Source of the DNA: Calorimonas adulescens
Lineage (GTDB): Bacteria; Bacillota; Thermoanaerobacteria; Thermoanaerobacterales; UBA4877
Direction: 5' to 3'
NCBI RefSeq assembly: GCF_008274215.1
Contig: NZ_VTPS01000018.1
Location: 1-55,417, forward strand
DNA: 55,417 nucleotides
Shown here: one piece after another, positions 1 through 55,417 of the stretch
Layout of the letters: each line of letters opens with the position of its first letter
Numbering within the stretch: the stretch's first letter is position 1
Translations under genes and position numbers: made by a program
Notes under the pieces: model-generated
The model's input: the letters and a program-made list of their open reading frames with translations, nothing else
What the model was told of the DNA's origin: nothing
The model's database searches: none

Positions 1-98
1 TTTAGTTGTTCTTGAGACATTAGATAACGCACCTCATTCCCCATAGTGACATTTTATCACGATAGTCTACAAGGTGACATTATCATAAAATAACCACA
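1..98 (-). mobile_element. End of an insertion-sequence-like element, cut by the window edge
   Basis: Read on the minus strand, the segment from 98 to 31 begins TGTGGTTATTTTATG and carries two copies of AATGTCAC, the internal repeat pattern common at IS21-type ends. It is followed by a GAGGTG ribosome site and an ATG at 18-20 that opens a reading frame MSQEQL running off the window. This could be the first residues of a transposase. The family is uncertain: the repeats suggest IS21-like, the peptide suggests an ISNCY-type transposase. The 68-bp end (31-98) recurs at 52591-52658 with four mismatches. Confidence 0.45.
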
Positions 99-116
99 AA
101 AGTTTTAACAAAAGTG

Positions 117-145
117 TTGACATGTGTATTTTTCCATAGTATAAT
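117..145 (+). promoter_or_regulatory. Sigma-A promoter of the tRNA-Ala/tRNA-Ile pair
   Basis: TTGACA at 117-122 and TATAAT at 140-145 are both perfect consensus boxes with a 17-bp spacer. They lie 19 bp upstream of the tRNA-Ala gene. The IS-like end at 31-98 stops 18 bp before the -35 box. Confidence 0.85.
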
Positions 146-164
146 AAAAAACGTCGATTGACAT

Positions 165-240
165 GGGGGTGTAGCTCAGTTGGGAGAGCACCTGCCTTGC
201 AAGCAGGGGGTCAGCGGTTCGAATCCGCTCATCTCCACCA
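165..240 (+). tRNA. tRNA-Ala (anticodon TGC)
   Basis: A 76-nt cloverleaf with a 7-bp acceptor stem (two G-U pairs), a TTGCAA anticodon region with TGC at 198-200, a GGTTCGAATCC T-arm and an encoded CCA end. It is first in a two-tRNA operon with tRNA-Ile five bases downstream. Confidence 0.95.
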
Positions 241-245
241 TATAT

Positions 246-322
<77 letters not shown>

Positions 323-331
323 TAAGTAAGT

Positions 332-358
332 AAAAAATGCCCCTTATGGGGAGTTTTT
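332..358 (+). terminator. Rho-independent terminator of the tRNA operon
   Basis: A CCCC-TTAT-GGGG hairpin flanked by an A-run and a TTTTT tract begins ten bases after tRNA-Ile. A second hairpin follows at 373-398. Confidence 0.7.
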
Positions 359-372
359 AGCCCCCTTTGCAA

Positions 373-398
373 CCCTTGCGATTAGCAAGGGAATTTTT
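373..398 (+). terminator. Second tandem terminator
   Basis: A perfect 7-bp stem CCCTTGC/GCAAGGG with a 5-nt loop is followed by TTTTT. Together with the hairpin at 332-358 it separates the tRNA operon from the nucleotidyltransferase gene. Confidence 0.75.
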
Positions 399-453
399 GT
401 ATGTAGATATGGCAATAATTTGATATGGAATATTATTTTGAGGTGTTTTAAGT

Positions 454-2004
454 ATGTCTTTAAATGATGTTATTAATGTGTTTAAGTCAAATAGCATTGA
501 GGCATATTTTGTAGGCGGTTCGGTAAGAGATGAAATTATGGGGCGTAAAAGCAGCGATATTGACTTTGCTGTCCCGTTAAAACCTGAAGAGGTCATGATG
601 GTTTTTAAAGAAGCGTCCTTTAAAGTTATACCCACAGGTCTTAAATATGGAACAATTACAGTATTGGATGACGGGACAGGGTATGAGGTCACGACATTCA
701 GGCAGGATATAAGTTATAGTGACTCAAGACACCCTGATATGGTAGTCTATGCATCTGATATACGTTCAGACTTATCCAGAAGAGACTTTACCGTAAATGC
801 TATAGCTAAATCACTGGATGGGGAAATTATCGATCCTTTCAATGGCACTGAAGACATAAAGAATAAAATAATAAAATGCGTTGGGAACCCGTATGAAAGG
901 TTTAACGAGGATGCCCTGAGGATAATGAGAGGAATCCGGCTGGCGGTAGTGCTTGGATTTGAGATAGAAAAAAATACTTTAAGTGCAATGAGGGAATTAT
1001 CATATAAACTTAAAGAGATATCGGCCGAGAGGATACAGGTAGAGTTTGTGAAGGCAATGACATCTGACAATCCAGACAGGGCTATGGACTATTTTTTAGA
1101 AACTGGCGTATTCCATATAATACTACCTGAAATTGAACAGGCAGTTGGAATGAAGCAGAATAAATATCATGAGTTTACTGTGTACGAACATATAAAGAGG
1201 GTTGTTACTGGAGTCCCGCAGGATAAGGTCTTAAGGATTGCTGCCCTGCTCCATGATGTGGGCAAGGTATTTACCCGTTCATATCTCATGACAATAAGCG
1301 GTGTGGTATACAAGAGTGGAGACAGTATATATCTTCATGCAGACAATGAATATCTCTTATATGGCAGGAAATTTACAAGGTATATCAACAAAAAGGTGTT
1401 GGTAAAGGGGCATTATCAGTACAACCATCCCGAACGCAGGATAATAGTAAAGCACATTGAGGAAACAAAGACTGGCGTTGAGAAATCTATTGATGAAACA
1501 GACATTAAATTCATTGGACACGAAGTGTTTTCAGAGCAGATAGGGGGAGAATTTTTAAATAGGCTAAGGTTTGACAACGATACAAAGGATGCGGTTTTAA
1601 ATTTGGTGAGGCATCATATGGATGTAATCAAATACAGGCCAGCTACGGAGTATGACATAAAGAGGATTATGGTAAGCATTGGCCGAAGGGATGTTGAAAG
1701 ATTTATAGAACTTTATAGGGCAGATGGTGATGCCAAGGGTAAGGGAAAGGTGGACCAGGACTGGTTTTTGAAAGAATACATGAGGTTATTAGATGAGGAT
1801 TTCCCTTACAGCGTGAATGAGCTAAATTGTGATGGGTTGGGTTCTAAGATTATCGATATCTATTATGAGATGAAAGGCAGACGGCCTAAGGAAGAGATTA
1901 AGAGGATAAAAGAGGATATATTTGACAGGGTCTTGAGAGACAATAGTTTGAATAATGAAAGGGATATTATAAATATTATCAGAGAAATATTGAAGAGGTA
2001 TTAA
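454..2004 (+). CDS. cca: tRNA nucleotidyltransferase (CCA-adding type) with HD domain
   Basis: This enzyme repairs or adds the 3' CCA end of tRNAs, or is a close poly(A)-polymerase-family relative. The N-terminal head shows the class II nucleotidyltransferase signature GGSVRDE (about residues 21-27) and DID catalytic carboxylates (about 35-37), then RRDFTVNAI and ERFNEDALRIMRG, the RNA- and nucleotide-binding motifs. The C-terminal half holds an HD domain (LLHDVGK, about 265-271). Between that motif and FIGHE lie about 81 residues where family members usually have 13-20, so an extra module of about 65 residues, predicted beta-rich, is inserted. The gene lies behind two tRNA genes that already encode CCA. 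Whether it adds CCA, CC or A cannot be told from the sequence alone. Confidence 0.85.
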   Translation: MSLNDVINVFKSNSIEAYFVGGSVRDEIMGRKSSDIDFAVPLKPEEVMMVFKEASFKVIPTGLKYGTITVLDDGTGYEVTTFRQDISYSDSRHPDMVVYASDIRSDLSRRDFTVNAIAKSLDGEIIDPFNGTEDIKNKIIKCVGNPYERFNEDALRIMRGIRLAVVLGFEIEKNTLSAMRELSYKLKEISAERIQVEFVKAMTSDNPDRAMDYFLETGVFHIILPEIEQAVGMKQNKYHEFTVYEHIKRVVTGVPQDKVLRIAALLHDVGKVFTRSYLMTISGVVYKSGDSIYLHADNEYLLYGRKFTRYINKKVLVKGHYQYNHPERRIIVKHIEETKTGVEKSIDETDIKFIGHEVFSEQIGGEFLNRLRFDNDTKDAVLNLVRHHMDVIKYRPATEYDIKRIMVSIGRRDVERFIELYRADGDAKGKGKVDQDWFLKEYMRLLDEDFPYSVNELNCDGLGSKIIDIYYEMKGRRPKEEIKRIKEDIFDRVLRDNSLNNERDIINIIREILKRY

Positions 2005-2044
2005 AAACCTCCTTTGTGGCAATAATTACCTCAAAGGAGGTTTT
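2004..2044 (+). terminator. Terminator-like hairpin that also contains the csfB ribosome site
   Basis: A perfect 12-bp stem (2004-2015 with 2033-2044) overlaps the cca stop codon and ends in TTTT. The right arm contains AAAGGAGG (2033-2040), the ribosome site of the next gene, whose ATG starts at 2048. Read-through RNA from cca should fold and hide that site. Confidence 0.75.
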
Positions 2045-2047
2045 CTT

Positions 2048-2224
2048 ATGGGTCGATGTTTCGTGTGTGGGAGAGAGACACAAAATGAGAGCACACTTTT
2101 GAACCAGAAGGTGTGCGATAAATGTTATGAAAAGATAAAAAATATCAGCACCAGGGACCCGGATTATGAGTATTACATAGGGGCAGTAAAGCTTATACTT
2201 CAAAATTATGTTAACAATCTTTAA
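2048..2224 (+). CDS. csfB: Gin/CsfB-type anti-sigma-G factor
   Basis: A 58-residue zinc-finger protein opening MGRCFVCG, with two pairs of cysteines (C4, C7 and C23, C26). The following stretch ISTRDPDYEYY closely resembles the ISTSTSDPDY region I recall for Bacillus CsfB. Gin binds and holds sigma-G inactive in the forespore until engulfment is complete, and is normally made under sigma-F. Here the AAAGGAGG ribosome site 7 bp before the ATG lies in the right arm of the hairpin behind cca, so translation should need a transcript starting within or after the left arm. No clear sigma-F promoter was identified in the 3' end of cca. The length matches the family. Confidence 0.8.
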   Translation: MGRCFVCGRETQNESTLLNQKVCDKCYEKIKNISTRDPDYEYYIGAVKLILQNYVNNL

Positions 2225-2291
2225 AAGTTTATTGAATTACCTCCATCAATAATATACAATGATGTTAGAAAAGATTCATGGGGGTGTAGTT

Positions 2292-3137
2292 ATGGCTTTG
2301 CTCTATTATTTAGATGGGGAAATTTTGGAAGAAGAACCAAAGGTATCTGCCCAGGACAGGGGATATAACTTTGGCGATGGTGTTTATGAGGTGATAAGAA
2401 GCTATAGGGGTAAGCTGTTTGCCCTTGAGGATCATGTGGAAAGACTTTTCCGCAGTGCCTCATATATAGATTTAAAACTTCCATATTCACCAGACGAGAT
2501 GTCAAAGCTTATTACCGATTTTTATAATAAAAGCGGAAATCCTGAGGCTGCAGTGTATCTGCAGATAACTCGCGGTGCTGCTGTAAGAAACCATACCTAT
2601 GAGAGAGGCATGAAACCTGTAGTTTTCATGTATTCCAAGCCGCTGGATGATAAACCCTTAAGCTATTATGAGGGTGGTTTTAAAGCTATAACAGTCCACG
2701 ATGGAAGATGGGATATGTGCCAGGCTAAGACCATCTGCCTCTTATATAACATACTGGCCAAACAGAAGGCAAAGGATGCTGGATGTGATGAGGCTATATT
2801 TGTAAGGGACAACGGAGAGGTTACAGAATGTGGTTCATCTAACCTCTTCATAATAAAAGATGGCATATTGAAAACTCATCCAGCCGATAACAGAATACTT
2901 TCTGGTATAACAAGAAAATACGTCATAGAAGTGGCCAGAAAAAACGGTGTACATTTCAGAAATGAGATATTCTATAAAGAGGATCTCTTTACTGCTGATG
3001 AGGTATTCATGACAGGTACCCTTTCAGAAATCTCCCCATTTGTAGAAATAGATGGCAAGACGGTTGGGAATGGGAAACCGGGAGAGATTACCCTTAAACT
3101 CCTCCATTCATTCTATGAGATGGTGAGGAGTGTTTAG
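2292..3137 (+). CDS. dat: D-amino-acid aminotransferase (class IV PLP enzyme)
   Basis: Transfers amino groups between D-amino acids and 2-oxo acids, making D-glutamate or D-alanine for the cell wall. The fold-type IV signature is clear: AQDRGYNFGDGVYE near the start, the PLP lysine at residue 146 (AKTICLLYN), and DEAIFVRDNGEVTECGSSN. The arrangement ITRGAAVRNH matches the R-x-H substrate clamp of Bacillus D-amino-acid transaminase better than branched-chain transaminases. The ATG at 2292 is preferred because GGGGGTG lies five bases upstream; an in-frame ATG at 2259 would add 11 unlikely residues. A branched-chain aminotransferase role cannot be excluded. Confidence 0.8.
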   Translation: MALLYYLDGEILEEEPKVSAQDRGYNFGDGVYEVIRSYRGKLFALEDHVERLFRSASYIDLKLPYSPDEMSKLITDFYNKSGNPEAAVYLQITRGAAVRNHTYERGMKPVVFMYSKPLDDKPLSYYEGGFKAITVHDGRWDMCQAKTICLLYNILAKQKAKDAGCDEAIFVRDNGEVTECGSSNLFIIKDGILKTHPADNRILSGITRKYVIEVARKNGVHFRNEIFYKEDLFTADEVFMTGTLSEISPFVEIDGKTVGNGKPGEITLKLLHSFYEMVRSV

Positions 3138-3156
3138 GACCTTAAGGTCCTTTTTG
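3136..3156 (+). terminator. Terminator behind dat, abutting the next start codon
   Basis: AGGACCTTAAGGTCCT is a perfect 16-bp palindrome followed by TTTTTG. It begins at the dat stop codon and ends four bases before the ATG at 3160, so the only AAGG ribosome-like sequence for the regulator gene lies inside it. Confidence 0.65.
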
Positions 3157-3159
3157 TTT

Positions 3160-5037
3160 ATGGATATAGTGCTTATAGCGCCCTTTGAGGGTTTAAAAAG
3201 CACAGCGGAAGAGATTGTAAAAGAAAAAAATCTCCCGGTGGATGTTGTGCTGGGAGACCTTAGCGAAGGGGTACGGGTGGCAAAGGAGATTGAGTCTAAA
3301 GGGGTTGGAGTAATAATAAGCCGTGGTGGCACATATCAGATGATAAAAGAAGCAGTGTCGGTTCCTGTAGTAGAGATACAGGTGAGTGCCTTTGATATAT
3401 TGAGGGCGCTTAAAGGTTTTTTGGGTACTGGTGATACTATAGGGGCGGTAGGTTACGAAAATGTGGTCTATGGGGTAGAAACCCTGGCAGAAATTATGGA
3501 CCTTAACATATATAAGGTGATATTCAAAGATGAAGATGAGGCACCCAGACAGGTCTACGAGGCTGCCAGGAAGGGCATAAAGGTATTTGTGGGCGATACC
3601 ATAGGGATAAGGACAGTTAAAGAGATGGGGCTAAAGGGCAACCTCATCACCTCAGGCAAGGAGGCCATACTGCAGGCTATAGATGAGGCATTCAGGGTGC
3701 TGCAGGTGAGGACACAGGAGAAGGCACGGACTGAGCAGTTCAAGGCTATAATTGATTTTGTTCATGATGGCATTATAGCTGTAGATTCTTCGGGGAATGT
3801 ATCTATATTTAACCGCATGGCTGAGAGCATATTTAAAAAATCCGGTACCCAGATTGTGGGTAAAAATGTAAATGAGGTTATCGAAACCTCAAAACTTCCA
3901 GAGGTTTTAAAGACAGGCAAGCCCCAGTTGGGTAAGCTGCAGCAGGTTGGAGATATCATGATTGCTACCAATAGAGTGCCGATAATAGTGGATGGCAGGG
4001 TATATGGAGCAGTAGCTACATTTCAGGATGTGACCCAGATACAAAAGATAGAACAGAAGATAAGGAGAGAACTGTATCATAAGGGCCTTGTTGCAAGGTA
4101 TCACTTTGAGGATATAGTGCATAAAAGCAGGATTATGGAGGATGTAATAGGCCAGGCCAGGAAATATGCCCACCTGGACTCTACTGTCTTAATACTGGGT
4201 GAGACAGGTACTGGTAAGGAGCTCTTTGCTCAAAGCATACACAATGAAAGCCCTCGCTCAAAGGGGCCATTTGTGGCAATAAACTGTGCTGCACTTCCAG
4301 AAAATTTACTGGAGAGCGAGCTTTTTGGATATACAGAGGGGGCTTTCACCGGGGCGAGAAAAGGCGGTAAGATGGGTGTTTTTGAACTGGCACACAAAGG
4401 CACCATATTTTTGGATGAGATAGGTGATATGCCTTTGGATCTCCAATCGAGGCTCCTTAGGGTAATACAGGAGAAAGAGGTAATGAGAATAGGTGATGAC
4501 AGGATAATACCTGTGGACGTAAGGATAATAGCTTCAACCAATAAAAACCTGGAAGAAAGTATAGAAAGAGGAGAGTTCAGGAAAGACCTGTATTACCGTC
4601 TCAACATCCTCAGCCTGAAGATACCGCCACTCAGAGAGAGACGGGAGGATATACCACTGCTTGCTGAACACTTTGCGCGGGTTCATTCATCTGAGATGGG
4701 TAAGGAAATAAAAGGGATTACAGAAGATGCCTTGAAGGTTCTCCTGGAATGGGATTACCCGGGAAATGTTAGACAGCTTGAAGGTATCATTGAGAGGGCT
4801 GTGGCGCTATCGGATGGTAGGTATATAGATGTAAGTGACATAAGGCAGGTAGACGGTTACAGACAGGATACTAAAGAATATGAGATATACGATAGCGGTA
4901 TGACCTTGAAGGATATAGAACTCAAGGCAATAAAGGAAGCCCTTGAAATAACTGATAACAATAAGACCAGGGCGTCTAAGCTTCTTGGCATAGACAGGAC
5001 TACGCTCTGGAGGAGGTTAAGAAAGCTGGAGAAGTGA
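3160..5037 (+). CDS. Sigma-54-dependent activator with PrpR-type sensor domain
   Basis: A bacterial enhancer-binding protein of about 625 residues. Order of domains: PrpR N-terminal sensor (about 1-170, starting IVLIAPFEGL), PAS (about 195-300), AAA+ domain with Walker A GETGTGKE (347-354), the sigma-54-contacting GAFTGA loop (about 394-399) and Walker B TIFLDEIGD, then a Fis-type helix-turn-helix ending in TTLWRRLRKLEK. The ATG at 3160 starts the sensor domain exactly. A GTG at 3130 would overlap dat and add 10 residues. The nearest sigma-54 promoter is at 5756-5771, so the acid-sugar operon at 5809-10482 is the expected target and its intermediate or substrate the expected ligand (inference). 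Confidence 0.85.
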   Translation: MDIVLIAPFEGLKSTAEEIVKEKNLPVDVVLGDLSEGVRVAKEIESKGVGVIISRGGTYQMIKEAVSVPVVEIQVSAFDILRALKGFLGTGDTIGAVGYENVVYGVETLAEIMDLNIYKVIFKDEDEAPRQVYEAARKGIKVFVGDTIGIRTVKEMGLKGNLITSGKEAILQAIDEAFRVLQVRTQEKARTEQFKAIIDFVHDGIIAVDSSGNVSIFNRMAESIFKKSGTQIVGKNVNEVIETSKLPEVLKTGKPQLGKLQQVGDIMIATNRVPIIVDGRVYGAVATFQDVTQIQKIEQKIRRELYHKGLVARYHFEDIVHKSRIMEDVIGQARKYAHLDSTVLILGETGTGKELFAQSIHNESPRSKGPFVAINCAALPENLLESELFGYTEGAFTGARKGGKMGVFELAHKGTIFLDEIGDMPLDLQSRLLRVIQEKEVMRIGDDRIIPVDVRIIASTNKNLEESIERGEFRKDLYYRLNILSLKIPPLRERREDIPLLAEHFARVHSSEMGKEIKGITEDALKVLLEWDYPGNVRQLEGIIERAVALSDGRYIDVSDIRQVDGYRQDTKEYEIYDSGMTLKDIELKAIKEALEITDNNKTRASKLLGIDRTTLWRRLRKLEK

Positions 5038-5105
5038 TATATATCACAGCAAATTGACGATAGATGTAATACAATTGATAAAAAATCAATCCAGAGGTGA
5101 ACAGG

Positions 5106-5477
5106 ATGGCTTTAAGGAAGATAATAAAAATAGATGAGGATAAGTGCAATGGATGTGGAGAGTGCATAACACCATGTATAGAAGGTGCGCTTATCCTGGA
5201 GAATGGGAAGGCTAAGGTCATAAAAGAGGAATTTTGTGATGGCGGCGGCGTGTGTCTTGCTTTCTGTCCCACAGGTGCTCTTACCATAGAGGAGAGGGAG
5301 GCAGAGGAGTTTAACAAGGGGGCAGTAAATGAATATTACGGTGATGATAATAAGAGAGAAGAGACATGTATATTTTGTGGCAATTCCGAGTATGAGGCAG
5401 CAATAATTGACTTTAGGTTTCAAGGTATAAAGAGGCATGTTTGCGTTAAATGTTTGCCGAGATTGATACATGGATAG
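5106..5477 (+). CDS. Small 4Fe-4S ferredoxin with C-terminal zinc-knuckle tail
   Basis: A 123-residue protein. The first half has two cluster motifs, CNGCGECITPC and CDGGGVCLAFCP; the second has only G's where a standard ferredoxin would space its cysteines, so binding of a second cluster needs checking. The C-terminal part carries CIFCG and CVKC, a likely metal-binding knuckle or third site. The ATG at 5106 sits six bases after AGAGGTG; a GTG at 5097 lies inside that site. It lies between the sigma-54 activator and its presumed target operon but has its own terminator, so a link with the pathway is only suggested by position. Confidence 0.75.
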   Translation: MALRKIIKIDEDKCNGCGECITPCIEGALILENGKAKVIKEEFCDGGGVCLAFCPTGALTIEEREAEEFNKGAVNEYYGDDNKREETCIFCGNSEYEAAIIDFRFQGIKRHVCVKCLPRLIHG

Positions 5478-5478
5478 G

Positions 5479-5504
5479 GTCCAGACCTTATGGTCTGGAC
5501 TTTT
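5479..5504 (+). terminator. Rho-independent terminator behind the ferredoxin gene
   Basis: A 9-bp stem GTCCAGACC/GGTCTGGAC with a 4-nt loop, followed by TTTT, starts two bases after the stop codon. Confidence 0.85.
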
Positions 5505-5658
5505 GACTGTGCATTGTTTAAAATTAGCTTGAAAAGCAGGGCACCACAACAGCAGTTTTGATATAGACGAGGACGTCATGTATACAGCATTAAAATTATA
5601 CACACGACTTATAGAGAACCTGATTGAATAAAGCAGTTGCATCAAAAATGAGTTTGTA

Positions 5659-5716
5659 TTGTATTTTGCAACACTATTGCATAATACAACAGCAATATGT
5701 TGTATTATGCAATAGT
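5659..5716 (+). promoter_or_regulatory. Three upstream activator sites for the sigma-54 regulator
   Basis: The 13-mer TTGTATTATGCAA occurs at 5700-5712, as its reverse complement at 5677-5689, and with one change (TTGTATTTTGCAA) at 5659-5671. The two exact copies form a perfect 18-bp inverted repeat (5673-5690 and 5699-5716) with an 8-bp spacer. The set ends 40 bp before the -24 box, where enhancer sites for such activators are usually found. Binding by the protein encoded at 3160-5037 is inferred. Confidence 0.75.
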
Positions 5717-5755
5717 ACAGGTTTTTAATTGTCCGGAAGTGGTGTAAAATCGTTC

Positions 5756-5771
5756 TGGCATAAAACTTGCT
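5756..5771 (+). promoter_or_regulatory. Sigma-54 (-24/-12) promoter of the acid-sugar operon
   Basis: TGGCATAAAACTTGCT keeps the essential GG and GC dinucleotides 12 bp apart and matches TGGCAY-N5-TTGCW. Transcription should begin near 5782, with a leader of about 27 bases before the ATG at 5809. Confidence 0.85.
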
Positions 5772-5808
5772 ATATAACAGCGTGTAAAATTAAAACAGGA
5801 GGGATTGT

Positions 5809-6099
5809 ATGAAAAGGTTTGCTGTTGTCGCTAACGCAAAGGATAACGTTGCCACTGCTGTCAAAGAATTAGAGGCAGCAGAAAAGGTCTTACTGGACGT
5901 AGACGGTGGTACAAAGGAAATAGTGCTAAATCAAAAGGTCCCATTTGGTCACAAGTTTGCCATCACAGAGATTAAGAAGGGAGAGGAAGTAATCAAATAT
6001 GGGGAAACAATAGGCAGGGCAACCAGCGACATATATCCCGGTGATTATGTCCATGTACACAATGTGGAAAGCGAGAGAGGGAGGGGTGACTGGAAATGA
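5809..6099 (+). CDS. UxaA-family dehydratase, small SAF-domain subunit
   Basis: A 96-residue protein corresponding to the N-terminal SAF domain that is fused to the catalytic domain in altronate and galactarate dehydratases but separate in sulfolactate sulfo-lyase (SuyA) and many clostridial enzymes. Recognisable are VPFGHKFAIT and GEEVIKYGETIGRA, followed by GDYVHVHNVES. It is the first gene after the sigma-54 promoter, with AGGAGGG ahead of the ATG. Its stop overlaps the start of the large subunit by four bases, so the two are translationally coupled and should form one enzyme that removes water (or sulfite) from a 2,3-hydroxy acid. Confidence 0.8.
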   Translation: MKRFAVVANAKDNVATAVKELEAAEKVLLDVDGGTKEIVLNQKVPFGHKFAITEIKKGEEVIKYGETIGRATSDIYPGDYVHVHNVESERGRGDWK

Positions 6100-7253
6100 A
6101 AATAAAAGGGTATAGGAGAAAAGACGGTAGTTTCGGTATAAGAAATCATTTGCTTGTAATTCCATCCTCAGTTTGTGCCTCAGAGGTCGCAGCAAGGATA
6201 GCCTCCAATGTGGAGGGAGCTGTATCTATACCAAATCAGCACGGCTGCTGCCAGGTTGGAGCAGATATGGAGCAGGTTATAAAGGTACTAATTGGGCTTG
6301 GTAAAAATGCAAATGTAGGTGGAGTGCTTGTGGTTGGTCTGGGCTGTGAGGGGGTACCCACGGAACGCGTAGCAAATGAAATCGCTTCTACAGGTAAGCC
6401 AGTACAATATATAATCATTCAGGAGTGCGGTGGAACATTGAAAGCTGAAGAGGTGGGCACAAGATTATTGAGGGAAATGGCACAGGAAGTTTTGTCCATG
6501 GAGAAGAGCGAGGGGGATATATCAGAACTCATACTTTCTATTGAGTGTGGTGGGTCTGATACCACATCCGGCCTGGCCTCAAATCCTGCCGTAGGTTATG
6601 CCTCCGACAAGCTGGTGGACATGGGTGGTACATCGATTTTCTCAGAAACCACTGAATTTATTGGTGCGGAACATATCCTTGCAAGGAGAGCAGTTACCGC
6701 TGAGGTTGGTCAAAAGATACTGAACATTGTAAAGGCCTGTGAGGATAAAGCCAAGACAATGGGTGTGGATATGAGAGGAGGCCAGCCTACCCCGGGAAAC
6801 ATAGAGGGTGGGATCACAACTATCGAAGAAAAATCTCTTGGCTGCATTTACAAGGGCGGTACCAAACCCATACAAGATGTGCTGGATTATGGTGAGGCCC
6901 CAAAGGGCAAAGGATTGTATATCATGGATACACCCGGACAGGACATAGAGTCTATTACAGGTATGACAGCCGGCGGCTCGCAGATAGTGGTCTTTACTAC
7001 GGGCAGGGGTACGCCAACTGGTTCTCCCATATGTCCGGTTATAAAGGTTACCGGTAATCCATGGACATATGAGAATATGAAAGATAACATAGATATAAAC
7101 GCTGGAACAATAGTGGAAGGGGATCAGTCCTTAAAAGAAGTAGGGGAAATTATTTTTAATGAGATAGTCAATGTGGCAAACGGCAAGTTGACAAAGGCAG
7201 AGGCACTTGGCCACAGGGAGTTTGGAATTTATAAGCTGATATCAACTTTTTAA
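6096..7253 (+). CDS. UxaA-family dehydratase, large catalytic subunit
   Basis: A 385-residue protein matching the C-terminal domain of altronate/galactarate dehydratases and the SuyB subunit. Visible landmarks are the opening GYRRKDGSFGIRNHLL, the cysteine-containing NQHGCCQVG, GCEGVPTERVA, ECGGSDTTSGLASNPAVG, and the end motif TGRGTPTGSPICPVIKVTGN. The family is an iron-dependent lyase making 2-keto-3-deoxy acids. The substrate cannot be named: the KdgT-type permease fits a keto-deoxy acid, while the kinase and PdxA pair fits four-carbon threonate or erythronate. A sulfolactate substrate is a further possibility. Confidence 0.8.
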   Translation: MKIKGYRRKDGSFGIRNHLLVIPSSVCASEVAARIASNVEGAVSIPNQHGCCQVGADMEQVIKVLIGLGKNANVGGVLVVGLGCEGVPTERVANEIASTGKPVQYIIIQECGGTLKAEEVGTRLLREMAQEVLSMEKSEGDISELILSIECGGSDTTSGLASNPAVGYASDKLVDMGGTSIFSETTEFIGAEHILARRAVTAEVGQKILNIVKACEDKAKTMGVDMRGGQPTPGNIEGGITTIEEKSLGCIYKGGTKPIQDVLDYGEAPKGKGLYIMDTPGQDIESITGMTAGGSQIVVFTTGRGTPTGSPICPVIKVTGNPWTYENMKDNIDINAGTIVEGDQSLKEVGEIIFNEIVNVANGKLTKAEALGHREFGIYKLISTF

Positions 7254-7270
7254 AAATGGGGGTAATGTAA

Positions 7271-8215
7271 ATGCCAATAATGAAGTATATGAAAAAGATA
7301 CCAGGGGGTATGATGGTTGTTCCACTGCTTTTGGGTGCCGTTATAAACACCCTGTTCCCAGAGGCTTTAAATATCGGCGGTTTTACAACAGCTCTTTTCA
7401 AACAGGGTGCTATGCCGCTCATCGGGCTTTTTGTGCTCTGCATGGGGTCACAGATAAATTTCAAACAGGCAGGAATTCCACTGGCCAAGGGTGTGGCCCT
7501 CACTGCAGTCAAATTTCTTATTGGTGCTGTAATTGGATGGCTGGTTGGAAGATTTATGGGGCCCAGCGGATTATTTGGCCTCACACCGCTGGCGATAATA
7601 GGCGCTATGACCAATTCCAATGGTGGGCTATATGCAGCATTGGCCGGTGAATTTGGAGACGCCAGTGATGTCGGTGCCATATCGGTTTTGTCTATAAATG
7701 ATGGCCCATTTCTCACCATGGTTGCGCTTGGCGCAACTGGCCTGGCCAATATTCCTTTTATAGCATTCGTGGCTGTTCTGGTACCTATTGTAGTTGGGAT
7801 GATTTTGGGCAACCTGGATGAGGACTGGAGAAAGCTTCTGGCTAAAGGGCAGGACCTCTTGATTCCATTCTTTGCATTTCCATTAGGTGCCGGTCTTGAC
7901 TTTAGAACAATATATACAGCCGGCTTACCGGGTGTGCTATTGGGGCTTATGACGGTTGTTTTGACAGGCCTTGGTGGCTACTATACAATTAAATACGGTT
8001 TTAAAGAGAGAAAAGGTGTTGGAGCAGCCATAGGAACGACCGCAGGAAATGCTGTAGCCACACCGGCTGCTGTAGCGGCAGCAGACCCAAGCCTTGCAGC
8101 TTTAGCACCGGTTGCCACGGCACAGGTTGCAGCCTCTGTAATAATAACAGCCATACTATGCCCTCTTTTAACATCATATCTGGACAAAAGAGAAAAAGCG
8201 GCTGCTAAATCATAA
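7271..8215 (+). CDS. 2-keto-3-deoxygluconate permease family transporter
   Basis: A 314-residue integral membrane protein of the KdgT family with about ten hydrophobic segments and the family landmarks GMMVVPLLLGAVINT, NSNGGLYAALAGEFGD and GNAVATPAAVAAADP. The family carries 2-keto-3-deoxygluconate or related acids with protons. It lies 17 bp after the dehydratase gene and 16 bp before the kinase gene, so it is probably the uptake system of this operon. The real cargo may be a four-carbon sugar acid rather than ketodeoxygluconate. Confidence 0.85.
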   Translation: MPIMKYMKKIPGGMMVVPLLLGAVINTLFPEALNIGGFTTALFKQGAMPLIGLFVLCMGSQINFKQAGIPLAKGVALTAVKFLIGAVIGWLVGRFMGPSGLFGLTPLAIIGAMTNSNGGLYAALAGEFGDASDVGAISVLSINDGPFLTMVALGATGLANIPFIAFVAVLVPIVVGMILGNLDEDWRKLLAKGQDLLIPFFAFPLGAGLDFRTIYTAGLPGVLLGLMTVVLTGLGGYYTIKYGFKERKGVGAAIGTTAGNAVATPAAVAAADPSLAALAPVATAQVAASVIITAILCPLLTSYLDKREKAAAKS

Positions 8216-8231
8216 AAGTGGAGGATACATG

Positions 8232-9482
8232 ATGCAAAAAGCTGTAATAATTGCAGATGATTTTACCGGGGCAAATGACACAGGAGTACAACTTAGAAAA
8301 TGTGGGTTTGACACTGGGGTTTTTATTGACCCAACCAGAATTGAGAACCCGAACAGATGGGACGCAATTGTAATTGATACAGAATCCAGGTCTGTTCCAA
8401 AAGAAGAGGCTTATAACATATTATCGGACGTGTCGGAAACAATAAAAAAGAACTTTAAGCCCTCAATCGTATATAAAAAGATCGATTCCACACTGCGTGG
8501 AAATATCAGTGCCGAGATAAGGGCCATATGTGAACACATGGATATAGATATAGTTGTGTTCTCTCCCGCATATCCGCAGATAGGAAGAACCACAGTAGGC
8601 GGTGTACATCTTTTAAACGGGGTACCTATCAATGAAACTGAACTTGCAAATGACCCAAAAAATCCGGTTAAAACTGCAGTGTTAAAGGACGTATTGACGG
8701 CCGACTTTGATATCCCATGCGATGTTGTTACATTAAATGACTTAAGGCATAATCTGCGTGAGAAACTCGAAAAAATAAGACCACCATATGCCGCCATATT
8801 TGATGTGGAGACACCAGAAGACCTCAGCATGATAACACAGGTAGCAGCTTTACTGGACAAAAAGATTCTGTGGGTTGGTTCTGCAGGTTTAGCCAATGCC
8901 CTTTTTGAAAACTGTAAGAAGCCACAAAAGCCTGTCCTGAGTGTGGTTGGAAGTGTTAATAGCGTAAGCATAGAACAATATAACTATGTTGTAAAAAATA
9001 ATAAAGCCAGTGGGATTGTGATGAATGCAGTCAATCTGTTAGATAATGAAAAAATTGAAATTAATAGGATAATAAATGAGGCAGATAGGCTTCTTGGTAT
9101 GGGGATGGATGTCATCATTTCAACCACCAGCGCAAGGGCAGATTACGAAGACATAGTAAAGTGGGCAAAAAACAAAAATATGAACATGAGCAATGTGAGC
9201 AAAAAAATTGCGGACTCACTGGGGACTGTTGTCAATAACCTGATGGATAAGCACAGGCTTTCAGGATTATTTATAACAGGCGGGGATATTGCTATAAGTG
9301 CAATAAAGGCGATGAGGGCTGATGGTTCTGTGGTTGTAGATGAGCTGGAAACAGGCATACCTGTATTAAAGATTCTGGGAGGGCCCTATGATGGGACAAA
9401 CCTCATAACCAAGGCTGGGGGTTTTGGAAAGGCTGATTCCATAAGTCACGCTATAAAATATCTCAAAGATGTTGGAATGTAA
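8232..9482 (+). CDS. Four-carbon acid sugar kinase (DUF1537 family)
   Basis: A DUF1537 kinase of about 416 residues. It opens with the substrate-domain signature IIADDFTGANDTGVQL and has KKIDSTLRGN, the conserved lysine/arginine stretch of the family, and LFITGGDIA with GGPYDG in the C-terminal nucleotide-binding domain. Characterised members phosphorylate D-threonate, D-erythronate or 3-oxo-tetronates at O4. Next to a PdxA-type dehydrogenase, D-threonate or D-erythronate is the best guess. Two adjacent ATGs (8229, 8232) follow GGAGG; the second has the better 7-base spacing. The stop at 9482 lies 16 bases before the next start. Confidence 0.85.
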   Translation: MQKAVIIADDFTGANDTGVQLRKCGFDTGVFIDPTRIENPNRWDAIVIDTESRSVPKEEAYNILSDVSETIKKNFKPSIVYKKIDSTLRGNISAEIRAICEHMDIDIVVFSPAYPQIGRTTVGGVHLLNGVPINETELANDPKNPVKTAVLKDVLTADFDIPCDVVTLNDLRHNLREKLEKIRPPYAAIFDVETPEDLSMITQVAALLDKKILWVGSAGLANALFENCKKPQKPVLSVVGSVNSVSIEQYNYVVKNNKASGIVMNAVNLLDNEKIEINRIINEADRLLGMGMDVIISTTSARADYEDIVKWAKNKNMNMSNVSKKIADSLGTVVNNLMDKHRLSGLFITGGDIAISAIKAMRADGSVVVDELETGIPVLKILGGPYDGTNLITKAGGFGKADSISHAIKYLKDVGM

Positions 9483-9498
9483 TAGAAGGGATGAAAAG

Positions 9499-10482
9499 AT
9501 GAACAAGCCATTAATTGGGATTACTATTGGTGACCCTGCTGGCGTGGGTCCCGAGGTAACCTTGAAAGCACTCAAAAATAGAGAAATCCTTGATTCGTGT
9601 GTACCTGTAGTAATAGGTGATATTAATGTAGTCAAGAAAGCCGCTTCAATAGTTGCTTTCGAGTCGGATATTAACGTCGTTGATAATACGGATGACTGCA
9701 TTGACCATAAAGTAAACCTTATTTCTTTAAACAATATGAAGGATAGCTATCAGTTTGGCATGATACAACCAGAGTGCGGCAGGGCTGCATTTGAATATAT
9801 AAAAAAGGGTATTGAACTGGCTCTGGCCGGGAAATTGAGCGCCGTTGTTACCGGACCGATTAATAAAGAGGCATTGAACCTGGCAGGTTATCATTATTCG
9901 GGGCACACGGAGATTTTTGCTGACCTCACCGGTACAAAGGATTATGCAATGATGCTTACAGGTGGGCCGTTGAAGGTTATCCATGTATCCACCCATGTAT
10001 CTCTAAGAGAGGCCTGTGACAGGGTTAAAAAGGAAAGGGTATACAAGGTAATAAAGCTGGCGAAGAAGGCCATGAATGACCTTGGTTTAAAATCTCCCAG
10101 GATAGCCGTGGCAGGCCTGAACCCCCATGCTGGTGAAAATGGATTATTTGGCGATGAAGAGATAAAAGAAATCATACCTGCAATAGAGAAGGCGAAGGAA
10201 GAAGGGATTAATGTAAATGGCCCTCTGCCACCTGACACTATTTTCCTGCATTGCAAAGATGGCAAGTATGACATTGCAGTAGTCATGTATCATGACCAGG
10301 GACACATACCCTTGAAGCTCTTAGATTTTATGGGTGGAGTGAATGTTACGGTAGGGTTACCTATAATCAGGACATCGGTAGATCATGGTACGGCATTTGG
10401 AAAGGCAGGCAAAGGGACAGCAGATGAAACAAGCATGATAAAAGCTATTGAAATGGCAGTACAATTTGCAACAAACCGATAA
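9499..10482 (+). CDS. pdxA2: PdxA-type 4-phospho-acid-sugar dehydrogenase (PdxA2)
   Basis: A 327-residue protein of the 4-hydroxythreonine-4-phosphate dehydrogenase family. Metal and substrate histidines are seen in YSGHTEIFADLTGT, STHVSLREAC and YHDQGHIPLKLLDF; the start MNKPLIGITIGDPAGVGPE is typical. With a DUF1537 kinase upstream it most likely oxidises 4-phospho-D-threonate or -erythronate, giving dihydroxyacetone phosphate and CO2 after decarboxylation, rather than acting in vitamin B6 synthesis. The ATG at 9499 follows GAAGGG; an upstream in-frame start (9469) would overlap the kinase gene. It is the last gene before a strong terminator. Confidence 0.85.
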   Translation: MNKPLIGITIGDPAGVGPEVTLKALKNREILDSCVPVVIGDINVVKKAASIVAFESDINVVDNTDDCIDHKVNLISLNNMKDSYQFGMIQPECGRAAFEYIKKGIELALAGKLSAVVTGPINKEALNLAGYHYSGHTEIFADLTGTKDYAMMLTGGPLKVIHVSTHVSLREACDRVKKERVYKVIKLAKKAMNDLGLKSPRIAVAGLNPHAGENGLFGDEEIKEIIPAIEKAKEEGINVNGPLPPDTIFLHCKDGKYDIAVVMYHDQGHIPLKLLDFMGGVNVTVGLPIIRTSVDHGTAFGKAGKGTADETSMIKAIEMAVQFATNR

Positions 10483-10488
10483 TTATAA

Positions 10489-10525
10489 AAAAGGCCGCAG
10501 CTGTATAATCAAGCTGCGGCCTTTT
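10489..10525 (+). terminator. Rho-independent terminator of the acid-sugar operon
   Basis: A perfect 14-bp stem AAAAGGCCGCAGCT/AGCTGCGGCCTTTT with a 9-nt loop. The group IIC intron fragment begins one base after the last T. Confidence 0.95.
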
Positions 10526-10526
10526 A

Positions 10527-10720
10527 GCGCGCCCGGCATGGGCTAAGCTAAAGCGGTGAAAGTCCGCTATGGACTTGGTATTAAACCTGCCAAGAGCAAG
10601 GGTGTCCGTCGTGAGGTCCGGGTACCCACCAGAGGTGGGTGGTAAAGGAAGCTTAAGGCAAAATCCCGGTTTGAGGAATTTAAGCTTCATATAGGGCTGG
10701 CTTGGGGTATTTGAGATAAA
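10527..10720 (+). mobile_element. 5' fragment of a group IIC intron
   Basis: The segment begins GCGCGCCCGGCATGGG and continues with GGTGAAAGTCC, GCAAGGGTGTCCGTCGTGAG, GGCAAAATCCCGGTTTGAGGAA and AAGCTTCATATAGGGCT (each read directly, in this order). This is the order and wording of domain I in the Oceanobacillus iheyensis group IIC intron as I remember it. No reverse transcriptase and no domain V/VI are present before the next gene at 10751, so it is a dead 5' piece. Its position directly after a terminator hairpin is the usual target of group IIC introns. The right edge is approximate. Confidence 0.75.
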
Positions 10721-10750
10721 TTTTTAATGGCGTGATTTTAAAAAGCTATT

Positions 10751-12412
10751 TTAAAATCCTCTCAATTGCCTCCTTAACTCAATTTGCTTTCTAAAAATTT
10801 GTCTGAACAATTTATCTCTTGTTGTTTCTATAATATTTGTAAAGGTATATTTATAATAAACGCAATCGGCAGATGCAGGGTAACTGTAAGTAATTCTTCC
10901 ATTTAAAATTAACACTTCACCATCTTCAAATTGCAGCCTCATCTTGTAAAGAGTTGCCATATTGAAAGTATATGTATTATCACATACAAATAATAGATCA
11001 TCAGCTGAAAGTCTTTTGACTTTGACGTTTATGTTTTTACCGTCCTGTGTAATTAAAATGGCTTCCAACTCCCATAATATGGATACATAGCTCTTTTTTT
11101 CAAGAAGCCTTATGTTTGAAATTAGATAATTGTTTTCATCTAATGGAACTACATCAACTTCATACTCATATATTGAATTAAATTTTTCTATAATAAGAGA
11201 AGCTGAAAGTAAATTCCACAGGTCTTTTATATCTTTAATGGCATTAGTAGATTTAAAATAACTTTTTTCTTCATTAAGGTAAAAATATCCCTCCAAATTA
11301 AATATATCTTTATAAGTTTGCAGTGAAAGATTTGCAGGTAAAATTTTTTCACCATCTGACTTTAATATATCCATAGGTAGAATAATTCTCTCATTAATTA
11401 CTTCTAGCGCTGCATTTACAACTTCTGGATCAAAATCTTTTTTGCTGCATCTTTTGAGTTCGGCAATTATTTTGTCAACGGAAACAGGTTGTTTATAACT
11501 TCTTGGCGAATGTAAGACATCGATTACATCTGCAACCTTAATAATCCTGCTTGGGAGAGGGATATCATTACCTTTCAATCCATTGGGGTAACCGCTTCCA
11601 TCATACATTTCATGATGGTATTTTACCCATAAAGGGATGTCAGAATATATATCATCAAACAATTCCTTTGTAATTATATATCCATACTCTACGTGGTGTT
11701 TAACTTCCTCATATTCTTCTTCGGTTAATGGACCTTCTTTGTTAATTATACTGCTTTTGATTCTTATTTTCCCTATATCATGGAATAAAGCTGCGTAGTA
11801 GAGTTTTTCAAGCTCGTCCTTCGGGAAATTCAGTTTTTTGGCTATTTCAATAGTCCAGAATGCTACATTGAAAGCGTGCATCCTTAAAGACGGCTGGTTA
11901 AATTTTATATTATCTTCAAGCACCATAAGAAGTTTTGAAATTCTTTCAATACCGATTAATTGATTGTATTTTGAAAATGCATAAGAGTATATTTCAAATA
12001 GATTAAATTTGCTAAAAAATAAAGATAATAGTTCTGGGATGTCTTTAGTTTTATTGGTGAATCCAAAATACACGCAAACAATAATGTCTTTATGTTTTTC
12101 TACTTTTATAGGAATACATACTTCTTCGATAAAATTTTTATTTATTGGAACAATAGTATCATCACCTTCAACAAGATGATAAACAGGTTTTAAGCTGTCA
12201 CATGCAAGACTAATAATATTATTATTTTGTATTATTTGTGAAGAGAAGGCACTATCAATAATTTCAGTTCCAATTTCTTCAACATTATATATTTTTTTAT
12301 TATCAACCAAATGAATACTTAAACAGTTTATGTTAAATTCTGCTTTAAAGTTTGAAAGACTTTCAATTAAATCTAAATTGATTTCGATATCATTATCAAA
12401 ATATGTAAACAT
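10751..12412 (-). CDS. HD-GYP cyclic-di-GMP phosphodiesterase with C-terminal PilZ-like domain
   Basis: A 553-residue soluble protein. The N-terminal 150 residues look like a GAF-type sensor. The HD-GYP domain (about 165-340) is complete: LFHDIGKIRI, HHEMYDGSGYPNGLKG and IIKVADVIDVL. The last 120 residues, with KRLSADDLLFV and the ending RQIFRKQIELRRQ, resemble a PilZ domain, so one protein may both sense and break down c-di-GMP. The ATG at 12410-12412 follows GAGGGGG. It is a single-gene unit on the minus strand; the low-complexity A-rich sequence lies upstream of it. Confidence 0.8.
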   Translation of the reverse strand: MFTYFDNDIEINLDLIESLSNFKAEFNINCLSIHLVDNKKIYNVEEIGTEIIDSAFSSQIIQNNNIISLACDSLKPVYHLVEGDDTIVPINKNFIEEVCIPIKVEKHKDIIVCVYFGFTNKTKDIPELLSLFFSKFNLFEIYSYAFSKYNQLIGIERISKLLMVLEDNIKFNQPSLRMHAFNVAFWTIEIAKKLNFPKDELEKLYYAALFHDIGKIRIKSSIINKEGPLTEEEYEEVKHHVEYGYIITKELFDDIYSDIPLWVKYHHEMYDGSGYPNGLKGNDIPLPSRIIKVADVIDVLHSPRSYKQPVSVDKIIAELKRCSKKDFDPEVVNAALEVINERIILPMDILKSDGEKILPANLSLQTYKDIFNLEGYFYLNEEKSYFKSTNAIKDIKDLWNLLSASLIIEKFNSIYEYEVDVVPLDENNYLISNIRLLEKKSYVSILWELEAILITQDGKNINVKVKRLSADDLLFVCDNTYTFNMATLYKMRLQFEDGEVLILNGRITYSYPASADCVYYKYTFTNIIETTRDKLFRQIFRKQIELRRQLRGF

Positions 12413-12501
12413 TCTTTTTGTCCCCCTCTATTTATACTGTTTATGAAAATAAAAGCACCCAATATTATTATAAGCTATTCCATAAAAAAATCAAAATGCT
12501 T

Positions 12502-12544
<43 letters not shown>

Positions 12545-12688
12545 AAAATAAAATTAAAAATTAACTTTAACAACTTTCTTATCAATTACTTAACAAGTAG
12601 AAATGAAAAATCTGGCAAATTTTACAAAATAATATGATAAGATTAAATAAAAGATGAATATAATTTTTTTTATGTTTTTGATTAAACA

Positions 12689-12713
12689 AAAAAAGGACTT
12701 GCTGAGTCCTTTT
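12689..12713 (-). terminator. Terminator of the glycerol dehydrogenase gene
   Basis: A stem AAAAGGACT/AGTCCTTTT with a 5-nt loop. On the minus strand it is followed by a run of seven T's, about 100 bp beyond the stop codon at 12820. It could also work on the plus strand, with a weaker T-run. Confidence 0.7.
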
Positions 12714-12819
12714 GTAAACACAGAGGGGCACATTAGAGATTGGTTTGATGGTGGAGAAAGTTACTCTCGGGAATCATGTTGTGGCTTTTTATAATATCCT
12801 CTACTTTATTTCCTGATAT

Positions 12820-13920
12820 TTACTGCAATTTTTTAAAGGATTTCCCGAGAGCGTCGGCGCCCATTATGGCGTTATACACATCCTCAGGCGTCACCTTGAA
12901 GGGCATATTATGAATAGTCTCATTTTCGGCGCAGGAGACCTCTGCAACCTTTCTTATATCCGACTCTTTAACCTCCTCGATGCCCAGATCCCTAAGGGTA
13001 ACGGGGAGTCCTACATCCAGACAGAAATCTATCACTTCCTTCAATTCTTCCATGGGACTGTTTTCAAGTACCAGTTGTGCTATAGTTCCGAAAGCCACCT
13101 TTTCACCGTGATACATGTGATGACATTCTTCAAGGACCGTAAACCCGTTATGAATGGCGTGGGCTGCAGCGAGTCCTCCGCTTTCAAAACCTATGCCGCT
13201 TAAATAGGTGTTTGCCTCAACTATATTTTCCACAGCACCAGTACATGCCTTGCTTTCCACAGCTAGCTTTGCTTTTAGGCCATCCTCCAGCAATGTCCTG
13301 TAACAAAGTTCGGCAAGGGCCATTGCAGCCTTTGTACTTTTTCCGCCTGCCATGCTGGATGCATTTGACCTGACAGATGCCCTGGCCTCAAAGTATGTAG
13401 CGAGAGCATCACCCATTCCGGAAACAAGGAGTCTTACCGGAGCTTTGGCAATAATTCCGGTGTCCACCAGGACAACATCCGGGTTTTTAGGCAGCATCAG
13501 ATATTTGCTGAATACGCCTTCGTCGGTATATATAACCGAAAGAGCGCTGCAAGGAGCATCAGTGGATGCCACGGTCGGAACTATTACAACCGGAAGGCCA
13601 AGATAATATGCGAGAGCCTTGGCGGTGTCAAAAACCTTCCCGCCACCCACTCCCATTATTACATTGGAATTGCTCTTTTCTACAAGTGCTTTCAGCCTGT
13701 TTATTTCATTTTCCGAACATTCCCCACCGAAAGGTTCAAATGTCAGTTTTACATTTTCCTCCGCAAAACCTTCCTCTATGATGGGTCGTGTCCTCTTTAT
13801 ACCGTTCTCACTGGCAATTATGAAAAATGAATGGCCCAGGTCTTTAACGTAGTCTTTTATATTTTTCAGAACACCATTTCCCTGAACATATTTTCCTGGT
13901 CCTATAATGGCTTTAATCAT
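12820..13920 (-). CDS. gldA: Glycerol dehydrogenase
   Basis: A 366-residue NAD-dependent iron/zinc alcohol dehydrogenase that oxidises glycerol to dihydroxyacetone. Landmarks: GPGKYVQGNGVL at the N-terminus, the nucleotide motif GVGGGKVFDTAKA, VPTVASTDAPCSALSV, and metal ligands in AAHAIHNGF and HHMYHGEKVAFG. The start at 13920 is chosen because the protein family begins MIKAIIGPGKY and AGGAGG lies ten bases upstream; the longer reading frame would include that ribosome site. It stands alone on the minus strand. Confidence 0.88.
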   Translation of the reverse strand: MIKAIIGPGKYVQGNGVLKNIKDYVKDLGHSFFIIASENGIKRTRPIIEEGFAEENVKLTFEPFGGECSENEINRLKALVEKSNSNVIMGVGGGKVFDTAKALAYYLGLPVVIVPTVASTDAPCSALSVIYTDEGVFSKYLMLPKNPDVVLVDTGIIAKAPVRLLVSGMGDALATYFEARASVRSNASSMAGGKSTKAAMALAELCYRTLLEDGLKAKLAVESKACTGAVENIVEANTYLSGIGFESGGLAAAHAIHNGFTVLEECHHMYHGEKVAFGTIAQLVLENSPMEELKEVIDFCLDVGLPVTLRDLGIEEVKESDIRKVAEVSCAENETIHNMPFKVTPEDVYNAIMGADALGKSFKKLQ

Positions 13921-14170
13921 TTTGGGATTTCCTCCTCTCATATTGATTGTTAATATTTTATCACTCTTAAAAGAATGCGTCAATAGTCTACGAAAATTGG
14001 CGTATGCAATACTAAATTATAGGGTACTTAAAGTTTATATCCATGAATTTGGCTAATCAGTTTCTCCTGAATTCTATTTATGGTATGGCAGCTTCATACT
14101 ACATATGTTGCGGTCATGGTTGAACTTTATTTAGATATTTCCCTTATACTGAAACTTTACGTACAAATTT

Positions 14171-14185
14171 TGATAATAATTATCA
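14171..14185 (+). promoter_or_regulatory. Perfect Fur-type 7-1-7 box
   Basis: TGATAATAATTATCA is an exact match to the 7-1-7 inverted repeat that defines the minimal Bacillus Fur box. It sits six bases before a short broken reading frame (14192) and 250 bp upstream of gldA on the other strand. No iron-uptake gene follows, so the box may be left over from a lost gene. Apart from this box and the broken frames at 14192-14421, nothing clear is seen between 13921 and 14515. Confidence 0.5.
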
Positions 14186-14191
14186 GTATAA

Positions 14192-14421
14192 ATGACATGG
14201 CTTAAAATGGATGCTGCTGCTGTTAAAACTTTTATAAACAGTGATGGTCAAATAACTGAATTTGCATTTGATGAGGATAATAAGACTGTATATGCAGGTG
14301 AAGAGAGAACTGTTATTTTTAATGGGAATGATGAGGGCATTATGGACATTACACCAAGCAATACCATCTTATTTTTGGCTTCTCTTTTTATTTGATTATT
14401 TAAAGCATCGTCTTTATTCAT
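14192..14421. pseudogene. Junction of two gene fragments in opposite orientation
   Basis: On the plus strand 14192-14350 reads like part of a real protein (FINSDGQITEFAFDEDNKT and onward) but then degrades to hydrophobic nonsense before its stop. On the minus strand a gene start is seen at 14421: GGAGGTG, six bases, then MNKDDALNNQIKREAKNKMV, after which the frame runs antisense to the first piece and looks non-coding. The simplest reading is a rearrangement joint near 14350. Neither fragment is recognised. Confidence 0.35.
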
Positions 14422-14515
14422 TGGATTCACCTCCAATAATATTATTAGATTGTTTATATGAATACTTCAGGAGAATAAAAAGATAATATTTTCATTTATT
14501 GTGCAATAACCTGAC

Positions 14516-14566
14516 ACACCTCCATGATATTATGAAATTAGAAAATATATTATGGAGGTGTTTTTT
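14516..14566 (+). terminator. Hairpin with T-run that encloses the lipoprotein ribosome site
   Basis: A 15-bp stem (14516-14530 with 14547-14561, one G-U pair) and 16-nt loop is followed by six T's and then directly by the ATG at 14567. The right arm contains GGAGGTG (14554-14560). The structure has terminator form yet includes the only ribosome site of the gene behind it. Confidence 0.7.
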
Positions 14567-15112
14567 ATGTTAAAAAGATTTGCTGTTATCCTGTCGCTTC
14601 TCCTTATATTTACCCTTGTTGCAGGCTGCGGGGAGACGGCTACTCCAGAGAAGGTGGGTGAATCCAGCACAACGTCAGGACAGACAGGGAGTGCAAGCAA
14701 TGGAGGAGAAAAGGAACCTGCAGCAGAGACATTTAAGATAGGTGATGTTATAAGCATAGGCGACTATGTCCTGACTGTGAATGGCACAAGGACATCTAAT
14801 GGCGATGATTTTTTAAAGCCTGACGAAGGGAATACATGGTATATAATCGATGCGACTGTTGAGAATAAATCAGACAAGCCTGTAAATGTTAGCTCATTGC
14901 TTATGTTTAAACTGTCAGATGGCGAAGGGTACAGCTATGACCAGGCATTTGGGGCAGATACAAAGGGCAGTCTGGATGGGGAACTGGCCCCCGGGAGGAA
15001 GATGAGGGGAGAGCTGGCGTATGAGATACCGAAGGACGCCAGCGGCCTTGAACTTATATTTGATGCCGATGTCTGGGGAAGTGGCCAGGCCATAGTGAAG
15101 CTGGATAGATAG
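14567..15112 (+). CDS. DUF4352-type lipoprotein
   Basis: A 181-residue secreted lipoprotein. A signal peptide with the lipobox LVAGC (cysteine near residue 20) is followed by a Ser/Thr/Gly/Glu linker and one immunoglobulin-like DUF4352 domain (FKIGDVISIGDYVLTVNG, then TWYIIDATVENKSDKPVNV). Its role is unknown; relatives are surface proteins of Firmicutes. The ATG at 14567 is preferred over 14552 because the ribosome site GGAGGTG lies between them. That site is locked in a hairpin, so translation may be controlled. The next gene starts 29 bp downstream. Confidence 0.8.
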   Translation: MLKRFAVILSLLLIFTLVAGCGETATPEKVGESSTTSGQTGSASNGGEKEPAAETFKIGDVISIGDYVLTVNGTRTSNGDDFLKPDEGNTWYIIDATVENKSDKPVNVSSLLMFKLSDGEGYSYDQAFGADTKGSLDGELAPGRKMRGELAYEIPKDASGLELIFDADVWGSGQAIVKLDR

Positions 15113-15141
15113 ATATTCAAAGAAGGGAAGGGTGAATAATA

Positions 15142-15483
15142 ATGAAAAGAACAGCTGAGTTTGTCTTGGGTTTGCTGGGAGGTATTTTTGGCGTTATTGG
15201 AGCAACATTTGCCTTGTTTATAGGAGGGATAGGCGCAGCCTTTAATGCCGAAGGAGCCGGGACAGTTTCCGGGTTAGGCTGGGCTGCGGTGGTTTTTAGC
15301 ATATTAGGTATAGTGGCGAGTGTAATGGTGAGGAGCAGGCCTAAAGCATCGGGTATAATGTTTTTAATTGCTGGTATAGGTGGTATCATATCTATCTCTG
15401 CGGCATACATTCTCCCGGGTGTATTGCTTATTATTGCAGGCATCTTATCTTTAGCAAGAAAAGAGAAGGCATTAAACAAATGA
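15142..15483 (+). CDS. DUF4064-type small membrane protein
   Basis: A 113-residue membrane protein with three to four hydrophobic segments. It opens KRTAEFVLGLLGGIFGVIG, typical of DUF4064 proteins, and ends in a short basic tail ARKEKALNK. The function is unknown. It follows the DUF4352 lipoprotein by 29 bp with an AAGGG ribosome site, and the two are probably cotranscribed. A weak hairpin (GGCATCC/GGGTGCC, near 15500-15520) lies behind it. Confidence 0.75.
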   Translation: MKRTAEFVLGLLGGIFGVIGATFALFIGGIGAAFNAEGAGTVSGLGWAAVVFSILGIVASVMVRSRPKASGIMFLIAGIGGIISISAAYILPGVLLIIAGILSLARKEKALNK

Positions 15484-15587
15484 TTTTATAGAATTTTTCG
15501 GGCATCCTGTATAAGGGTGCCTCTCCTTATTATTAAGTTAAAAAGTAATTTTGCGGAAGTGACTGGATATATGTTTATTGTAGCCCT

Positions 15588-15749
15588 TCATAAAGCCGTT
15601 TTTAGCGGCCTACCATCATACATTGGGGAAATGAATTGCACTACCTGTGATGCATAGAATATGAGCTGAAAGTACCTTACTATGACACAGATAAGCCTAA
15701 GGAGGGCTCCCATACCAAGGGCCATGAAGGCACTTAGAGTGTCTTCCAT
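15588..15749 (-). CDS. Small predicted membrane protein overlapping the RDD gene end
   Basis: A 53-codon frame starting MEDTLSAFMALGMGALLRL, with one clear hydrophobic helix and the aromatic segment RYFQLIFYASQVVQFI. The ATG (15747-15749) overlaps the 3' end of the RDD gene by 16 bases in another frame, which suggests translational coupling; there is no separate ribosome site. Composition and hydrophobic pattern look protein-like. The family was not recognised. Confidence 0.5.
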   Translation of the reverse strand: MEDTLSAFMALGMGALLRLICVIVRYFQLIFYASQVVQFISPMYDGRPLKTAL

Positions 15750-16471
15750 TGGTCAGAATTAGTCAACTTTTCATATTCTTTTACTGTTATCACCTGGGTA
15801 TTAGCGGCCAGGTCACCCAGTCTCCTTCCCTTATCATTGGCCAAGACCACAATAGGCTCAATGAGCCAGCCGATGTATGGTATCATATTTAAGGCCGTCC
15901 AGATTAAGTTCCTTAAAGCAGATTTTCCTTTGCTGCATGGTGTGTTGTCCTTGAGGTCTACCACCATAAGTCCTGCCGCTCTTTTGCCGTAGCTCTGCCC
16001 CTTTCCAATACCATCTTTTATGAAGTTATAGGTCAGAGCGCATATGATACCGCCTACTATCAATAATATACCAAAGATATACCACCCATAGGATACTCCA
16101 TTATATGGTGTGTAGTCAGAATAATATCCATTGTAAGTATAGGAGTCAAAAACTCCGGCTACAATCAGGATTATAATACCAACCATGAAAGCGGCACCTG
16201 CAATAATGGAGTCCAGTATACTGGCCCATAAACGAGGCCATAAGGGAGCTTTTGAATATTCTACAGCCTGTGTCAAAATTTCAGAGGTGTTAAACCCAAG
16301 ATTCAATGCTGCGCGCGGATCTCCATCGCATCCATAGGTAGTACAGCCATGGTTTTCATTCCAACATTCTACATGATGAGCTATACCGCATTTAGAACAT
16401 ACAACTATATTGTCATCTGCTCTGATAATCCTGTGGCAATATGGGCATTCTCTGTTTACATATCTGTTCAT
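15734..16471 (-). CDS. RDD membrane protein with N-terminal RING-like zinc finger
   Basis: A 245-residue protein. The N-terminus carries CPYCHRII, CSKCGIAHHVECW and a final C-x-C-like pair (HGCTTYGC), the pattern of the prokaryotic RING finger family. The C-terminal two thirds form an RDD domain with two to three membrane helices (ILDSIIAGAAFMVG, YGWYIFGILLIVGGII) and the closing GRRLGDLAANTQVI. The cytoplasmic finger probably binds protein or metal; no ubiquitin-like function should be assumed. The ATG at 16471 has AAGGGGG eight bases upstream. Confidence 0.75.
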   Translation of the reverse strand: MNRYVNRECPYCHRIIRADDNIVVCSKCGIAHHVECWNENHGCTTYGCDGDPRAALNLGFNTSEILTQAVEYSKAPLWPRLWASILDSIIAGAAFMVGIIILIVAGVFDSYTYNGYYSDYTPYNGVSYGWYIFGILLIVGGIICALTYNFIKDGIGKGQSYGKRAAGLMVVDLKDNTPCSKGKSALRNLIWTALNMIPYIGWLIEPIVVLANDKGRRLGDLAANTQVITVKEYEKLTNSDQWKTL

Positions 16472-16620
16472 AAAGCTATCCCCCTTGTTATTCTTTCCTT
16501 TATACATAATTATATCATAATTATATGCCGGAATTGTTTATTTTCTATTGACGGCATGATTACAATAAGAACATATATTAAAAAGATATGTAACATCAAA
16601 TGCATCCTTAAAGTGAGTTT

Positions 16621-16757
16621 ATGACACTTTCAAATAAGTGGCAGGTGTGGCAGTGGCATCTGGCATGGACGCCAGGTGGGCCGACCTGAGGCAAGGACGC
16701 CGAATGGAGGCGTAACAAGCAAAGTATTAGGGAAAACCTGATTGGTGGTTTTCCCTA
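16621..16757 (+). ncRNA. GC-rich element, possible structured RNA or Trp-rich leader
   Basis: A short stretch far richer in G and C than its flanks. It can form CATCTGGC/GCCAGGTG (16657-16664 with 16671-16678) and ACGCC/GGCGT (16697-16701 with 16709-16713), and ends with the strong hairpin AGGGAAAACC/GGTTTTCCCT (about 16729-16756), which lacks a T-run. A 22-codon frame from 16621 contains WQVWQWHLAW, four tryptophans in ten residues, as in a leader peptide, but no trp gene follows. The strand is uncertain, and a repeat element is also possible. Confidence 0.35.
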
Positions 16758-16765
16758 TGCCGTGT

Positions 16766-16915
16766 CTATCTTTTCTTTTTGTTGTCTTTTTTCTCTAATG
16801 CAAACTCTTTTCCAATCTCCACGTCTTCAATAGATGTGGGCCTGTTCTCGTCCCTATTTTTTGTGTTCCTCTTCACGTCACTGGTGTTGGGGCGCATTTG
16901 TTTATCTTTACTCAC
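16766..16915 (-). CDS. Small, highly charged protein
   Basis: A 49-codon frame starting with GTG at 16913-16915, with GGGGAGGTG six bases upstream. The product begins SKDKQMRPNTSDVKRNTKN and ends EKKDNKKKR; it is hydrophilic, without cysteine or membrane segments, and probably disordered. The strong ribosome site and clean frame argue it is real. It resembles small spore or stress proteins only in composition; no family is recognised. Confidence 0.6.
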   Translation of the reverse strand: MSKDKQMRPNTSDVKRNTKNRDENRPTSIEDVEIGKEFALEKKDNKKKR

Positions 16916-17202
16916 ATGTTTCACCTCCCCTAATATTATCAATAGATTTTTGAAAATAATACATGAACTTGCAATACAGACATAAATTAGACAGTAGCTC
17001 TTGAACGCTTTTTAGTATTGAACGGTATAAACTTATAACATATAATGGATGTGGGCAGATGATGACAGATATTAATGTGTAGCTTGTTTTCCATAAACAT
17101 TTTATTGGCATTCTACCTGTTGGGCAATTAATTGGTGAACAGACAGGTTATGTGGCCTGGATAGTTTGCAGGTGGGTTTGTTAAGGGAGGCGGGCTTTTC
17201 CC

Positions 17203-17433
17203 ATGGATAACTACATAAAGATAGCGGTGCTGGATAATGAGGTTGAAGCGAGACTGCTGGAAGAAGTCCTGAAGGAACGAGGGATACCCTATGTTATAAG
17301 GTCTTATCATGATGCCGCGTATGATGGTATCTTTCAAATTGTTGAGGGATGGGGATACGTGGCCTCGTTTGAGGATTACAGTGGTGAGATTATGCAGATC
17401 TTATCAGATATAAGGATTGATGGAAGGGAGTAG
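17203..17433 (+). CDS. Small DUF2007-like putative signal-transducing protein
   Basis: A 76-residue soluble protein starting MDNYIKIAVLDNEVEARLLE, with the alpha/beta pattern of DUF2007 domains (strand, helix LLEEVLKERGIPY, strand, GYVASFEDY). The function is unknown. AAGGGAGG lies about a dozen bases upstream. It ends four bases before the SDR gene, so the two form a pair. The family assignment is tentative. Confidence 0.55.
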   Translation: MDNYIKIAVLDNEVEARLLEEVLKERGIPYVIRSYHDAAYDGIFQIVEGWGYVASFEDYSGEIMQILSDIRIDGRE

Positions 17434-17436
17434 ATC

Positions 17437-18225
17437 ATGGGTTTCTGGGATGGAAAGGTTGTGCTTGTAACCGGGGCTACTAAAGGGATAGGCCTGGCCA
17501 TAGCAAAAGAACTGATAGGCAAGAATGTATACCTGATTTTAACCGCCAGGTCAAAGGACGAGCTGTCTAAACTGGAGAATGAGCTATCATCATATAAAGG
17601 TCGGTTTTTTTTATTTCCTGCTGATGTATCCAGTGGGGATATGGTCAAGAATCTGGTAGATGAGGGCTATAGACGCTTTGGCAGGATCGATATTGTCATA
17701 AACAATGCAGGGATTGGCCTGAGGGCTGGCGTCAGGGATATAAAGCCTGAAGACCTTGAAAAGGCAATGATGGTGAACCTGTTTGGACCTTTATATATGA
17801 TGCAAAACGTTATACCTATTTTTGAAAGGCAGAATGGAGGTGTGATAGTAAATATATGTTCTTTGGGGGCTGTAAGACCCGTTCCTAATATCGGCGGTTA
17901 CTCAGCAACGAAGGCAGCACTCATGTCTTTGGCAGATACAGCTCGATTGGAACTCGCTCCCTTGGGGGTTAAGGTGATTAATGTCTTCCCTGGATCTGCT
18001 ACGACCAGTTTTCGTGAGAATGCGCTGGGAGAGGGTTACCCACCAAACGAGCCGAGGCTTTCAAGAGTATCTCCTGAATTTGTGGCGTCACGCATCATCT
18101 CAGGTATAGAAAAAGGCAGGAGGGATATCTACATAACGAGGTTGGATTGGGTACTGGCTTTTGTCACAAGGCTCTGGCCTGGCCTTTCTGACCGCCTTGT
18201 ATTAAAGGCATTCAGCAAAAGTTAA
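17437..18225 (+). CDS. Short-chain dehydrogenase/reductase
   Basis: A 262-residue classical SDR. The NAD(P) motif TGATKGIG (about residues 12-19), the NNAG motif (about 88-91), and the catalytic S...YSATK (about 140 and 153-157) are all present. The stretch LILTARSKDELSKLE favours NADP(H). The C-terminal extension with ITRLDWVLAFVTRLWPGLSD is typical of lipid- or ketone-reducing SDRs. The substrate cannot be predicted. It is probably cotranscribed with the small gene at 17203. Confidence 0.8.
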   Translation: MGFWDGKVVLVTGATKGIGLAIAKELIGKNVYLILTARSKDELSKLENELSSYKGRFFLFPADVSSGDMVKNLVDEGYRRFGRIDIVINNAGIGLRAGVRDIKPEDLEKAMMVNLFGPLYMMQNVIPIFERQNGGVIVNICSLGAVRPVPNIGGYSATKAALMSLADTARLELAPLGVKVINVFPGSATTSFRENALGEGYPPNEPRLSRVSPEFVASRIISGIEKGRRDIYITRLDWVLAFVTRLWPGLSDRLVLKAFSKS

Positions 18226-18325
18226 GTCACGATTGCCATCCAGTAAGCATTAGATGTACAGCGTATGGGATCACGCACCGGTGAGTTTGTAACGGATACG
18301 AACATTATAAAAAGGAGAGATACAG

Positions 18326-18715
18326 ATGATAAAATGGAGAGAAGAGTTCAGACTGGGCATAGAGACGATAGATGAACAGCATAAAAAGTTGTTTGCCATA
18401 GCAAATGAGGCGTACGATCTTTTAAAGAATGATTTCTATATAGACAAATATGATAGGATTGTTGCCATCTTGAAGGAGCTCAGGGACTACACCATATATC
18501 ACTTCAATTCTGAAGAGGACTATATGAAGAGCATAGGCTATAAAAAACTCCTGTCCCATAAGGTGGAACACAATGACTTTGTCGAGAAGATAAACAGCAT
18601 TGATCTGGACAAACTGGATGAAAACCAGGATGAGTATATACTGGAGCTATTAAATTTTGTTGTAGACTGGATAGAACAGCACATCCTGGGTACGGACAAG
18701 CAGATAGTCTCTTAA
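18326..18715 (+). CDS. Bacteriohemerythrin
   Basis: A 129-residue four-helix di-iron oxygen-binding protein. Iron ligands are visible in IDEQHKKLF, YHFNSEEDYM, HKVEHNDF and WIEQHILGTDK, the full H/H/E/H/H/H/D set. It opens with IKWREEFRLGIETIDEQH, usual for the family. In anaerobes it is thought to scavenge or sense oxygen. AAGGAGAG precedes the ATG by about nine bases. It appears to be a single-gene unit. Confidence 0.9.
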   Translation: MIKWREEFRLGIETIDEQHKKLFAIANEAYDLLKNDFYIDKYDRIVAILKELRDYTIYHFNSEEDYMKSIGYKKLLSHKVEHNDFVEKINSIDLDKLDENQDEYILELLNFVVDWIEQHILGTDKQIVS

Positions 18716-19157
18716 TGCCGGCATATTGAATGCGTCTGGCAAACACAGGAGAAAACATTCCTGTGCAAATCCATTTATGATAGTCCATATTCTGTTATGT
18801 ATGGTCTTATGCCAGTGGTTTTTTGTGTTTTCCTATGTCAATTAGATGAAATGATGCATTGGCGAGCCTGAAAAAGAGGGCATTAAAGCTTTAATTAAAT
18901 TTACAAATAAACCTTCCTTATATATTCGAGAGAATTTTAAATAAATTTATGAGACAAATATATGGATGTTTGTCCAAACTTCGACATGGTTTTTTGTTAA
19001 AAATATACCAAAATCCTTTTGGATCCACATTTTAAGCTGCTTTGAGTCGATTTTAGTCATGCGAAAAATTGAAGGATAAAAAGGGAAAATGCAATTTTAA
19101 TAGAATAGATACAATAGAAAATAAAGGAAAACGAAAAACTCAAGAGGAGGGACTGGC
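18716..19157 (+). other. AT-rich intergenic region with no clear gene
   Basis: This 440-bp gap holds a 7-bp hairpin CACAGGA/TCCTGTG near 18744-18767 without a T-run, a single TTCGACA (18980-18986) matching a Spo0A-box core by possible chance, and the AGGAGGG ribosome site of the next gene. No reading frame with a ribosome site was found. Confidence 0.5.
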
Positions 19158-19523
19158 ATGACCATAAAAAAGATTGCGAATAATGCAAGAACAATTGAAG
19201 AGCGGGATGAGATAATAGTACTGAGCTATTACCTTGTCTCGGGGGAGATTACCGTAAGTTATGAAGGAGAAGAATTGATCTTGCCATCCTACGGGATAGA
19301 GGTTATGAGCGAGACATACAGAAACGGTAAAAAGGTTGATGAGGGAAGGGAGAGGTACGAAAATATCAGTCCATACTGTGAGAGGGTTGTGGAACTGATA
19401 AATCACTTTGCAGACATGTTTCTCTCTCCTGTACACTTAATTGACATTATGGAGGAGAGGATTGAGGAATATATTGAAGACTTTGATAGGGTGATACAGA
19501 AGATATCCCGCATGGCAATATAA
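19158..19523 (+). CDS. DUF6514-like protein of unknown function
   Basis: A 121-residue soluble protein with the pattern seen in DUF6514 proteins of Clostridia: YYLVSGEITVSYEG, then YGIEVMSET, YENISPYCERVVELINHFA and a helical C-terminus (SPVHLIDIMEERIEEYI). The function is unknown. AGGAGGG lies eight bases before the ATG. A terminator overlaps its stop codon, so it is a single-gene unit. The family name is from memory and moderately certain. Confidence 0.6.
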   Translation: MTIKKIANNARTIEERDEIIVLSYYLVSGEITVSYEGEELILPSYGIEVMSETYRNGKKVDEGRERYENISPYCERVVELINHFADMFLSPVHLIDIMEERIEEYIEDFDRVIQKISRMAI

Positions 19524-19553
19524 AAAGTGGCTAAAACCACTTTTATTTTTTTG
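19523..19553 (+). terminator. Rho-independent terminator
   Basis: AAAAGTGG/CCACTTTT with a 6-nt loop, followed by ATTTTTTT, separates the DUF6514-like gene from acpS. Confidence 0.85.
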
Positions 19554-19611
19554 AAGGATTTTGGGAAGAAATATAGAAGATATTATATATAACTTTGCGG
19601 AGGTAATGGGT

Positions 19612-20031
19612 TTGCTTTACACAGGTGTGGATATTGTAGAGATAAAAAGGATAGGGTCGATTATGGAAAAGCATCCTGCCTTTATAGAACGGTTTTTTAC
19701 GGAGAGGGAAATGTCGTATTTTATTGATAAGAGACTGAAAGCAGAACATATAGCCGCCGGTTTTGCTGCCAAGGAGGCTGTGTCCAAGTGTATTGGAGGC
19801 CTTATAGGTATAAAGCTCAAAGACATAGAGGTATTGCGTGGAGGCAGGCCTGAGGTAAGACTGTGGGGGAGAGCTAAACAAAAGGCTGAGTTGATGGGTA
19901 TAGGTTACATATCAGTTTCCATCAGCCATTCCAGTGATTATGCTGTAGCCTTTGCTGTGGCTAAGGGAGGTGATTGTGATGTATCTTTTGACGGCGGAGG
20001 AAATGAGAGCAATAGACAGGGTTGCTATTGA
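19612..20031 (+). CDS. acpS: Holo-[acyl-carrier-protein] synthase
   Basis: Transfers 4'-phosphopantetheine from CoA to acyl carrier protein. Family motifs: TGVDIVEIKRI, FTEREMSYF, AGFAAKEAVSKCIG (magnesium and catalytic region) and VSISHSSDYAVAFA. I choose the TTG at 19612 because GGAGGT is seven bases upstream and the family starts just before GxDIVEI; the ATG at 19606 is only one base from that site. The last 18 codons overlap the nnr gene. Order acpS-nnr-alr-endoAI-endoA matches the Bacillus dcw-distant cluster. Confidence 0.88.
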   Translation: MLYTGVDIVEIKRIGSIMEKHPAFIERFFTEREMSYFIDKRLKAEHIAAGFAAKEAVSKCIGGLIGIKLKDIEVLRGGRPEVRLWGRAKQKAELMGIGYISVSISHSSDYAVAFAVAKGGDCDVSFDGGGNESNRQGCY

Positions 20032-21520
20032 AGAGATAGGGATACCGGGAGTGGTGCTCATGGAGCACGCTGCCTTATCAGTTCTGGCCGAGATAGAAAA
20101 AAGCTTTGGGGATGTAAAGGGAAAAAGGTTTGCTGCATTTTGCGGAAGAGGCAATAATGGGGGTGATGGCCTGGCCCTGTCACGCCTTTTGATACAAAAA
20201 GGCGCTGAATGTTATGTATTTCTGTCAGGTACCATGGAAGAGATAGGCGGCGACGCCGGGACTAACCTGGGTGTCCTGAGGGGTGTAGGAGGCTATATCG
20301 CGGAGGTGACACAGAAAGAGAGCATTAAGTTTATAGAAAAGCAGGTAAAAGAGAGTGAGGTGATTATTGACGCCATACTGGGAACAGGTATCAAAGGAGA
20401 TGTAAGGGGTATTAATAGAGACCTCATTGAGTTTATAAATACGGTGGGCAAACCGGTAGTGTCTGTGGACATACCCTCAGGGCTTGATTCTGATACCGGG
20501 AGACCTATGGGGATCGCAGTCAAATCGGATATCACAGTAACATTTGGCTACCCGAAGGTTGGAGAGGTGATATACCCGGGGGCTGAGTATGCGGGAAGGC
20601 TTGTAGTGGCGGATATAGGGTATCCTGCAAGGATAGTAGAGGAGATAAACCCGGCTGGAAGACTTGCCACCCGTGAAGAGCTGCCATTTATAAGGGACAG
20701 GGAAAGGGACACTCACAAAGGAAATTATGGGCATGTCCTTGTCATAGGTGGTTCCAAAGACTTTGTAGGTGCCCCGGCAATAAGCTCGCTGGCGGCGTTA
20801 AAGAGTGGGGCAGGGCTTGTCACCATGGCTGTGCCATCCTGTGTGGCAGGTATGGTCTCAGGCAGGATATTAGAGGTGATACCACTTTCTCTTGGCGATG
20901 AGGACGGGTATCTGGGTAAAGTGGCTTTAGATGAGGTCCTGACAATGATAGACCGTTTTGATGTGGTGGCTGTAGGGCCTGGCCTTGGCATGGGTGAGCC
21001 GGTGAAAGCATTTATGGATGGCCTTATAAAAAACTGTCCTCTTCCCATGGTGATAGATGCTGACGGTCTCAATAATATAGAGCCAACTGCCTTAATTAAG
21101 TCTAAGGCCCCAGTAGTGGTCACCCCTCATCCGGGAGAGATGGCCAGACTAACCGGAAGAAAGACAGAGGATGTGAATAGTGACAGGATCAATATCACAA
21201 GGGAATTTACACGCCGGTATAAGGCTACATGTGTCCTTAAGGGTGCGAGAACCGTTATAGCAGTGGAAAACAGGTACTATATTATACCTACCGGCAATCC
21301 GGGAATGGCTACAGCCGGAAGTGGAGATGTGCTGACTGGTGTAATTGCAGGGTTTATCGGCCAGGGTTTCAGCCCGACTGATGCTGCTATACTGGGAGCG
21401 TATGTGCACGGCCTGGCCGGGGACATGCTTGCAAAGAAAAGAGGTGAATACGGTATAACGGCCACAGACATAGCCTCATATATCCCTGTGGCAATAAATG
21501 AGTTGAAAAAGAGAATGTAG
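19979..21520 (+). CDS. nnr: Bifunctional NAD(P)HX epimerase / ADP-dependent dehydratase
   Basis: Repairs hydrated NADH and NADPH. The N-terminal YjeF domain (about 1-215) has CGRGNNGGDGLA and VDIPSGLDSDTG, the epimerase motifs. The C-terminal kinase-like domain (about 230-513) has VVTPHPGEMARLTG and AGSGDVLTGVIAG, typical of the dehydratase. The ATG at 19979 is seven bases after GGAGGTG; a longer start would run further into acpS. It overlaps acpS by 53 bases and lies 17 bp before alr, so the genes are one operon. Confidence 0.9.
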   Translation: MYLLTAEEMRAIDRVAIEEIGIPGVVLMEHAALSVLAEIEKSFGDVKGKRFAAFCGRGNNGGDGLALSRLLIQKGAECYVFLSGTMEEIGGDAGTNLGVLRGVGGYIAEVTQKESIKFIEKQVKESEVIIDAILGTGIKGDVRGINRDLIEFINTVGKPVVSVDIPSGLDSDTGRPMGIAVKSDITVTFGYPKVGEVIYPGAEYAGRLVVADIGYPARIVEEINPAGRLATREELPFIRDRERDTHKGNYGHVLVIGGSKDFVGAPAISSLAALKSGAGLVTMAVPSCVAGMVSGRILEVIPLSLGDEDGYLGKVALDEVLTMIDRFDVVAVGPGLGMGEPVKAFMDGLIKNCPLPMVIDADGLNNIEPTALIKSKAPVVVTPHPGEMARLTGRKTEDVNSDRINITREFTRRYKATCVLKGARTVIAVENRYYIIPTGNPGMATAGSGDVLTGVIAGFIGQGFSPTDAAILGAYVHGLAGDMLAKKRGEYGITATDIASYIPVAINELKKRM

Positions 21521-21537
21521 TTGGGAGGTAATCTGAG

Positions 21538-22692
21538 TTGAACATAAGGCCAACATATGCAGAAATAGATCTGGATGCCTATCATAGCAATATAAAGAAC
21601 ATCAAAGAGTGGGTAAAGGATGCTGAGGTGTGTGCGGTAATAAAGGCCAATGCTTATGGGCATGGGGCTTGTGAACTGGCCCCTGTGGCTTTGCAGGCCG
21701 GTGCCACAAGGCTGGCTGTCGCTTTCTTAGATGAGGCCCTGGAACTTAGAAATGCAGGCATAAATGCTCCAATACTTATACTTGGATATACGCCTTTGGA
21801 ACAGTTAGAAAAGGCCGTAAAGAATGACATAACCATTTCTGTATTTGACTATAACACAGCATTAAAGATTAATGAGGCCGCCTCTTCTTTAAACAAAACG
21901 GCAAAAATCCACGTAAAACTTGATACAGGTATGGGTAGGCTGGGATATACCGATAAGGAGAAGGCAATAAGTGACATAGAAAAGATGTCACTTCTGAAAA
22001 ACATAGAGATAGAAGGTTTGTTTACCCATTTTGCTGCTGCTGATATTAAGGACAAGTCCTATACCAATCAGCAATTTGAAAGATATATGGAGGTGGTAGA
22101 TGGTCTTAAAAAGAAGGGCATAGAGATACCGGTAAAACACGTATCAAATAGTGCGGCTATACTGGACCTGCCAGAAATGAGGCTCAATATGGTAAGGGCA
22201 GGAATCATGACCTATGGATATTACCCCTCGGACGAGGTGAAGCATACGGTGGACATAAAGCCTGTGATGAGCCTTAAGACCACTGTATCTTTTGTAAAAA
22301 GAGTGCCCCCCGGAGACAGCATCAGCTATGGCAGGACATTTATAACTCAAAAGGAGTCAGTTATTGCAACAGTGCCTGTTGGATATGCTGATGGTTTTGT
22401 CAGGCTGCGTTCAGGAAGGGCAAGGGTCATTATACATGGACAAATCGCTGATGTAGTTGGCAGGATATGCATGGACCAATGTATGATAGACGTTACGGAT
22501 ATAGGAGGGGTAAGCGTGGGGGATGAGGTCATTCTGATGGGGACATCCAATGGTAAAAAGATTGATGCCGATGATATAGCTGGTGACATAGGGACAATAA
22601 GTTATGAAATATTATGTGGAATATCCAGGAGGGTTCCCCGAATATATATTAAAGGAGGAAAGGTAATAGGGGTTACAAATTATCTGTTCTAA
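21538..22692 (+). CDS. alr: Alanine racemase
   Basis: Makes D-alanine for peptidoglycan. PLP-lysine in AVIKANAYGHGA (lysine about residue 38), the catalytic tyrosine in SYGRTF (about 263), and GYADGF and GRICMDQCMIDVT are all as in the family; the length of 384 is normal. The start codon is TTG at 21538 with GGGAGGT ten bases upstream. It lies between nnr and the EndoAI/EndoA pair, the conserved Firmicutes order. With dat at 2292 the window holds two D-amino-acid routes. Confidence 0.92.
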   Translation: MNIRPTYAEIDLDAYHSNIKNIKEWVKDAEVCAVIKANAYGHGACELAPVALQAGATRLAVAFLDEALELRNAGINAPILILGYTPLEQLEKAVKNDITISVFDYNTALKINEAASSLNKTAKIHVKLDTGMGRLGYTDKEKAISDIEKMSLLKNIEIEGLFTHFAAADIKDKSYTNQQFERYMEVVDGLKKKGIEIPVKHVSNSAAILDLPEMRLNMVRAGIMTYGYYPSDEVKHTVDIKPVMSLKTTVSFVKRVPPGDSISYGRTFITQKESVIATVPVGYADGFVRLRSGRARVIIHGQIADVVGRICMDQCMIDVTDIGGVSVGDEVILMGTSNGKKIDADDIAGDIGTISYEILCGISRRVPRIYIKGGKVIGVTNYLF

Positions 22693-22777
22693 CAAAACCT
22701 GGTATAATATCCTATTCTATTGACATAATTATATACAGTAATATATAATCAAATATATGGTTCGAGGAGGTTTTATA

Positions 22778-23047
22778 GTGGGAGAGACTAAGAGGATACT
22801 GGTAAGTCTTCCAGAGAGTCTTCTTGAGGAGGTGGATCTCCTGGCTTCTATGGAGAACAGGAACAGAAGCGAATTCATAAGGGAAGCAATGAAACTGTAT
22901 ATCAGCGAGAAAAAGAAGAGAGAGATCAGGGAGAGTATGAAGAAAGGATACATGGAGATGGCGGCTATTAACCTGGAAATGGCTGAGTTGGGATTTACAG
23001 CAGAAAACGAGTGCCTCAATTCCTATGAAAAAAGATTGGCCAAGTGA
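22778..23047 (+). CDS. endoAI: Antitoxin EndoAI, ribbon-helix-helix protein
   Basis: An 89-residue CopG-type ribbon-helix-helix protein. The DNA-binding strand and helices are seen in [16 protein letters not shown] and [16 protein letters not shown]; the acidic C-terminal part should wrap and block the toxin. The GTG at 22778 follows GAGGAGG by seven bases. Its end overlaps or touches the start of endoA, typical for this type II toxin-antitoxin pair, and it probably represses its own promoter. Confidence 0.88.
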
Positions 23048-23052
23048 ATACT

Positions 23053-23403
23053 ATGAATATAAAGCGTGGCGATGTCTACTACGCTGACCTCAGTCCCGTT
23101 ATAGGGTCGGAGCAAGGTGGCGTAAGACCTGTACTCATCATACAAAACGATATTGGTAATAAGTACAGTCCTACCATTATTGTTGCGGCTATCACATCTC
23201 AAATTAATAAAGCCAGACTCCCAACCCATGTGGAAATTGAAGGCACTGAATATGGTCTTGCGAAAGATTCTGTCATATTATTGGAACAGATAAGGACAAT
23301 AGATAAAAAGAGACTGAGGGAAAAGATTGCGCACTTTGACAACGATATAATGGAGAGTGTTAATAGGGCATTGGAGATAAGCCTGGGTCTGGTTGACTTT
23401 TAG
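23053..23403 (+). CDS. endoA: mRNA interferase EndoA (MazF family toxin)
   Basis: A sequence-specific RNA endonuclease that stops translation under stress. The opening [20 protein letters not shown], then [12 protein letters not shown] and IVAAITSQ (catalytic arginine and threonine regions) are typical of Bacillus EndoA, which cuts U^ACAU. The length of 116-119 residues is normal. The ATG at 23053 or the GTG at 23044, which overlaps the antitoxin stop, may be used; no separate strong ribosome site exists, so it should be coupled to endoAI. Confidence 0.92.
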
Positions 23404-23410
23404 TTTAATT

Positions 23411-23441
23411 AGGTATTCGGATAAGAATACCTGCTATTTTT
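23411..23441 (+). terminator. Terminator behind endoA
   Basis: An 8-bp stem AGGTATTC/GAATACCT with a 6-nt loop, followed by GCTATTTTTAT, ends the acpS-endoA operon. Confidence 0.7.
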
Positions 23442-23465
23442 ATGCGCATGAGAGAGGGGAGAAAT

Positions 23466-25472
23466 TTGAAGAGAAACGTAAGAGTAAGGCTCACAGTATT
23501 TATCTTACTGCTTTCCATAATACCGCTTGCCATACTGGGTGGGATGGCTTACTACATATCATACAACAGCCTTTATAAGGAAAATGTAGAGGAATCATAT
23601 GCAACTATAAATGGGATAAAAAATGTTCTTGAGACCAATTTTACAAACATAAAGGGTATGCTGCAAAATATCGCTGGAAATGCCGGGTCAATAAGATTTA
23701 TAGAGGCGTGCAATTCAGGGGATGAGGCCACAAAGGCAAGATATATTGAGGATATAGAGACTTCATTTAAACACTTTATACAGGACTCAGGCGGGGATAT
23801 TGTAAATATATCCCTTATTGCAAAAGATGGGAAGGTTGTAGCTGACTCCATTGGAGGGACAAGCATTGGTACAGATATGTCAAAGGCCAGTTACTTTAAG
23901 AACATAATGATGGGTTCAAACTATGACATTTCTTCGCCCACGACATATCGAAACGGTGGCCAGGTTATACCTATTATTACGATGTCTGTGCCTGTCAAGG
24001 ATGATAGCGGACTTACCATAGGCGCTACAATTATTACATACAGACTCGAATACTTCACACGATATTTGAAGGAGCATATTGAAAATAATGGGTTTATTTA
24101 TCTGATAGACAAAACAGGCACCATACTGTTTTACAATGATGAGACGCAGATTTTAAACAAGATGGACATGCAGTTATTTGACAAGATGCAGAATAAGACA
24201 GGAAATTTCAATGAAAATATCCTTGGGAAAGCCATGATGATCTTTTATGACACCGTACCGACCACGGGTTGGATTGTCGCTCGGGGGATACCTGAATCTG
24301 CCTTTACAGCGGCAGGCTCATATATCATGCATATAACAGTATATAGCGTTATAGCATTTGCCATACTCGCCTTTATCATTTCTTCCTTGATATCAAAGCA
24401 GTTTTCTGATGAGCTTACGATGATAATGAAGGCTATGGGACAAGCACAAAATGGCGACCTTACGGTCAGGGTTCAGACAAAAGCCAAGGATGAGTTTGGG
24501 AAATTAGCTGAGAGCTTTAACAACATGATGGAGAAGATTGGTGAGCTGGTGAAGAGAGTCATTGAGGCCTCGAACAGTGTCACGGAAATGTCTGAAGGCC
24601 TGGCCGCAGCGGTGGAGGAGGTGAGCGCCTCAGTACAGGAGATAGCATCACAGGCCGAGGGTATAGCATCCACATCGACCACCAATGCACAAAATCTCAA
24701 CCGTGCCAAGGCAACCACCGATGATCTGGCTTTGCGTGCCCAGGATGTTGTTGCCAGTACACAGCAGTCCCTGGATAGCGGGGTGCAGGGAGAGGAGAAG
24801 GCAAGAGTTGCCATAGGAGTTTTGGAAAACATCATAGACAAGGTCAATAACATTAAGGAGTCAGTTGATAAGACATCTACATCTATAAGAGAGCTGATGG
24901 GAGTGATGAGAAGGATTATAGATTTTACCAACACCATAGCTGATATAGCCGACCAGACAAACCTGCTGTCTCTAAATGCTGCTATAGAGGCAGCCAGGGC
25001 AGGTGAGGCAGGTAGAGGTTTTGCTGTTGTGGCTGATGAGATAAGGAAGCTGGCCGGAGAGTCCAGAGATGCCGCTGTAAGCATTGAGAGCCTCATAAAG
25101 GATGTAAGCAATATGGCGAAGGAAGTTGCAGAGAATATGGAAAATACAGTTGAGACTGTGGATAGTTCCGTGTCACAGGCTGATGCTGCAAGAGAAAGCA
25201 TTGGGGAGATAATTGGTGCCATAGAAGGCATCGGCGCCGCCATGTTCAATATAGACTCTGCGGTTCAAAGTCAGACAATCGCCATAGATGAACTTTCAGC
25301 CAGTATAGCTGGTGTGACGGAGGACATCAATGAAGAGGTGGACAATATAGCCAATATATCCGCGGCCATTGAGGAACAGTCTGCTACCATGGAGGAACTG
25401 GGTGCAACGGCTGAAGACCTGTCTGCTACAGCAGAAGGGCTTAAGGAAGTAATAGAAGGGTTTAAGGTATGA
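23466..25472 (+). CDS. Methyl-accepting chemotaxis protein with extracellular dCache-type domain
   Basis: A 668-residue chemoreceptor. TM1 (about 9-28) is followed by a double-Cache-like extracellular region of about 250 residues, TM2 (about 283-305), HAMP (ending near 365) and the signalling domain with its tip [21 protein letters not shown] split as seen around residues 500-520. The ligand is unknown; Cache domains often bind amino or organic acids. TTG at 23466 follows GAGAGGGGAG; ATGs at 23442 and 23448 lie before that site and are less likely. It is a single-gene unit. Confidence 0.88.
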
Positions 25473-25663
25473 CAGAATTATGAGACTAACAGTAGATGGT
25501 ATACAGCATGAAGAGCATCATTAAAAGGTAACAAAGATGCTTTTGGTGTGAGGCAAGCGGGACTGTAATGTTGGAAAGGGTGCCATATGAGTCGGTCAAA
25601 TTTGATTTTTTTCATAGACAGGAACTTGCTGCGGAAAATAAACATCATTGGGGAGGAGATAAA

Positions 25664-26122
25664 ATGAATAAAAAGATACTGATGCTGTCGGGAGTTGTAT
25701 TATCGTTGTTTTTAGTCATCGGAATTGCCTTTGCAGATACAAGTCCGGTACCCGGTTCCAAGGAAGATCCTGTGGTAACAAAAAGTTATGTAGATCAGCT
25801 GATGGACCAGCTCAAGACCTATGTTGACGATATGCTGTCAAAGGTTGGACATGGTGGTAGCGCTGAGCTGGAGGTTGTAAACCTGAACCCTGGAGAGATG
25901 ATAATATTAGAGGCAGGTACAGAGATAATTTTAAGGGCAGGGGAGGCAACCATATACTCACCGACTCCTAACGGCCTGTCTGATGTCACAGGGGGCAAGG
26001 ATATGGTAAGCGGTACGCCGATACCATTAAACCATTTGCTGATAACCCCAAGATCGGATGGCAGGGGGGTCGTGGCAAAGACAGCTGCAGTTCTCATGGT
26101 TAGGGGTCAATATTCAAAATAG
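25664..26122 (+). CDS. Secreted protein of unknown function; its 3' end is the attachment site of the next element
   Basis: A 152-residue exported protein. A signal peptide (KKILMLSGVVLSLFLVIGIAFA) precedes SPVPGSKEDPVVTKSYVD, a short coiled segment and a small beta domain (VVNLNPGEMIILEAGTEIIL). No family is recognised. GGGGAGGAG lies seven bases before the ATG; an upstream in-frame start (25568) lacks a ribosome site. The last codons and the terminator are duplicated at 31337-31385. Confidence 0.7.
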   Translation: MNKKILMLSGVVLSLFLVIGIAFADTSPVPGSKEDPVVTKSYVDQLMDQLKTYVDDMLSKVGHGGSAELEVVNLNPGEMIILEAGTEIILRAGEATIYSPTPNGLSDVTGGKDMVSGTPIPLNHLLITPRSDGRGVVAKTAAVLMVRGQYSK

Positions 26123-26156
26123 CCGCATTGATTGCGGTTATTTTTTTACTGATTTT
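26107..26156 (+). repeat. Left direct repeat (putative attL) with terminator
   Basis: Contains the last four codons and stop of the secreted-protein gene, a 10-bp stem around ATAGCCGCA/TGCGGTTAT, a T7 run and ACTGATTTT. The final 37 bases are identical to the right copy; the first 12 are also identical, with one extra A between. Confidence 0.8.
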
Positions 26157-26346
26157 CACTACCTTGATGGGCCTGCAATGCACATACTGGTAAAAACCTA
26201 TCCTCAAGCCAAAAGGCAATTTGCCGATGCTAATCCGATACTAATGTAGTCCTGTACTTTTGGATGCCCTACAGTGCCATGGGGAAATAGCATCAAAAGG
26301 CCGTATTATTTCTATATAAAAAGAAAGAGTTTTCCTATACATAAAT

Positions 26347-26370
26347 GTAACAATATGCCCATTTTGTTAC
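26347..26370 (+). repeat. Left 24-bp inverted repeat
   Basis: Reads GTAACAA, TATGCCCATT, TTGTTAC. It is the exact reverse complement of 27283-27306. Between attL and this repeat (26157-26346) I see no gene. Confidence 0.95.
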
Positions 26371-26483
26371 CTTAAAACATATATTTCGACACGATTTTAA
26401 TTTTTCCTGCATATTAATATATTTTAAAATAAAAATAAGAGTCTCAAACTGTTTAGATGGTTGCTTGGCACTATTATACTGTT

Positions 26484-27044
26484 TTAGAACTGCACCAGGG
26501 AGTATAGTTCATCCTTTTGATCCTGGTTTACGCCGATATAACGCAGGGTTATCCGTTGCGAACTGTGATTAAAAGTATCCATGATAAGCCCTATATTATA
26601 GCGGGACATTTTATAAGTCCAATACCCCCAGGTTTTGCGTAGGCTGTGAGTGCCAAAGTTTTCAATGCCTACAGCTTCGGCGGCTTCCCGTAGTACTCGG
26701 TAACTCTGAATCCTACCTATATGTCCACCTTTTTTGCTTGAGAAGAGGTAATCTTCCTGCGTTAAATTCCGTGTCTTTATGTAATTCTCTATCTCTTTTT
26801 TGAGAGACTCATTGATCTTAATTTTTTTCTCTTTGTCAGTTTTCTTTTCTTTCAGGATAAGATATTCACGGAACCGATTATTGGTTGTATAAATATCTTT
26901 GACTTTAATGGGTAAAATGTCGCTAATCCTTAAGCCTGTATTCAAGCCAAATTTAAACAATAGTGCATATTTTGGGTCTTTACCGTTTAAATAATAGTAC
27001 ATTTGTTTAATTTTTGCTTTATTACGAATAGGTTCTACGGTCAT
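26484..27044 (-). CDS. Short tyrosine recombinase/integrase
   Basis: A 186-residue protein holding only the catalytic domain. All active-site residues are visible: Arg in NTGLRISDIL, Lys in KEKKTDKEKK, His-x-x-Arg in THSLRKTWGY, His in FNHSSQ and the nucleophile Tyr in LRYIGV. No N-terminal core-binding domain is present. Such short enzymes of about 190 residues in Clostridia include invertases of phase-variable switches such as RecV of C. difficile. AAGGAGGGA lies seven bases before the ATG. It is flanked by the 24-bp inverted repeats and is the only recombinase inside the direct repeats, so it may act at either pair. Confidence 0.85.
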   Translation of the reverse strand: MTVEPIRNKAKIKQMYYYLNGKDPKYALLFKFGLNTGLRISDILPIKVKDIYTTNNRFREYLILKEKKTDKEKKIKINESLKKEIENYIKTRNLTQEDYLFSSKKGGHIGRIQSYRVLREAAEAVGIENFGTHSLRKTWGYWTYKMSRYNIGLIMDTFNHSSQRITLRYIGVNQDQKDELYSLVQF

Positions 27045-27282
27045 TAACCTGTCCCTCCTTGACCATAAAGTACTAATTATTAAAGTGTATTTAATAATTC
27101 CATAACGCTAATTAAATACATGAGTACTTCTATAATATATGGTAGCCGAGCGGCTGCTTATATATAAATTTATCATAAATATTATAAAAAAGATACATAG
27201 TTTTTTATACAAAAAATATACAAAGCGAATAATATTAATAAATAAATATGCTAAATGTAAGCCTTTTATCATTATTGTAAAT

Positions 27283-27306
27283 GTAACAAAATGGGCATAT
27301 TGTTAC
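27283..27306 (-). repeat. Right 24-bp inverted repeat
   Basis: Exact reverse complement of 26347-26370. It lies between the recombinase gene's upstream region and the chemoreceptor gene. The interval 27045-27282 is very AT-rich and holds TATAAT at 27131-27136 but no gene. Confidence 0.95.
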
Positions 27307-27380
27307 TTTAATAAGAAGAGGGTCGGGTTGTTAATTGCTATGGGTATTCAAGGATGAGGTTTATTGAAGGGAGAATAAAA

Positions 27381-29105
27381 ATGATGTTTAAAAATTTTAA
27401 AATTAAGTATAAGCTGTTGGCATCGTTTATGCTTATAGCTCTGCTCATGGGGGTAGTGGGGTACATAGGCATCAATGGTTTGGCAAAAGTAGACAGTAAT
27501 ACGAACGGTCTTTATAATAAAAATTACCAATCAATCTATATGCTGATGGATATGAAGGATAACCTATCGCAAATTCGTGCTGATGTGCTTAAGCTGCTCT
27601 ATGAAAGGGATAACCCAGAACAGAATAAAACTCTGGAGCAGGATATAAAAGCAAATGATGACGAGAATAGCAAATATATAAGCCAGTACGAAAAACTTCC
27701 AATGAATGCGGATGAAAAAAGGGAATGGACAATATTTAAAAATGATTATGTACAATATGAAAATTTGAAAAGCAAACTTATCAGTTTAATAGACGAAGGA
27801 AAATATGATGAAGCATTAGCTGTACATCCTCAATATTCTGATGTAAGGCAAAAAATGTCTGACAGTCTTGATAAGATAATCCAGTCTAATTTGGTTGATG
27901 GGGAAACAGCATATAACAACAGCATTTTTGTTTATGACAACTCAAGGCTTATAATGATAATATTAATGTGTTTAGGAGTTATTGTTTCTATTATACTCGG
28001 GTTTATCTTAAATAAGGATATAGCAGTACCCCTCATGCTTGCAGTAAATCATTTAAAGATTGTTTCAAATGGAGATTTTACAGAACATACACCTGAGAGA
28101 TATCTGAAAAGGAAAGATGAAATAGGTGACATGATAAACTCTATTGAAGCAATGCAGGACAATTTAACCAATCTAATTAAAGATATTATGGACAGCTCAC
28201 AAAACTTAAGTGCATTAAGCGAAGAACTTTCTTCATCTGTGGAAGAAATATCAGCAAGGCTTGAAAGCATAAGCAGTTCTACATCAGAGATAGCAGGCGA
28301 TGTTCAGGATACCAGTTCTTCGGCAGAAGAAATAACTGCATCAGTAGAAGAAGTAACAGCAAGCATCTCACAGCTTTCAGAGAGGGCGATTGAAGGAAGT
28401 AATAATGCAGGGAACATAAAAGAGAGGGCACTAAATGTTCAGGAGGAGGGCAAAAAATCTCTAAACAGTACGCAACAAATGTACAAAGAAAAACAGAAGG
28501 CTATTTTGCAAGCAATAGAAGACGGCAAGGTGGTAGAGAAAATAAAGATAATGGCAGATACTATTGCAAGCATTGCCTCACAAACCAACCTTCTTGCACT
28601 AAATGCGGCTATAGAAGCAGCAAGGGCCGGAGAGCATGGAAAGGGCTTTGCAGTAGTGGCGGAAGAAGTGAGGAAACTTGCTGAACAGTCTACACAATCA
28701 GTAGCGGAAATACAAACTACCGTGAAAATGGTTGAGGGTGCGTTTGACAACTTATCAAACTATAGTAGCCAAATACTTAAATTCATAGAAGAAAATATAG
28801 AACCGCACTTTAACTCCTTTGTAGAAATGGGAACCCAATATTATGAAGATGCTGATTTTTTAAGCAGGATGTCGGAGGAATTGGCTTCCATGACGGAAGA
28901 AATTAACGCAGCTATAGAGCAGGTAAGTGAGGCCGTACAGGCTATGGCAAGCACATCTCAAAAAGTATCGGAAAATACAAATGAGATAGAAAGCAGCATA
29001 AGCGATTCCTCCCAAGGAGTTGAACAGGTGGCAAAGACAGCACAGGAACAGGCAGAGCTTGCACAAAAGCTTAATGAAATGATTATGAAATTTAAAATAA
29101 GTTGA
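27381..29105 (+). CDS. Methyl-accepting chemotaxis protein with four-helix-bundle sensor
   Basis: A 574-residue chemoreceptor. TM1 (about 10-32), a helical 4HB_MCP-type extracellular domain of about 150 residues, TM2 (about 188-210), HAMP, and the signalling domain with hairpin tip [20 protein letters not shown]. The ligand is unknown. GAAGGGAG lies eight bases before the ATG at 27381; a second ATG follows directly. It is the first gene after the putative invertible segment, and 45 bp separate it from the GGDEF/HD-GYP gene, so the two are probably cotranscribed. Confidence 0.88.
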
Positions 29106-29150
29106 AGATTTCAAAATGCGTTCTTAGGGAGTAATAAGGGAGACTAGAGA

Positions 29151-31301
29151 ATGGTTAATACAAAAACTAGACTGAATTTAAAACTGTCTATGATAATATC
29201 TACAACCGTTATAGCTTTTGCGGTTAGTTATATTTGCCTTTCCAATAGGGTTTACATAATATATCAGAATTTATTTTATATCCCGATTTTATTGTCATGT
29301 TTTTGGTATGGTAAGAAAGGGTTTATATATTCTGGAGCTATAGCTGCAACATATTTTTTGTTTTCCCTAAAATATAGTCCTGAAACCCTTTGGGATGAAC
29401 TCGTAAGATTGTTTATATTTATTGCCATTGCGTTGTTAACATATAAATTAACTGACAGGATAAAAGTTCAGCAATCTAAAATTACCAATTTGAATAAAAT
29501 GCTCAAAAATGATATTGAAAAGTTCAAGAAAGTTGAAATGCTGTCCCATTTAGGAAGCTATGAAGTGGACCTAAAAACGGGCAAGACCATATGGTCAGAT
29601 GGGATGTTCAGGATATTTGGCTATGAGCCGGGTAGTTTTGAACCTACAAAGGAGAAGAGGATAGAATTTACCTATCCTGATGATAAAGAGCTTGTAAGGA
29701 AAAGTATAGATAAGGCAATTAATGAAAAATGCAGTTTTACAATTGAAAACCGCATAGTAAGGTCAGATGGGAGCATCCGCTGGATATTATCAACGGGTTA
29801 TGTTGAATCCAATGAATATGATGAAGCTGAAAAGTTCATAGGTTCTTTGCTTGATATAACTGAAAGGAAGTTATTAGAGAAATCCTTGGAAGAAGAAAAG
29901 GAAAAGTTAAGGATAACAATAACATCTATAGGTGATGGCGTCATTTCCACAGATATAAATGGCAGAATAACAATACTTAATAAGGTGGCGGAAAAATTAA
30001 CAGGCTGGAAACAGGAAGAGGCTTTAGGCAAACCTATAGAAGAAGTGTTTAATATAATAAATGAAAATACAAGAGTTAAATGTGAAAATCCGATACAAAG
30101 GGTCGTTGAAAGAGGAACGATTATCGGTCTTGCAAACCACACGGCGTTAATATCAAAGGACGGGACGGAAAGGTCTATAGCTGACAGTGCAGCACCGATT
30201 AAGGATAGTGACGGCAATGTTCAAGGTGTAATACTGGTATTTAGAGATATTACGGAAGAAAAACGCAAGCAGGATGAGATTTATTATATGAGTTACTATG
30301 ACTCTTTGACAGGACTTTATAATAGAAGGTTCTTTGAAGAAGAAATTAAGAGGATAGATACTGAAAAGAACCTTCCGATCTCTATTATCATGGGAGATGT
30401 TAATGGTCTAAAACTTACCAACGATGCTTTTGGCCATAGTGTGGGCGATAGACTCTTAAGGAAAGCAGCAGAGGCGATTAAAAGTGCATGCAGAGCAGAT
30501 GATATTGTAGCACGGTGGGGCGGGGATGAATTTATTATTTTGCTTTCCAAAACTAAGAAAGAAGAAGCAGAAGCAATGGTAAAGAGAATTAAAAATATAT
30601 GTTCTGAGATGAAGATTGACTCTATTGATGTTTCAATTTCTTTTGGATACGATACAAAGGAAAATGTAGATGAAGACATATTTAAAATATTAAAAAGTGC
30701 AGAAGATTATATGTATAACCATAAAGTCGTTGAAAGTAATAGCATGAGGGGAAATATAATAAATACAATTCTAAATACACTCCATGAAAAGAATCCAAGG
30801 GAGGAGAAACATTCAAAAAGAGTAAGTGAGTTATGCCAAAGGATAGGGGCAGCGATGAGATTGCCTGAAACAGAAATAAATAAACTTAAAGTTAGCGGAT
30901 TGCTCCACGATATTGGTAAAATTGCCATAGAAGATAAGGTCCTCAATAAACCAGGATGTCTTACAGACCAGGAATGGAATGAGATAAAAAGGCATCCAGA
31001 TATCGGGTATCGGATATTAAGTTCATCATCAGAAATGATGGAGATAGCTCAATATGTTTTATTCCATCATGAAAGGTTTGACGGGAGTGGGTATCCACGG
31101 GGATTAAAACAAGAAGAGATTCCTCTTTTATCAAGAATAATAGCTGTTGCGGATTCTTATGATGCAATGACAAACGCAAGGACATATAAGAAGACACTGG
31201 ATAAGGATACGGCCATTGGAGAGCTTATTCGCAATAAGGGAACTCAATTTGACCCCAATGTGGTTGACGTTTTCATAGAAAAAGTATTGAATAACCCATA
31301 A
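29151..31301 (+). CDS. Membrane PAS-PAS-GGDEF-HD-GYP protein
   Basis: A 716-residue c-di-GMP enzyme. Three to four N-terminal hydrophobic segments (about 10-110), a short coiled coil, two PAS domains (about 125-245 and 255-370), GGDEF (DSLTGLYNRRFFEEE, RWGGDEFIILL) and HD-GYP (LLHDIGKIAIEDK, HHERFDGSGYPRGLK). Both enzyme motifs are intact, so it could make and break down c-di-GMP. No RxxD inhibitory site is obvious. AAGGGAG precedes the ATG by nine bases. It is the last gene inside the direct repeats, with the repeat's terminator directly behind it. Confidence 0.88.
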   Translation: MVNTKTRLNLKLSMIISTTVIAFAVSYICLSNRVYIIYQNLFYIPILLSCFWYGKKGFIYSGAIAATYFLFSLKYSPETLWDELVRLFIFIAIALLTYKLTDRIKVQQSKITNLNKMLKNDIEKFKKVEMLSHLGSYEVDLKTGKTIWSDGMFRIFGYEPGSFEPTKEKRIEFTYPDDKELVRKSIDKAINEKCSFTIENRIVRSDGSIRWILSTGYVESNEYDEAEKFIGSLLDITERKLLEKSLEEEKEKLRITITSIGDGVISTDINGRITILNKVAEKLTGWKQEEALGKPIEEVFNIINENTRVKCENPIQRVVERGTIIGLANHTALISKDGTERSIADSAAPIKDSDGNVQGVILVFRDITEEKRKQDEIYYMSYYDSLTGLYNRRFFEEEIKRIDTEKNLPISIIMGDVNGLKLTNDAFGHSVGDRLLRKAAEAIKSACRADDIVARWGGDEFIILLSKTKKEEAEAMVKRIKNICSEMKIDSIDVSISFGYDTKENVDEDIFKILKSAEDYMYNHKVVESNSMRGNIINTILNTLHEKNPREEKHSKRVSELCQRIGAAMRLPETEINKLKVSGLLHDIGKIAIEDKVLNKPGCLTDQEWNEIKRHPDIGYRILSSSSEMMEIAQYVLFHHERFDGSGYPRGLKQEEIPLLSRIIAVADSYDAMTNARTYKKTLDKDTAIGELIRNKGTQFDPNVVDVFIEKVLNNP

Positions 31302-31336
31302 TTATCTGAATAAATGGAATTATAAGTAATTTACAA

Positions 31337-31385
31337 TCAATATTCAAATAGCCGCATTGATTGCGGTTATTTTTTTACTGATTTT
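31337..31385 (+). repeat. Right direct repeat (putative attR) with terminator
   Basis: Same sequence as 26107-26156 with one A missing. It serves as the terminator of the PAS-GGDEF-HD-GYP gene. Immediately behind it lies the promoter region of the DUF5693 gene, which would have followed the secreted-protein gene before insertion. Confidence 0.8.
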
Positions 31386-31447
31386 TAACGATTTAATCTG
31401 CAAAGTAATGGTATAATATACTTAGCTTAAAACAAGGAGATGGACAG

Positions 31448-33433
31448 ATGAGAAACAGGATATTTATAGGAATAATTATATTGTCATGTGTTGTTGCTCT
31501 TTATGCAGGCTATGGAAGATATACCGTAGAGAGTGGGTATAAAAATGTTGAGATTACCGGTGACCTGGATGCTCTTAAGGCCATGGCCGATTATGCCGGT
31601 ATGGATACGGAAGAGCTCATAAGTAAGTACAAGGCTGAGGGCATGAATTCCATAGCTGTAAACGAGGTCAGGCTGAAAGTGCTTCAGAGCGAAGGTAAGC
31701 TCTCATATATGACCCGTACAGATGCTGCTGCCTTAGGTATAACATCGGGTAATCTTGCCTTGAAGAGAATTTTGGCATCTGCTGAGGGCTTTTTGCCTGA
31801 TTCTACTGTAATACTCACAGGTGACAGGAGCGTTTATGAGTTTCTGGCTAAAAACCTTACAAAGAGGTATGATGGTGTGGTATATAGTACAGATGGGGAA
31901 TATTATGCCATTGCTGTTAATAAACCCATCAAGAATTTGGAGACTGACGGCCTGGGGTTTGACACTAGGGATTTTGAGCTGGTTAAGGCCTCAGGCCTTA
32001 TACCTGTAGCAAGAATAGAAAACTATGAGGGGTTAAGGGACAGGGATATAGATGAGTACATCAATATGCTTAAAAGCTATGGTATAGATCAGGTTGTATT
32101 TGGCGGGGATGAGGTGCTGGGAAATGAGGAGAAAATTGACTATGCTGGCAAAAGGTTTAAAGAGGAGGGTATAGCCTTTGGCATAATAGAATTACCTGTT
32201 GACAAGGACTACGAGACTCAGGAGGGAATGAGCAGGTTTGCCAAACGGGCCGGTTATAACGCATTTAAGCTTTTCAGTCTATCTGAAAAGGAAATGGCGG
32301 CCTACGACAAGATTGAAATGGCGGACAAGTGGTATAGGGCAGTGATAGACAGGAATGTGAGGATGATATATGTAAGGCCTGAGATAAGGGCAGATAAACC
32401 AGGGGTATACAACGTGAATTTTTACGGTGATACCATAGCTGTTTTTAAGGGATACATGGATGATATAGGAGAGAAGATAGGCAAGATAGTGCCGTTTAAA
32501 GAATATCACGTGCCGAGAATCCTGCAGGTTGTAATAGGTCTTGGGGTGGTTGCAGGCAGCGTGATGCTTTTAGATACCCTCATACCATTAAGCGATATGA
32601 TGGCGCATTTGCTTATGGTACTGGGGACTCTTATAACCATTGGCACCCTGTACAGCAGGTTTTTTGACCTGGGGGTCAAGGCCCTTGCATTGGCGTCTTC
32701 GGTTGTATTTCCCTCCTTAGCCATGGCTTATATAATGAGGGTTTGTGAGAAAAAACAGGGGTCGTTCATCTCATATACCGTGGTCAATTTTGTCAAGGCC
32801 TCCTTGATTTCAGCGGTTGGTGCCTTGTATATAGCCTCTATAATGGCTGACAGCAAATATCTCTTAAAGCTGGACTTTTTTAGGGGGGTCAAGGTATCCT
32901 TTGTGGCTCCGGTGGTATACTTCCTGGTGCTGTATTTTGTACGATATTTCAGGAAGGACTTGAACTTGAGGGATAAGATCGCATATATATTGAACCTGAA
33001 TGTGAAGGTCTGGTATGTGGTGATAGCTGTTGTGGCGGCAGTGGTTGCGTTTATTTACATTTCCAGGACTGGCAATAATCCTGCAGTTGGTGTGAGCGAT
33101 CTGGAGCTACAGTTCCGTTCTTTGCTTGAGCATACGCTGGTGGCCAGGCCAAGGGAGAAGGAATTCCTTGTTGGCTATCCTGCGCTCATACTTATGCTCG
33201 GTTTTGTGTATCAAGGGTTCAAAAAAGAATGGAGTTTTGTCTGGGGTATCTTTGCCAGTATAGGACAGCTGTCCCTGGTAAATACATTCAGCCATTTAAG
33301 GGCACCACTTGGCATTTCTATAGAAAGAACAATCTACGGCATGGTCCTTGGCATAATTATCGGTTTTGTCTATTTTGTGGTTGCAAGATATATCCTTGGA
33401 TACCTTAAGAGGAAATGGGGTGTTGGGGTTTGA
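31448..33433 (+). CDS. DUF5693 family membrane protein
   Basis: A 661-residue protein with an N-terminal signal anchor, an extracytoplasmic domain of about 330 residues and then eight or more membrane helices (from about residue 360: RILQVVIGLGVVAGSVMLL). DUF5693 proteins are regularly found just upstream of csaB and a TagA-type glycosyltransferase in Clostridia and are presumed to work in surface polymer export or assembly. CAAGGAGATG precedes the ATG. Its stop overlaps the csaB start (TTGA). Confidence 0.8.
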   Translation: MRNRIFIGIIILSCVVALYAGYGRYTVESGYKNVEITGDLDALKAMADYAGMDTEELISKYKAEGMNSIAVNEVRLKVLQSEGKLSYMTRTDAAALGITSGNLALKRILASAEGFLPDSTVILTGDRSVYEFLAKNLTKRYDGVVYSTDGEYYAIAVNKPIKNLETDGLGFDTRDFELVKASGLIPVARIENYEGLRDRDIDEYINMLKSYGIDQVVFGGDEVLGNEEKIDYAGKRFKEEGIAFGIIELPVDKDYETQEGMSRFAKRAGYNAFKLFSLSEKEMAAYDKIEMADKWYRAVIDRNVRMIYVRPEIRADKPGVYNVNFYGDTIAVFKGYMDDIGEKIGKIVPFKEYHVPRILQVVIGLGVVAGSVMLLDTLIPLSDMMAHLLMVLGTLITIGTLYSRFFDLGVKALALASSVVFPSLAMAYIMRVCEKKQGSFISYTVVNFVKASLISAVGALYIASIMADSKYLLKLDFFRGVKVSFVAPVVYFLVLYFVRYFRKDLNLRDKIAYILNLNVKVWYVVIAVVAAVVAFIYISRTGNNPAVGVSDLELQFRSLLEHTLVARPREKEFLVGYPALILMLGFVYQGFKKEWSFVWGIFASIGQLSLVNTFSHLRAPLGISIERTIYGMVLGIIIGFVYFVVARYILGYLKRKWGVGV

Positions 33434-34527
33434 AAAAGGTGCTGATATCCGGCTACTATGGTTTTGATAACCTTGGGGATGAGGCTGTCCTGCTGTCCAT
33501 AATAAAGACCTTGAGATCTCTGGATAAGAGTCTGGAGATAACAGTCCTTTCAGCCAGGCCGGATGTGACAGCAGCGAGGTATGGTGTAAAGGCAATAAAC
33601 CGTACTGATTTTTTGGCTGTGTTGAGGTCTATATTTAGATGTGATATGTTAATAAGTGGTGGGGGCAGTCTTTTTCAGGATATTACCAGCAGAACAAGCC
33701 TATTTTACTATCTGTCCGTAGTGTTTCTTGGCATACTGCTCAGGAAAAAGGTAATGGTTTACGGACAGGGGATGGGCCCGCTAATAGATAATATGGATAA
33801 GAAAATCACTTCATTTGTCCTTAGAAGGGTTGACATGATTACACTGAGGGATAGCTCCTCACTGGGTTTGTTAAATGAGCTGGGCGTAAAGAGAAATGTG
33901 CATGTAACTGCAGACCCTGTCTTTACTTTGGCCCCTTCTCCTGATGCCAGGATAAGGGAAATACTGGATGCCGAGGGTATCCACGGCAATTACATATTAA
34001 TAGCACCAAGAAGTTGGTATGATAATGAACTTTTTAGGATAGAAATGGCTAAGGCTGCAGATGAGATATATTTAAAGACGGGTGTGGGGGTCGTATACTG
34101 TCCTTTTCATGAGGATGACATGGAAGAATGCCGCAGCATAGCAGGTTTTATGAAGTGCCCGTATCATATCCTCTCTAAGGTGTACAGCCCGGAGGATATG
34201 ATTGGCATTGTCTCTTTTTCTGATATGGTAATAGGTGTGAGGCTACACTCCCTGATATTTGGTGCCCTGGCAGGCCGGGCCATAGCGGGAATATCCTATG
34301 ACCCCAAGATAAATGGTTTTTTAAAGGATATAGGTGTCGAGCCTGTGGGAACGATGAAGACTGTCACTGCAGAGCAGATAGTAAGATATGTAGAGTCCAT
34401 ATGGGATGGGAGGGAAAGAATGGGTAGGGAGATAAAGGCGAGAGTGGAGATATTAAAGCAGAAGGCATATGAGAATGGAGAACTGGCTTTATCACTTATT
34501 AACGGAGGAAGGTATGGAAAAAGTTGA
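33430..34527 (+). CDS. csaB: Polysaccharide pyruvyl transferase CsaB
   Basis: Adds pyruvate ketals to a secondary cell-wall polymer; the pyruvylated polymer anchors SLH-domain proteins such as the GH18 protein at 39619. Motifs: KKVLISGYYGFDNLGDEAVL, GGGSLFQD, YGQGMGPL and GVRLHSLIFG, all typical. Start TTG at 33430 overlaps the DUF5693 stop; the GGGGTG at 33417-33422 is seven bases away. It overlaps the TagA gene start by 14 bases. Confidence 0.9.
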   Translation: MKKVLISGYYGFDNLGDEAVLLSIIKTLRSLDKSLEITVLSARPDVTAARYGVKAINRTDFLAVLRSIFRCDMLISGGGSLFQDITSRTSLFYYLSVVFLGILLRKKVMVYGQGMGPLIDNMDKKITSFVLRRVDMITLRDSSSLGLLNELGVKRNVHVTADPVFTLAPSPDARIREILDAEGIHGNYILIAPRSWYDNELFRIEMAKAADEIYLKTGVGVVYCPFHEDDMEECRSIAGFMKCPYHILSKVYSPEDMIGIVSFSDMVIGVRLHSLIFGALAGRAIAGISYDPKINGFLKDIGVEPVGTMKTVTAEQIVRYVESIWDGRERMGREIKARVEILKQKAYENGELALSLINGGRYGKS

Positions 34528-35260
34528 GATACTAAATATCAGGATAGACAATGTAACCATGGATGAAGCCTACAGAAATATACTGGTTTTTTTGAAAGAG
34601 GATAGGCGCCATATAGTATATACCCCCAATGCAGAGATTATTATGGCGGCACAGAGGGATAGGAGCCTTGTTGATGTTTTAAACTTTTCAGACCTGAATG
34701 TGCCTGACGGCATAGGCGTGGTGATGGCATCGAGGCTGTATGGCTGCAGGATAAAAGAGAGGGTGGCAGGCTTTGACCTCATGAATTACATACTTAAAAA
34801 TGCACCGGCTGAAGGCTACAGTGTGTACTTCTTGGGCGGCAAACCGGGTGTAGCGGAAAAGGCTGCAAAAAAAGCAGTGTCCATGTATGGGGAGATAAAT
34901 ATCGCAGGTTTCCATGATGGTTACTTTGACAGGATGGAGGAAAAAAGAGTAATAGAAGAAATAAACAGCAGGGGTGTGGACTTTCTTTTTGTGGGGTTGG
35001 GCGCACCAAAACAGGAAAGGTGGATATATGAGCATCCAGAGATAAAGGCCAAGGTGATAATGGGTGTTGGGGGCAGTTTTGATGTCCTGGCCGGTGTGGT
35101 AAAGAGGGCACCGGAGATTTACCAAAAATTTGGGCTGGAGTGGCTCTACAGGCTTATCCAGGAACCGTGGAGGTACAGGAGGATGATGAGCCTGCCTCTT
35201 TTTGTGCTCACGGTAATTAAGGATAGGATTGGAGGGGTGCTATGGTCAGGAAAGAAATAG
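34514..35260 (+). CDS. tagA: WecG/TagA/CpsF family glycosyltransferase
   Basis: Transfers N-acetylmannosamine to undecaprenyl-PP-GlcNAc in wall polymer synthesis. A 248-residue protein with NAEIIMAAQRD, VPDGIGVVMASRL, GGKPGVAEKAA and VGLGAPKQERWI, the family's key motifs; D and Q in these are catalytic. The ATG at 34514 directly follows GGAGGAAGG. It overlaps csaB at its start and yitT at its end, so the four genes from 31448 to 36078 form one operon. Confidence 0.88.
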   Translation: MEKVEILNIRIDNVTMDEAYRNILVFLKEDRRHIVYTPNAEIIMAAQRDRSLVDVLNFSDLNVPDGIGVVMASRLYGCRIKERVAGFDLMNYILKNAPAEGYSVYFLGGKPGVAEKAAKKAVSMYGEINIAGFHDGYFDRMEEKRVIEEINSRGVDFLFVGLGAPKQERWIYEHPEIKAKVIMGVGGSFDVLAGVVKRAPEIYQKFGLEWLYRLIQEPWRYRRMMSLPLFVLTVIKDRIGGVLWSGKK

Positions 35261-36078
35261 TTGATTTTACCGGTATAACGGTTGGGGTGGTGCTTATGAC
35301 TGTCTCACTGAATATGTTCCTGACCCCAAATGACATTGCCCCGGGCGGGATAAGCGGCCTGGCCATAATCGTTCATAGCTTTACCGGATGGCCTGTAGGT
35401 ATGCTGACTTTAGCGTTTAACATACCTCTGTTCATAATCTCCATACTGCTCCTTGGAGCAAAATTTGGAATAAAGACATTTTATGCCACATTTCTTCTGG
35501 GAGCTACCATTGACCTTATGTCTTTTCTGCCCGTACTCACCCACGACTACCTTCTGGCTGGTGTATATGGGGGAATACTCATGGGTATAGGACTTGGGAT
35601 GGTATTTAAATATAATGCCACCACAGGAGGGACAGACCTGGCCGCAGCTATACTTAAGAGATTTTTCCCTCAGGTGTCTATCGGTATGCTGCTTCTTATA
35701 ATAGACGCAGTAATTATTGGCCTGGCCGGTTTTGTGTTCTCAGCAGAACATGCCCTCTATGCACTCATTGCTGATGCCATAGCCATAAGGGTCATAGACA
35801 TAATACAGGAAGGAGCCAATGATAACAGGGCGGCCTATGTGATATCAGATTTAAGTGATGATATAGAAGCCGAAATTCTCACAAAACTGGGGAGAGGGGT
35901 CACATCCTTTCCAGGCCGTGGCGGGTATACGGGCAAGGAGAGAAAGGTGCTCTTTTGTGTAATATCCAAAAATGAAATAACACAGTTTAAGGAAATTGTG
36001 AAGGGTGTAGACCCCGATGCTTTTGTGGTGATATTCCAGGCCCATGAAATAATGGGAGAAGGATTTGAGGAAATTTAA
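35242..36078 (+). CDS. YitT family membrane protein
   Basis: A 278-residue protein with about five membrane helices (DUF161; MFLTPNDIAPGGISGLAII, GMVFKYNATTGGTDLAAAI) and a soluble C-terminal DUF2179 domain (TSFPGRGGYTGKERKVL). The function of the family is unproven; transport has been suggested. The start overlaps the TagA gene by 18 bases, with GGAGGGG ahead of the ATG. Confidence 0.88.
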   Translation: MVRKEIVDFTGITVGVVLMTVSLNMFLTPNDIAPGGISGLAIIVHSFTGWPVGMLTLAFNIPLFIISILLLGAKFGIKTFYATFLLGATIDLMSFLPVLTHDYLLAGVYGGILMGIGLGMVFKYNATTGGTDLAAAILKRFFPQVSIGMLLLIIDAVIIGLAGFVFSAEHALYALIADAIAIRVIDIIQEGANDNRAAYVISDLSDDIEAEILTKLGRGVTSFPGRGGYTGKERKVLFCVISKNEITQFKEIVKGVDPDAFVVIFQAHEIMGEGFEEI

Positions 36079-36134
36079 ATTTAAGGTATAATAGATGTGG
36101 AGATATAGCCTGAGCAAACGGAAGGAGGATATAC

Positions 36135-36965
36135 TTGGACACAAAAGAACTACAAAAGATAGCCAACCAAATAAGAATAGACATAATAGAAATGACATAT
36201 GAAGCCCAGTCAGGGCACCCTGGCGGCTCCCTGTCAGCAGCAGACATACTAACAGTACTCTACTTCCACGAAATGAGGGTAGACCCCAACAACCCCAGAT
36301 GGGAAGACAGGGACAGGCTCGTAATGTCCAAAGGGCACGCCACACCAGTCTGGTATGCAGCCTTAGCTGAAAAAGGCTTCATCCCAAGAGAAGAAATAAA
36401 GACATTCAGGAAAATAAACTCCAGACTCCAGGGACACCCCAACATGAACGACACACCCGGAGTAGACATGACCACAGGCTCATTGGGGCAGGGCCTCTCT
36501 GCAGCCAACGGCATGGCCATAGCAGGCAAACTCGACAACAAAGACTACAGGGTATACGTCATATTAGGAGACGGAGAATGCCAGGAAGGACAAATATGGG
36601 AAGCAGCCATGACAGCAGCCCACTATAAACTGGACAACCTCACAGCCATATTAGACCACAACGGCCTTCAGATAGACGGTCCCAACAAAGACATAATGAA
36701 CATAGAACCCATAGAAGACAAATGGAAAGCATTTGGATGGCACACCATAAGAATAGACGGCCATAACATAGGACAAATAATAAATGCCATAGAAGAAGCT
36801 AAAACAACAAAAGGCAAACCCACAATAATAATAGCAGACACCATAAAAGGCAAAGGAGTATCATTCATGGAAAACCAGGTAGGCTGGCACGGCACAGCCC
36901 CTAACAAAGAACAAATGGAAAAAGCAATAACAGAGCTAAAAGAAAGAGGTGAAAGGATTGGATAA
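36135..36965 (+). CDS. Transketolase, N-terminal subunit
   Basis: First half of a split transketolase of the pentose phosphate pathway. The thiamine diphosphate site is clear: GDGECQEGQIWEAAM to DHNGLQIDG, with HPGGSLSAADIL and SKGHATPVWYA near the start. The start is TTG at 36135 after GGAGGA. Base use differs sharply from neighbours: the coding strand is rich in A and C and poor in T and G (many CCC, ATA, CTC, AAA codons). This and the next gene form a unit ended by a terminator. Confidence 0.9.
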   Translation: MDTKELQKIANQIRIDIIEMTYEAQSGHPGGSLSAADILTVLYFHEMRVDPNNPRWEDRDRLVMSKGHATPVWYAALAEKGFIPREEIKTFRKINSRLQGHPNMNDTPGVDMTTGSLGQGLSAANGMAIAGKLDNKDYRVYVILGDGECQEGQIWEAAMTAAHYKLDNLTAILDHNGLQIDGPNKDIMNIEPIEDKWKAFGWHTIRIDGHNIGQIINAIEEAKTTKGKPTIIIADTIKGKGVSFMENQVGWHGTAPNKEQMEKAITELKERGERIG

Positions 36966-37884
36966 AATAGCTACAAGAGACGCCTACGGGAAAACCCTCT
37001 TAGAACTAGGCTCACAAAACAATAACATAGTAGTATTAGACGCCGACCTATCCAAATCCACCAAGACCAACGAATTTGCCAAGGCATACCCCGAAAGATT
37101 CTTTGATATGGGCATATCAGAACAGGACATGATAGGCACAGCAGCAGGCCTGGCCACCTGCGGCAAAATACCCTTTGCCAGCAGCTTTGCAGTCTTCGCC
37201 ACAGGCAGAGCCTATGACCAAATAAGAGACTCCATATGCTACCCCAACCTCAACGTAAAAATAGCAGCCACCCATGCCGGGCTAACAGTAGGAGAAGACG
37301 GAGCCACCCACCAGGCCTTAGAGGACATATCCCTCATGAGAAGCCTACCCAACATGACAGTAATAACACCAGCCGACGGCACATCCGCAAAGGCCCTCAT
37401 AAAACTCGCAGCAGAACACAAAGGCCCCGTATATATAAGACTGGGCAGACCATCAGTACCCGTAATATATCAAGACACACAACAATTCCAAATAGGCAAA
37501 GGAATAAAACTCAAAGAAGGAAAACACATAAGCATAATAGCCGCAGGCATAATGGTATCAAAAGCCCTGGAAGCGGCCGATGCGCTACAAAAAGAAGGCA
37601 TAACAGCCGAAGTCATAGACATACACACCATAAAACCCATAGACAAAGATCTTATAATAGACACAGCCAGGAAGACAGGCAGGGTAATCACATGCGAAGA
37701 GCACAACATATATGGAGGACTGGGCTCAGCGGTATGTGAGGTCCTATCAGAAAACTACCCGGTAAGGGTAAAGAGGATAGGAGTAAAAGACACATTTGGA
37801 GAATCAGGCACACCCGACGAGCTCCTGAAGAAATATGGCCTTACATCAGAGGATATAGTAATGGCAGCGAGGGAGCTGCTGTAG
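36958..37884 (+). CDS. Transketolase, C-terminal subunit
   Basis: Second half of the split transketolase, with the pyrimidine-binding and C-terminal domains: DADLSKSTKTNEFA, FFDMGISEQDMIGTAAGLA (with the catalytic glutamate), THAGLTVGEDGATHQ and EEHNIYGGLGSAV. Start TTG at 36958 is seven bases after AGAGGTG; GTG at 36949 is the alternative. It overlaps the first subunit's end. The same A/C-rich base use continues to about 37750 and fades at the very end. Confidence 0.9.
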   Translation: MDKIATRDAYGKTLLELGSQNNNIVVLDADLSKSTKTNEFAKAYPERFFDMGISEQDMIGTAAGLATCGKIPFASSFAVFATGRAYDQIRDSICYPNLNVKIAATHAGLTVGEDGATHQALEDISLMRSLPNMTVITPADGTSAKALIKLAAEHKGPVYIRLGRPSVPVIYQDTQQFQIGKGIKLKEGKHISIIAAGIMVSKALEAADALQKEGITAEVIDIHTIKPIDKDLIIDTARKTGRVITCEEHNIYGGLGSAVCEVLSENYPVRVKRIGVKDTFGESGTPDELLKKYGLTSEDIVMAARELL

Positions 37885-37887
37885 CAT

Positions 37888-37928
37888 AAATCCCCATTTG
37901 AGCAACTGCTTAAATGGGGATTTATTTT
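37888..37928 (+). terminator. Rho-independent terminator of the transketolase pair
   Basis: A perfect 12-bp stem AAATCCCCATTT/AAATGGGGATTT with a 12-nt loop, then ATTTT. Confidence 0.85.
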
Positions 37929-37979
37929 GCATGTGTTATATTAAGTGGTATGATTGGAATTAAGAAAGGAAGGATAAAA

Positions 37980-38189
37980 ATGGGAAATCCCGAAAGGCAT
38001 GTAGAAAATCTTAAAAAAGCCATAGAGATGGAGAAAAAGAACCTGGAGCTTTACAAGGAGTATGCCAAAGATGCCCCAGTAGAGGGGTGCGAGATAATGT
38101 ATCATGACATCATCGTGGAAAGGGAGAAAGAGATTGAGAGGATGACAAAAGCAAAAGAGTATTGGGAAGCTGAAATTGTCAAGAAATAG
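37980..38189 (+). CDS. Small helical protein of unknown function
   Basis: A 69-residue, strongly charged, all-helical protein (HVENLKKAIEMEKKNLELYK, then YHDIIVEREKEIERM). The spacing of E and H residues resembles half a ferritin-like bundle, but the normal E/H iron ligands are not complete, so no metal role is claimed. The ATG at 37980 follows GGAAGGA. It is a single-gene unit with its own terminator. Confidence 0.6.
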   Translation: MGNPERHVENLKKAIEMEKKNLELYKEYAKDAPVEGCEIMYHDIIVEREKEIERMTKAKEYWEAEIVKK

Positions 38190-38196
38190 TTTATTT

Positions 38197-38219
38197 GCTG
38201 CCTTAATGGCAGCTTTTTT
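38197..38219 (+). terminator. Rho-independent terminator
   Basis: GCTGCC/GGCAGC with a 5-nt loop and TTTTTT follows the small helical protein gene. Confidence 0.85.
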
Positions 38220-38365
38220 ATATGGCAACATATCCCGAGAAAAATTTTTATGAGGTTTAAAAAATTTTTCATCTTATAACAATTAATGTGATATAATTAT
38301 ATATGACCATATCTGTGGAATAAATGATTATAAATTTTATATAATTATATTATAATTAAAAGGAC

Positions 38366-39622
38366 GTGTTGCCGTTGGATGTCAGCATAATGAAGAACCG
38401 ATCCTTTGACCTGCTATGGTGTGCCAGGACCATATCTCTACTTGGAGATGCCCTTTTTGAAATTGGACTTACGCTATTCATCTATGACCGTACGGGGTCC
38501 ACTATTGCAATGGGTATGAACCTCATAATGTTCTTCCTGCCCTCTGTTATGTTTGGTTTTTTTGGCGGGATACTGGCAGACAGGTACAACAGGAAACTGA
38601 TCATGGTGCTCAGTGACATGGCTCGTGGCATTATACTTTTAATCCTTCCGGTATTTATAAATAATGACAGGTGGTCGCTGGCCTCAGTTTATGTTATAAC
38701 ATTCATACTTTCTACAGTAAGCCAGTTTTATGGTCCTGCTTCAAGTTCAATCCTCCCGCAGATAGTGGGGAATGATTCACTGGTACTGGCGAACTCTACA
38801 TTGACTACCACCATTCAGGTCATAAACATAGTTGGTCCTTCATTAGCTGGAGTTGTTGTCAAGCTATATGGCACTACTGCGACGATCTATGCTGATTCTT
38901 TTTCTTTTTTCATTGGAGCCCTGCTTACATATCTTATTCGTATTGAAGGAAAGGTTGGAAAAGCTGAAGAGATAAAGGGGATTAAGAGTCTTTATACTGA
39001 CCTTGCCATAGGGGTTAAATACGTGTTGGGGAGAAAAGACTTGAAGCTCGTATTAACCTTGATGTTTATCTTAAATGCTCTTTTAGGTCCCCTGAATGTC
39101 ATACTGCCCGTTTATGCAAGAAATGCATTAAGGATGGCTGTAGAGGGGTACAGCATGATGCTCTCCAGTTACGCTGTCGGTTCTTTGATGGGCGCTGCTG
39201 CTGTCAATTTTGTTGTGAATTACCTGGGCTTTAGTATGTTAATTGGGGTTGGGATTATCTCTATAGGTGCTGGCCTGGCCACAACAGGTGTCTTTGAAAA
39301 CCTGTACTACGCAGTATTTGCTATGGCTGTTGTGGGGATAGGCACTGGAATAATTAACGTTTTAGTGACAGTCCTTATACAAAAGACCACACCAGCGGAT
39401 TTTTTGGGCAGGGTATCGGGCACACTGGCAGTAATAGGCGTGGCGACCGTGCCGTTAAGCATTGCTGTGGCCAGTGTGCTTTTAAACTATATAGACGCTG
39501 ATGTGTACTTTGTATGCAGCGGATTGGTGGCTGTACTGTTTTCAGTATGGTATTTCATACACGGCCGTTCATGTGTCTCATATGAAGAAAAAGCACAGTA
39601 TAGAAAAACCCAGAAGGATTAA
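38366..39622 (+). CDS. MFS efflux transporter (EntS-like, MFS_3 type)
   Basis: A 418-residue transporter with about 12 membrane helices. The loop 2-3 signature GGILADRYNRKLIM is present, and FYGPASSSILPQIV and ANSTLTTTIQVINIVGPSLAG match exporters of the macrolide/enterobactin group. The cargo is unknown. The start is GTG at 38366 or TTG at 38369/38375, after AAAAGGA. Its last four bases overlap the end of the convergent GH18 gene. Confidence 0.82.
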   Translation: MLPLDVSIMKNRSFDLLWCARTISLLGDALFEIGLTLFIYDRTGSTIAMGMNLIMFFLPSVMFGFFGGILADRYNRKLIMVLSDMARGIILLILPVFINNDRWSLASVYVITFILSTVSQFYGPASSSILPQIVGNDSLVLANSTLTTTIQVINIVGPSLAGVVVKLYGTTATIYADSFSFFIGALLTYLIRIEGKVGKAEEIKGIKSLYTDLAIGVKYVLGRKDLKLVLTLMFILNALLGPLNVILPVYARNALRMAVEGYSMMLSSYAVGSLMGAAAVNFVVNYLGFSMLIGVGIISIGAGLATTGVFENLYYAVFAMAVVGIGTGIINVLVTVLIQKTTPADFLGRVSGTLAVIGVATVPLSIAVASVLLNYIDADVYFVCSGLVAVLFSVWYFIHGRSCVSYEEKAQYRKTQKD

Positions 39623-41169
39623 TCTCCTTCTATGATTTTAAGCAGGTTGTTTATCATTGAGGCTGCTTCTGCTCTTGTCGCATAACTATACGGTTTAAAG
39701 TTGCCGTCTGAATAGCCTTTAATAAGTCCAGCCTTATAGGCTGCATTTATGTATCCCTCTGCCCATGACCCGCCTGTATCATTGAATGTGTTGCCGCTTT
39801 CTGGATTTAAATTAATCGATTTAGCCAGAATTGCGGCCATTTCTTCTCTTGTAATCTTGCTGTCGGGCCTAAAGCTTCTGTCAGGATAGCCTGTTATGAT
39901 GCCTCTGCTCTGAAGTGCACCGATATATCCCCTTGCCCAGTGGGATGATGTGTCTCTGAAAGACGTATCCTGATTATTGAGATTTAAGGCAGTACTCAGC
40001 ATTTTTGAAAACTCGGCCCTGGTCACGGTATAGTTCGGATGAAAACCCCCATCCTCATATCCATTAATAATATCTTTCGATTTGAGACTGATGATTTCAT
40101 CCTCAGCCCAGTGTCCTATGACATCATTAAATGCTATATAATTGTATGTTTCATCTCCCATGAGCACGTCCCAGAATTTGCTGTCCTCATCGCCCAATTT
40201 CCATATCCCTACGCCGGCTAGGCCGTATTTTTTAACCAGGTCTATCTTGTGACCTATGCTGTGCTCATCTTCCAGCCAGACTGTATGTTTGTACCCATCC
40301 TTGTAGTATTCTATGTTAACCTCTTTTGCCCTGCTGTCAAATTTGACCTTAGCCCCGGGCAGGTTTGTAAGTCTGTCGGCATCTTTTTGGTTGATGACAC
40401 TGGTTCCTACCTCAGACCAGTCATAACCGTATGCGGCCAGGCCAAGTAAAATTTTGTCCGGGTCAATGTTGTCCACTGCATACTCTACCACCTCTTCTAC
40501 CCAACCGATGGATGCTATGGGGCCGGGGAGGCCTCCGGGCCAGTGCTCGTCATACGCCATTATCATGACATAATCCACGGTTTTACCGATTTTGCTGTAA
40601 TCAAAACCTCCAGACCACCCGTCCGTATTGTCAAATGTCTTGGCAGGGATTGCTGCTGTAAGGATATATTTACCATCAAACCTGTCTTTTAGCTCTTCTA
40701 AGAAATCGTTGTATTCATCCCGCAGGCTGTAGGGAATACCCTCAATATCTATATTTACACCCTCAAAACCCAATTTCATCTTCTCCATAATCGCATCGAT
40801 GAGTTTTTTGCGGTTTTCGGGTAATGCGAGCACCTCTTCAGCCAGTTTAGAACTAAAACCATGGCTGTAGTTGTGTATCACCATAAGAGGCTTCGCCCCG
40901 CTATTTTGGGAAACCTTTATTATCTCTGCATGGTCTTCTCCGGCCAGGCCGTCTTTTGATATGAGATAGGAAAAAGAGGAGACCATGTCAAACCTGCCCC
41001 TGTTAGAGTTTATAGACTGTATTGATGCATAGTCCTCTGGATAATCCTTGGTTGCATAACCCATCACAATCATCCTGTCAATGCCTTTTACTGCGGCTGT
41101 ATGTATTGACATTGAAAAAATCAAAGACATGATGAGCACAGCGTAAACTGTTCTGATGTAGTATCTCAA
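39619..41169 (-). CDS. SLH-anchored family 18 glycoside hydrolase
   Basis: A 516-residue exported protein. A signal peptide (about 1-27) is followed by a GH18 barrel (about 30-335) with the catalytic motif FEGVNIDIEG, the glutamate being the acid, plus MIMAYDEHWPGG and LGLAAYGYDW; it resembles spore-wall N-acetylglucosaminidases of the YaaH/SleL type. Three SLH repeats (about 345-510) end the protein, each with the GY.DG and TRAE/TREE motif. It should bind the pyruvylated wall polymer made by CsaB. No LysM domain is present. It is transcribed alone on the minus strand. Confidence 0.88.
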   Translation of the reverse strand: MRYYIRTVYAVLIMSLIFSMSIHTAAVKGIDRMIVMGYATKDYPEDYASIQSINSNRGRFDMVSSFSYLISKDGLAGEDHAEIIKVSQNSGAKPLMVIHNYSHGFSSKLAEEVLALPENRKKLIDAIMEKMKLGFEGVNIDIEGIPYSLRDEYNDFLEELKDRFDGKYILTAAIPAKTFDNTDGWSGGFDYSKIGKTVDYVMIMAYDEHWPGGLPGPIASIGWVEEVVEYAVDNIDPDKILLGLAAYGYDWSEVGTSVINQKDADRLTNLPGAKVKFDSRAKEVNIEYYKDGYKHTVWLEDEHSIGHKIDLVKKYGLAGVGIWKLGDEDSKFWDVLMGDETYNYIAFNDVIGHWAEDEIISLKSKDIINGYEDGGFHPNYTVTRAEFSKMLSTALNLNNQDTSFRDTSSHWARGYIGALQSRGIITGYPDRSFRPDSKITREEMAAILAKSINLNPESGNTFNDTGGSWAEGYINAAYKAGLIKGYSDGNFKPYSYATRAEAASMINNLLKIIEGD

Positions 41170-41462
41170 GTGAATCCCCCCATGGAAATTCTAAAACCAT
41201 TTTATATAACTTAGAAGCACATCACAAGTATATATGATTTCCATAAGAGTAATATATTAGATGCGGTTAATGAGCAGGCACTGTATCATTATTCTCACAT
41301 GATTATCACATGGCGGCACAGGTGAAAGTTTATAACTCATTTCTACCAGGGGATAAACTGCGGATTCAAAGATGTATTTAAAAATACAGGAGTATGCTAT
41401 AAAATGACAGGTCTAATCATGTACCCTAACCTCATAAAATAATATACGGGAGGTGCTTTTTC

Positions 41463-41747
41463 ATGGATGATAAAAAAGTAAATGGAGAGCATGACATATC
41501 ACTGGAAGGAAGAAAAAAGGTGACTGTTACTGGAGTTGAGGACGTTCAGGGCTTCAGTGATGATAATATAACCCTTTCGACTACCCTTGGTACGCTGTTA
41601 ATTAAAGGTAAAAATATGCATATCACCAGATACAGTTTAGAGGACGGAAAATTAATGATTGACGGTGAGATAGACAGCATAGCTTATACACAGAGCCAGA
41701 GACCAAAAGAAAAAGAAGGCGGAATGATAAAGCGGATATTTAAATAA
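41463..41747 (+). CDS. yabP: Sporulation protein YabP
   Basis: A 94-residue protein made in the mother cell, needed for the spore cortex in Bacillus. Typical wording: HDISLEGRKKVTVTGVEDVQ and TTLGTLLIKGKNMHI. GGGAGGTG precedes the ATG. It is expected to be under sigma-E, but I did not find a convincing sigma-E promoter in the 290-bp gap 41170-41462, which otherwise shows nothing. yabQ follows 43 bp downstream. Confidence 0.88.
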   Translation: MDDKKVNGEHDISLEGRKKVTVTGVEDVQGFSDDNITLSTTLGTLLIKGKNMHITRYSLEDGKLMIDGEIDSIAYTQSQRPKEKEGGMIKRIFK

Positions 41748-41790
41748 GCTACAAATCAAGTAGCCTATTTTTGTGTATAGGGGTGTGCAT

Positions 41791-42210
41791 ATGGACATAA
41801 ATGCAGAGGTCTATGCATTTCTTACTATGGTGTATTGTGGGATAGTTATGGGTATTTTATTTAGTGTATACTGTGAGAAAAGGCGACTGTTCAAAAGAGG
41901 GCCAATTATGGGTCCTATTGAAGACATATTGTTTTGGATAGTACAGGCAGGTGTTCTTTTTTTATTTTTGTACTGGAGCAACTACGGTGAAATCCGGATG
42001 TTTTCAATGCTTGGAGCTGCAGTTGGCTTTACTGTATATTATCATACATTGAGATGGTTAGTGGTAAGAATACTTGACTTTGCATTTACGACAATAATCA
42101 AAGCCTTCAGTTTTATCTCGGCAACGTTGAGAAGAGTACGGCATACAATAAAAGGGGCGGCGAAAAAGATTACTTCTATAAAATTTTTTTGTAAAAATAA
42201 AAGGAATTGA
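41791..42210 (+). CDS. yabQ: Spore cortex biosynthesis protein YabQ
   Basis: A 139-residue membrane protein with four hydrophobic segments and a basic C-terminal tail (LRRVRHTIKGAAKKITSIK). EVYAFLTMVYCGIVMGILF at the start is typical of YabQ. It localises to the forespore membrane in Bacillus. The ATG at 41791 follows AGGGGTG; an upstream in-frame start (41773) lacks a site. It follows yabP and precedes divIC, the standard order. Confidence 0.85.
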   Translation: MDINAEVYAFLTMVYCGIVMGILFSVYCEKRRLFKRGPIMGPIEDILFWIVQAGVLFLFLYWSNYGEIRMFSMLGAAVGFTVYYHTLRWLVVRILDFAFTTIIKAFSFISATLRRVRHTIKGAAKKITSIKFFCKNKRN

Positions 42211-42250
42211 TTAACATTTGTCGAATATATATTACCGAGGAGATGTCCAC

Positions 42251-42547
42251 ATGGAAAAGTTATTTAAAATAATACTTTTTTCAGCATTTATTCTCTATAC
42301 ATCAATAACAGTAATAAACCAGCAAATGACCATAAGACAGTTGGAATTAAGAAAAGCAGAGCTGAATACTCAGATAGTAGAGGCAAAAAATGAAAACAAG
42401 AGATTACAGCAAGAATTAAAAGAAGCCTCGTCAGATTCCTATGTCGAAAAGGTCGCAAGAGAAAAGCTCAATCTTGTAAAGGATGGGGACATCATCTATG
42501 TTGATGTGGGTGGGGCCAGTGACCCATTAAAGGGGGCTGGGCAATAG
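42251..42547 (+). CDS. divIC: Septum formation initiator DivIC/FtsB-like
   Basis: A 98-residue division protein: a short cytoplasmic start, one membrane helix (about 5-24), a coiled coil (QLELRKAELNTQIVEAKN and on) and YVEKVAREKLNLVKDGD, typical of the DivIC family. The ATG at 42251 follows GAGGAGATG. It is part of the yabP-yabQ-divIC-yabR-ppx run. Confidence 0.88.
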   Translation: MEKLFKIILFSAFILYTSITVINQQMTIRQLELRKAELNTQIVEAKNENKRLQQELKEASSDSYVEKVAREKLNLVKDGDIIYVDVGGASDPLKGAGQ

Positions 42548-42623
42548 GGATATATTGTATTTTCTCTTTTTTTATAGTATAGTATAATCATAGTGAAAAT
42601 TAAAAGGAGGAATTGTAACATTT

Positions 42624-43037
42624 ATGCCAATTGAAGTTGGAGCCGTTCTTGAAGGCACGGTGAAAAACATTACAAACTTTGGTGCCTTTGTCCAGCTCCC
42701 TGATGGGAAAACAGGATTGGTCCATATTTCGGAGGTGGCGGACATCTATGTAAAGGATATTCGGGATCACCTGAAGGAAAATGACAAGGTAAGGGTAAAG
42801 GTGCTCTCGGTAGACGATGGAGGAAAGATAAGCCTCTCCATTAAAAGAGCTGTTGAAAAAAAGAAGAGTGGGCCAATGGAGTATGACAGAGGGAGAAAAC
42901 AGGAAAACTTTCAGTCTTTTGAGGATAGGCTGGCAAAGTTTCTAAAAGACAGTGAGGAAAAGCAGCAGCAACTTAAAAAGCACCATGAATCACGAGGTGG
43001 CAGGGGGAATACAAGGGTAAAGAGTTTTGAATACTAA
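42624..43037 (+). CDS. yabR: S1 RNA-binding domain protein (YabR-like)
   Basis: A 137-residue protein with one S1 domain (about 5-75): GAVLEGTVKNITNFGAFVQL, GLVHISEVAD and KVRVKVLSVD. The C-terminal half is charged and probably disordered, ending RGGRGNTRVKSFEY. It probably binds RNA or ribosomes. AAAGGAGG precedes the start. A terminator lies behind it, so ppx can be separately expressed. Confidence 0.88.
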   Translation: MPIEVGAVLEGTVKNITNFGAFVQLPDGKTGLVHISEVADIYVKDIRDHLKENDKVRVKVLSVDDGGKISLSIKRAVEKKKSGPMEYDRGRKQENFQSFEDRLAKFLKDSEEKQQQLKKHHESRGGRGNTRVKSFEY

Positions 43038-43051
43038 ATACCAAAATACAG

Positions 43052-43080
43052 GGCATCTCACCTAATGTGAGATGCCTTTT
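43052..43080 (+). terminator. Rho-independent terminator behind the S1 gene
   Basis: A perfect 10-bp stem GGCATCTCAC/GTGAGATGCC with a 5-nt loop and TTTT. The ribosome site of the next gene (GAGGTGGGG) starts four bases later, outside the stem. Confidence 0.85.
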
Positions 43081-43094
43081 CAATGAGGTGGGGT

Positions 43095-43970
43095 ATGTTA
43101 AAGGCAGCAGTAGATATAGGGACCAACTCTATAAGACTCCTTATAATGGACACCCTTTTAAAGAAGAGGATTCTAAAAAGGGTCTCCATAACCAGGCTGG
43201 GGCAGGGAGTAGACAGTGGCTTTTTAAGAGAGGAAGCAATGAAAAGGACACTAAATGTCATAAAGGGGTATGTCAGCGAAGCCAGAAACTACGGATGCAG
43301 TGTAATGGCATATGCTACCAGTGCTGTCAGGAGTGCCCAAAATAAGGATGAATTTTTGCGTATGGTAAAAGACGAGACAAGCATATGGGTGGATGTTATA
43401 GATGGCGAAACAGAGGCCGAGATTGGCTTTATAGGGGCATCGGCCCTGTTTCCAGATGACGAACTGAAGCTTGTAATAGATATAGGCGGGGGCAGCACGG
43501 AGTTTATCAAAGGCAGGAATAATATTCTGAATAAGTTCAGTCTGGATATGGGCTCTGTCAGATTTACCGAGAGGTTTATTGTAGTTGACAATATATGCGG
43601 ACTATATAAAAAGGTGGAAGATCTTTTAAGACCTCACCTGGATGATATTAAAGGTGCAGAAAGAATAATAGGCATAGGAGGTACTATCACAAACCTAGCT
43701 GCAGTCAGCATGGAACTGGATGAATATGACGAGTCCAGGGTACAGGGATATTATTTAAGAGTAGAAAAGATAAAAGAGATAAGGCAAAAGCTTTGCGAGA
43801 TATCCCCGGATGAGATGAGGAATGTCAAGGGCCTTCAGAAAGGAAGGGAGGACATAATACTGGCTGGTACCGCCATCCTTGAGAAGTGCCTGGATTTGCT
43901 GGAATCAGACGGCATATATGTAAGCGACTGGGACAACCTTGAGGGATACATTCTGAGCAAGGAGAAATAA
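43095..43970 (+). CDS. Ppx/GppA family phosphatase
   Basis: A 291-residue exopolyphosphatase or guanosine pentaphosphatase of the actin-like ATPase fold. Motifs: AAVDIGTNSIRLLI, AYATSAVRSAQN, DGETEAEIGFIGA and LVIDIGGGSTEFI. Length matches the short form without a C-terminal HD domain. Start ATG at 43095 after GAGGTGGGG. In Clostridia it usually follows divIC and yabR, as here; spoIIE, often the next gene, is absent. Confidence 0.9.
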   Translation: MLKAAVDIGTNSIRLLIMDTLLKKRILKRVSITRLGQGVDSGFLREEAMKRTLNVIKGYVSEARNYGCSVMAYATSAVRSAQNKDEFLRMVKDETSIWVDVIDGETEAEIGFIGASALFPDDELKLVIDIGGGSTEFIKGRNNILNKFSLDMGSVRFTERFIVVDNICGLYKKVEDLLRPHLDDIKGAERIIGIGGTITNLAAVSMELDEYDESRVQGYYLRVEKIKEIRQKLCEISPDEMRNVKGLQKGREDIILAGTAILEKCLDLLESDGIYVSDWDNLEGYILSKEK

Positions 43971-44111
43971 TTGTATTTTAGGCGGGCTTTTAGGGTATAT
44001 AAGAAAATTCGGCAGGGAAAATCCACGGAAGACGGCCTGGCCTACGATAAGCTTTCGCTAATTCCTTTTTCCCTGCACATAGCAATTAATAAATTAAGAC
44101 CACATTGTTAA
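43971..44111 (+). CDS. Possible small basic protein
   Basis: A 46-codon frame starting with TTG one base after the ppx stop, five bases after AAGGAGA. The product (start YFRRAFRVYKKIRQGK, then LSLIPFSLHIAINKL) is basic and not recognised. Its DNA also contains the long-range pair GCAGGGAAAA/TTTTCCCTGC, so a non-coding reading is equally possible. The rest of the gap to 44219 shows nothing. Confidence 0.3.
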   Translation: MYFRRAFRVYKKIRQGKSTEDGLAYDKLSLIPFSLHIAINKLRPHC

Positions 44112-44219
44112 CATTGAAGAAATGCCTTCAGGTAATTATGCGGTTTCCTTAAATATCTATATTTTTAGTTAGCTTATTCAGTAAATTTATTGTTTATTTG
44201 TTTCATGAATATGGGGGTT

Positions 44220-45404
44220 TTATCCAAATATTCTTCTATATCTCTCATATATAATAATTGCTAATACTAAGGCAATAAGTGCGACAATTAAGTCAAAAAC
44301 CATAATCATCTGTAATCCATAGATCATTATTTTACCTGTTATTATTGGGATACTAAATGTTGCTAAACCAGATGAGGAATAATAAAAACCCGTACATTTT
44401 CCCTTGCTTTGCGGAAAAAATTGTGTCATGATAGTCAGTACAAGCTGCATGACTCCACCTTCACAAGCAATGCCAATGAGCATTGCAAAGATTCCACACA
44501 TTAATGGAGTTTTAAAAAGCAGCAAGAGCATTACTGCTGCTACAGATACTAATGAATAAATAAGCACTATGTTTGAATCGTTCTTTACATGATCTTCGAG
44601 TTTATATGTCAATGGAACGCATAAAATCGCACCTGCTCCATACAAACTCATTATGATTCTTGAACCTGATACACTAACTCCTGCTATTTCTGATGCATAA
44701 TTAGCTAACCAATTTACTACCACATATGAGGTTGCTTGACAGAAAAAAGAATATAGTACACACACAACAGCATCAAACCATCTGACTTTTTCATTTTTTT
44801 CATAGCCTATAACTTGTTCATCAGTACTATTTTTTATATTTTTCACATATTTTGGGAATTTTCTTGTCGCTATGAAGACCGCATTTGCTCCGATAAATAT
44901 CGCTGGAATAATAAAGGAATATCCTAACCATAACTCTCTAGAAACTAGAAATGCCAACAATAATGGATAAAGGAATTGTCCCCAAGATACAGCAAATCCA
45001 ACAAGTATAGATGCAACACCGGACCTCTCTGGGAAAGCTTCAATCAAAGCTGGATAAGTTCCAGTGTCTAAAAAGGCATTTGCTATTCCACCTAAAAATG
45101 CAAATATAAAACCTATTTGGGGCGTAGGGCTGTATAAAATTCCTAAGAAGAACAAAATATATGTTACAATACCTAATAGAATAAAAGGTTTACGTCCAAA
45201 ACGATCTGACAAAGCTCCAGAGAATACCATGGAAAATATCCTGCCTAATCCTAAAGCTGATATGACCCACAAAACTACCCCTGTTTTGACACCCCACTTT
45301 TCCGATAAGAATTCTGTATTTTGAGCTAAAATTATTGTTCCAGCACCATGAATTATATAGTTAATATATAGCCCTATTCCGGTAGAAAGATACTTATTTT
45401 TCAT
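44220..45404 (-). CDS. MFS permease, quinate/shikimate cluster (copy 2)
   Basis: A 394-residue transporter with 12 membrane helices and the MFS loop motif GALSDRFGRKPFILLG. It starts MKNKYLSTGIGLYINYIIHG and is a clear paralogue of the permease at 46291-47490 (MKNKYFPTVLSLYINYFVHG). With aroD between the two copies and aroE upstream, quinate or shikimate is the likely cargo. It lies at the downstream end of the minus-strand run, 131 bp after aroD. Confidence 0.82.
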   Translation of the reverse strand: MKNKYLSTGIGLYINYIIHGAGTIILAQNTEFLSEKWGVKTGVVLWVISALGLGRIFSMVFSGALSDRFGRKPFILLGIVTYILFFLGILYSPTPQIGFIFAFLGGIANAFLDTGTYPALIEAFPERSGVASILVGFAVSWGQFLYPLLLAFLVSRELWLGYSFIIPAIFIGANAVFIATRKFPKYVKNIKNSTDEQVIGYEKNEKVRWFDAVVCVLYSFFCQATSYVVVNWLANYASEIAGVSVSGSRIIMSLYGAGAILCVPLTYKLEDHVKNDSNIVLIYSLVSVAAVMLLLLFKTPLMCGIFAMLIGIACEGGVMQLVLTIMTQFFPQSKGKCTGFYYSSSGLATFSIPIITGKIMIYGLQMIMVFDLIVALIALVLAIIIYERYRRIFG

Positions 45405-45535
45405 GAGTACTCCTTTCTTACTACATACGATGTTTATAATATTTTACTTTTAATAATATAAAAAGATTGTTTCATATATATAAAGTATATATATGAAAAG
45501 TATGTAACAATCTTTTCGCCATCATTAGAGTTTAA

Positions 45536-46291
45536 CTAGGAGATGTGCAGCAGATTCAATATATTTCTTGCATCTTTTACACTTATCTGACCTGGAGCTG
45601 AAACATGTTTTGCTGCTGCAAATGTCATGCACGAGCCAAATAACTCTCCTGATAATCTAGTTATTACTCCAAGTGATCCCATAGACATTGTAATACATGG
45701 GCGATCGCCCTTTTCTTTTTTCATTTCTAATGTGGCAGAAAGGAGTGTAAGTACATCTTCTTCAGATTTTGGCATCACCGCTATTTTGGTTATGTCTGCG
45801 CCTAGTTCCTGCATTTTAACTAATCGATTTACCAATTCTTCTTTAGATGGAGTTTTACAAAAATCATGATTAGACATTATTACTTTAACATTATTTTCTT
45901 TTGCGAATGCGATGAATTTCTTTACTTCTTCTTCTGTGCTAAATAATTCAACATCTATCAAATCAATACATCTACTTTCAACAGCAGCACGATTGAGTGC
46001 AAAATACTTTTCTTCTGACATCTCATGAACTCCGCCTTCTTTATGTGTTCTGAAGGTAAATAAAAGTGGTTTATTGTATGATTCTCGTATTTTCTTAAGC
46101 AATGATTGTACTTTAGCAAAATCTTCTACGTCTTCATAAAAGTCTGCTCTAAATTCTGCTAGGTCAAAATCAACAGAATTTAAATAGGCAACTTCATCTA
46201 AAATTTCAGCTTCTGTTTTTCCTACTAAAGGAACGCATATTTTTGGTGCTCCTTCATTAAAAGTAATATCTTTTACTTTAACTGTTTTCAT
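45536..46291 (-). CDS. aroD: 3-dehydroquinate dehydratase, type I
   Basis: A 251-residue class I enzyme interconverting 3-dehydroquinate and 3-dehydroshikimate through a Schiff base. The catalytic histidine is in VIMSNHDFCKTPS (about residue 145) and the lysine in DITKIAVMPKSEEDV (about 170); EFRADFYEDV and SMGSLGVITRLSGELFGS complete the picture. Its start overlaps the stop of the upstream permease (TAATG), so they are coupled. The other aromatic-amino-acid genes are absent, so a catabolic role is likely. Confidence 0.92.
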   Translation of the reverse strand: MKTVKVKDITFNEGAPKICVPLVGKTEAEILDEVAYLNSVDFDLAEFRADFYEDVEDFAKVQSLLKKIRESYNKPLLFTFRTHKEGGVHEMSEEKYFALNRAAVESRCIDLIDVELFSTEEEVKKFIAFAKENNVKVIMSNHDFCKTPSKEELVNRLVKMQELGADITKIAVMPKSEEDVLTLLSATLEMKKEKGDRPCITMSMGSLGVITRLSGELFGSCMTFAAAKHVSAPGQISVKDARNILNLLHIS

Positions 46292-47490
46292 TATCTTGTT
46301 GCCTCCTTTACAATTTGTTTATGTCTGATTGCTATAATGATTCCGCAAACAAATCCAATCACAGCAATAACTGCATCAAATCCCATTATACTTGCTATAC
46401 TTGTGGTTGACATTATTCCAGTTATAACTGGTATTGTAAATGATGCAATACTTCCAGATGTATAGAATATTCCTGTAACTGTTCCTTTTCCATAGGGGTA
46501 AATTTCACTCATTAATGTCAACCCTAATTGCATTACTCCACCTGCTGCTGAGAATCCAATTGCAAATGCACCAATGCTGGTTACGGTTGGCGATGGGAAC
46601 AAATAAACAGCACCAAGTGTGATCATTGAGATAAATGTATAAACAACTATTAAAGCACGAGGTTTAACACCTTTTTGTTGTAAAAATGATGATATAAATA
46701 CACAAGCTAAAGAACCTACTGAATAGTAACTCATAAGTGAACGTGAAGCTAATTCACCCATTTGTACTACTGATAAACCATACTTTGTTAACCACTGACT
46801 TACCAAATAAAATGTTGCTTGTGAGATGTATCCATAGACTACAAAGACAATCCCATCAATATACCATTTTGGTTGTTTTTTAAATTCTATTACTGAGGCT
46901 TCTAAACCTTCTTTAGCTGCTTCTTCTGCAGTGTGAGGAGGAAATGGAACCTTTGCTATGAAAATTCCATTTATAACTAAAATTACAATACATAATATGA
47001 AGGAATATCCATACCACATGTTGTTGCTTACGATAAATGCTACTATTAATGGCAGTAAGAATTGTCCACCAGATATAAAGGCTTTAATCAATACGTTCAT
47101 TGTACCCTTTGCTTTAGGATATGATTCCATCAAAGCTGGGTAAGTACCTGCATCTAAGAATGAGTTTGCAATTCCTGCTAAAATACCAAAGACAAATGCT
47201 ATTTGTATATTTGGGCTTAGCAATATACCTACGAAATACGCCAAATATGTGATCATTCCCAAAATAACAAATGGTTTACGCCCAAATTTATCAGATAACT
47301 TCCCTGATACTAGCAAAACAATTAATCGTCCAATACCAAGGGCTGATATAACCCACGCAACTCCTGCACTATTTGTACTCCACTTAGTTGCTAATGCATC
47401 CATATTTTGTGAAAGTATAATAACTCCCATACCATGTACAAAATAATTTATATACAGGCTTAATACTGTTGGAAAATATTTATTTTTCAT
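46291..47490 (-). CDS. MFS permease, quinate/shikimate cluster (copy 1)
   Basis: A 399-residue 12-helix transporter with the loop motif GKLSDKFGRKPFVILG and GIANSFLDAGTYPALMESYP. Overlap with aroD by one base ties it to that enzyme. It is paralogous to the permease at 44220. GGAGGTTTTCAGAC-type sequence precedes the ATG on the minus strand. The cargo is inferred only from neighbours. Confidence 0.82.
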   Translation of the reverse strand: MKNKYFPTVLSLYINYFVHGMGVIILSQNMDALATKWSTNSAGVAWVISALGIGRLIVLLVSGKLSDKFGRKPFVILGMITYLAYFVGILLSPNIQIAFVFGILAGIANSFLDAGTYPALMESYPKAKGTMNVLIKAFISGGQFLLPLIVAFIVSNNMWYGYSFILCIVILVINGIFIAKVPFPPHTAEEAAKEGLEASVIEFKKQPKWYIDGIVFVVYGYISQATFYLVSQWLTKYGLSVVQMGELASRSLMSYYSVGSLACVFISSFLQQKGVKPRALIVVYTFISMITLGAVYLFPSPTVTSIGAFAIGFSAAGGVMQLGLTLMSEIYPYGKGTVTGIFYTSGSIASFTIPVITGIMSTTSIASIMGFDAVIAVIGFVCGIIIAIRHKQIVKEATR

Positions 47491-47611
47491 GTCTGAAAAC
47501 CTCCGATTTATTTAAAATAAAATTCTAAATTGCAATATTAAATGCAGCACACATTGCAAAATCATCATGATTAAGATTTTAAAGAATAAAGCATCTTTAA
47601 GTCATTCTTGG

Positions 47612-47878
<267 letters not shown>

Positions 47879-48757
47879 TTAAAATAAAATATCCTTTATA
47901 TAATCTGTTGGCATATCTTTACCAGTCCACAGTTTAAATGCTGCAGCACCTTGATATAACATCATGCCAAGACCATTCATTGTTATACAGCCTGCATCTT
48001 TCGCTATAGATAATAATTTTGTTTCTCTTGGAGAATAAACGCAGTCATGCACAATTAAACCTGGATGAAGCATAGTTGGATCTGTAATTAAAGATTGACC
48101 TTCAAGAGGCTTCATTCCAACACAAGTTGCATTTATTAATATATCGCTGGATGCAATTTCTGCTCTTAATTTATCTTGATCCTCTAACATATATAATGTT
48201 GCTTTGCAATTTGTCTGTTCATTTACTTTTTTTACTGTTTGTTTTGCTTCTTCAATAAATGAATCGTTGCGGTTAAAAATTGATAATTCTTTCGCACCAT
48301 CTAAAGCAGCCTGAACAATAATGGCAGTTCCGGCACCGCCTGTTCCCATAATAGTGAATTTTTTCCCCTTAACATCCACACCTTTGTCAGCTAATGCTCT
48401 CATGCAACCTATGCCATCTGTAATATAGCCTGTAAGTACTCCATTGTCATTAACAACAGTGTTAACTGAACCAGTCAAGGCAGAAGCATCAGATAATTTA
48501 TCTAAATATTGAACTATTTTTCTTTTATTTGGCATTGTAACGTTGAATCCTCTTACTTTCATTGCTCTCATGCCTTTAACTGTATCTTCCAAAGTATCAT
48601 TATCTACTTCAAATGCTACATATACGTAATCTAACCCTAATTTTTTAAATGCTTCATTATGCATTGTAGGAGACATACTATGTCTAATAGGATATCCTAT
48701 TAATCCAATCAATTCTGTATGCCCTGTAACTCTTTCTGTAACTGCTATTTTACCCAT
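47879..48757 (-). CDS. aroE: Shikimate/quinate dehydrogenase
   Basis: A 292-residue NAD(P)-dependent dehydrogenase. Substrate motif GYPIRHSMSPTMHNEAF, catalytic lysine in VTMPNKRKIVQYL, aspartate in TGYITDGIG, and nucleotide motif MGTGGAGTAIIVQAA, where the loop after the glycine motif (IFNRND) suggests less strict NADP use. In this setting it may oxidise shikimate or quinate. It is the first gene of the minus-strand run, divergent from the LysR gene. Confidence 0.9.
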   Translation of the reverse strand: MGKIAVTERVTGHTELIGLIGYPIRHSMSPTMHNEAFKKLGLDYVYVAFEVDNDTLEDTVKGMRAMKVRGFNVTMPNKRKIVQYLDKLSDASALTGSVNTVVNDNGVLTGYITDGIGCMRALADKGVDVKGKKFTIMGTGGAGTAIIVQAALDGAKELSIFNRNDSFIEEAKQTVKKVNEQTNCKATLYMLEDQDKLRAEIASSDILINATCVGMKPLEGQSLITDPTMLHPGLIVHDCVYSPRETKLLSIAKDAGCITMNGLGMMLYQGAAAFKLWTGKDMPTDYIKDILF

Positions 48758-48834
48758 TTTTTACCCTCCAATTTTAATATAATCTAGATTAACATTTTAT
48801 TATCAAAGATAATATAATATTTAACAATTCATTA

Positions 48835-48900
48835 GTCAAATAGATAAATTTTGAACTAACTATAGATGTTATCTATATATAAATATAATCTTATGATAGA
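48835..48900. promoter_or_regulatory. Candidate LysR operators between aroE and lysR
   Basis: Contains GTCAAATAGATA (48835-48846), the inverted repeat TATAGAT-N3-ATCTATA (48861-48877) and TTATGATAGA (48891-48900). The same elements occur upstream of the reductase gene at 52369-52414. The rest of the 560-bp AT-rich gap (48758-49317) shows no gene. Confidence 0.5.
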
Positions 48901-49317
48901 ATATTTGTGGTGGCCTAAAAAAATAGAATGTGGCACATATTATGTTAAGATAAATGGTAATAAACGTTAAAATAGCGTTGTTGCCCTTGATAAAGTAGAA
49001 CCAAATAGTAATTTAGAAGCACAAAGATCGAAGTAAGCAGATATAAAGCTAACTTTAATAAGTCATTAACATATCAATTCTATTATCTGGCTTAAAGAAA
49101 TTTGTCAATGGTTTGCAAGACGAGGCGGATCTTTTGAAAATATATGCAAAACCTCAATGTTAATAAAGTTTTTTGGGGGTTTAAAATAACCTAAAATATT
49201 TCAAAAATAAAGGGAAGGCAAGTTAAAATACGATAAAAGTTAATAAAACACGGATATACATCAAAATTAATATAAAAACTTTTGACAATAATATGTCCAT
49301 AAAAAGGAGGTAAAAAC

Positions 49318-50232
49318 ATGAAATTAAATCAATTGTATTATTTTAAAAAACTAGCGGAGACACAAAATTTCACTAAAGCAGCTAAAGCGTTGTATATTAC
49401 CCAGCCGTCTCTTTCATATTCTATTAAATGCTTGGAAGAAGAATTAAATACTCCTTTGTTTGAAAAAAAGGGACGTAATATTGTTTTAACAAAATATGGT
49501 AAGATTTTCTTAGAATATGTGAACAAGAGCTTATCTGAAATTGAAAGAGGGACGCAGTTGGTACAAAATTACGGCAGCCCATCACACGGCCATATTGATC
49601 TTGCTTTTATTTACAATATGGGGCATCAGTTTGTTCCTAAGCTTGTAAGCTCTTTTTCGGGCATCGAGGAAAACAAAAACATTACATTTAGTTTGGTACA
49701 AGGTACAAGCAAAGAAGTGTTGAAAATGCTAAAAGATGGAAAATGTGATATAGCTTTTTCTTCATATCTTGAAAATGAAGGAGATCTAGTTTTTAAAAGC
49801 ATTACCAAGGAAGAACTTGTACTAATTACAGCTAAAGACCATCCTCTTGCTAAATATGATGAAATAAATTTAATAGAAGCGAAGGATTACCCCTTTATAG
49901 TATATGGAGAAAGAAGTGGATTGTACAAGTATATTCAAGACATATTTAAAAAAAGCGGTTTTGAACCTATTGTAAAGTGCAGCATTGAAGAAGATCACAC
50001 AATTTGTGGATTTGTAGAGAGTAATTATGGAATTGCAGTTATACCTAAAATTTACACATTATCAAGTTTTAACCTTGCAGTTATACCAATTAAAAATCCC
50101 AAAATAGAGAGAAAAATATACTTAGTTTATAAAAAAAATCGAAAGCTTGCGCCTGCACCGCAGAAGTTTTTGGATTTCATATTTGAAAGGTATCATATTG
50201 ACAAAGAAGATGAACATATTGAAAACATATAA
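49318..50232 (+). CDS. LysR family transcriptional regulator
   Basis: A 304-residue regulator. The N-terminal winged helix (LNQLYYFKKLAETQNFTKAA, then ITQPSLSYSIKCLEEEL) and the two-lobed effector domain are complete. AAAGGAGG lies six bases before the ATG. It sits between the divergent aroE run and the convergent reductase gene, so it is the expected regulator of quinate/shikimate use; shikimate or dehydroshikimate would be the inducer (inference). Confidence 0.88.
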   Translation: MKLNQLYYFKKLAETQNFTKAAKALYITQPSLSYSIKCLEEELNTPLFEKKGRNIVLTKYGKIFLEYVNKSLSEIERGTQLVQNYGSPSHGHIDLAFIYNMGHQFVPKLVSSFSGIEENKNITFSLVQGTSKEVLKMLKDGKCDIAFSSYLENEGDLVFKSITKEELVLITAKDHPLAKYDEINLIEAKDYPFIVYGERSGLYKYIQDIFKKSGFEPIVKCSIEEDHTICGFVESNYGIAVIPKIYTLSSFNLAVIPIKNPKIERKIYLVYKKNRKLAPAPQKFLDFIFERYHIDKEDEHIENI

Positions 50233-50236
50233 AAAA

Positions 50237-50260
50237 AGAGCAGATTTAATTTTCTGCTCT
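50237..50260. terminator. Two-way terminator between lysR and the reductase gene
   Basis: AGAGCAGA/TCTGCTCT, 8-bp stem with an 8-nt loop. On the minus strand it is followed by seven T's, serving the reductase gene; on the plus strand it ends the LysR gene with a weaker T-rich tail. Confidence 0.8.
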
Positions 50261-50277
50261 CTCTTCTATTACAATAT

Positions 50278-52281
50278 TTATCTATTAGTAAATGCACCCA
50301 TAACTTCCAAAATTTTAACAACATTTCTTCCTTCTTCAACACCATTTATTATTTTTCTTACTCTTTTGCTGTCACCAATGTTATACAATTTAATTCCTTT
50401 TTCCTGAACATAATTCTCTAAGTTTTTATAGTCACTGACTTCTGATCTCATTCCAAGACATACAAAGCCATAGTCAAATTTTAAATCTTCTATGCTGCCA
50501 TCAGGATTTTTAACAGTAAAAGAATCTGCATTTACACGTTGAAGTGCTGTATTTGTTAATACTTTAATATTATGCTTTTTAATAATATCAAACATAGAAA
50601 TTTTTGTTATATAATCTAAGTCTTTTGCTAACTGCGGCATCATTTCTACAATTGTTACATCAGCTTCATGTTCAGCAAAGAATTCAGCAACATCTAAGCC
50701 GACTGCTCCTCCGCCTACAACTACAATTTTTCTGCCTTTGCTGTTTTCAAAAGACTTCACATTATTTAAGAAACCAAATATAGATTTAATTTTAGACCCT
50801 TCCTGGTCAACAAAATCACATAAACCTGGAATTGGAGGTAATAATGGCTTTGAACCTGTAGCATTTACAACTAAGTCTGGATTTAATTTATCCAATAATT
50901 CTCTTGTAGCTTTTGTATTTAGTTTCAATGTTAAATTGGGTAGTTTTGCCATTCTATTTTCTAAATATGTTACAAAGTCATGTATTCTTTTCTTAGATGG
51001 TATTAAACCTATCATCCAACATAAACCGCCGACTCTGTCTTTCTCTTCTAATAGTGTAACATTACAGCCAACTTCTGCTGCTGTGCATGCAGCTTCCATA
51101 CCCGCTGAACCTGCACCTATAACAACCACATTAACATTCTTTTTAACATGATTTTTCTTATATGCGTCTTCAAAAATTACATCAGGATTTATGGTGCAGC
51201 GAACTGGCTGTGATCTTCCTATGCGGTGGTCAGCACAACCTATATTGCAGGAAATACATTTTCTTAAATATTTTTCTTCACCTCTGGCTATTTTATTAAC
51301 CCAATTTGGCTCACTTATAAGCCCTCTTCCTATAGCAATTAAATCAGCATCTCCTCTTGCAATTATTTCTTCTGCAATTTGAGGATTTCTAATATTACCT
51401 GATACTACCACAGGTTTGTTAAACTTTTCTTTAAATGCTTTCCCTAAATAACTTCTCCAGCCATCAGCTAAGTCCATTTTATCTATTTGATATTGTATAG
51501 AATCATTTTCTGCAGCTGATACGTTAATTATGTCTATTTTTTCTACCAGATACTTCATTATTTCTAATGTATCTTCTAAAGTATTTCCACCCTCTAAAAA
51601 GTCATCTGCACTTATTCTAAATGAAATTGGGAATTTCGGTCCAACTGCGGCTCTTACACTGTCTAATACAAGGCTGGCAAATCTTGCCCTGTTTTCAATG
51701 CTTCCGCCAAATTCATCTGTTCTTTTATTATATAAAGGGGACATGAACTGGCATATTAAATAGGAATGTCCTCCGTGGATCTCTACAGAATCGAATCCTG
51801 CAAGCTGTGCTCTTGCGGCAGCTTCTCCATATTTTTTCGCTATTTCGTAAATTTCTTCAACTTTTAACTCTCTTGGAATGCTGCCGTTTGTCTTAGACGG
51901 AATATTTGAAGCTGAAACCGGCTGCTTTCCTCCAAGTCTTGCAACATAAGCTGAAGCTCCGGCATGATTCAACTGAATAGATGCTTTAGCGTCATATGCA
52001 TGGATTCTTTCTACTAATTCATAAAGACCAGGTACAAATTGATTGTCATCAATTCTTAATTGTTTCGTTCCATTTGTTCCCATAGGGAAATCAACACAAG
52101 CATTTTCTACGATTATTAAAGCTGTTCCTCCTTTTGCTCTTAGCTCATAGTAGTTCATCATTGTTTCAGATACTTCTCCGTTGAAAGTCGCATAGTTTGT
52201 TCCCATTGGCGGCATGATTATTCTATTCTTAAGTGTCATGCCTTTTACTTGAAGTGGTGAAAATATATTTGGATATTTCAA
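50278..52281 (-). CDS. Old-yellow-enzyme-type NADH:flavin/2-enoate reductase
   Basis: A 667-residue flavin and iron-sulfur enzyme like 2-enoate reductase, FldZ and 2,4-dienoyl-CoA reductase. FMN barrel (about 1-340; IIMPPMGTNYATFNGE, EIHGGHSYLICQFMSP, YNKRTDEFGGS), a 4Fe-4S site CISCNIGCADHRIG...C (about 350-370), and FAD/NADH domain (VVVIGAGSAGMEAAC, VVVGGGAVGLDVAEF). The start is TTG at 52281, seven bases after GGGGGGG. In this cluster it may reduce the double bond of shikimate or dehydroshikimate, letting them act as electron acceptors; a similar neighbour is known to me from Listeria. The substrate is not proven. Confidence 0.85.
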   Translation of the reverse strand: MKYPNIFSPLQVKGMTLKNRIIMPPMGTNYATFNGEVSETMMNYYELRAKGGTALIIVENACVDFPMGTNGTKQLRIDDNQFVPGLYELVERIHAYDAKASIQLNHAGASAYVARLGGKQPVSASNIPSKTNGSIPRELKVEEIYEIAKKYGEAAARAQLAGFDSVEIHGGHSYLICQFMSPLYNKRTDEFGGSIENRARFASLVLDSVRAAVGPKFPISFRISADDFLEGGNTLEDTLEIMKYLVEKIDIINVSAAENDSIQYQIDKMDLADGWRSYLGKAFKEKFNKPVVVSGNIRNPQIAEEIIARGDADLIAIGRGLISEPNWVNKIARGEEKYLRKCISCNIGCADHRIGRSQPVRCTINPDVIFEDAYKKNHVKKNVNVVVIGAGSAGMEAACTAAEVGCNVTLLEEKDRVGGLCWMIGLIPSKKRIHDFVTYLENRMAKLPNLTLKLNTKATRELLDKLNPDLVVNATGSKPLLPPIPGLCDFVDQEGSKIKSIFGFLNNVKSFENSKGRKIVVVGGGAVGLDVAEFFAEHEADVTIVEMMPQLAKDLDYITKISMFDIIKKHNIKVLTNTALQRVNADSFTVKNPDGSIEDLKFDYGFVCLGMRSEVSDYKNLENYVQEKGIKLYNIGDSKRVRKIINGVEEGRNVVKILEVMGAFTNR

Positions 52282-52368
52282 AGCAATTCCCCCCCAAAAA
52301 TTATTTTTGTTAATGAATCGATAAATAAATATCAAACTATAAAAAGTATAAAACGGTTAAATATATAA

Positions 52369-52414
52369 GTCCAATAGATATTTATCTGGATTATGATAGA
52401 CTGCATCTATAGAT
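52369..52414. promoter_or_regulatory. Candidate LysR operators upstream of the reductase gene
   Basis: GTCCAATAGATA (52369-52380), TTATGATAGA (52391-52400) and ATCTATAGAT (52405-52414) repeat the elements seen at 48835-48900. The remainder of 52282-52590 is AT-rich with no gene seen. Confidence 0.5.
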
Positions 52415-52590
52415 AAAGTACCCTTTTTATAAATATTTGATTTATGTTTGAAATTTAAAAACAATATATTAGAATAACACTAAAATAAAAAGATAGATAC
52501 AATTAAAAAATGCTAATTAATGTGCAGTGGGTGTTCAATCAGCAGTTTTAAATGAAATTTATGAATTTTATATTTATATATATTTAATAA

Positions 52591-52658
52591 ACCTCATTCC
52601 CCATAGTGGCATTTTGTCACTATAGCCTACAAGGTGACATTATCATAAAATAACCACA
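52591..52658 (-). mobile_element. Solo copy of the IS-like end found at 31-98
   Basis: Sixty-eight bases with four mismatches to 31-98 and in the same direction. Here the similarity stops exactly at the GAGGT of the transposase ribosome site and no reading frame follows, so only the end remains. It stops 18 bp before the -35 box of the next tRNA promoter, the same distance as the first copy. Confidence 0.7.
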
Positions 52659-52676
52659 CTAATTTAATATAAGGTA

Positions 52677-52705
52677 TTGACAAAACAGCATACAGGCAAT
52701 ATAAT
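52677..52705 (+). promoter_or_regulatory. Sigma-A promoter of the Leu-fMet-Met tRNA operon
   Basis: TTGACA at 52677-52682 and TATAAT at 52700-52705, perfect boxes with a 17-bp spacer, 15 bp upstream of tRNA-Leu. Confidence 0.85.
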
Positions 52706-52719
52706 ATAATTTGTCAGTT

Positions 52720-52809
52720 GCCGGAGTGGCGGAACTGGCAGACGCACGGGACTTAAAATCCCGGGGGCCCTCAAAGCCCGTACCGGTTCGATTCCGGTCT
52801 CCGGCACCA
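52720..52809 (+). tRNA. tRNA-Leu (anticodon TAA)
   Basis: A 90-nt tRNA with GCCGGAG/CTCCGGC acceptor stem, a long variable arm as required for leucine, anticodon TAA at 52754-52756 and encoded CCA. Confidence 0.95.
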
Positions 52810-52831
52810 GGGGCTTAGTTTAATTAAATAT

Positions 52832-52907
52832 CGCGGGGTGGAGCAGCTGGCAGCTCGTCGGGCTCATAACCCGGAGGTCGTAGGTTCAAATCCTACCCCC
52901 GCAACCA
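52832..52907 (+). tRNA. Initiator tRNA-fMet (anticodon CAT)
   Basis: A 76-nt tRNA starting CGCGGGG, with an unpaired first base (C against A72) and three G-C pairs (GGG/CCC) at the anticodon stem, the initiator marks. CAT anticodon within CTCATAA; CCA is encoded. Confidence 0.95.
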
Positions 52908-52912
52908 AATAT

Positions 52913-52989
52913 GGCGGCGTAGCTCAGTTGGCCAGAGCATTCGGTTCATACCCGAAGTGTCAGTGGTTCAAATCCACTCGCCGCTACCA
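52913..52989 (+). tRNA. Elongator tRNA-Met (anticodon CAT)
   Basis: A 77-nt tRNA with a fully paired GGCGGCG/CGCCGCT-side acceptor stem, anticodon CAT in TTCATAC and encoded CCA. A lysidine-modified tRNA-Ile(CAT) is the alternative, but the body resembles elongator Met. Confidence 0.85.
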
Positions 52990-53005
52990 TCAAAGAACGG
53001 AAATC

Positions 53006-53066
53006 GTCACCTATCCAGAAATAGAATTCGTATTTTATTTCGTCTGGATGGATGGTGACTTTTTTA
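53006..53066 (+). terminator. Terminator of the tRNA operon
   Basis: A long stem GTCACC..TATCCAGA/TCTGGATGGATGGTGAC with a small bulge is followed by TTTTTT. Confidence 0.7.
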
Positions 53067-53187
53067 TATAATTTTTAAGTACAGCTTTTATCCTCTGTGG
53101 ATTATTTGATGAATTAATTATTTTTCTGTCTTTATTGAATATTTGCGTAGTCATTTTATGTGTAATAAAACTTGTTTTTTTTCTTCT

Positions 53188-53769
53188 CTATTTCAGAAAG
53201 TCTGTAGAGAGTTTTATTTTTGTATTTTCAAGTTTTTTTATCTTATCCTTCATTATTGGCTGGTACATGCCTTCAGCAATAGCATCGACTATATTTTTTA
53301 TTTGTGCTCCTATTTTATTGTAATTTTTCTTTAATAATGCTATTTCTTCCATTCTTTTTTTGTTAAGTTTTTGCTTTTCTTCATTCAGGAATTTAACTAA
53401 TATTGGTGCCACTTCTGGATCAAACATCCTTTCATTTAATTCTCCAATAATAAAAATTTCCAATTTATCTTTGTTTATATATCTATTTGTACATTATTTA
53501 GTTCTATCTTCTTTATTACATCTATATGTTACGTATTTTCCACGGTTCAAACATCCAACTATTTTACAGCCACATATGCCACAATAAACAAGACTAGACA
53601 AAATATAAGTTCTTTTTGCAGAGTTAGCTCTGCGTGTTGTTTTTCTTTCATCCATTTTCTTTTGCATTCCTTCAAACAAATTTTTTTCAATGATTGTAGG
53701 AATAGCGTTGCCAATAATAAATACATCCTCTTTATTATTTCTGTGATTTTTCTTTGTAACCTTATTTCC
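53188..53769 (-). pseudogene. C-terminal part of a large serine recombinase, broken by a stop codon
   Basis: Read on the minus strand from about 53769: a segment PTIIEKNLFEGMQKKMDERK, then the recombinase zinc ribbon (LVYCGICGCKIVGC...YRC), an in-frame TAA after CNKEDRTK, then the frame continues CTNRYINKDKLEIFIIGEL and a coiled-coil region. The N-terminal catalytic domain is missing and the single stop splits the rest. It lies just behind a tRNA cluster, a common integration spot, and marks a former mobile element. Confidence 0.75.
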
Positions 53770-54228
53770 TCATTTAGTATAACAAAACTTATGTTTGGTT
53801 ATGAGTATTTTACCATGGCTATCAAGGATATTTAAGAATATTCATAATTTTTTGCTGCCATTGTTATTAAGTACAAAAAGTGAAATTGAAGAAGGATTTT
53901 GCAGAATTGTGTAGAATATAATTATCTAAATGAAGACTAAAAATATTACTTAAAAAAGTAAATTGTCGTCTATCTTAAATAGTGTGAAAAATGTGAGAGA
54001 TCGATGACATTATTATATTTTCAGAAATTGTTTAGAATACTGCGTTTTATAGCATTACTAAGCTTTAAATTTGACAGCTATTTTAGAATTTAAATAAAAC
54101 TTATAGCTTTATAGAAGTATTTGAATGTTTTTTAGCTTACCTATGATGGATTTTTGATTTGCTTTTTTATGTAATTTTGTGTGACTTTTAATATTATATA
54201 AATTGTAATATTAGAGGTGGTAAATGTA
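53770..54228 (+). other. AT-rich gap before the Cmr genes
   Basis: I see no gene, no tRNA and no CRISPR-type repeats here. AGAGGTGG at 54212-54219 is the ribosome site of cmr1. Confidence 0.5.
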
Positions 54229-55334
54229 ATGAAGAAAATTAGTATAAATGTAGATACCGTGACTCCACTTTATACGGGTAATGCTTTTGGGAATATGAGC
54301 GAAATAGAACCACAGTCTATAATAGGGTCATTAAGGTTTTGGTTTGAAACTTATTTGAAGGCGGCTGACAAGTTAAATAATAATTATGATTATAAGAGTG
54401 AGGAATTTAATGCAAAAGAATATAAAAAGAATATTCTACAATTTATAAATGATGGAATGTCTTTAAGAGATGCAGAAATAAAGTCAATGAGTAAGAAGTT
54501 ATTTTTGCCTTCATTGATTTTTGGATGTAATGGCTTAAAAGGATTGATAGAAATAGATAAAATTAATTTTGATAGTACCAATATTGGTAATACTTTAGAC
54601 TTACCTTTTGCAATTTATAAAAAGAAAAGTGATCAAAGTTTTATTGAGATAAAAACAAAAGAAGATCACGAAAAAATAAGGAGGAAATTAAGGGAACAAA
54701 AATTAAGGGAACAACAGGAAATTAAAAATTATCATTTTTGGTATTTCCCAGATAAATATTTCTTTGGTTCTTTTGATGTCACGTTTAAAATAGGAGATAA
54801 TGACACAATAGAAAAAATATTTTATCCATTATTAAATTTTGTTGAAAATTATGGTTTTATAGGAGGCAAAAATAATTTAAGTTTTGGACGTGTAAAATTT
54901 AGTATTGAAAACAAGGCTCTTAGTAATTATAATGATTTTGATTTTTCTGCTTATACAAACGATACTAACTTATCTAATATTGAAGATGTAGTTGAAGAGG
55001 TAAAAAAATTGAGGATTTGTATACTGTTGATAAAATAGGATTGTATAGGGTAACGAATAGTCAACTAAAAAATATAACTGATATAATAAAAGATCTTTTA
55101 TCTCAAAAGGCACAAGCAAGAACAGATTTTAAGAGCAAATACTCAGATGAACTTTTGCGTCATTATATGTTTGGCAAAGAGAAAGGCCATGTTAATGCTA
55201 CAAAAATTATACCATGGATAAATAAGACAAATGATGATAATTATGAATATGGTTTTATTTCTATAGTCTTTTTAGATGAAGAAAAAATATCTCAGATAAA
55301 AGAGAAGGTGAATCAAAACATATTGGCCCCTTAA
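54229..55334 (+). CDS. cmr1: Cmr1-type RAMP protein of a type III-B CRISPR system, in two frames
   Basis: Cmr1 caps the Cmr RNA-guided complex that binds and cuts target RNA. The N-terminal RAMP domain has ITVDTVTPLYTGN-like wording (ISINVDTVTPLYTG), IIGSLRFWFETYL and FGCNGLKGLIEI; a later glycine-rich loop reads FIGGKNNLSFGRVKF. The first frame stops at 55038 after EEVKK; the rest (from DLYTVDKIGLYRV to 55334) is in the -1 frame. The switch falls on A AAA AAA (55002-55008), in the phase of a -1 slippery heptamer. Frameshifting, polymerase slippage, a sequencing error or mutation are all possible. Start ATG 54229 follows AGAGGTGG by nine bases. Confidence 0.7.
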
Positions 55335-55380
55335 GAGAATTGGACTAAAACACACAAAATGATAAAATTTCTCTTAAGGG
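55328..55380 (+). promoter_or_regulatory. Inverted repeat enclosing the ribosome site of the next cas gene
   Basis: CCCTTAAGAGAA (55328-55339) pairs perfectly with TTCTCTTAAGGG (55369-55380). The ribosome site AAGGGAGG (55376-55383) overlaps the right arm. There is no T-run, so it is not a terminator. Confidence 0.6.
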
Positions 55381-55392
55381 AGGTCAAAATCA

Positions 55393-55417
55393 ATGGCAGC
55401 ACATAAAAACTTTACTC
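55393..55417 (+). CDS. Start of the next Cmr gene, cut by the window end
   Basis: Only MAAHKNFT is visible after AAGGGAGG and nine bases. By position after cmr1 it is probably cmr2 (cas10) or another Cmr subunit; the sequence itself is too short to say. Confidence 0.5.

Follow-up and report, generated by a model that had tools for sequence, protein, structure and literature searches.

The window, a 55,417-nt stretch of Calorimonas adulescens DNA (GCF_008274215.1, contig NZ_VTPS01000018.1, positions 1-55,417, forward strand), contains a short tyrosine recombinase gene between two inverted repeats, next to genes for a chemoreceptor (MCP) and a GGDEF/HD-GYP protein that lie 45 bp apart on the plus strand (Table 1). 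A sequence-only reading of this DNA had described perfect 24-bp inverted repeats, a short recombinase with all catalytic residues, and a right-hand repeat 75 bp before the chemoreceptor gene, with the GGDEF/HD-GYP gene behind it. Each of these was recovered: the repeats are perfect, the recombinase combines a PF00589 match with the full R-K-H-R-H-Y set, the distance holds for the likely MCP start at 27381, and Pfam identifies both target genes as described. It proposed 7-bp arms and a 10-bp core for the site; across the family described below the site is better written as TGTAACA-N12-TGTTACA.

Table 1. Features of the switch, its target operon and the surrounding cassette in the window
Feature	Coordinates	Strand	Basis or remark
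50-bp direct repeat, left copy, terminator of upstream gene	26107-26156	.	single copy at G001 empty site
Acquired 5.2-kb cassette: switch, MCP and GGDEF/HD-GYP genes	26157-31336	.	absent from G001
Inverted repeat, B end (recombinase 3' side)	26347-26370	-	GTAACAATATGCCCATTTTGTTAC
Tyrosine recombinase, 186 aa, intact, catalytic domain only; probable invertase	26484-27044	-	PF00589, E = 3e-23
Region between recombinase start and A-end repeat, 238 bp	27045-27282	.	position only
Inverted repeat, A end (toward target operon)	27283-27306	+	perfect reverse complement of 26347-26370
Leader from repeat to MCP start, 74 bp, with ribosome-binding site	27307-27380	+	no riboswitch
MCP, 4HB-HAMP-MCPsignal; ORF opens at 27354, likely start 27381	27354-29105	+	Pfam
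PAS-PAS-GGDEF-HD-GYP protein, both catalytic motifs in translation	29151-31301	+	Pfam, translation
50-bp direct repeat, right copy	31337-31386	.	bounds cassette

The segment between the outer ends of the repeats (26347-27306) measures 0.96 kb, and the similarity of the repeats extends to 33 nt (26341-26373 and 27280-27312, 91% match). Allowing up to three mismatches, the repeat occurs twice in the window (0 expected), and the whole 2.59-Mb genome contains the flanking pair only; a RecV-type invertase acting in trans was rejected on this ground. The region between the recombinase start and the A end must hold the recombinase promoter and is predicted also to hold an outward promoter for the operon; the short leader leaves little space for a promoter outside the repeat. 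A sigma-70-type scan of the window returned 8 sites compared to 6.3 by chance, and neither it nor a sigma-D scan gave a clear internal promoter; no c-di-GMP riboswitch was found in the window. At 27192-27198 there is a half-site-like motif (GATACAT/GTTACAT) with equivalents in relatives 40-150 bp before the recombinase start; its position in the likely recombinase promoter suggests possible autoregulation, with the enzyme binding there. Elsewhere in the window, a ribbon-helix-helix gene followed by a MazF-like gene (22757-23403), a probable toxin-antitoxin pair, lies upstream of another MCP gene (23442-25472).

A family of related elements in Clostridia

We catalogued about 46 related elements in Clostridia, with recombinases at least 59% identical (range 59-95%) and units of about 0.7-1.0 kb; in a phylum-wide draw, a strong recombinase match was present in about 15 of 398 genomes. 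Their hosts include Acetivibrio, Thermoanaerobacterium, Tissierella, Caloranaerobacter, Tepidibacter, Lutispora, Fonticella, Anaerobacterium and Herbinix. The 46 recombinases form a single clade in the tree, set against sister recombinases that are about 45% identical, and R39, K68, H133, R136, H160 and Y169 are invariant in all of them. FimB/FimE-type NCBIfam models scored far below their cut-offs (NF007371, 40.7 versus 222 bits; NF007370, 27.6 versus 221 bits). A Xer-type dimer resolution recombinase was likewise rejected, as the XerD NCBIfam model reached 45.7 versus 329.6 bits and only the catalytic part matched. Among plasmids and phages no recombinase match reached 60% identity, and viral contigs contained no close relative. 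Enterococcus and Bacillus plasmids and Streptococcus prophages commonly carry recombinases about 45% identical, from which the invertase lineage possibly derives.

Inverted TGTAACA-N12-TGTTACA ends enclose the recombinase in nearly every intact case. The spacer is identical at both ends in 32 of the 37 measurable elements, as expected if recombination depends on inverted crossover regions of matching sequence, while only 8 of 666 between-element pairs have a common spacer and none is palindromic (Fisher p of about 1e-42, a rough value given that the elements are related). Of 45 elements, 5 have a terminator after the recombinase, compared with 0.3 by shuffling; the window has none at this place.

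Several copies are incomplete. Two genomes of a Thermoanaerobacterium-like genus carry broken or degenerate copies (L101 and L104), one of which (L104) has also lost its riboswitch-GGDEF/HD-GYP target while chemotaxis genes remain. In Clostridium ultunense (L035:3084-5527), one intact recombinase and two fragmentary ones form a tandem array interrupted by a run of N.

Orientation of the element in relatives

Comparison of orientation between related genomes, a check proposed with the sequence-only reading, uncovered flipped alleles. At a FapA locus, G006 and G019 have collinear flanks that are 96% identical, and the element between them is 99% identical and in opposite orientation, with the breaks falling at the repeats. 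In G370, two contigs (C18 and C25) end at the same base of the B-end repeat and are 100% identical in their interior, but the A end is joined to an HD-GYP flank in one and to an oxidoreductase flank in the other. The congener G408 has a single element between the same HD-GYP and oxidoreductase flanks. These assemblies are most simply read as a mixture of both orientations in the sequenced G370 culture; a pair of separate element copies in G370 would be a less economical account.

Contig ends elsewhere fall at the same kind of position. Two contigs of Caloranaerobacter azorensis terminate precisely at the 26-bp repeat, with the element on one and the beginning of the target GGDEF-EAL gene on the other. 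In G217 the A-end repeat opens one contig, which shares a 99-bp overlap with another. Such breaks are compatible with mixed orientations in both genomes but are not proof of them. At three further loci (L059, L061 and L111) the target lies on the other end of the element. The claim that the element is invertible draws strong support from matched spacers, flipped alleles and a both-orientation assembly in relatives.

Genes on the target side

The link to chemotaxis and c-di-GMP that had been proposed for this locus recurs family-wide. By Pfam, each of the 39 target-side neighbours tabulated is a chemotaxis, c-di-GMP or FapA gene, with the mild circularity that the target side of a few flipped elements was assigned after their genes were seen; in the rest the target adjoins the recombinase start. 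Targets comprise MCPs; CheY, CheW or CheA as leading genes of chemotaxis operons; proteins of the GGDEF-EAL, EAL, HD-GYP and GGDEF-HD-GYP types; and FapA, the DUF342-type flagellar assembly protein A. At L035 and L054 a short unassigned ORF comes first and the MCP gene next, and at L038, L040 and L059 a receptor and a c-di-GMP enzyme are in one operon, as in the window. Opposite-side genes vary widely: among the first 25 Pfam families listed, one of them CheB, none occurs in more than 2 of 40. Neighbours of the sister recombinases (about 45% identical) displayed no motility bias, and most of these recombinases had no comparable inverted repeats; the comparison indicates that the association with chemotaxis and c-di-GMP genes is specific to this recombinase clade.

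About a quarter of the elements, some 12 loci, have a c-di-GMP-I riboswitch directly outside the A end (L034, weak; L040, L054, L060, L062, L094/L095/L103, L100, L107 and L113, with the same motif visible at L150). Such leaders imply transcription into the target from the element side. In G004 (L094:4136-6121), an IS110-family transposase is located between the switch and its riboswitch-GGDEF/HD-GYP target.

A sigma-D scan of 47 elements yielded outward sites that stand out in about 7, some of them outside the repeat, and no general rule. This result, together with the sigma-70 scan, leaves room for a segment that inverts but acts on the recombinase or on the opposite neighbour instead of the sensory operon, and at L109 and L110, where a sigma-D-like promoter lies outside the repeat, target transcription is possibly independent of orientation. 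However, a target side uniform in function beside a diverse opposite side is best explained by selection on the target, and the riboswitch leaders begin near the repeat. We regard an effect confined to the recombinase or the opposite neighbour as very unlikely, and control of the chemoreceptor/c-di-GMP operon by inversion as likely on this comparative evidence.

Acquisition and movement

Comparison with G001, a relative of the same family, placed the window's switch and operon within a 5.2-kb cassette. In G001 the genes that flank the cassette are immediate neighbours, and window positions 25635-26156 and 31337-36093 (80-83% identical) match adjacent G001 DNA, overlapping by exactly the 50-bp direct repeat, which does not contain the recombinase's own site. 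The cassette has a GC content of 35% versus 44-45% in the flanking genes and looks, from its composition and boundaries, like a recent arrival.

This history bears on whether the window's copy is a relic, a formerly active switch now frozen in this genome. Only a single isolate represents the locus, and other copies in the family are broken (L101, L104 and the L035 fragments); yet here the recombinase is intact, the repeats are perfect over 24 bp, the recombinase is 95% identical to the G426 copy, and the cassette appears recently acquired. A frozen switch is an unlikely description of this copy.

The element itself has also changed neighbours. G426, which is probably C. thermocellum (ATCC 27405), has only the switch in common with the window, with an identical 24-bp repeat and DNA similarity that runs from repeat to repeat only, and its target is a cheW-cheA operon. 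Two of the genomes analysed probably correspond to C. thermocellum ATCC 27405 and to D. dehalogenans. The Acetivibrio mesophilus copy likewise resembles the window over little more than the interval between the repeats. Recombinases 92-95% identical occur in different orders, the recombinase tree shows about 18-20 changes of target class, and one MAG contains four copies, each with its own spacer.

These features would suit an element that is mainly a small mobile element, with repeats acting as transposon ends and inversion or promoter effects incidental. Judged as an insertion sequence, it has boundaries at the repeats between distant genomes, but the only clean empty site found is that of the 5.2-kb cassette with its 50-bp duplication, in which switch and operon moved as a single unit. 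The Acetivibrio relatives compared, whose flanking gene order is too different, yielded no clean site that lacks just the element, and G008, which lacks the recombinase, was rejected as an empty site because its contig ends at the element. Moreover, most genomes carry a single copy, insertion only before motility and c-di-GMP genes with the same end always outward would not be expected of a transposon, and identical inverted spacers favour inversion over excision. On this evidence a primarily transposing element seems improbable, and an inversion switch that also travels is the reading we retain.

Discussion

We consider it quite probable that 26347-27306 is a self-contained inversion switch, presumably sequenced in its ON orientation, that would make the adjacent operon phase-variable. 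It is very likely that the enclosed enzyme drives inversion, given the matched spacers and the orientations seen in relatives, and from these we infer that the window's own copy inverts as well. In the proposed mechanism, the recombinase would bind both inverted TGTAACA-N12-TGTTACA sites, and strand exchange within the identical spacers would reverse the 0.96-kb segment, recombinase gene included. As sequenced, the MCP and GGDEF/HD-GYP operon lies on the side of the A end, next to which the recombinase gene starts, and a putative outward promoter at this end would make this the ON orientation, an assignment suggested by the geometry and by the predominance of elements whose A end points to the target. 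In the reverse orientation the operon would be OFF or would receive read-through alone, and a clonal population would split into cells that differ in chemosensing and c-di-GMP turnover.

We also lean towards a broader proposal, in which a lineage of portable, self-inverting promoter cassettes, recruited at least about 18 times, makes clostridial chemotaxis and c-di-GMP genes phase-variable and is often combined with a c-di-GMP riboswitch, the transcript then being gated jointly by a heritable coin toss and a second messenger. Phase variation is classically linked to surface structures; this recombinase lineage is tied, in every readable case, to signal input and c-di-GMP turnover, and it spans many families of mostly non-pathogenic, often thermophilic Clostridia. 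If the proposal is true, bet-hedging on sensing and motility would be a general strategy in Clostridia, and the switch would be a self-contained unit that is easily moved and tested. The family also offers candidate recombinases for clostridial inversion sites that lack an assigned enzyme, and for work with anaerobes and thermophiles it supplies a compact natural means of heritable switching.

DNA inversion by tyrosine recombinases has long been known, as in fim and in RecV of C. difficile. Inversion signatures in clostridia were detected by paired-end mapping (Sekulovic et al., 2018; PMC5903667), and signalling and chemotaxis genes are given there as the most frequent clostridial neighbours of the sites, which include positions near chemotaxis genes in Anaerotignum propionicum and C. 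thermocellum and near an HD-domain gene in Desulfitobacterium dehalogenans. The sections consulted report no enclosed recombinase, family or riboswitch link for the clostridial sites, some of which may belong to the present family. In C. difficile, phase variation of pdcB has been demonstrated, and at pdcB/pdcC the expression of a c-di-GMP phosphodiesterase gene depends on which way round an invertible promoter segment lies; that segment, in contrast to the one described here, measures 174 bp, has 19-bp imperfect repeats and no gene inside, and depends on a recombinase that is not borne by the switch (PMC9286219). The flg, cmr and cwpV switches of C. difficile also combine a tyrosine recombinase, RecV, with inverted repeats and motility or signalling genes, and c-di-GMP additionally regulates flgB and cmrRST. 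RecV differs in being a single recombinase that acts in trans on several loci (PMC5386303, PMC5903667).

The sequence-only reading had called a switch of this kind unfamiliar, which requires a qualification: inversion next to such genes is on record in the mapped signatures (PMC5903667) and the pdcB/pdcC switches (PMC9286219). We found no description of the self-encoded family in the open-access literature, and an earlier account elsewhere is possible. What appears to be new is a coherent family, a single recombinase lineage that is portable, is encoded within its own switch and is dedicated to chemotaxis and c-di-GMP genes.

Comparable, too, are the fim switches, whose FimB/FimE enzymes are short tyrosine invertases related to the NCBIfam 'tyrosine-type DNA invertase', and an element of Providencia stuartii, an 844-bp segment of similar size with an enclosed recombinase; both differ in their fimbrial targets and in belonging to Gammaproteobacteria (PMC5903667). 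The short tyrosine recombinases of Bacillota plasmids and phages (about 45% identical), the sister group in the tree, resemble the family in catalytic architecture and length but differ in their neighbours and, mostly, in lacking comparable inverted repeats. One sister recombinase (L120, 45% identical) has its own 53-bp inverted repeats of unrelated sequence and possibly represents a separate family of self-encoded switches.
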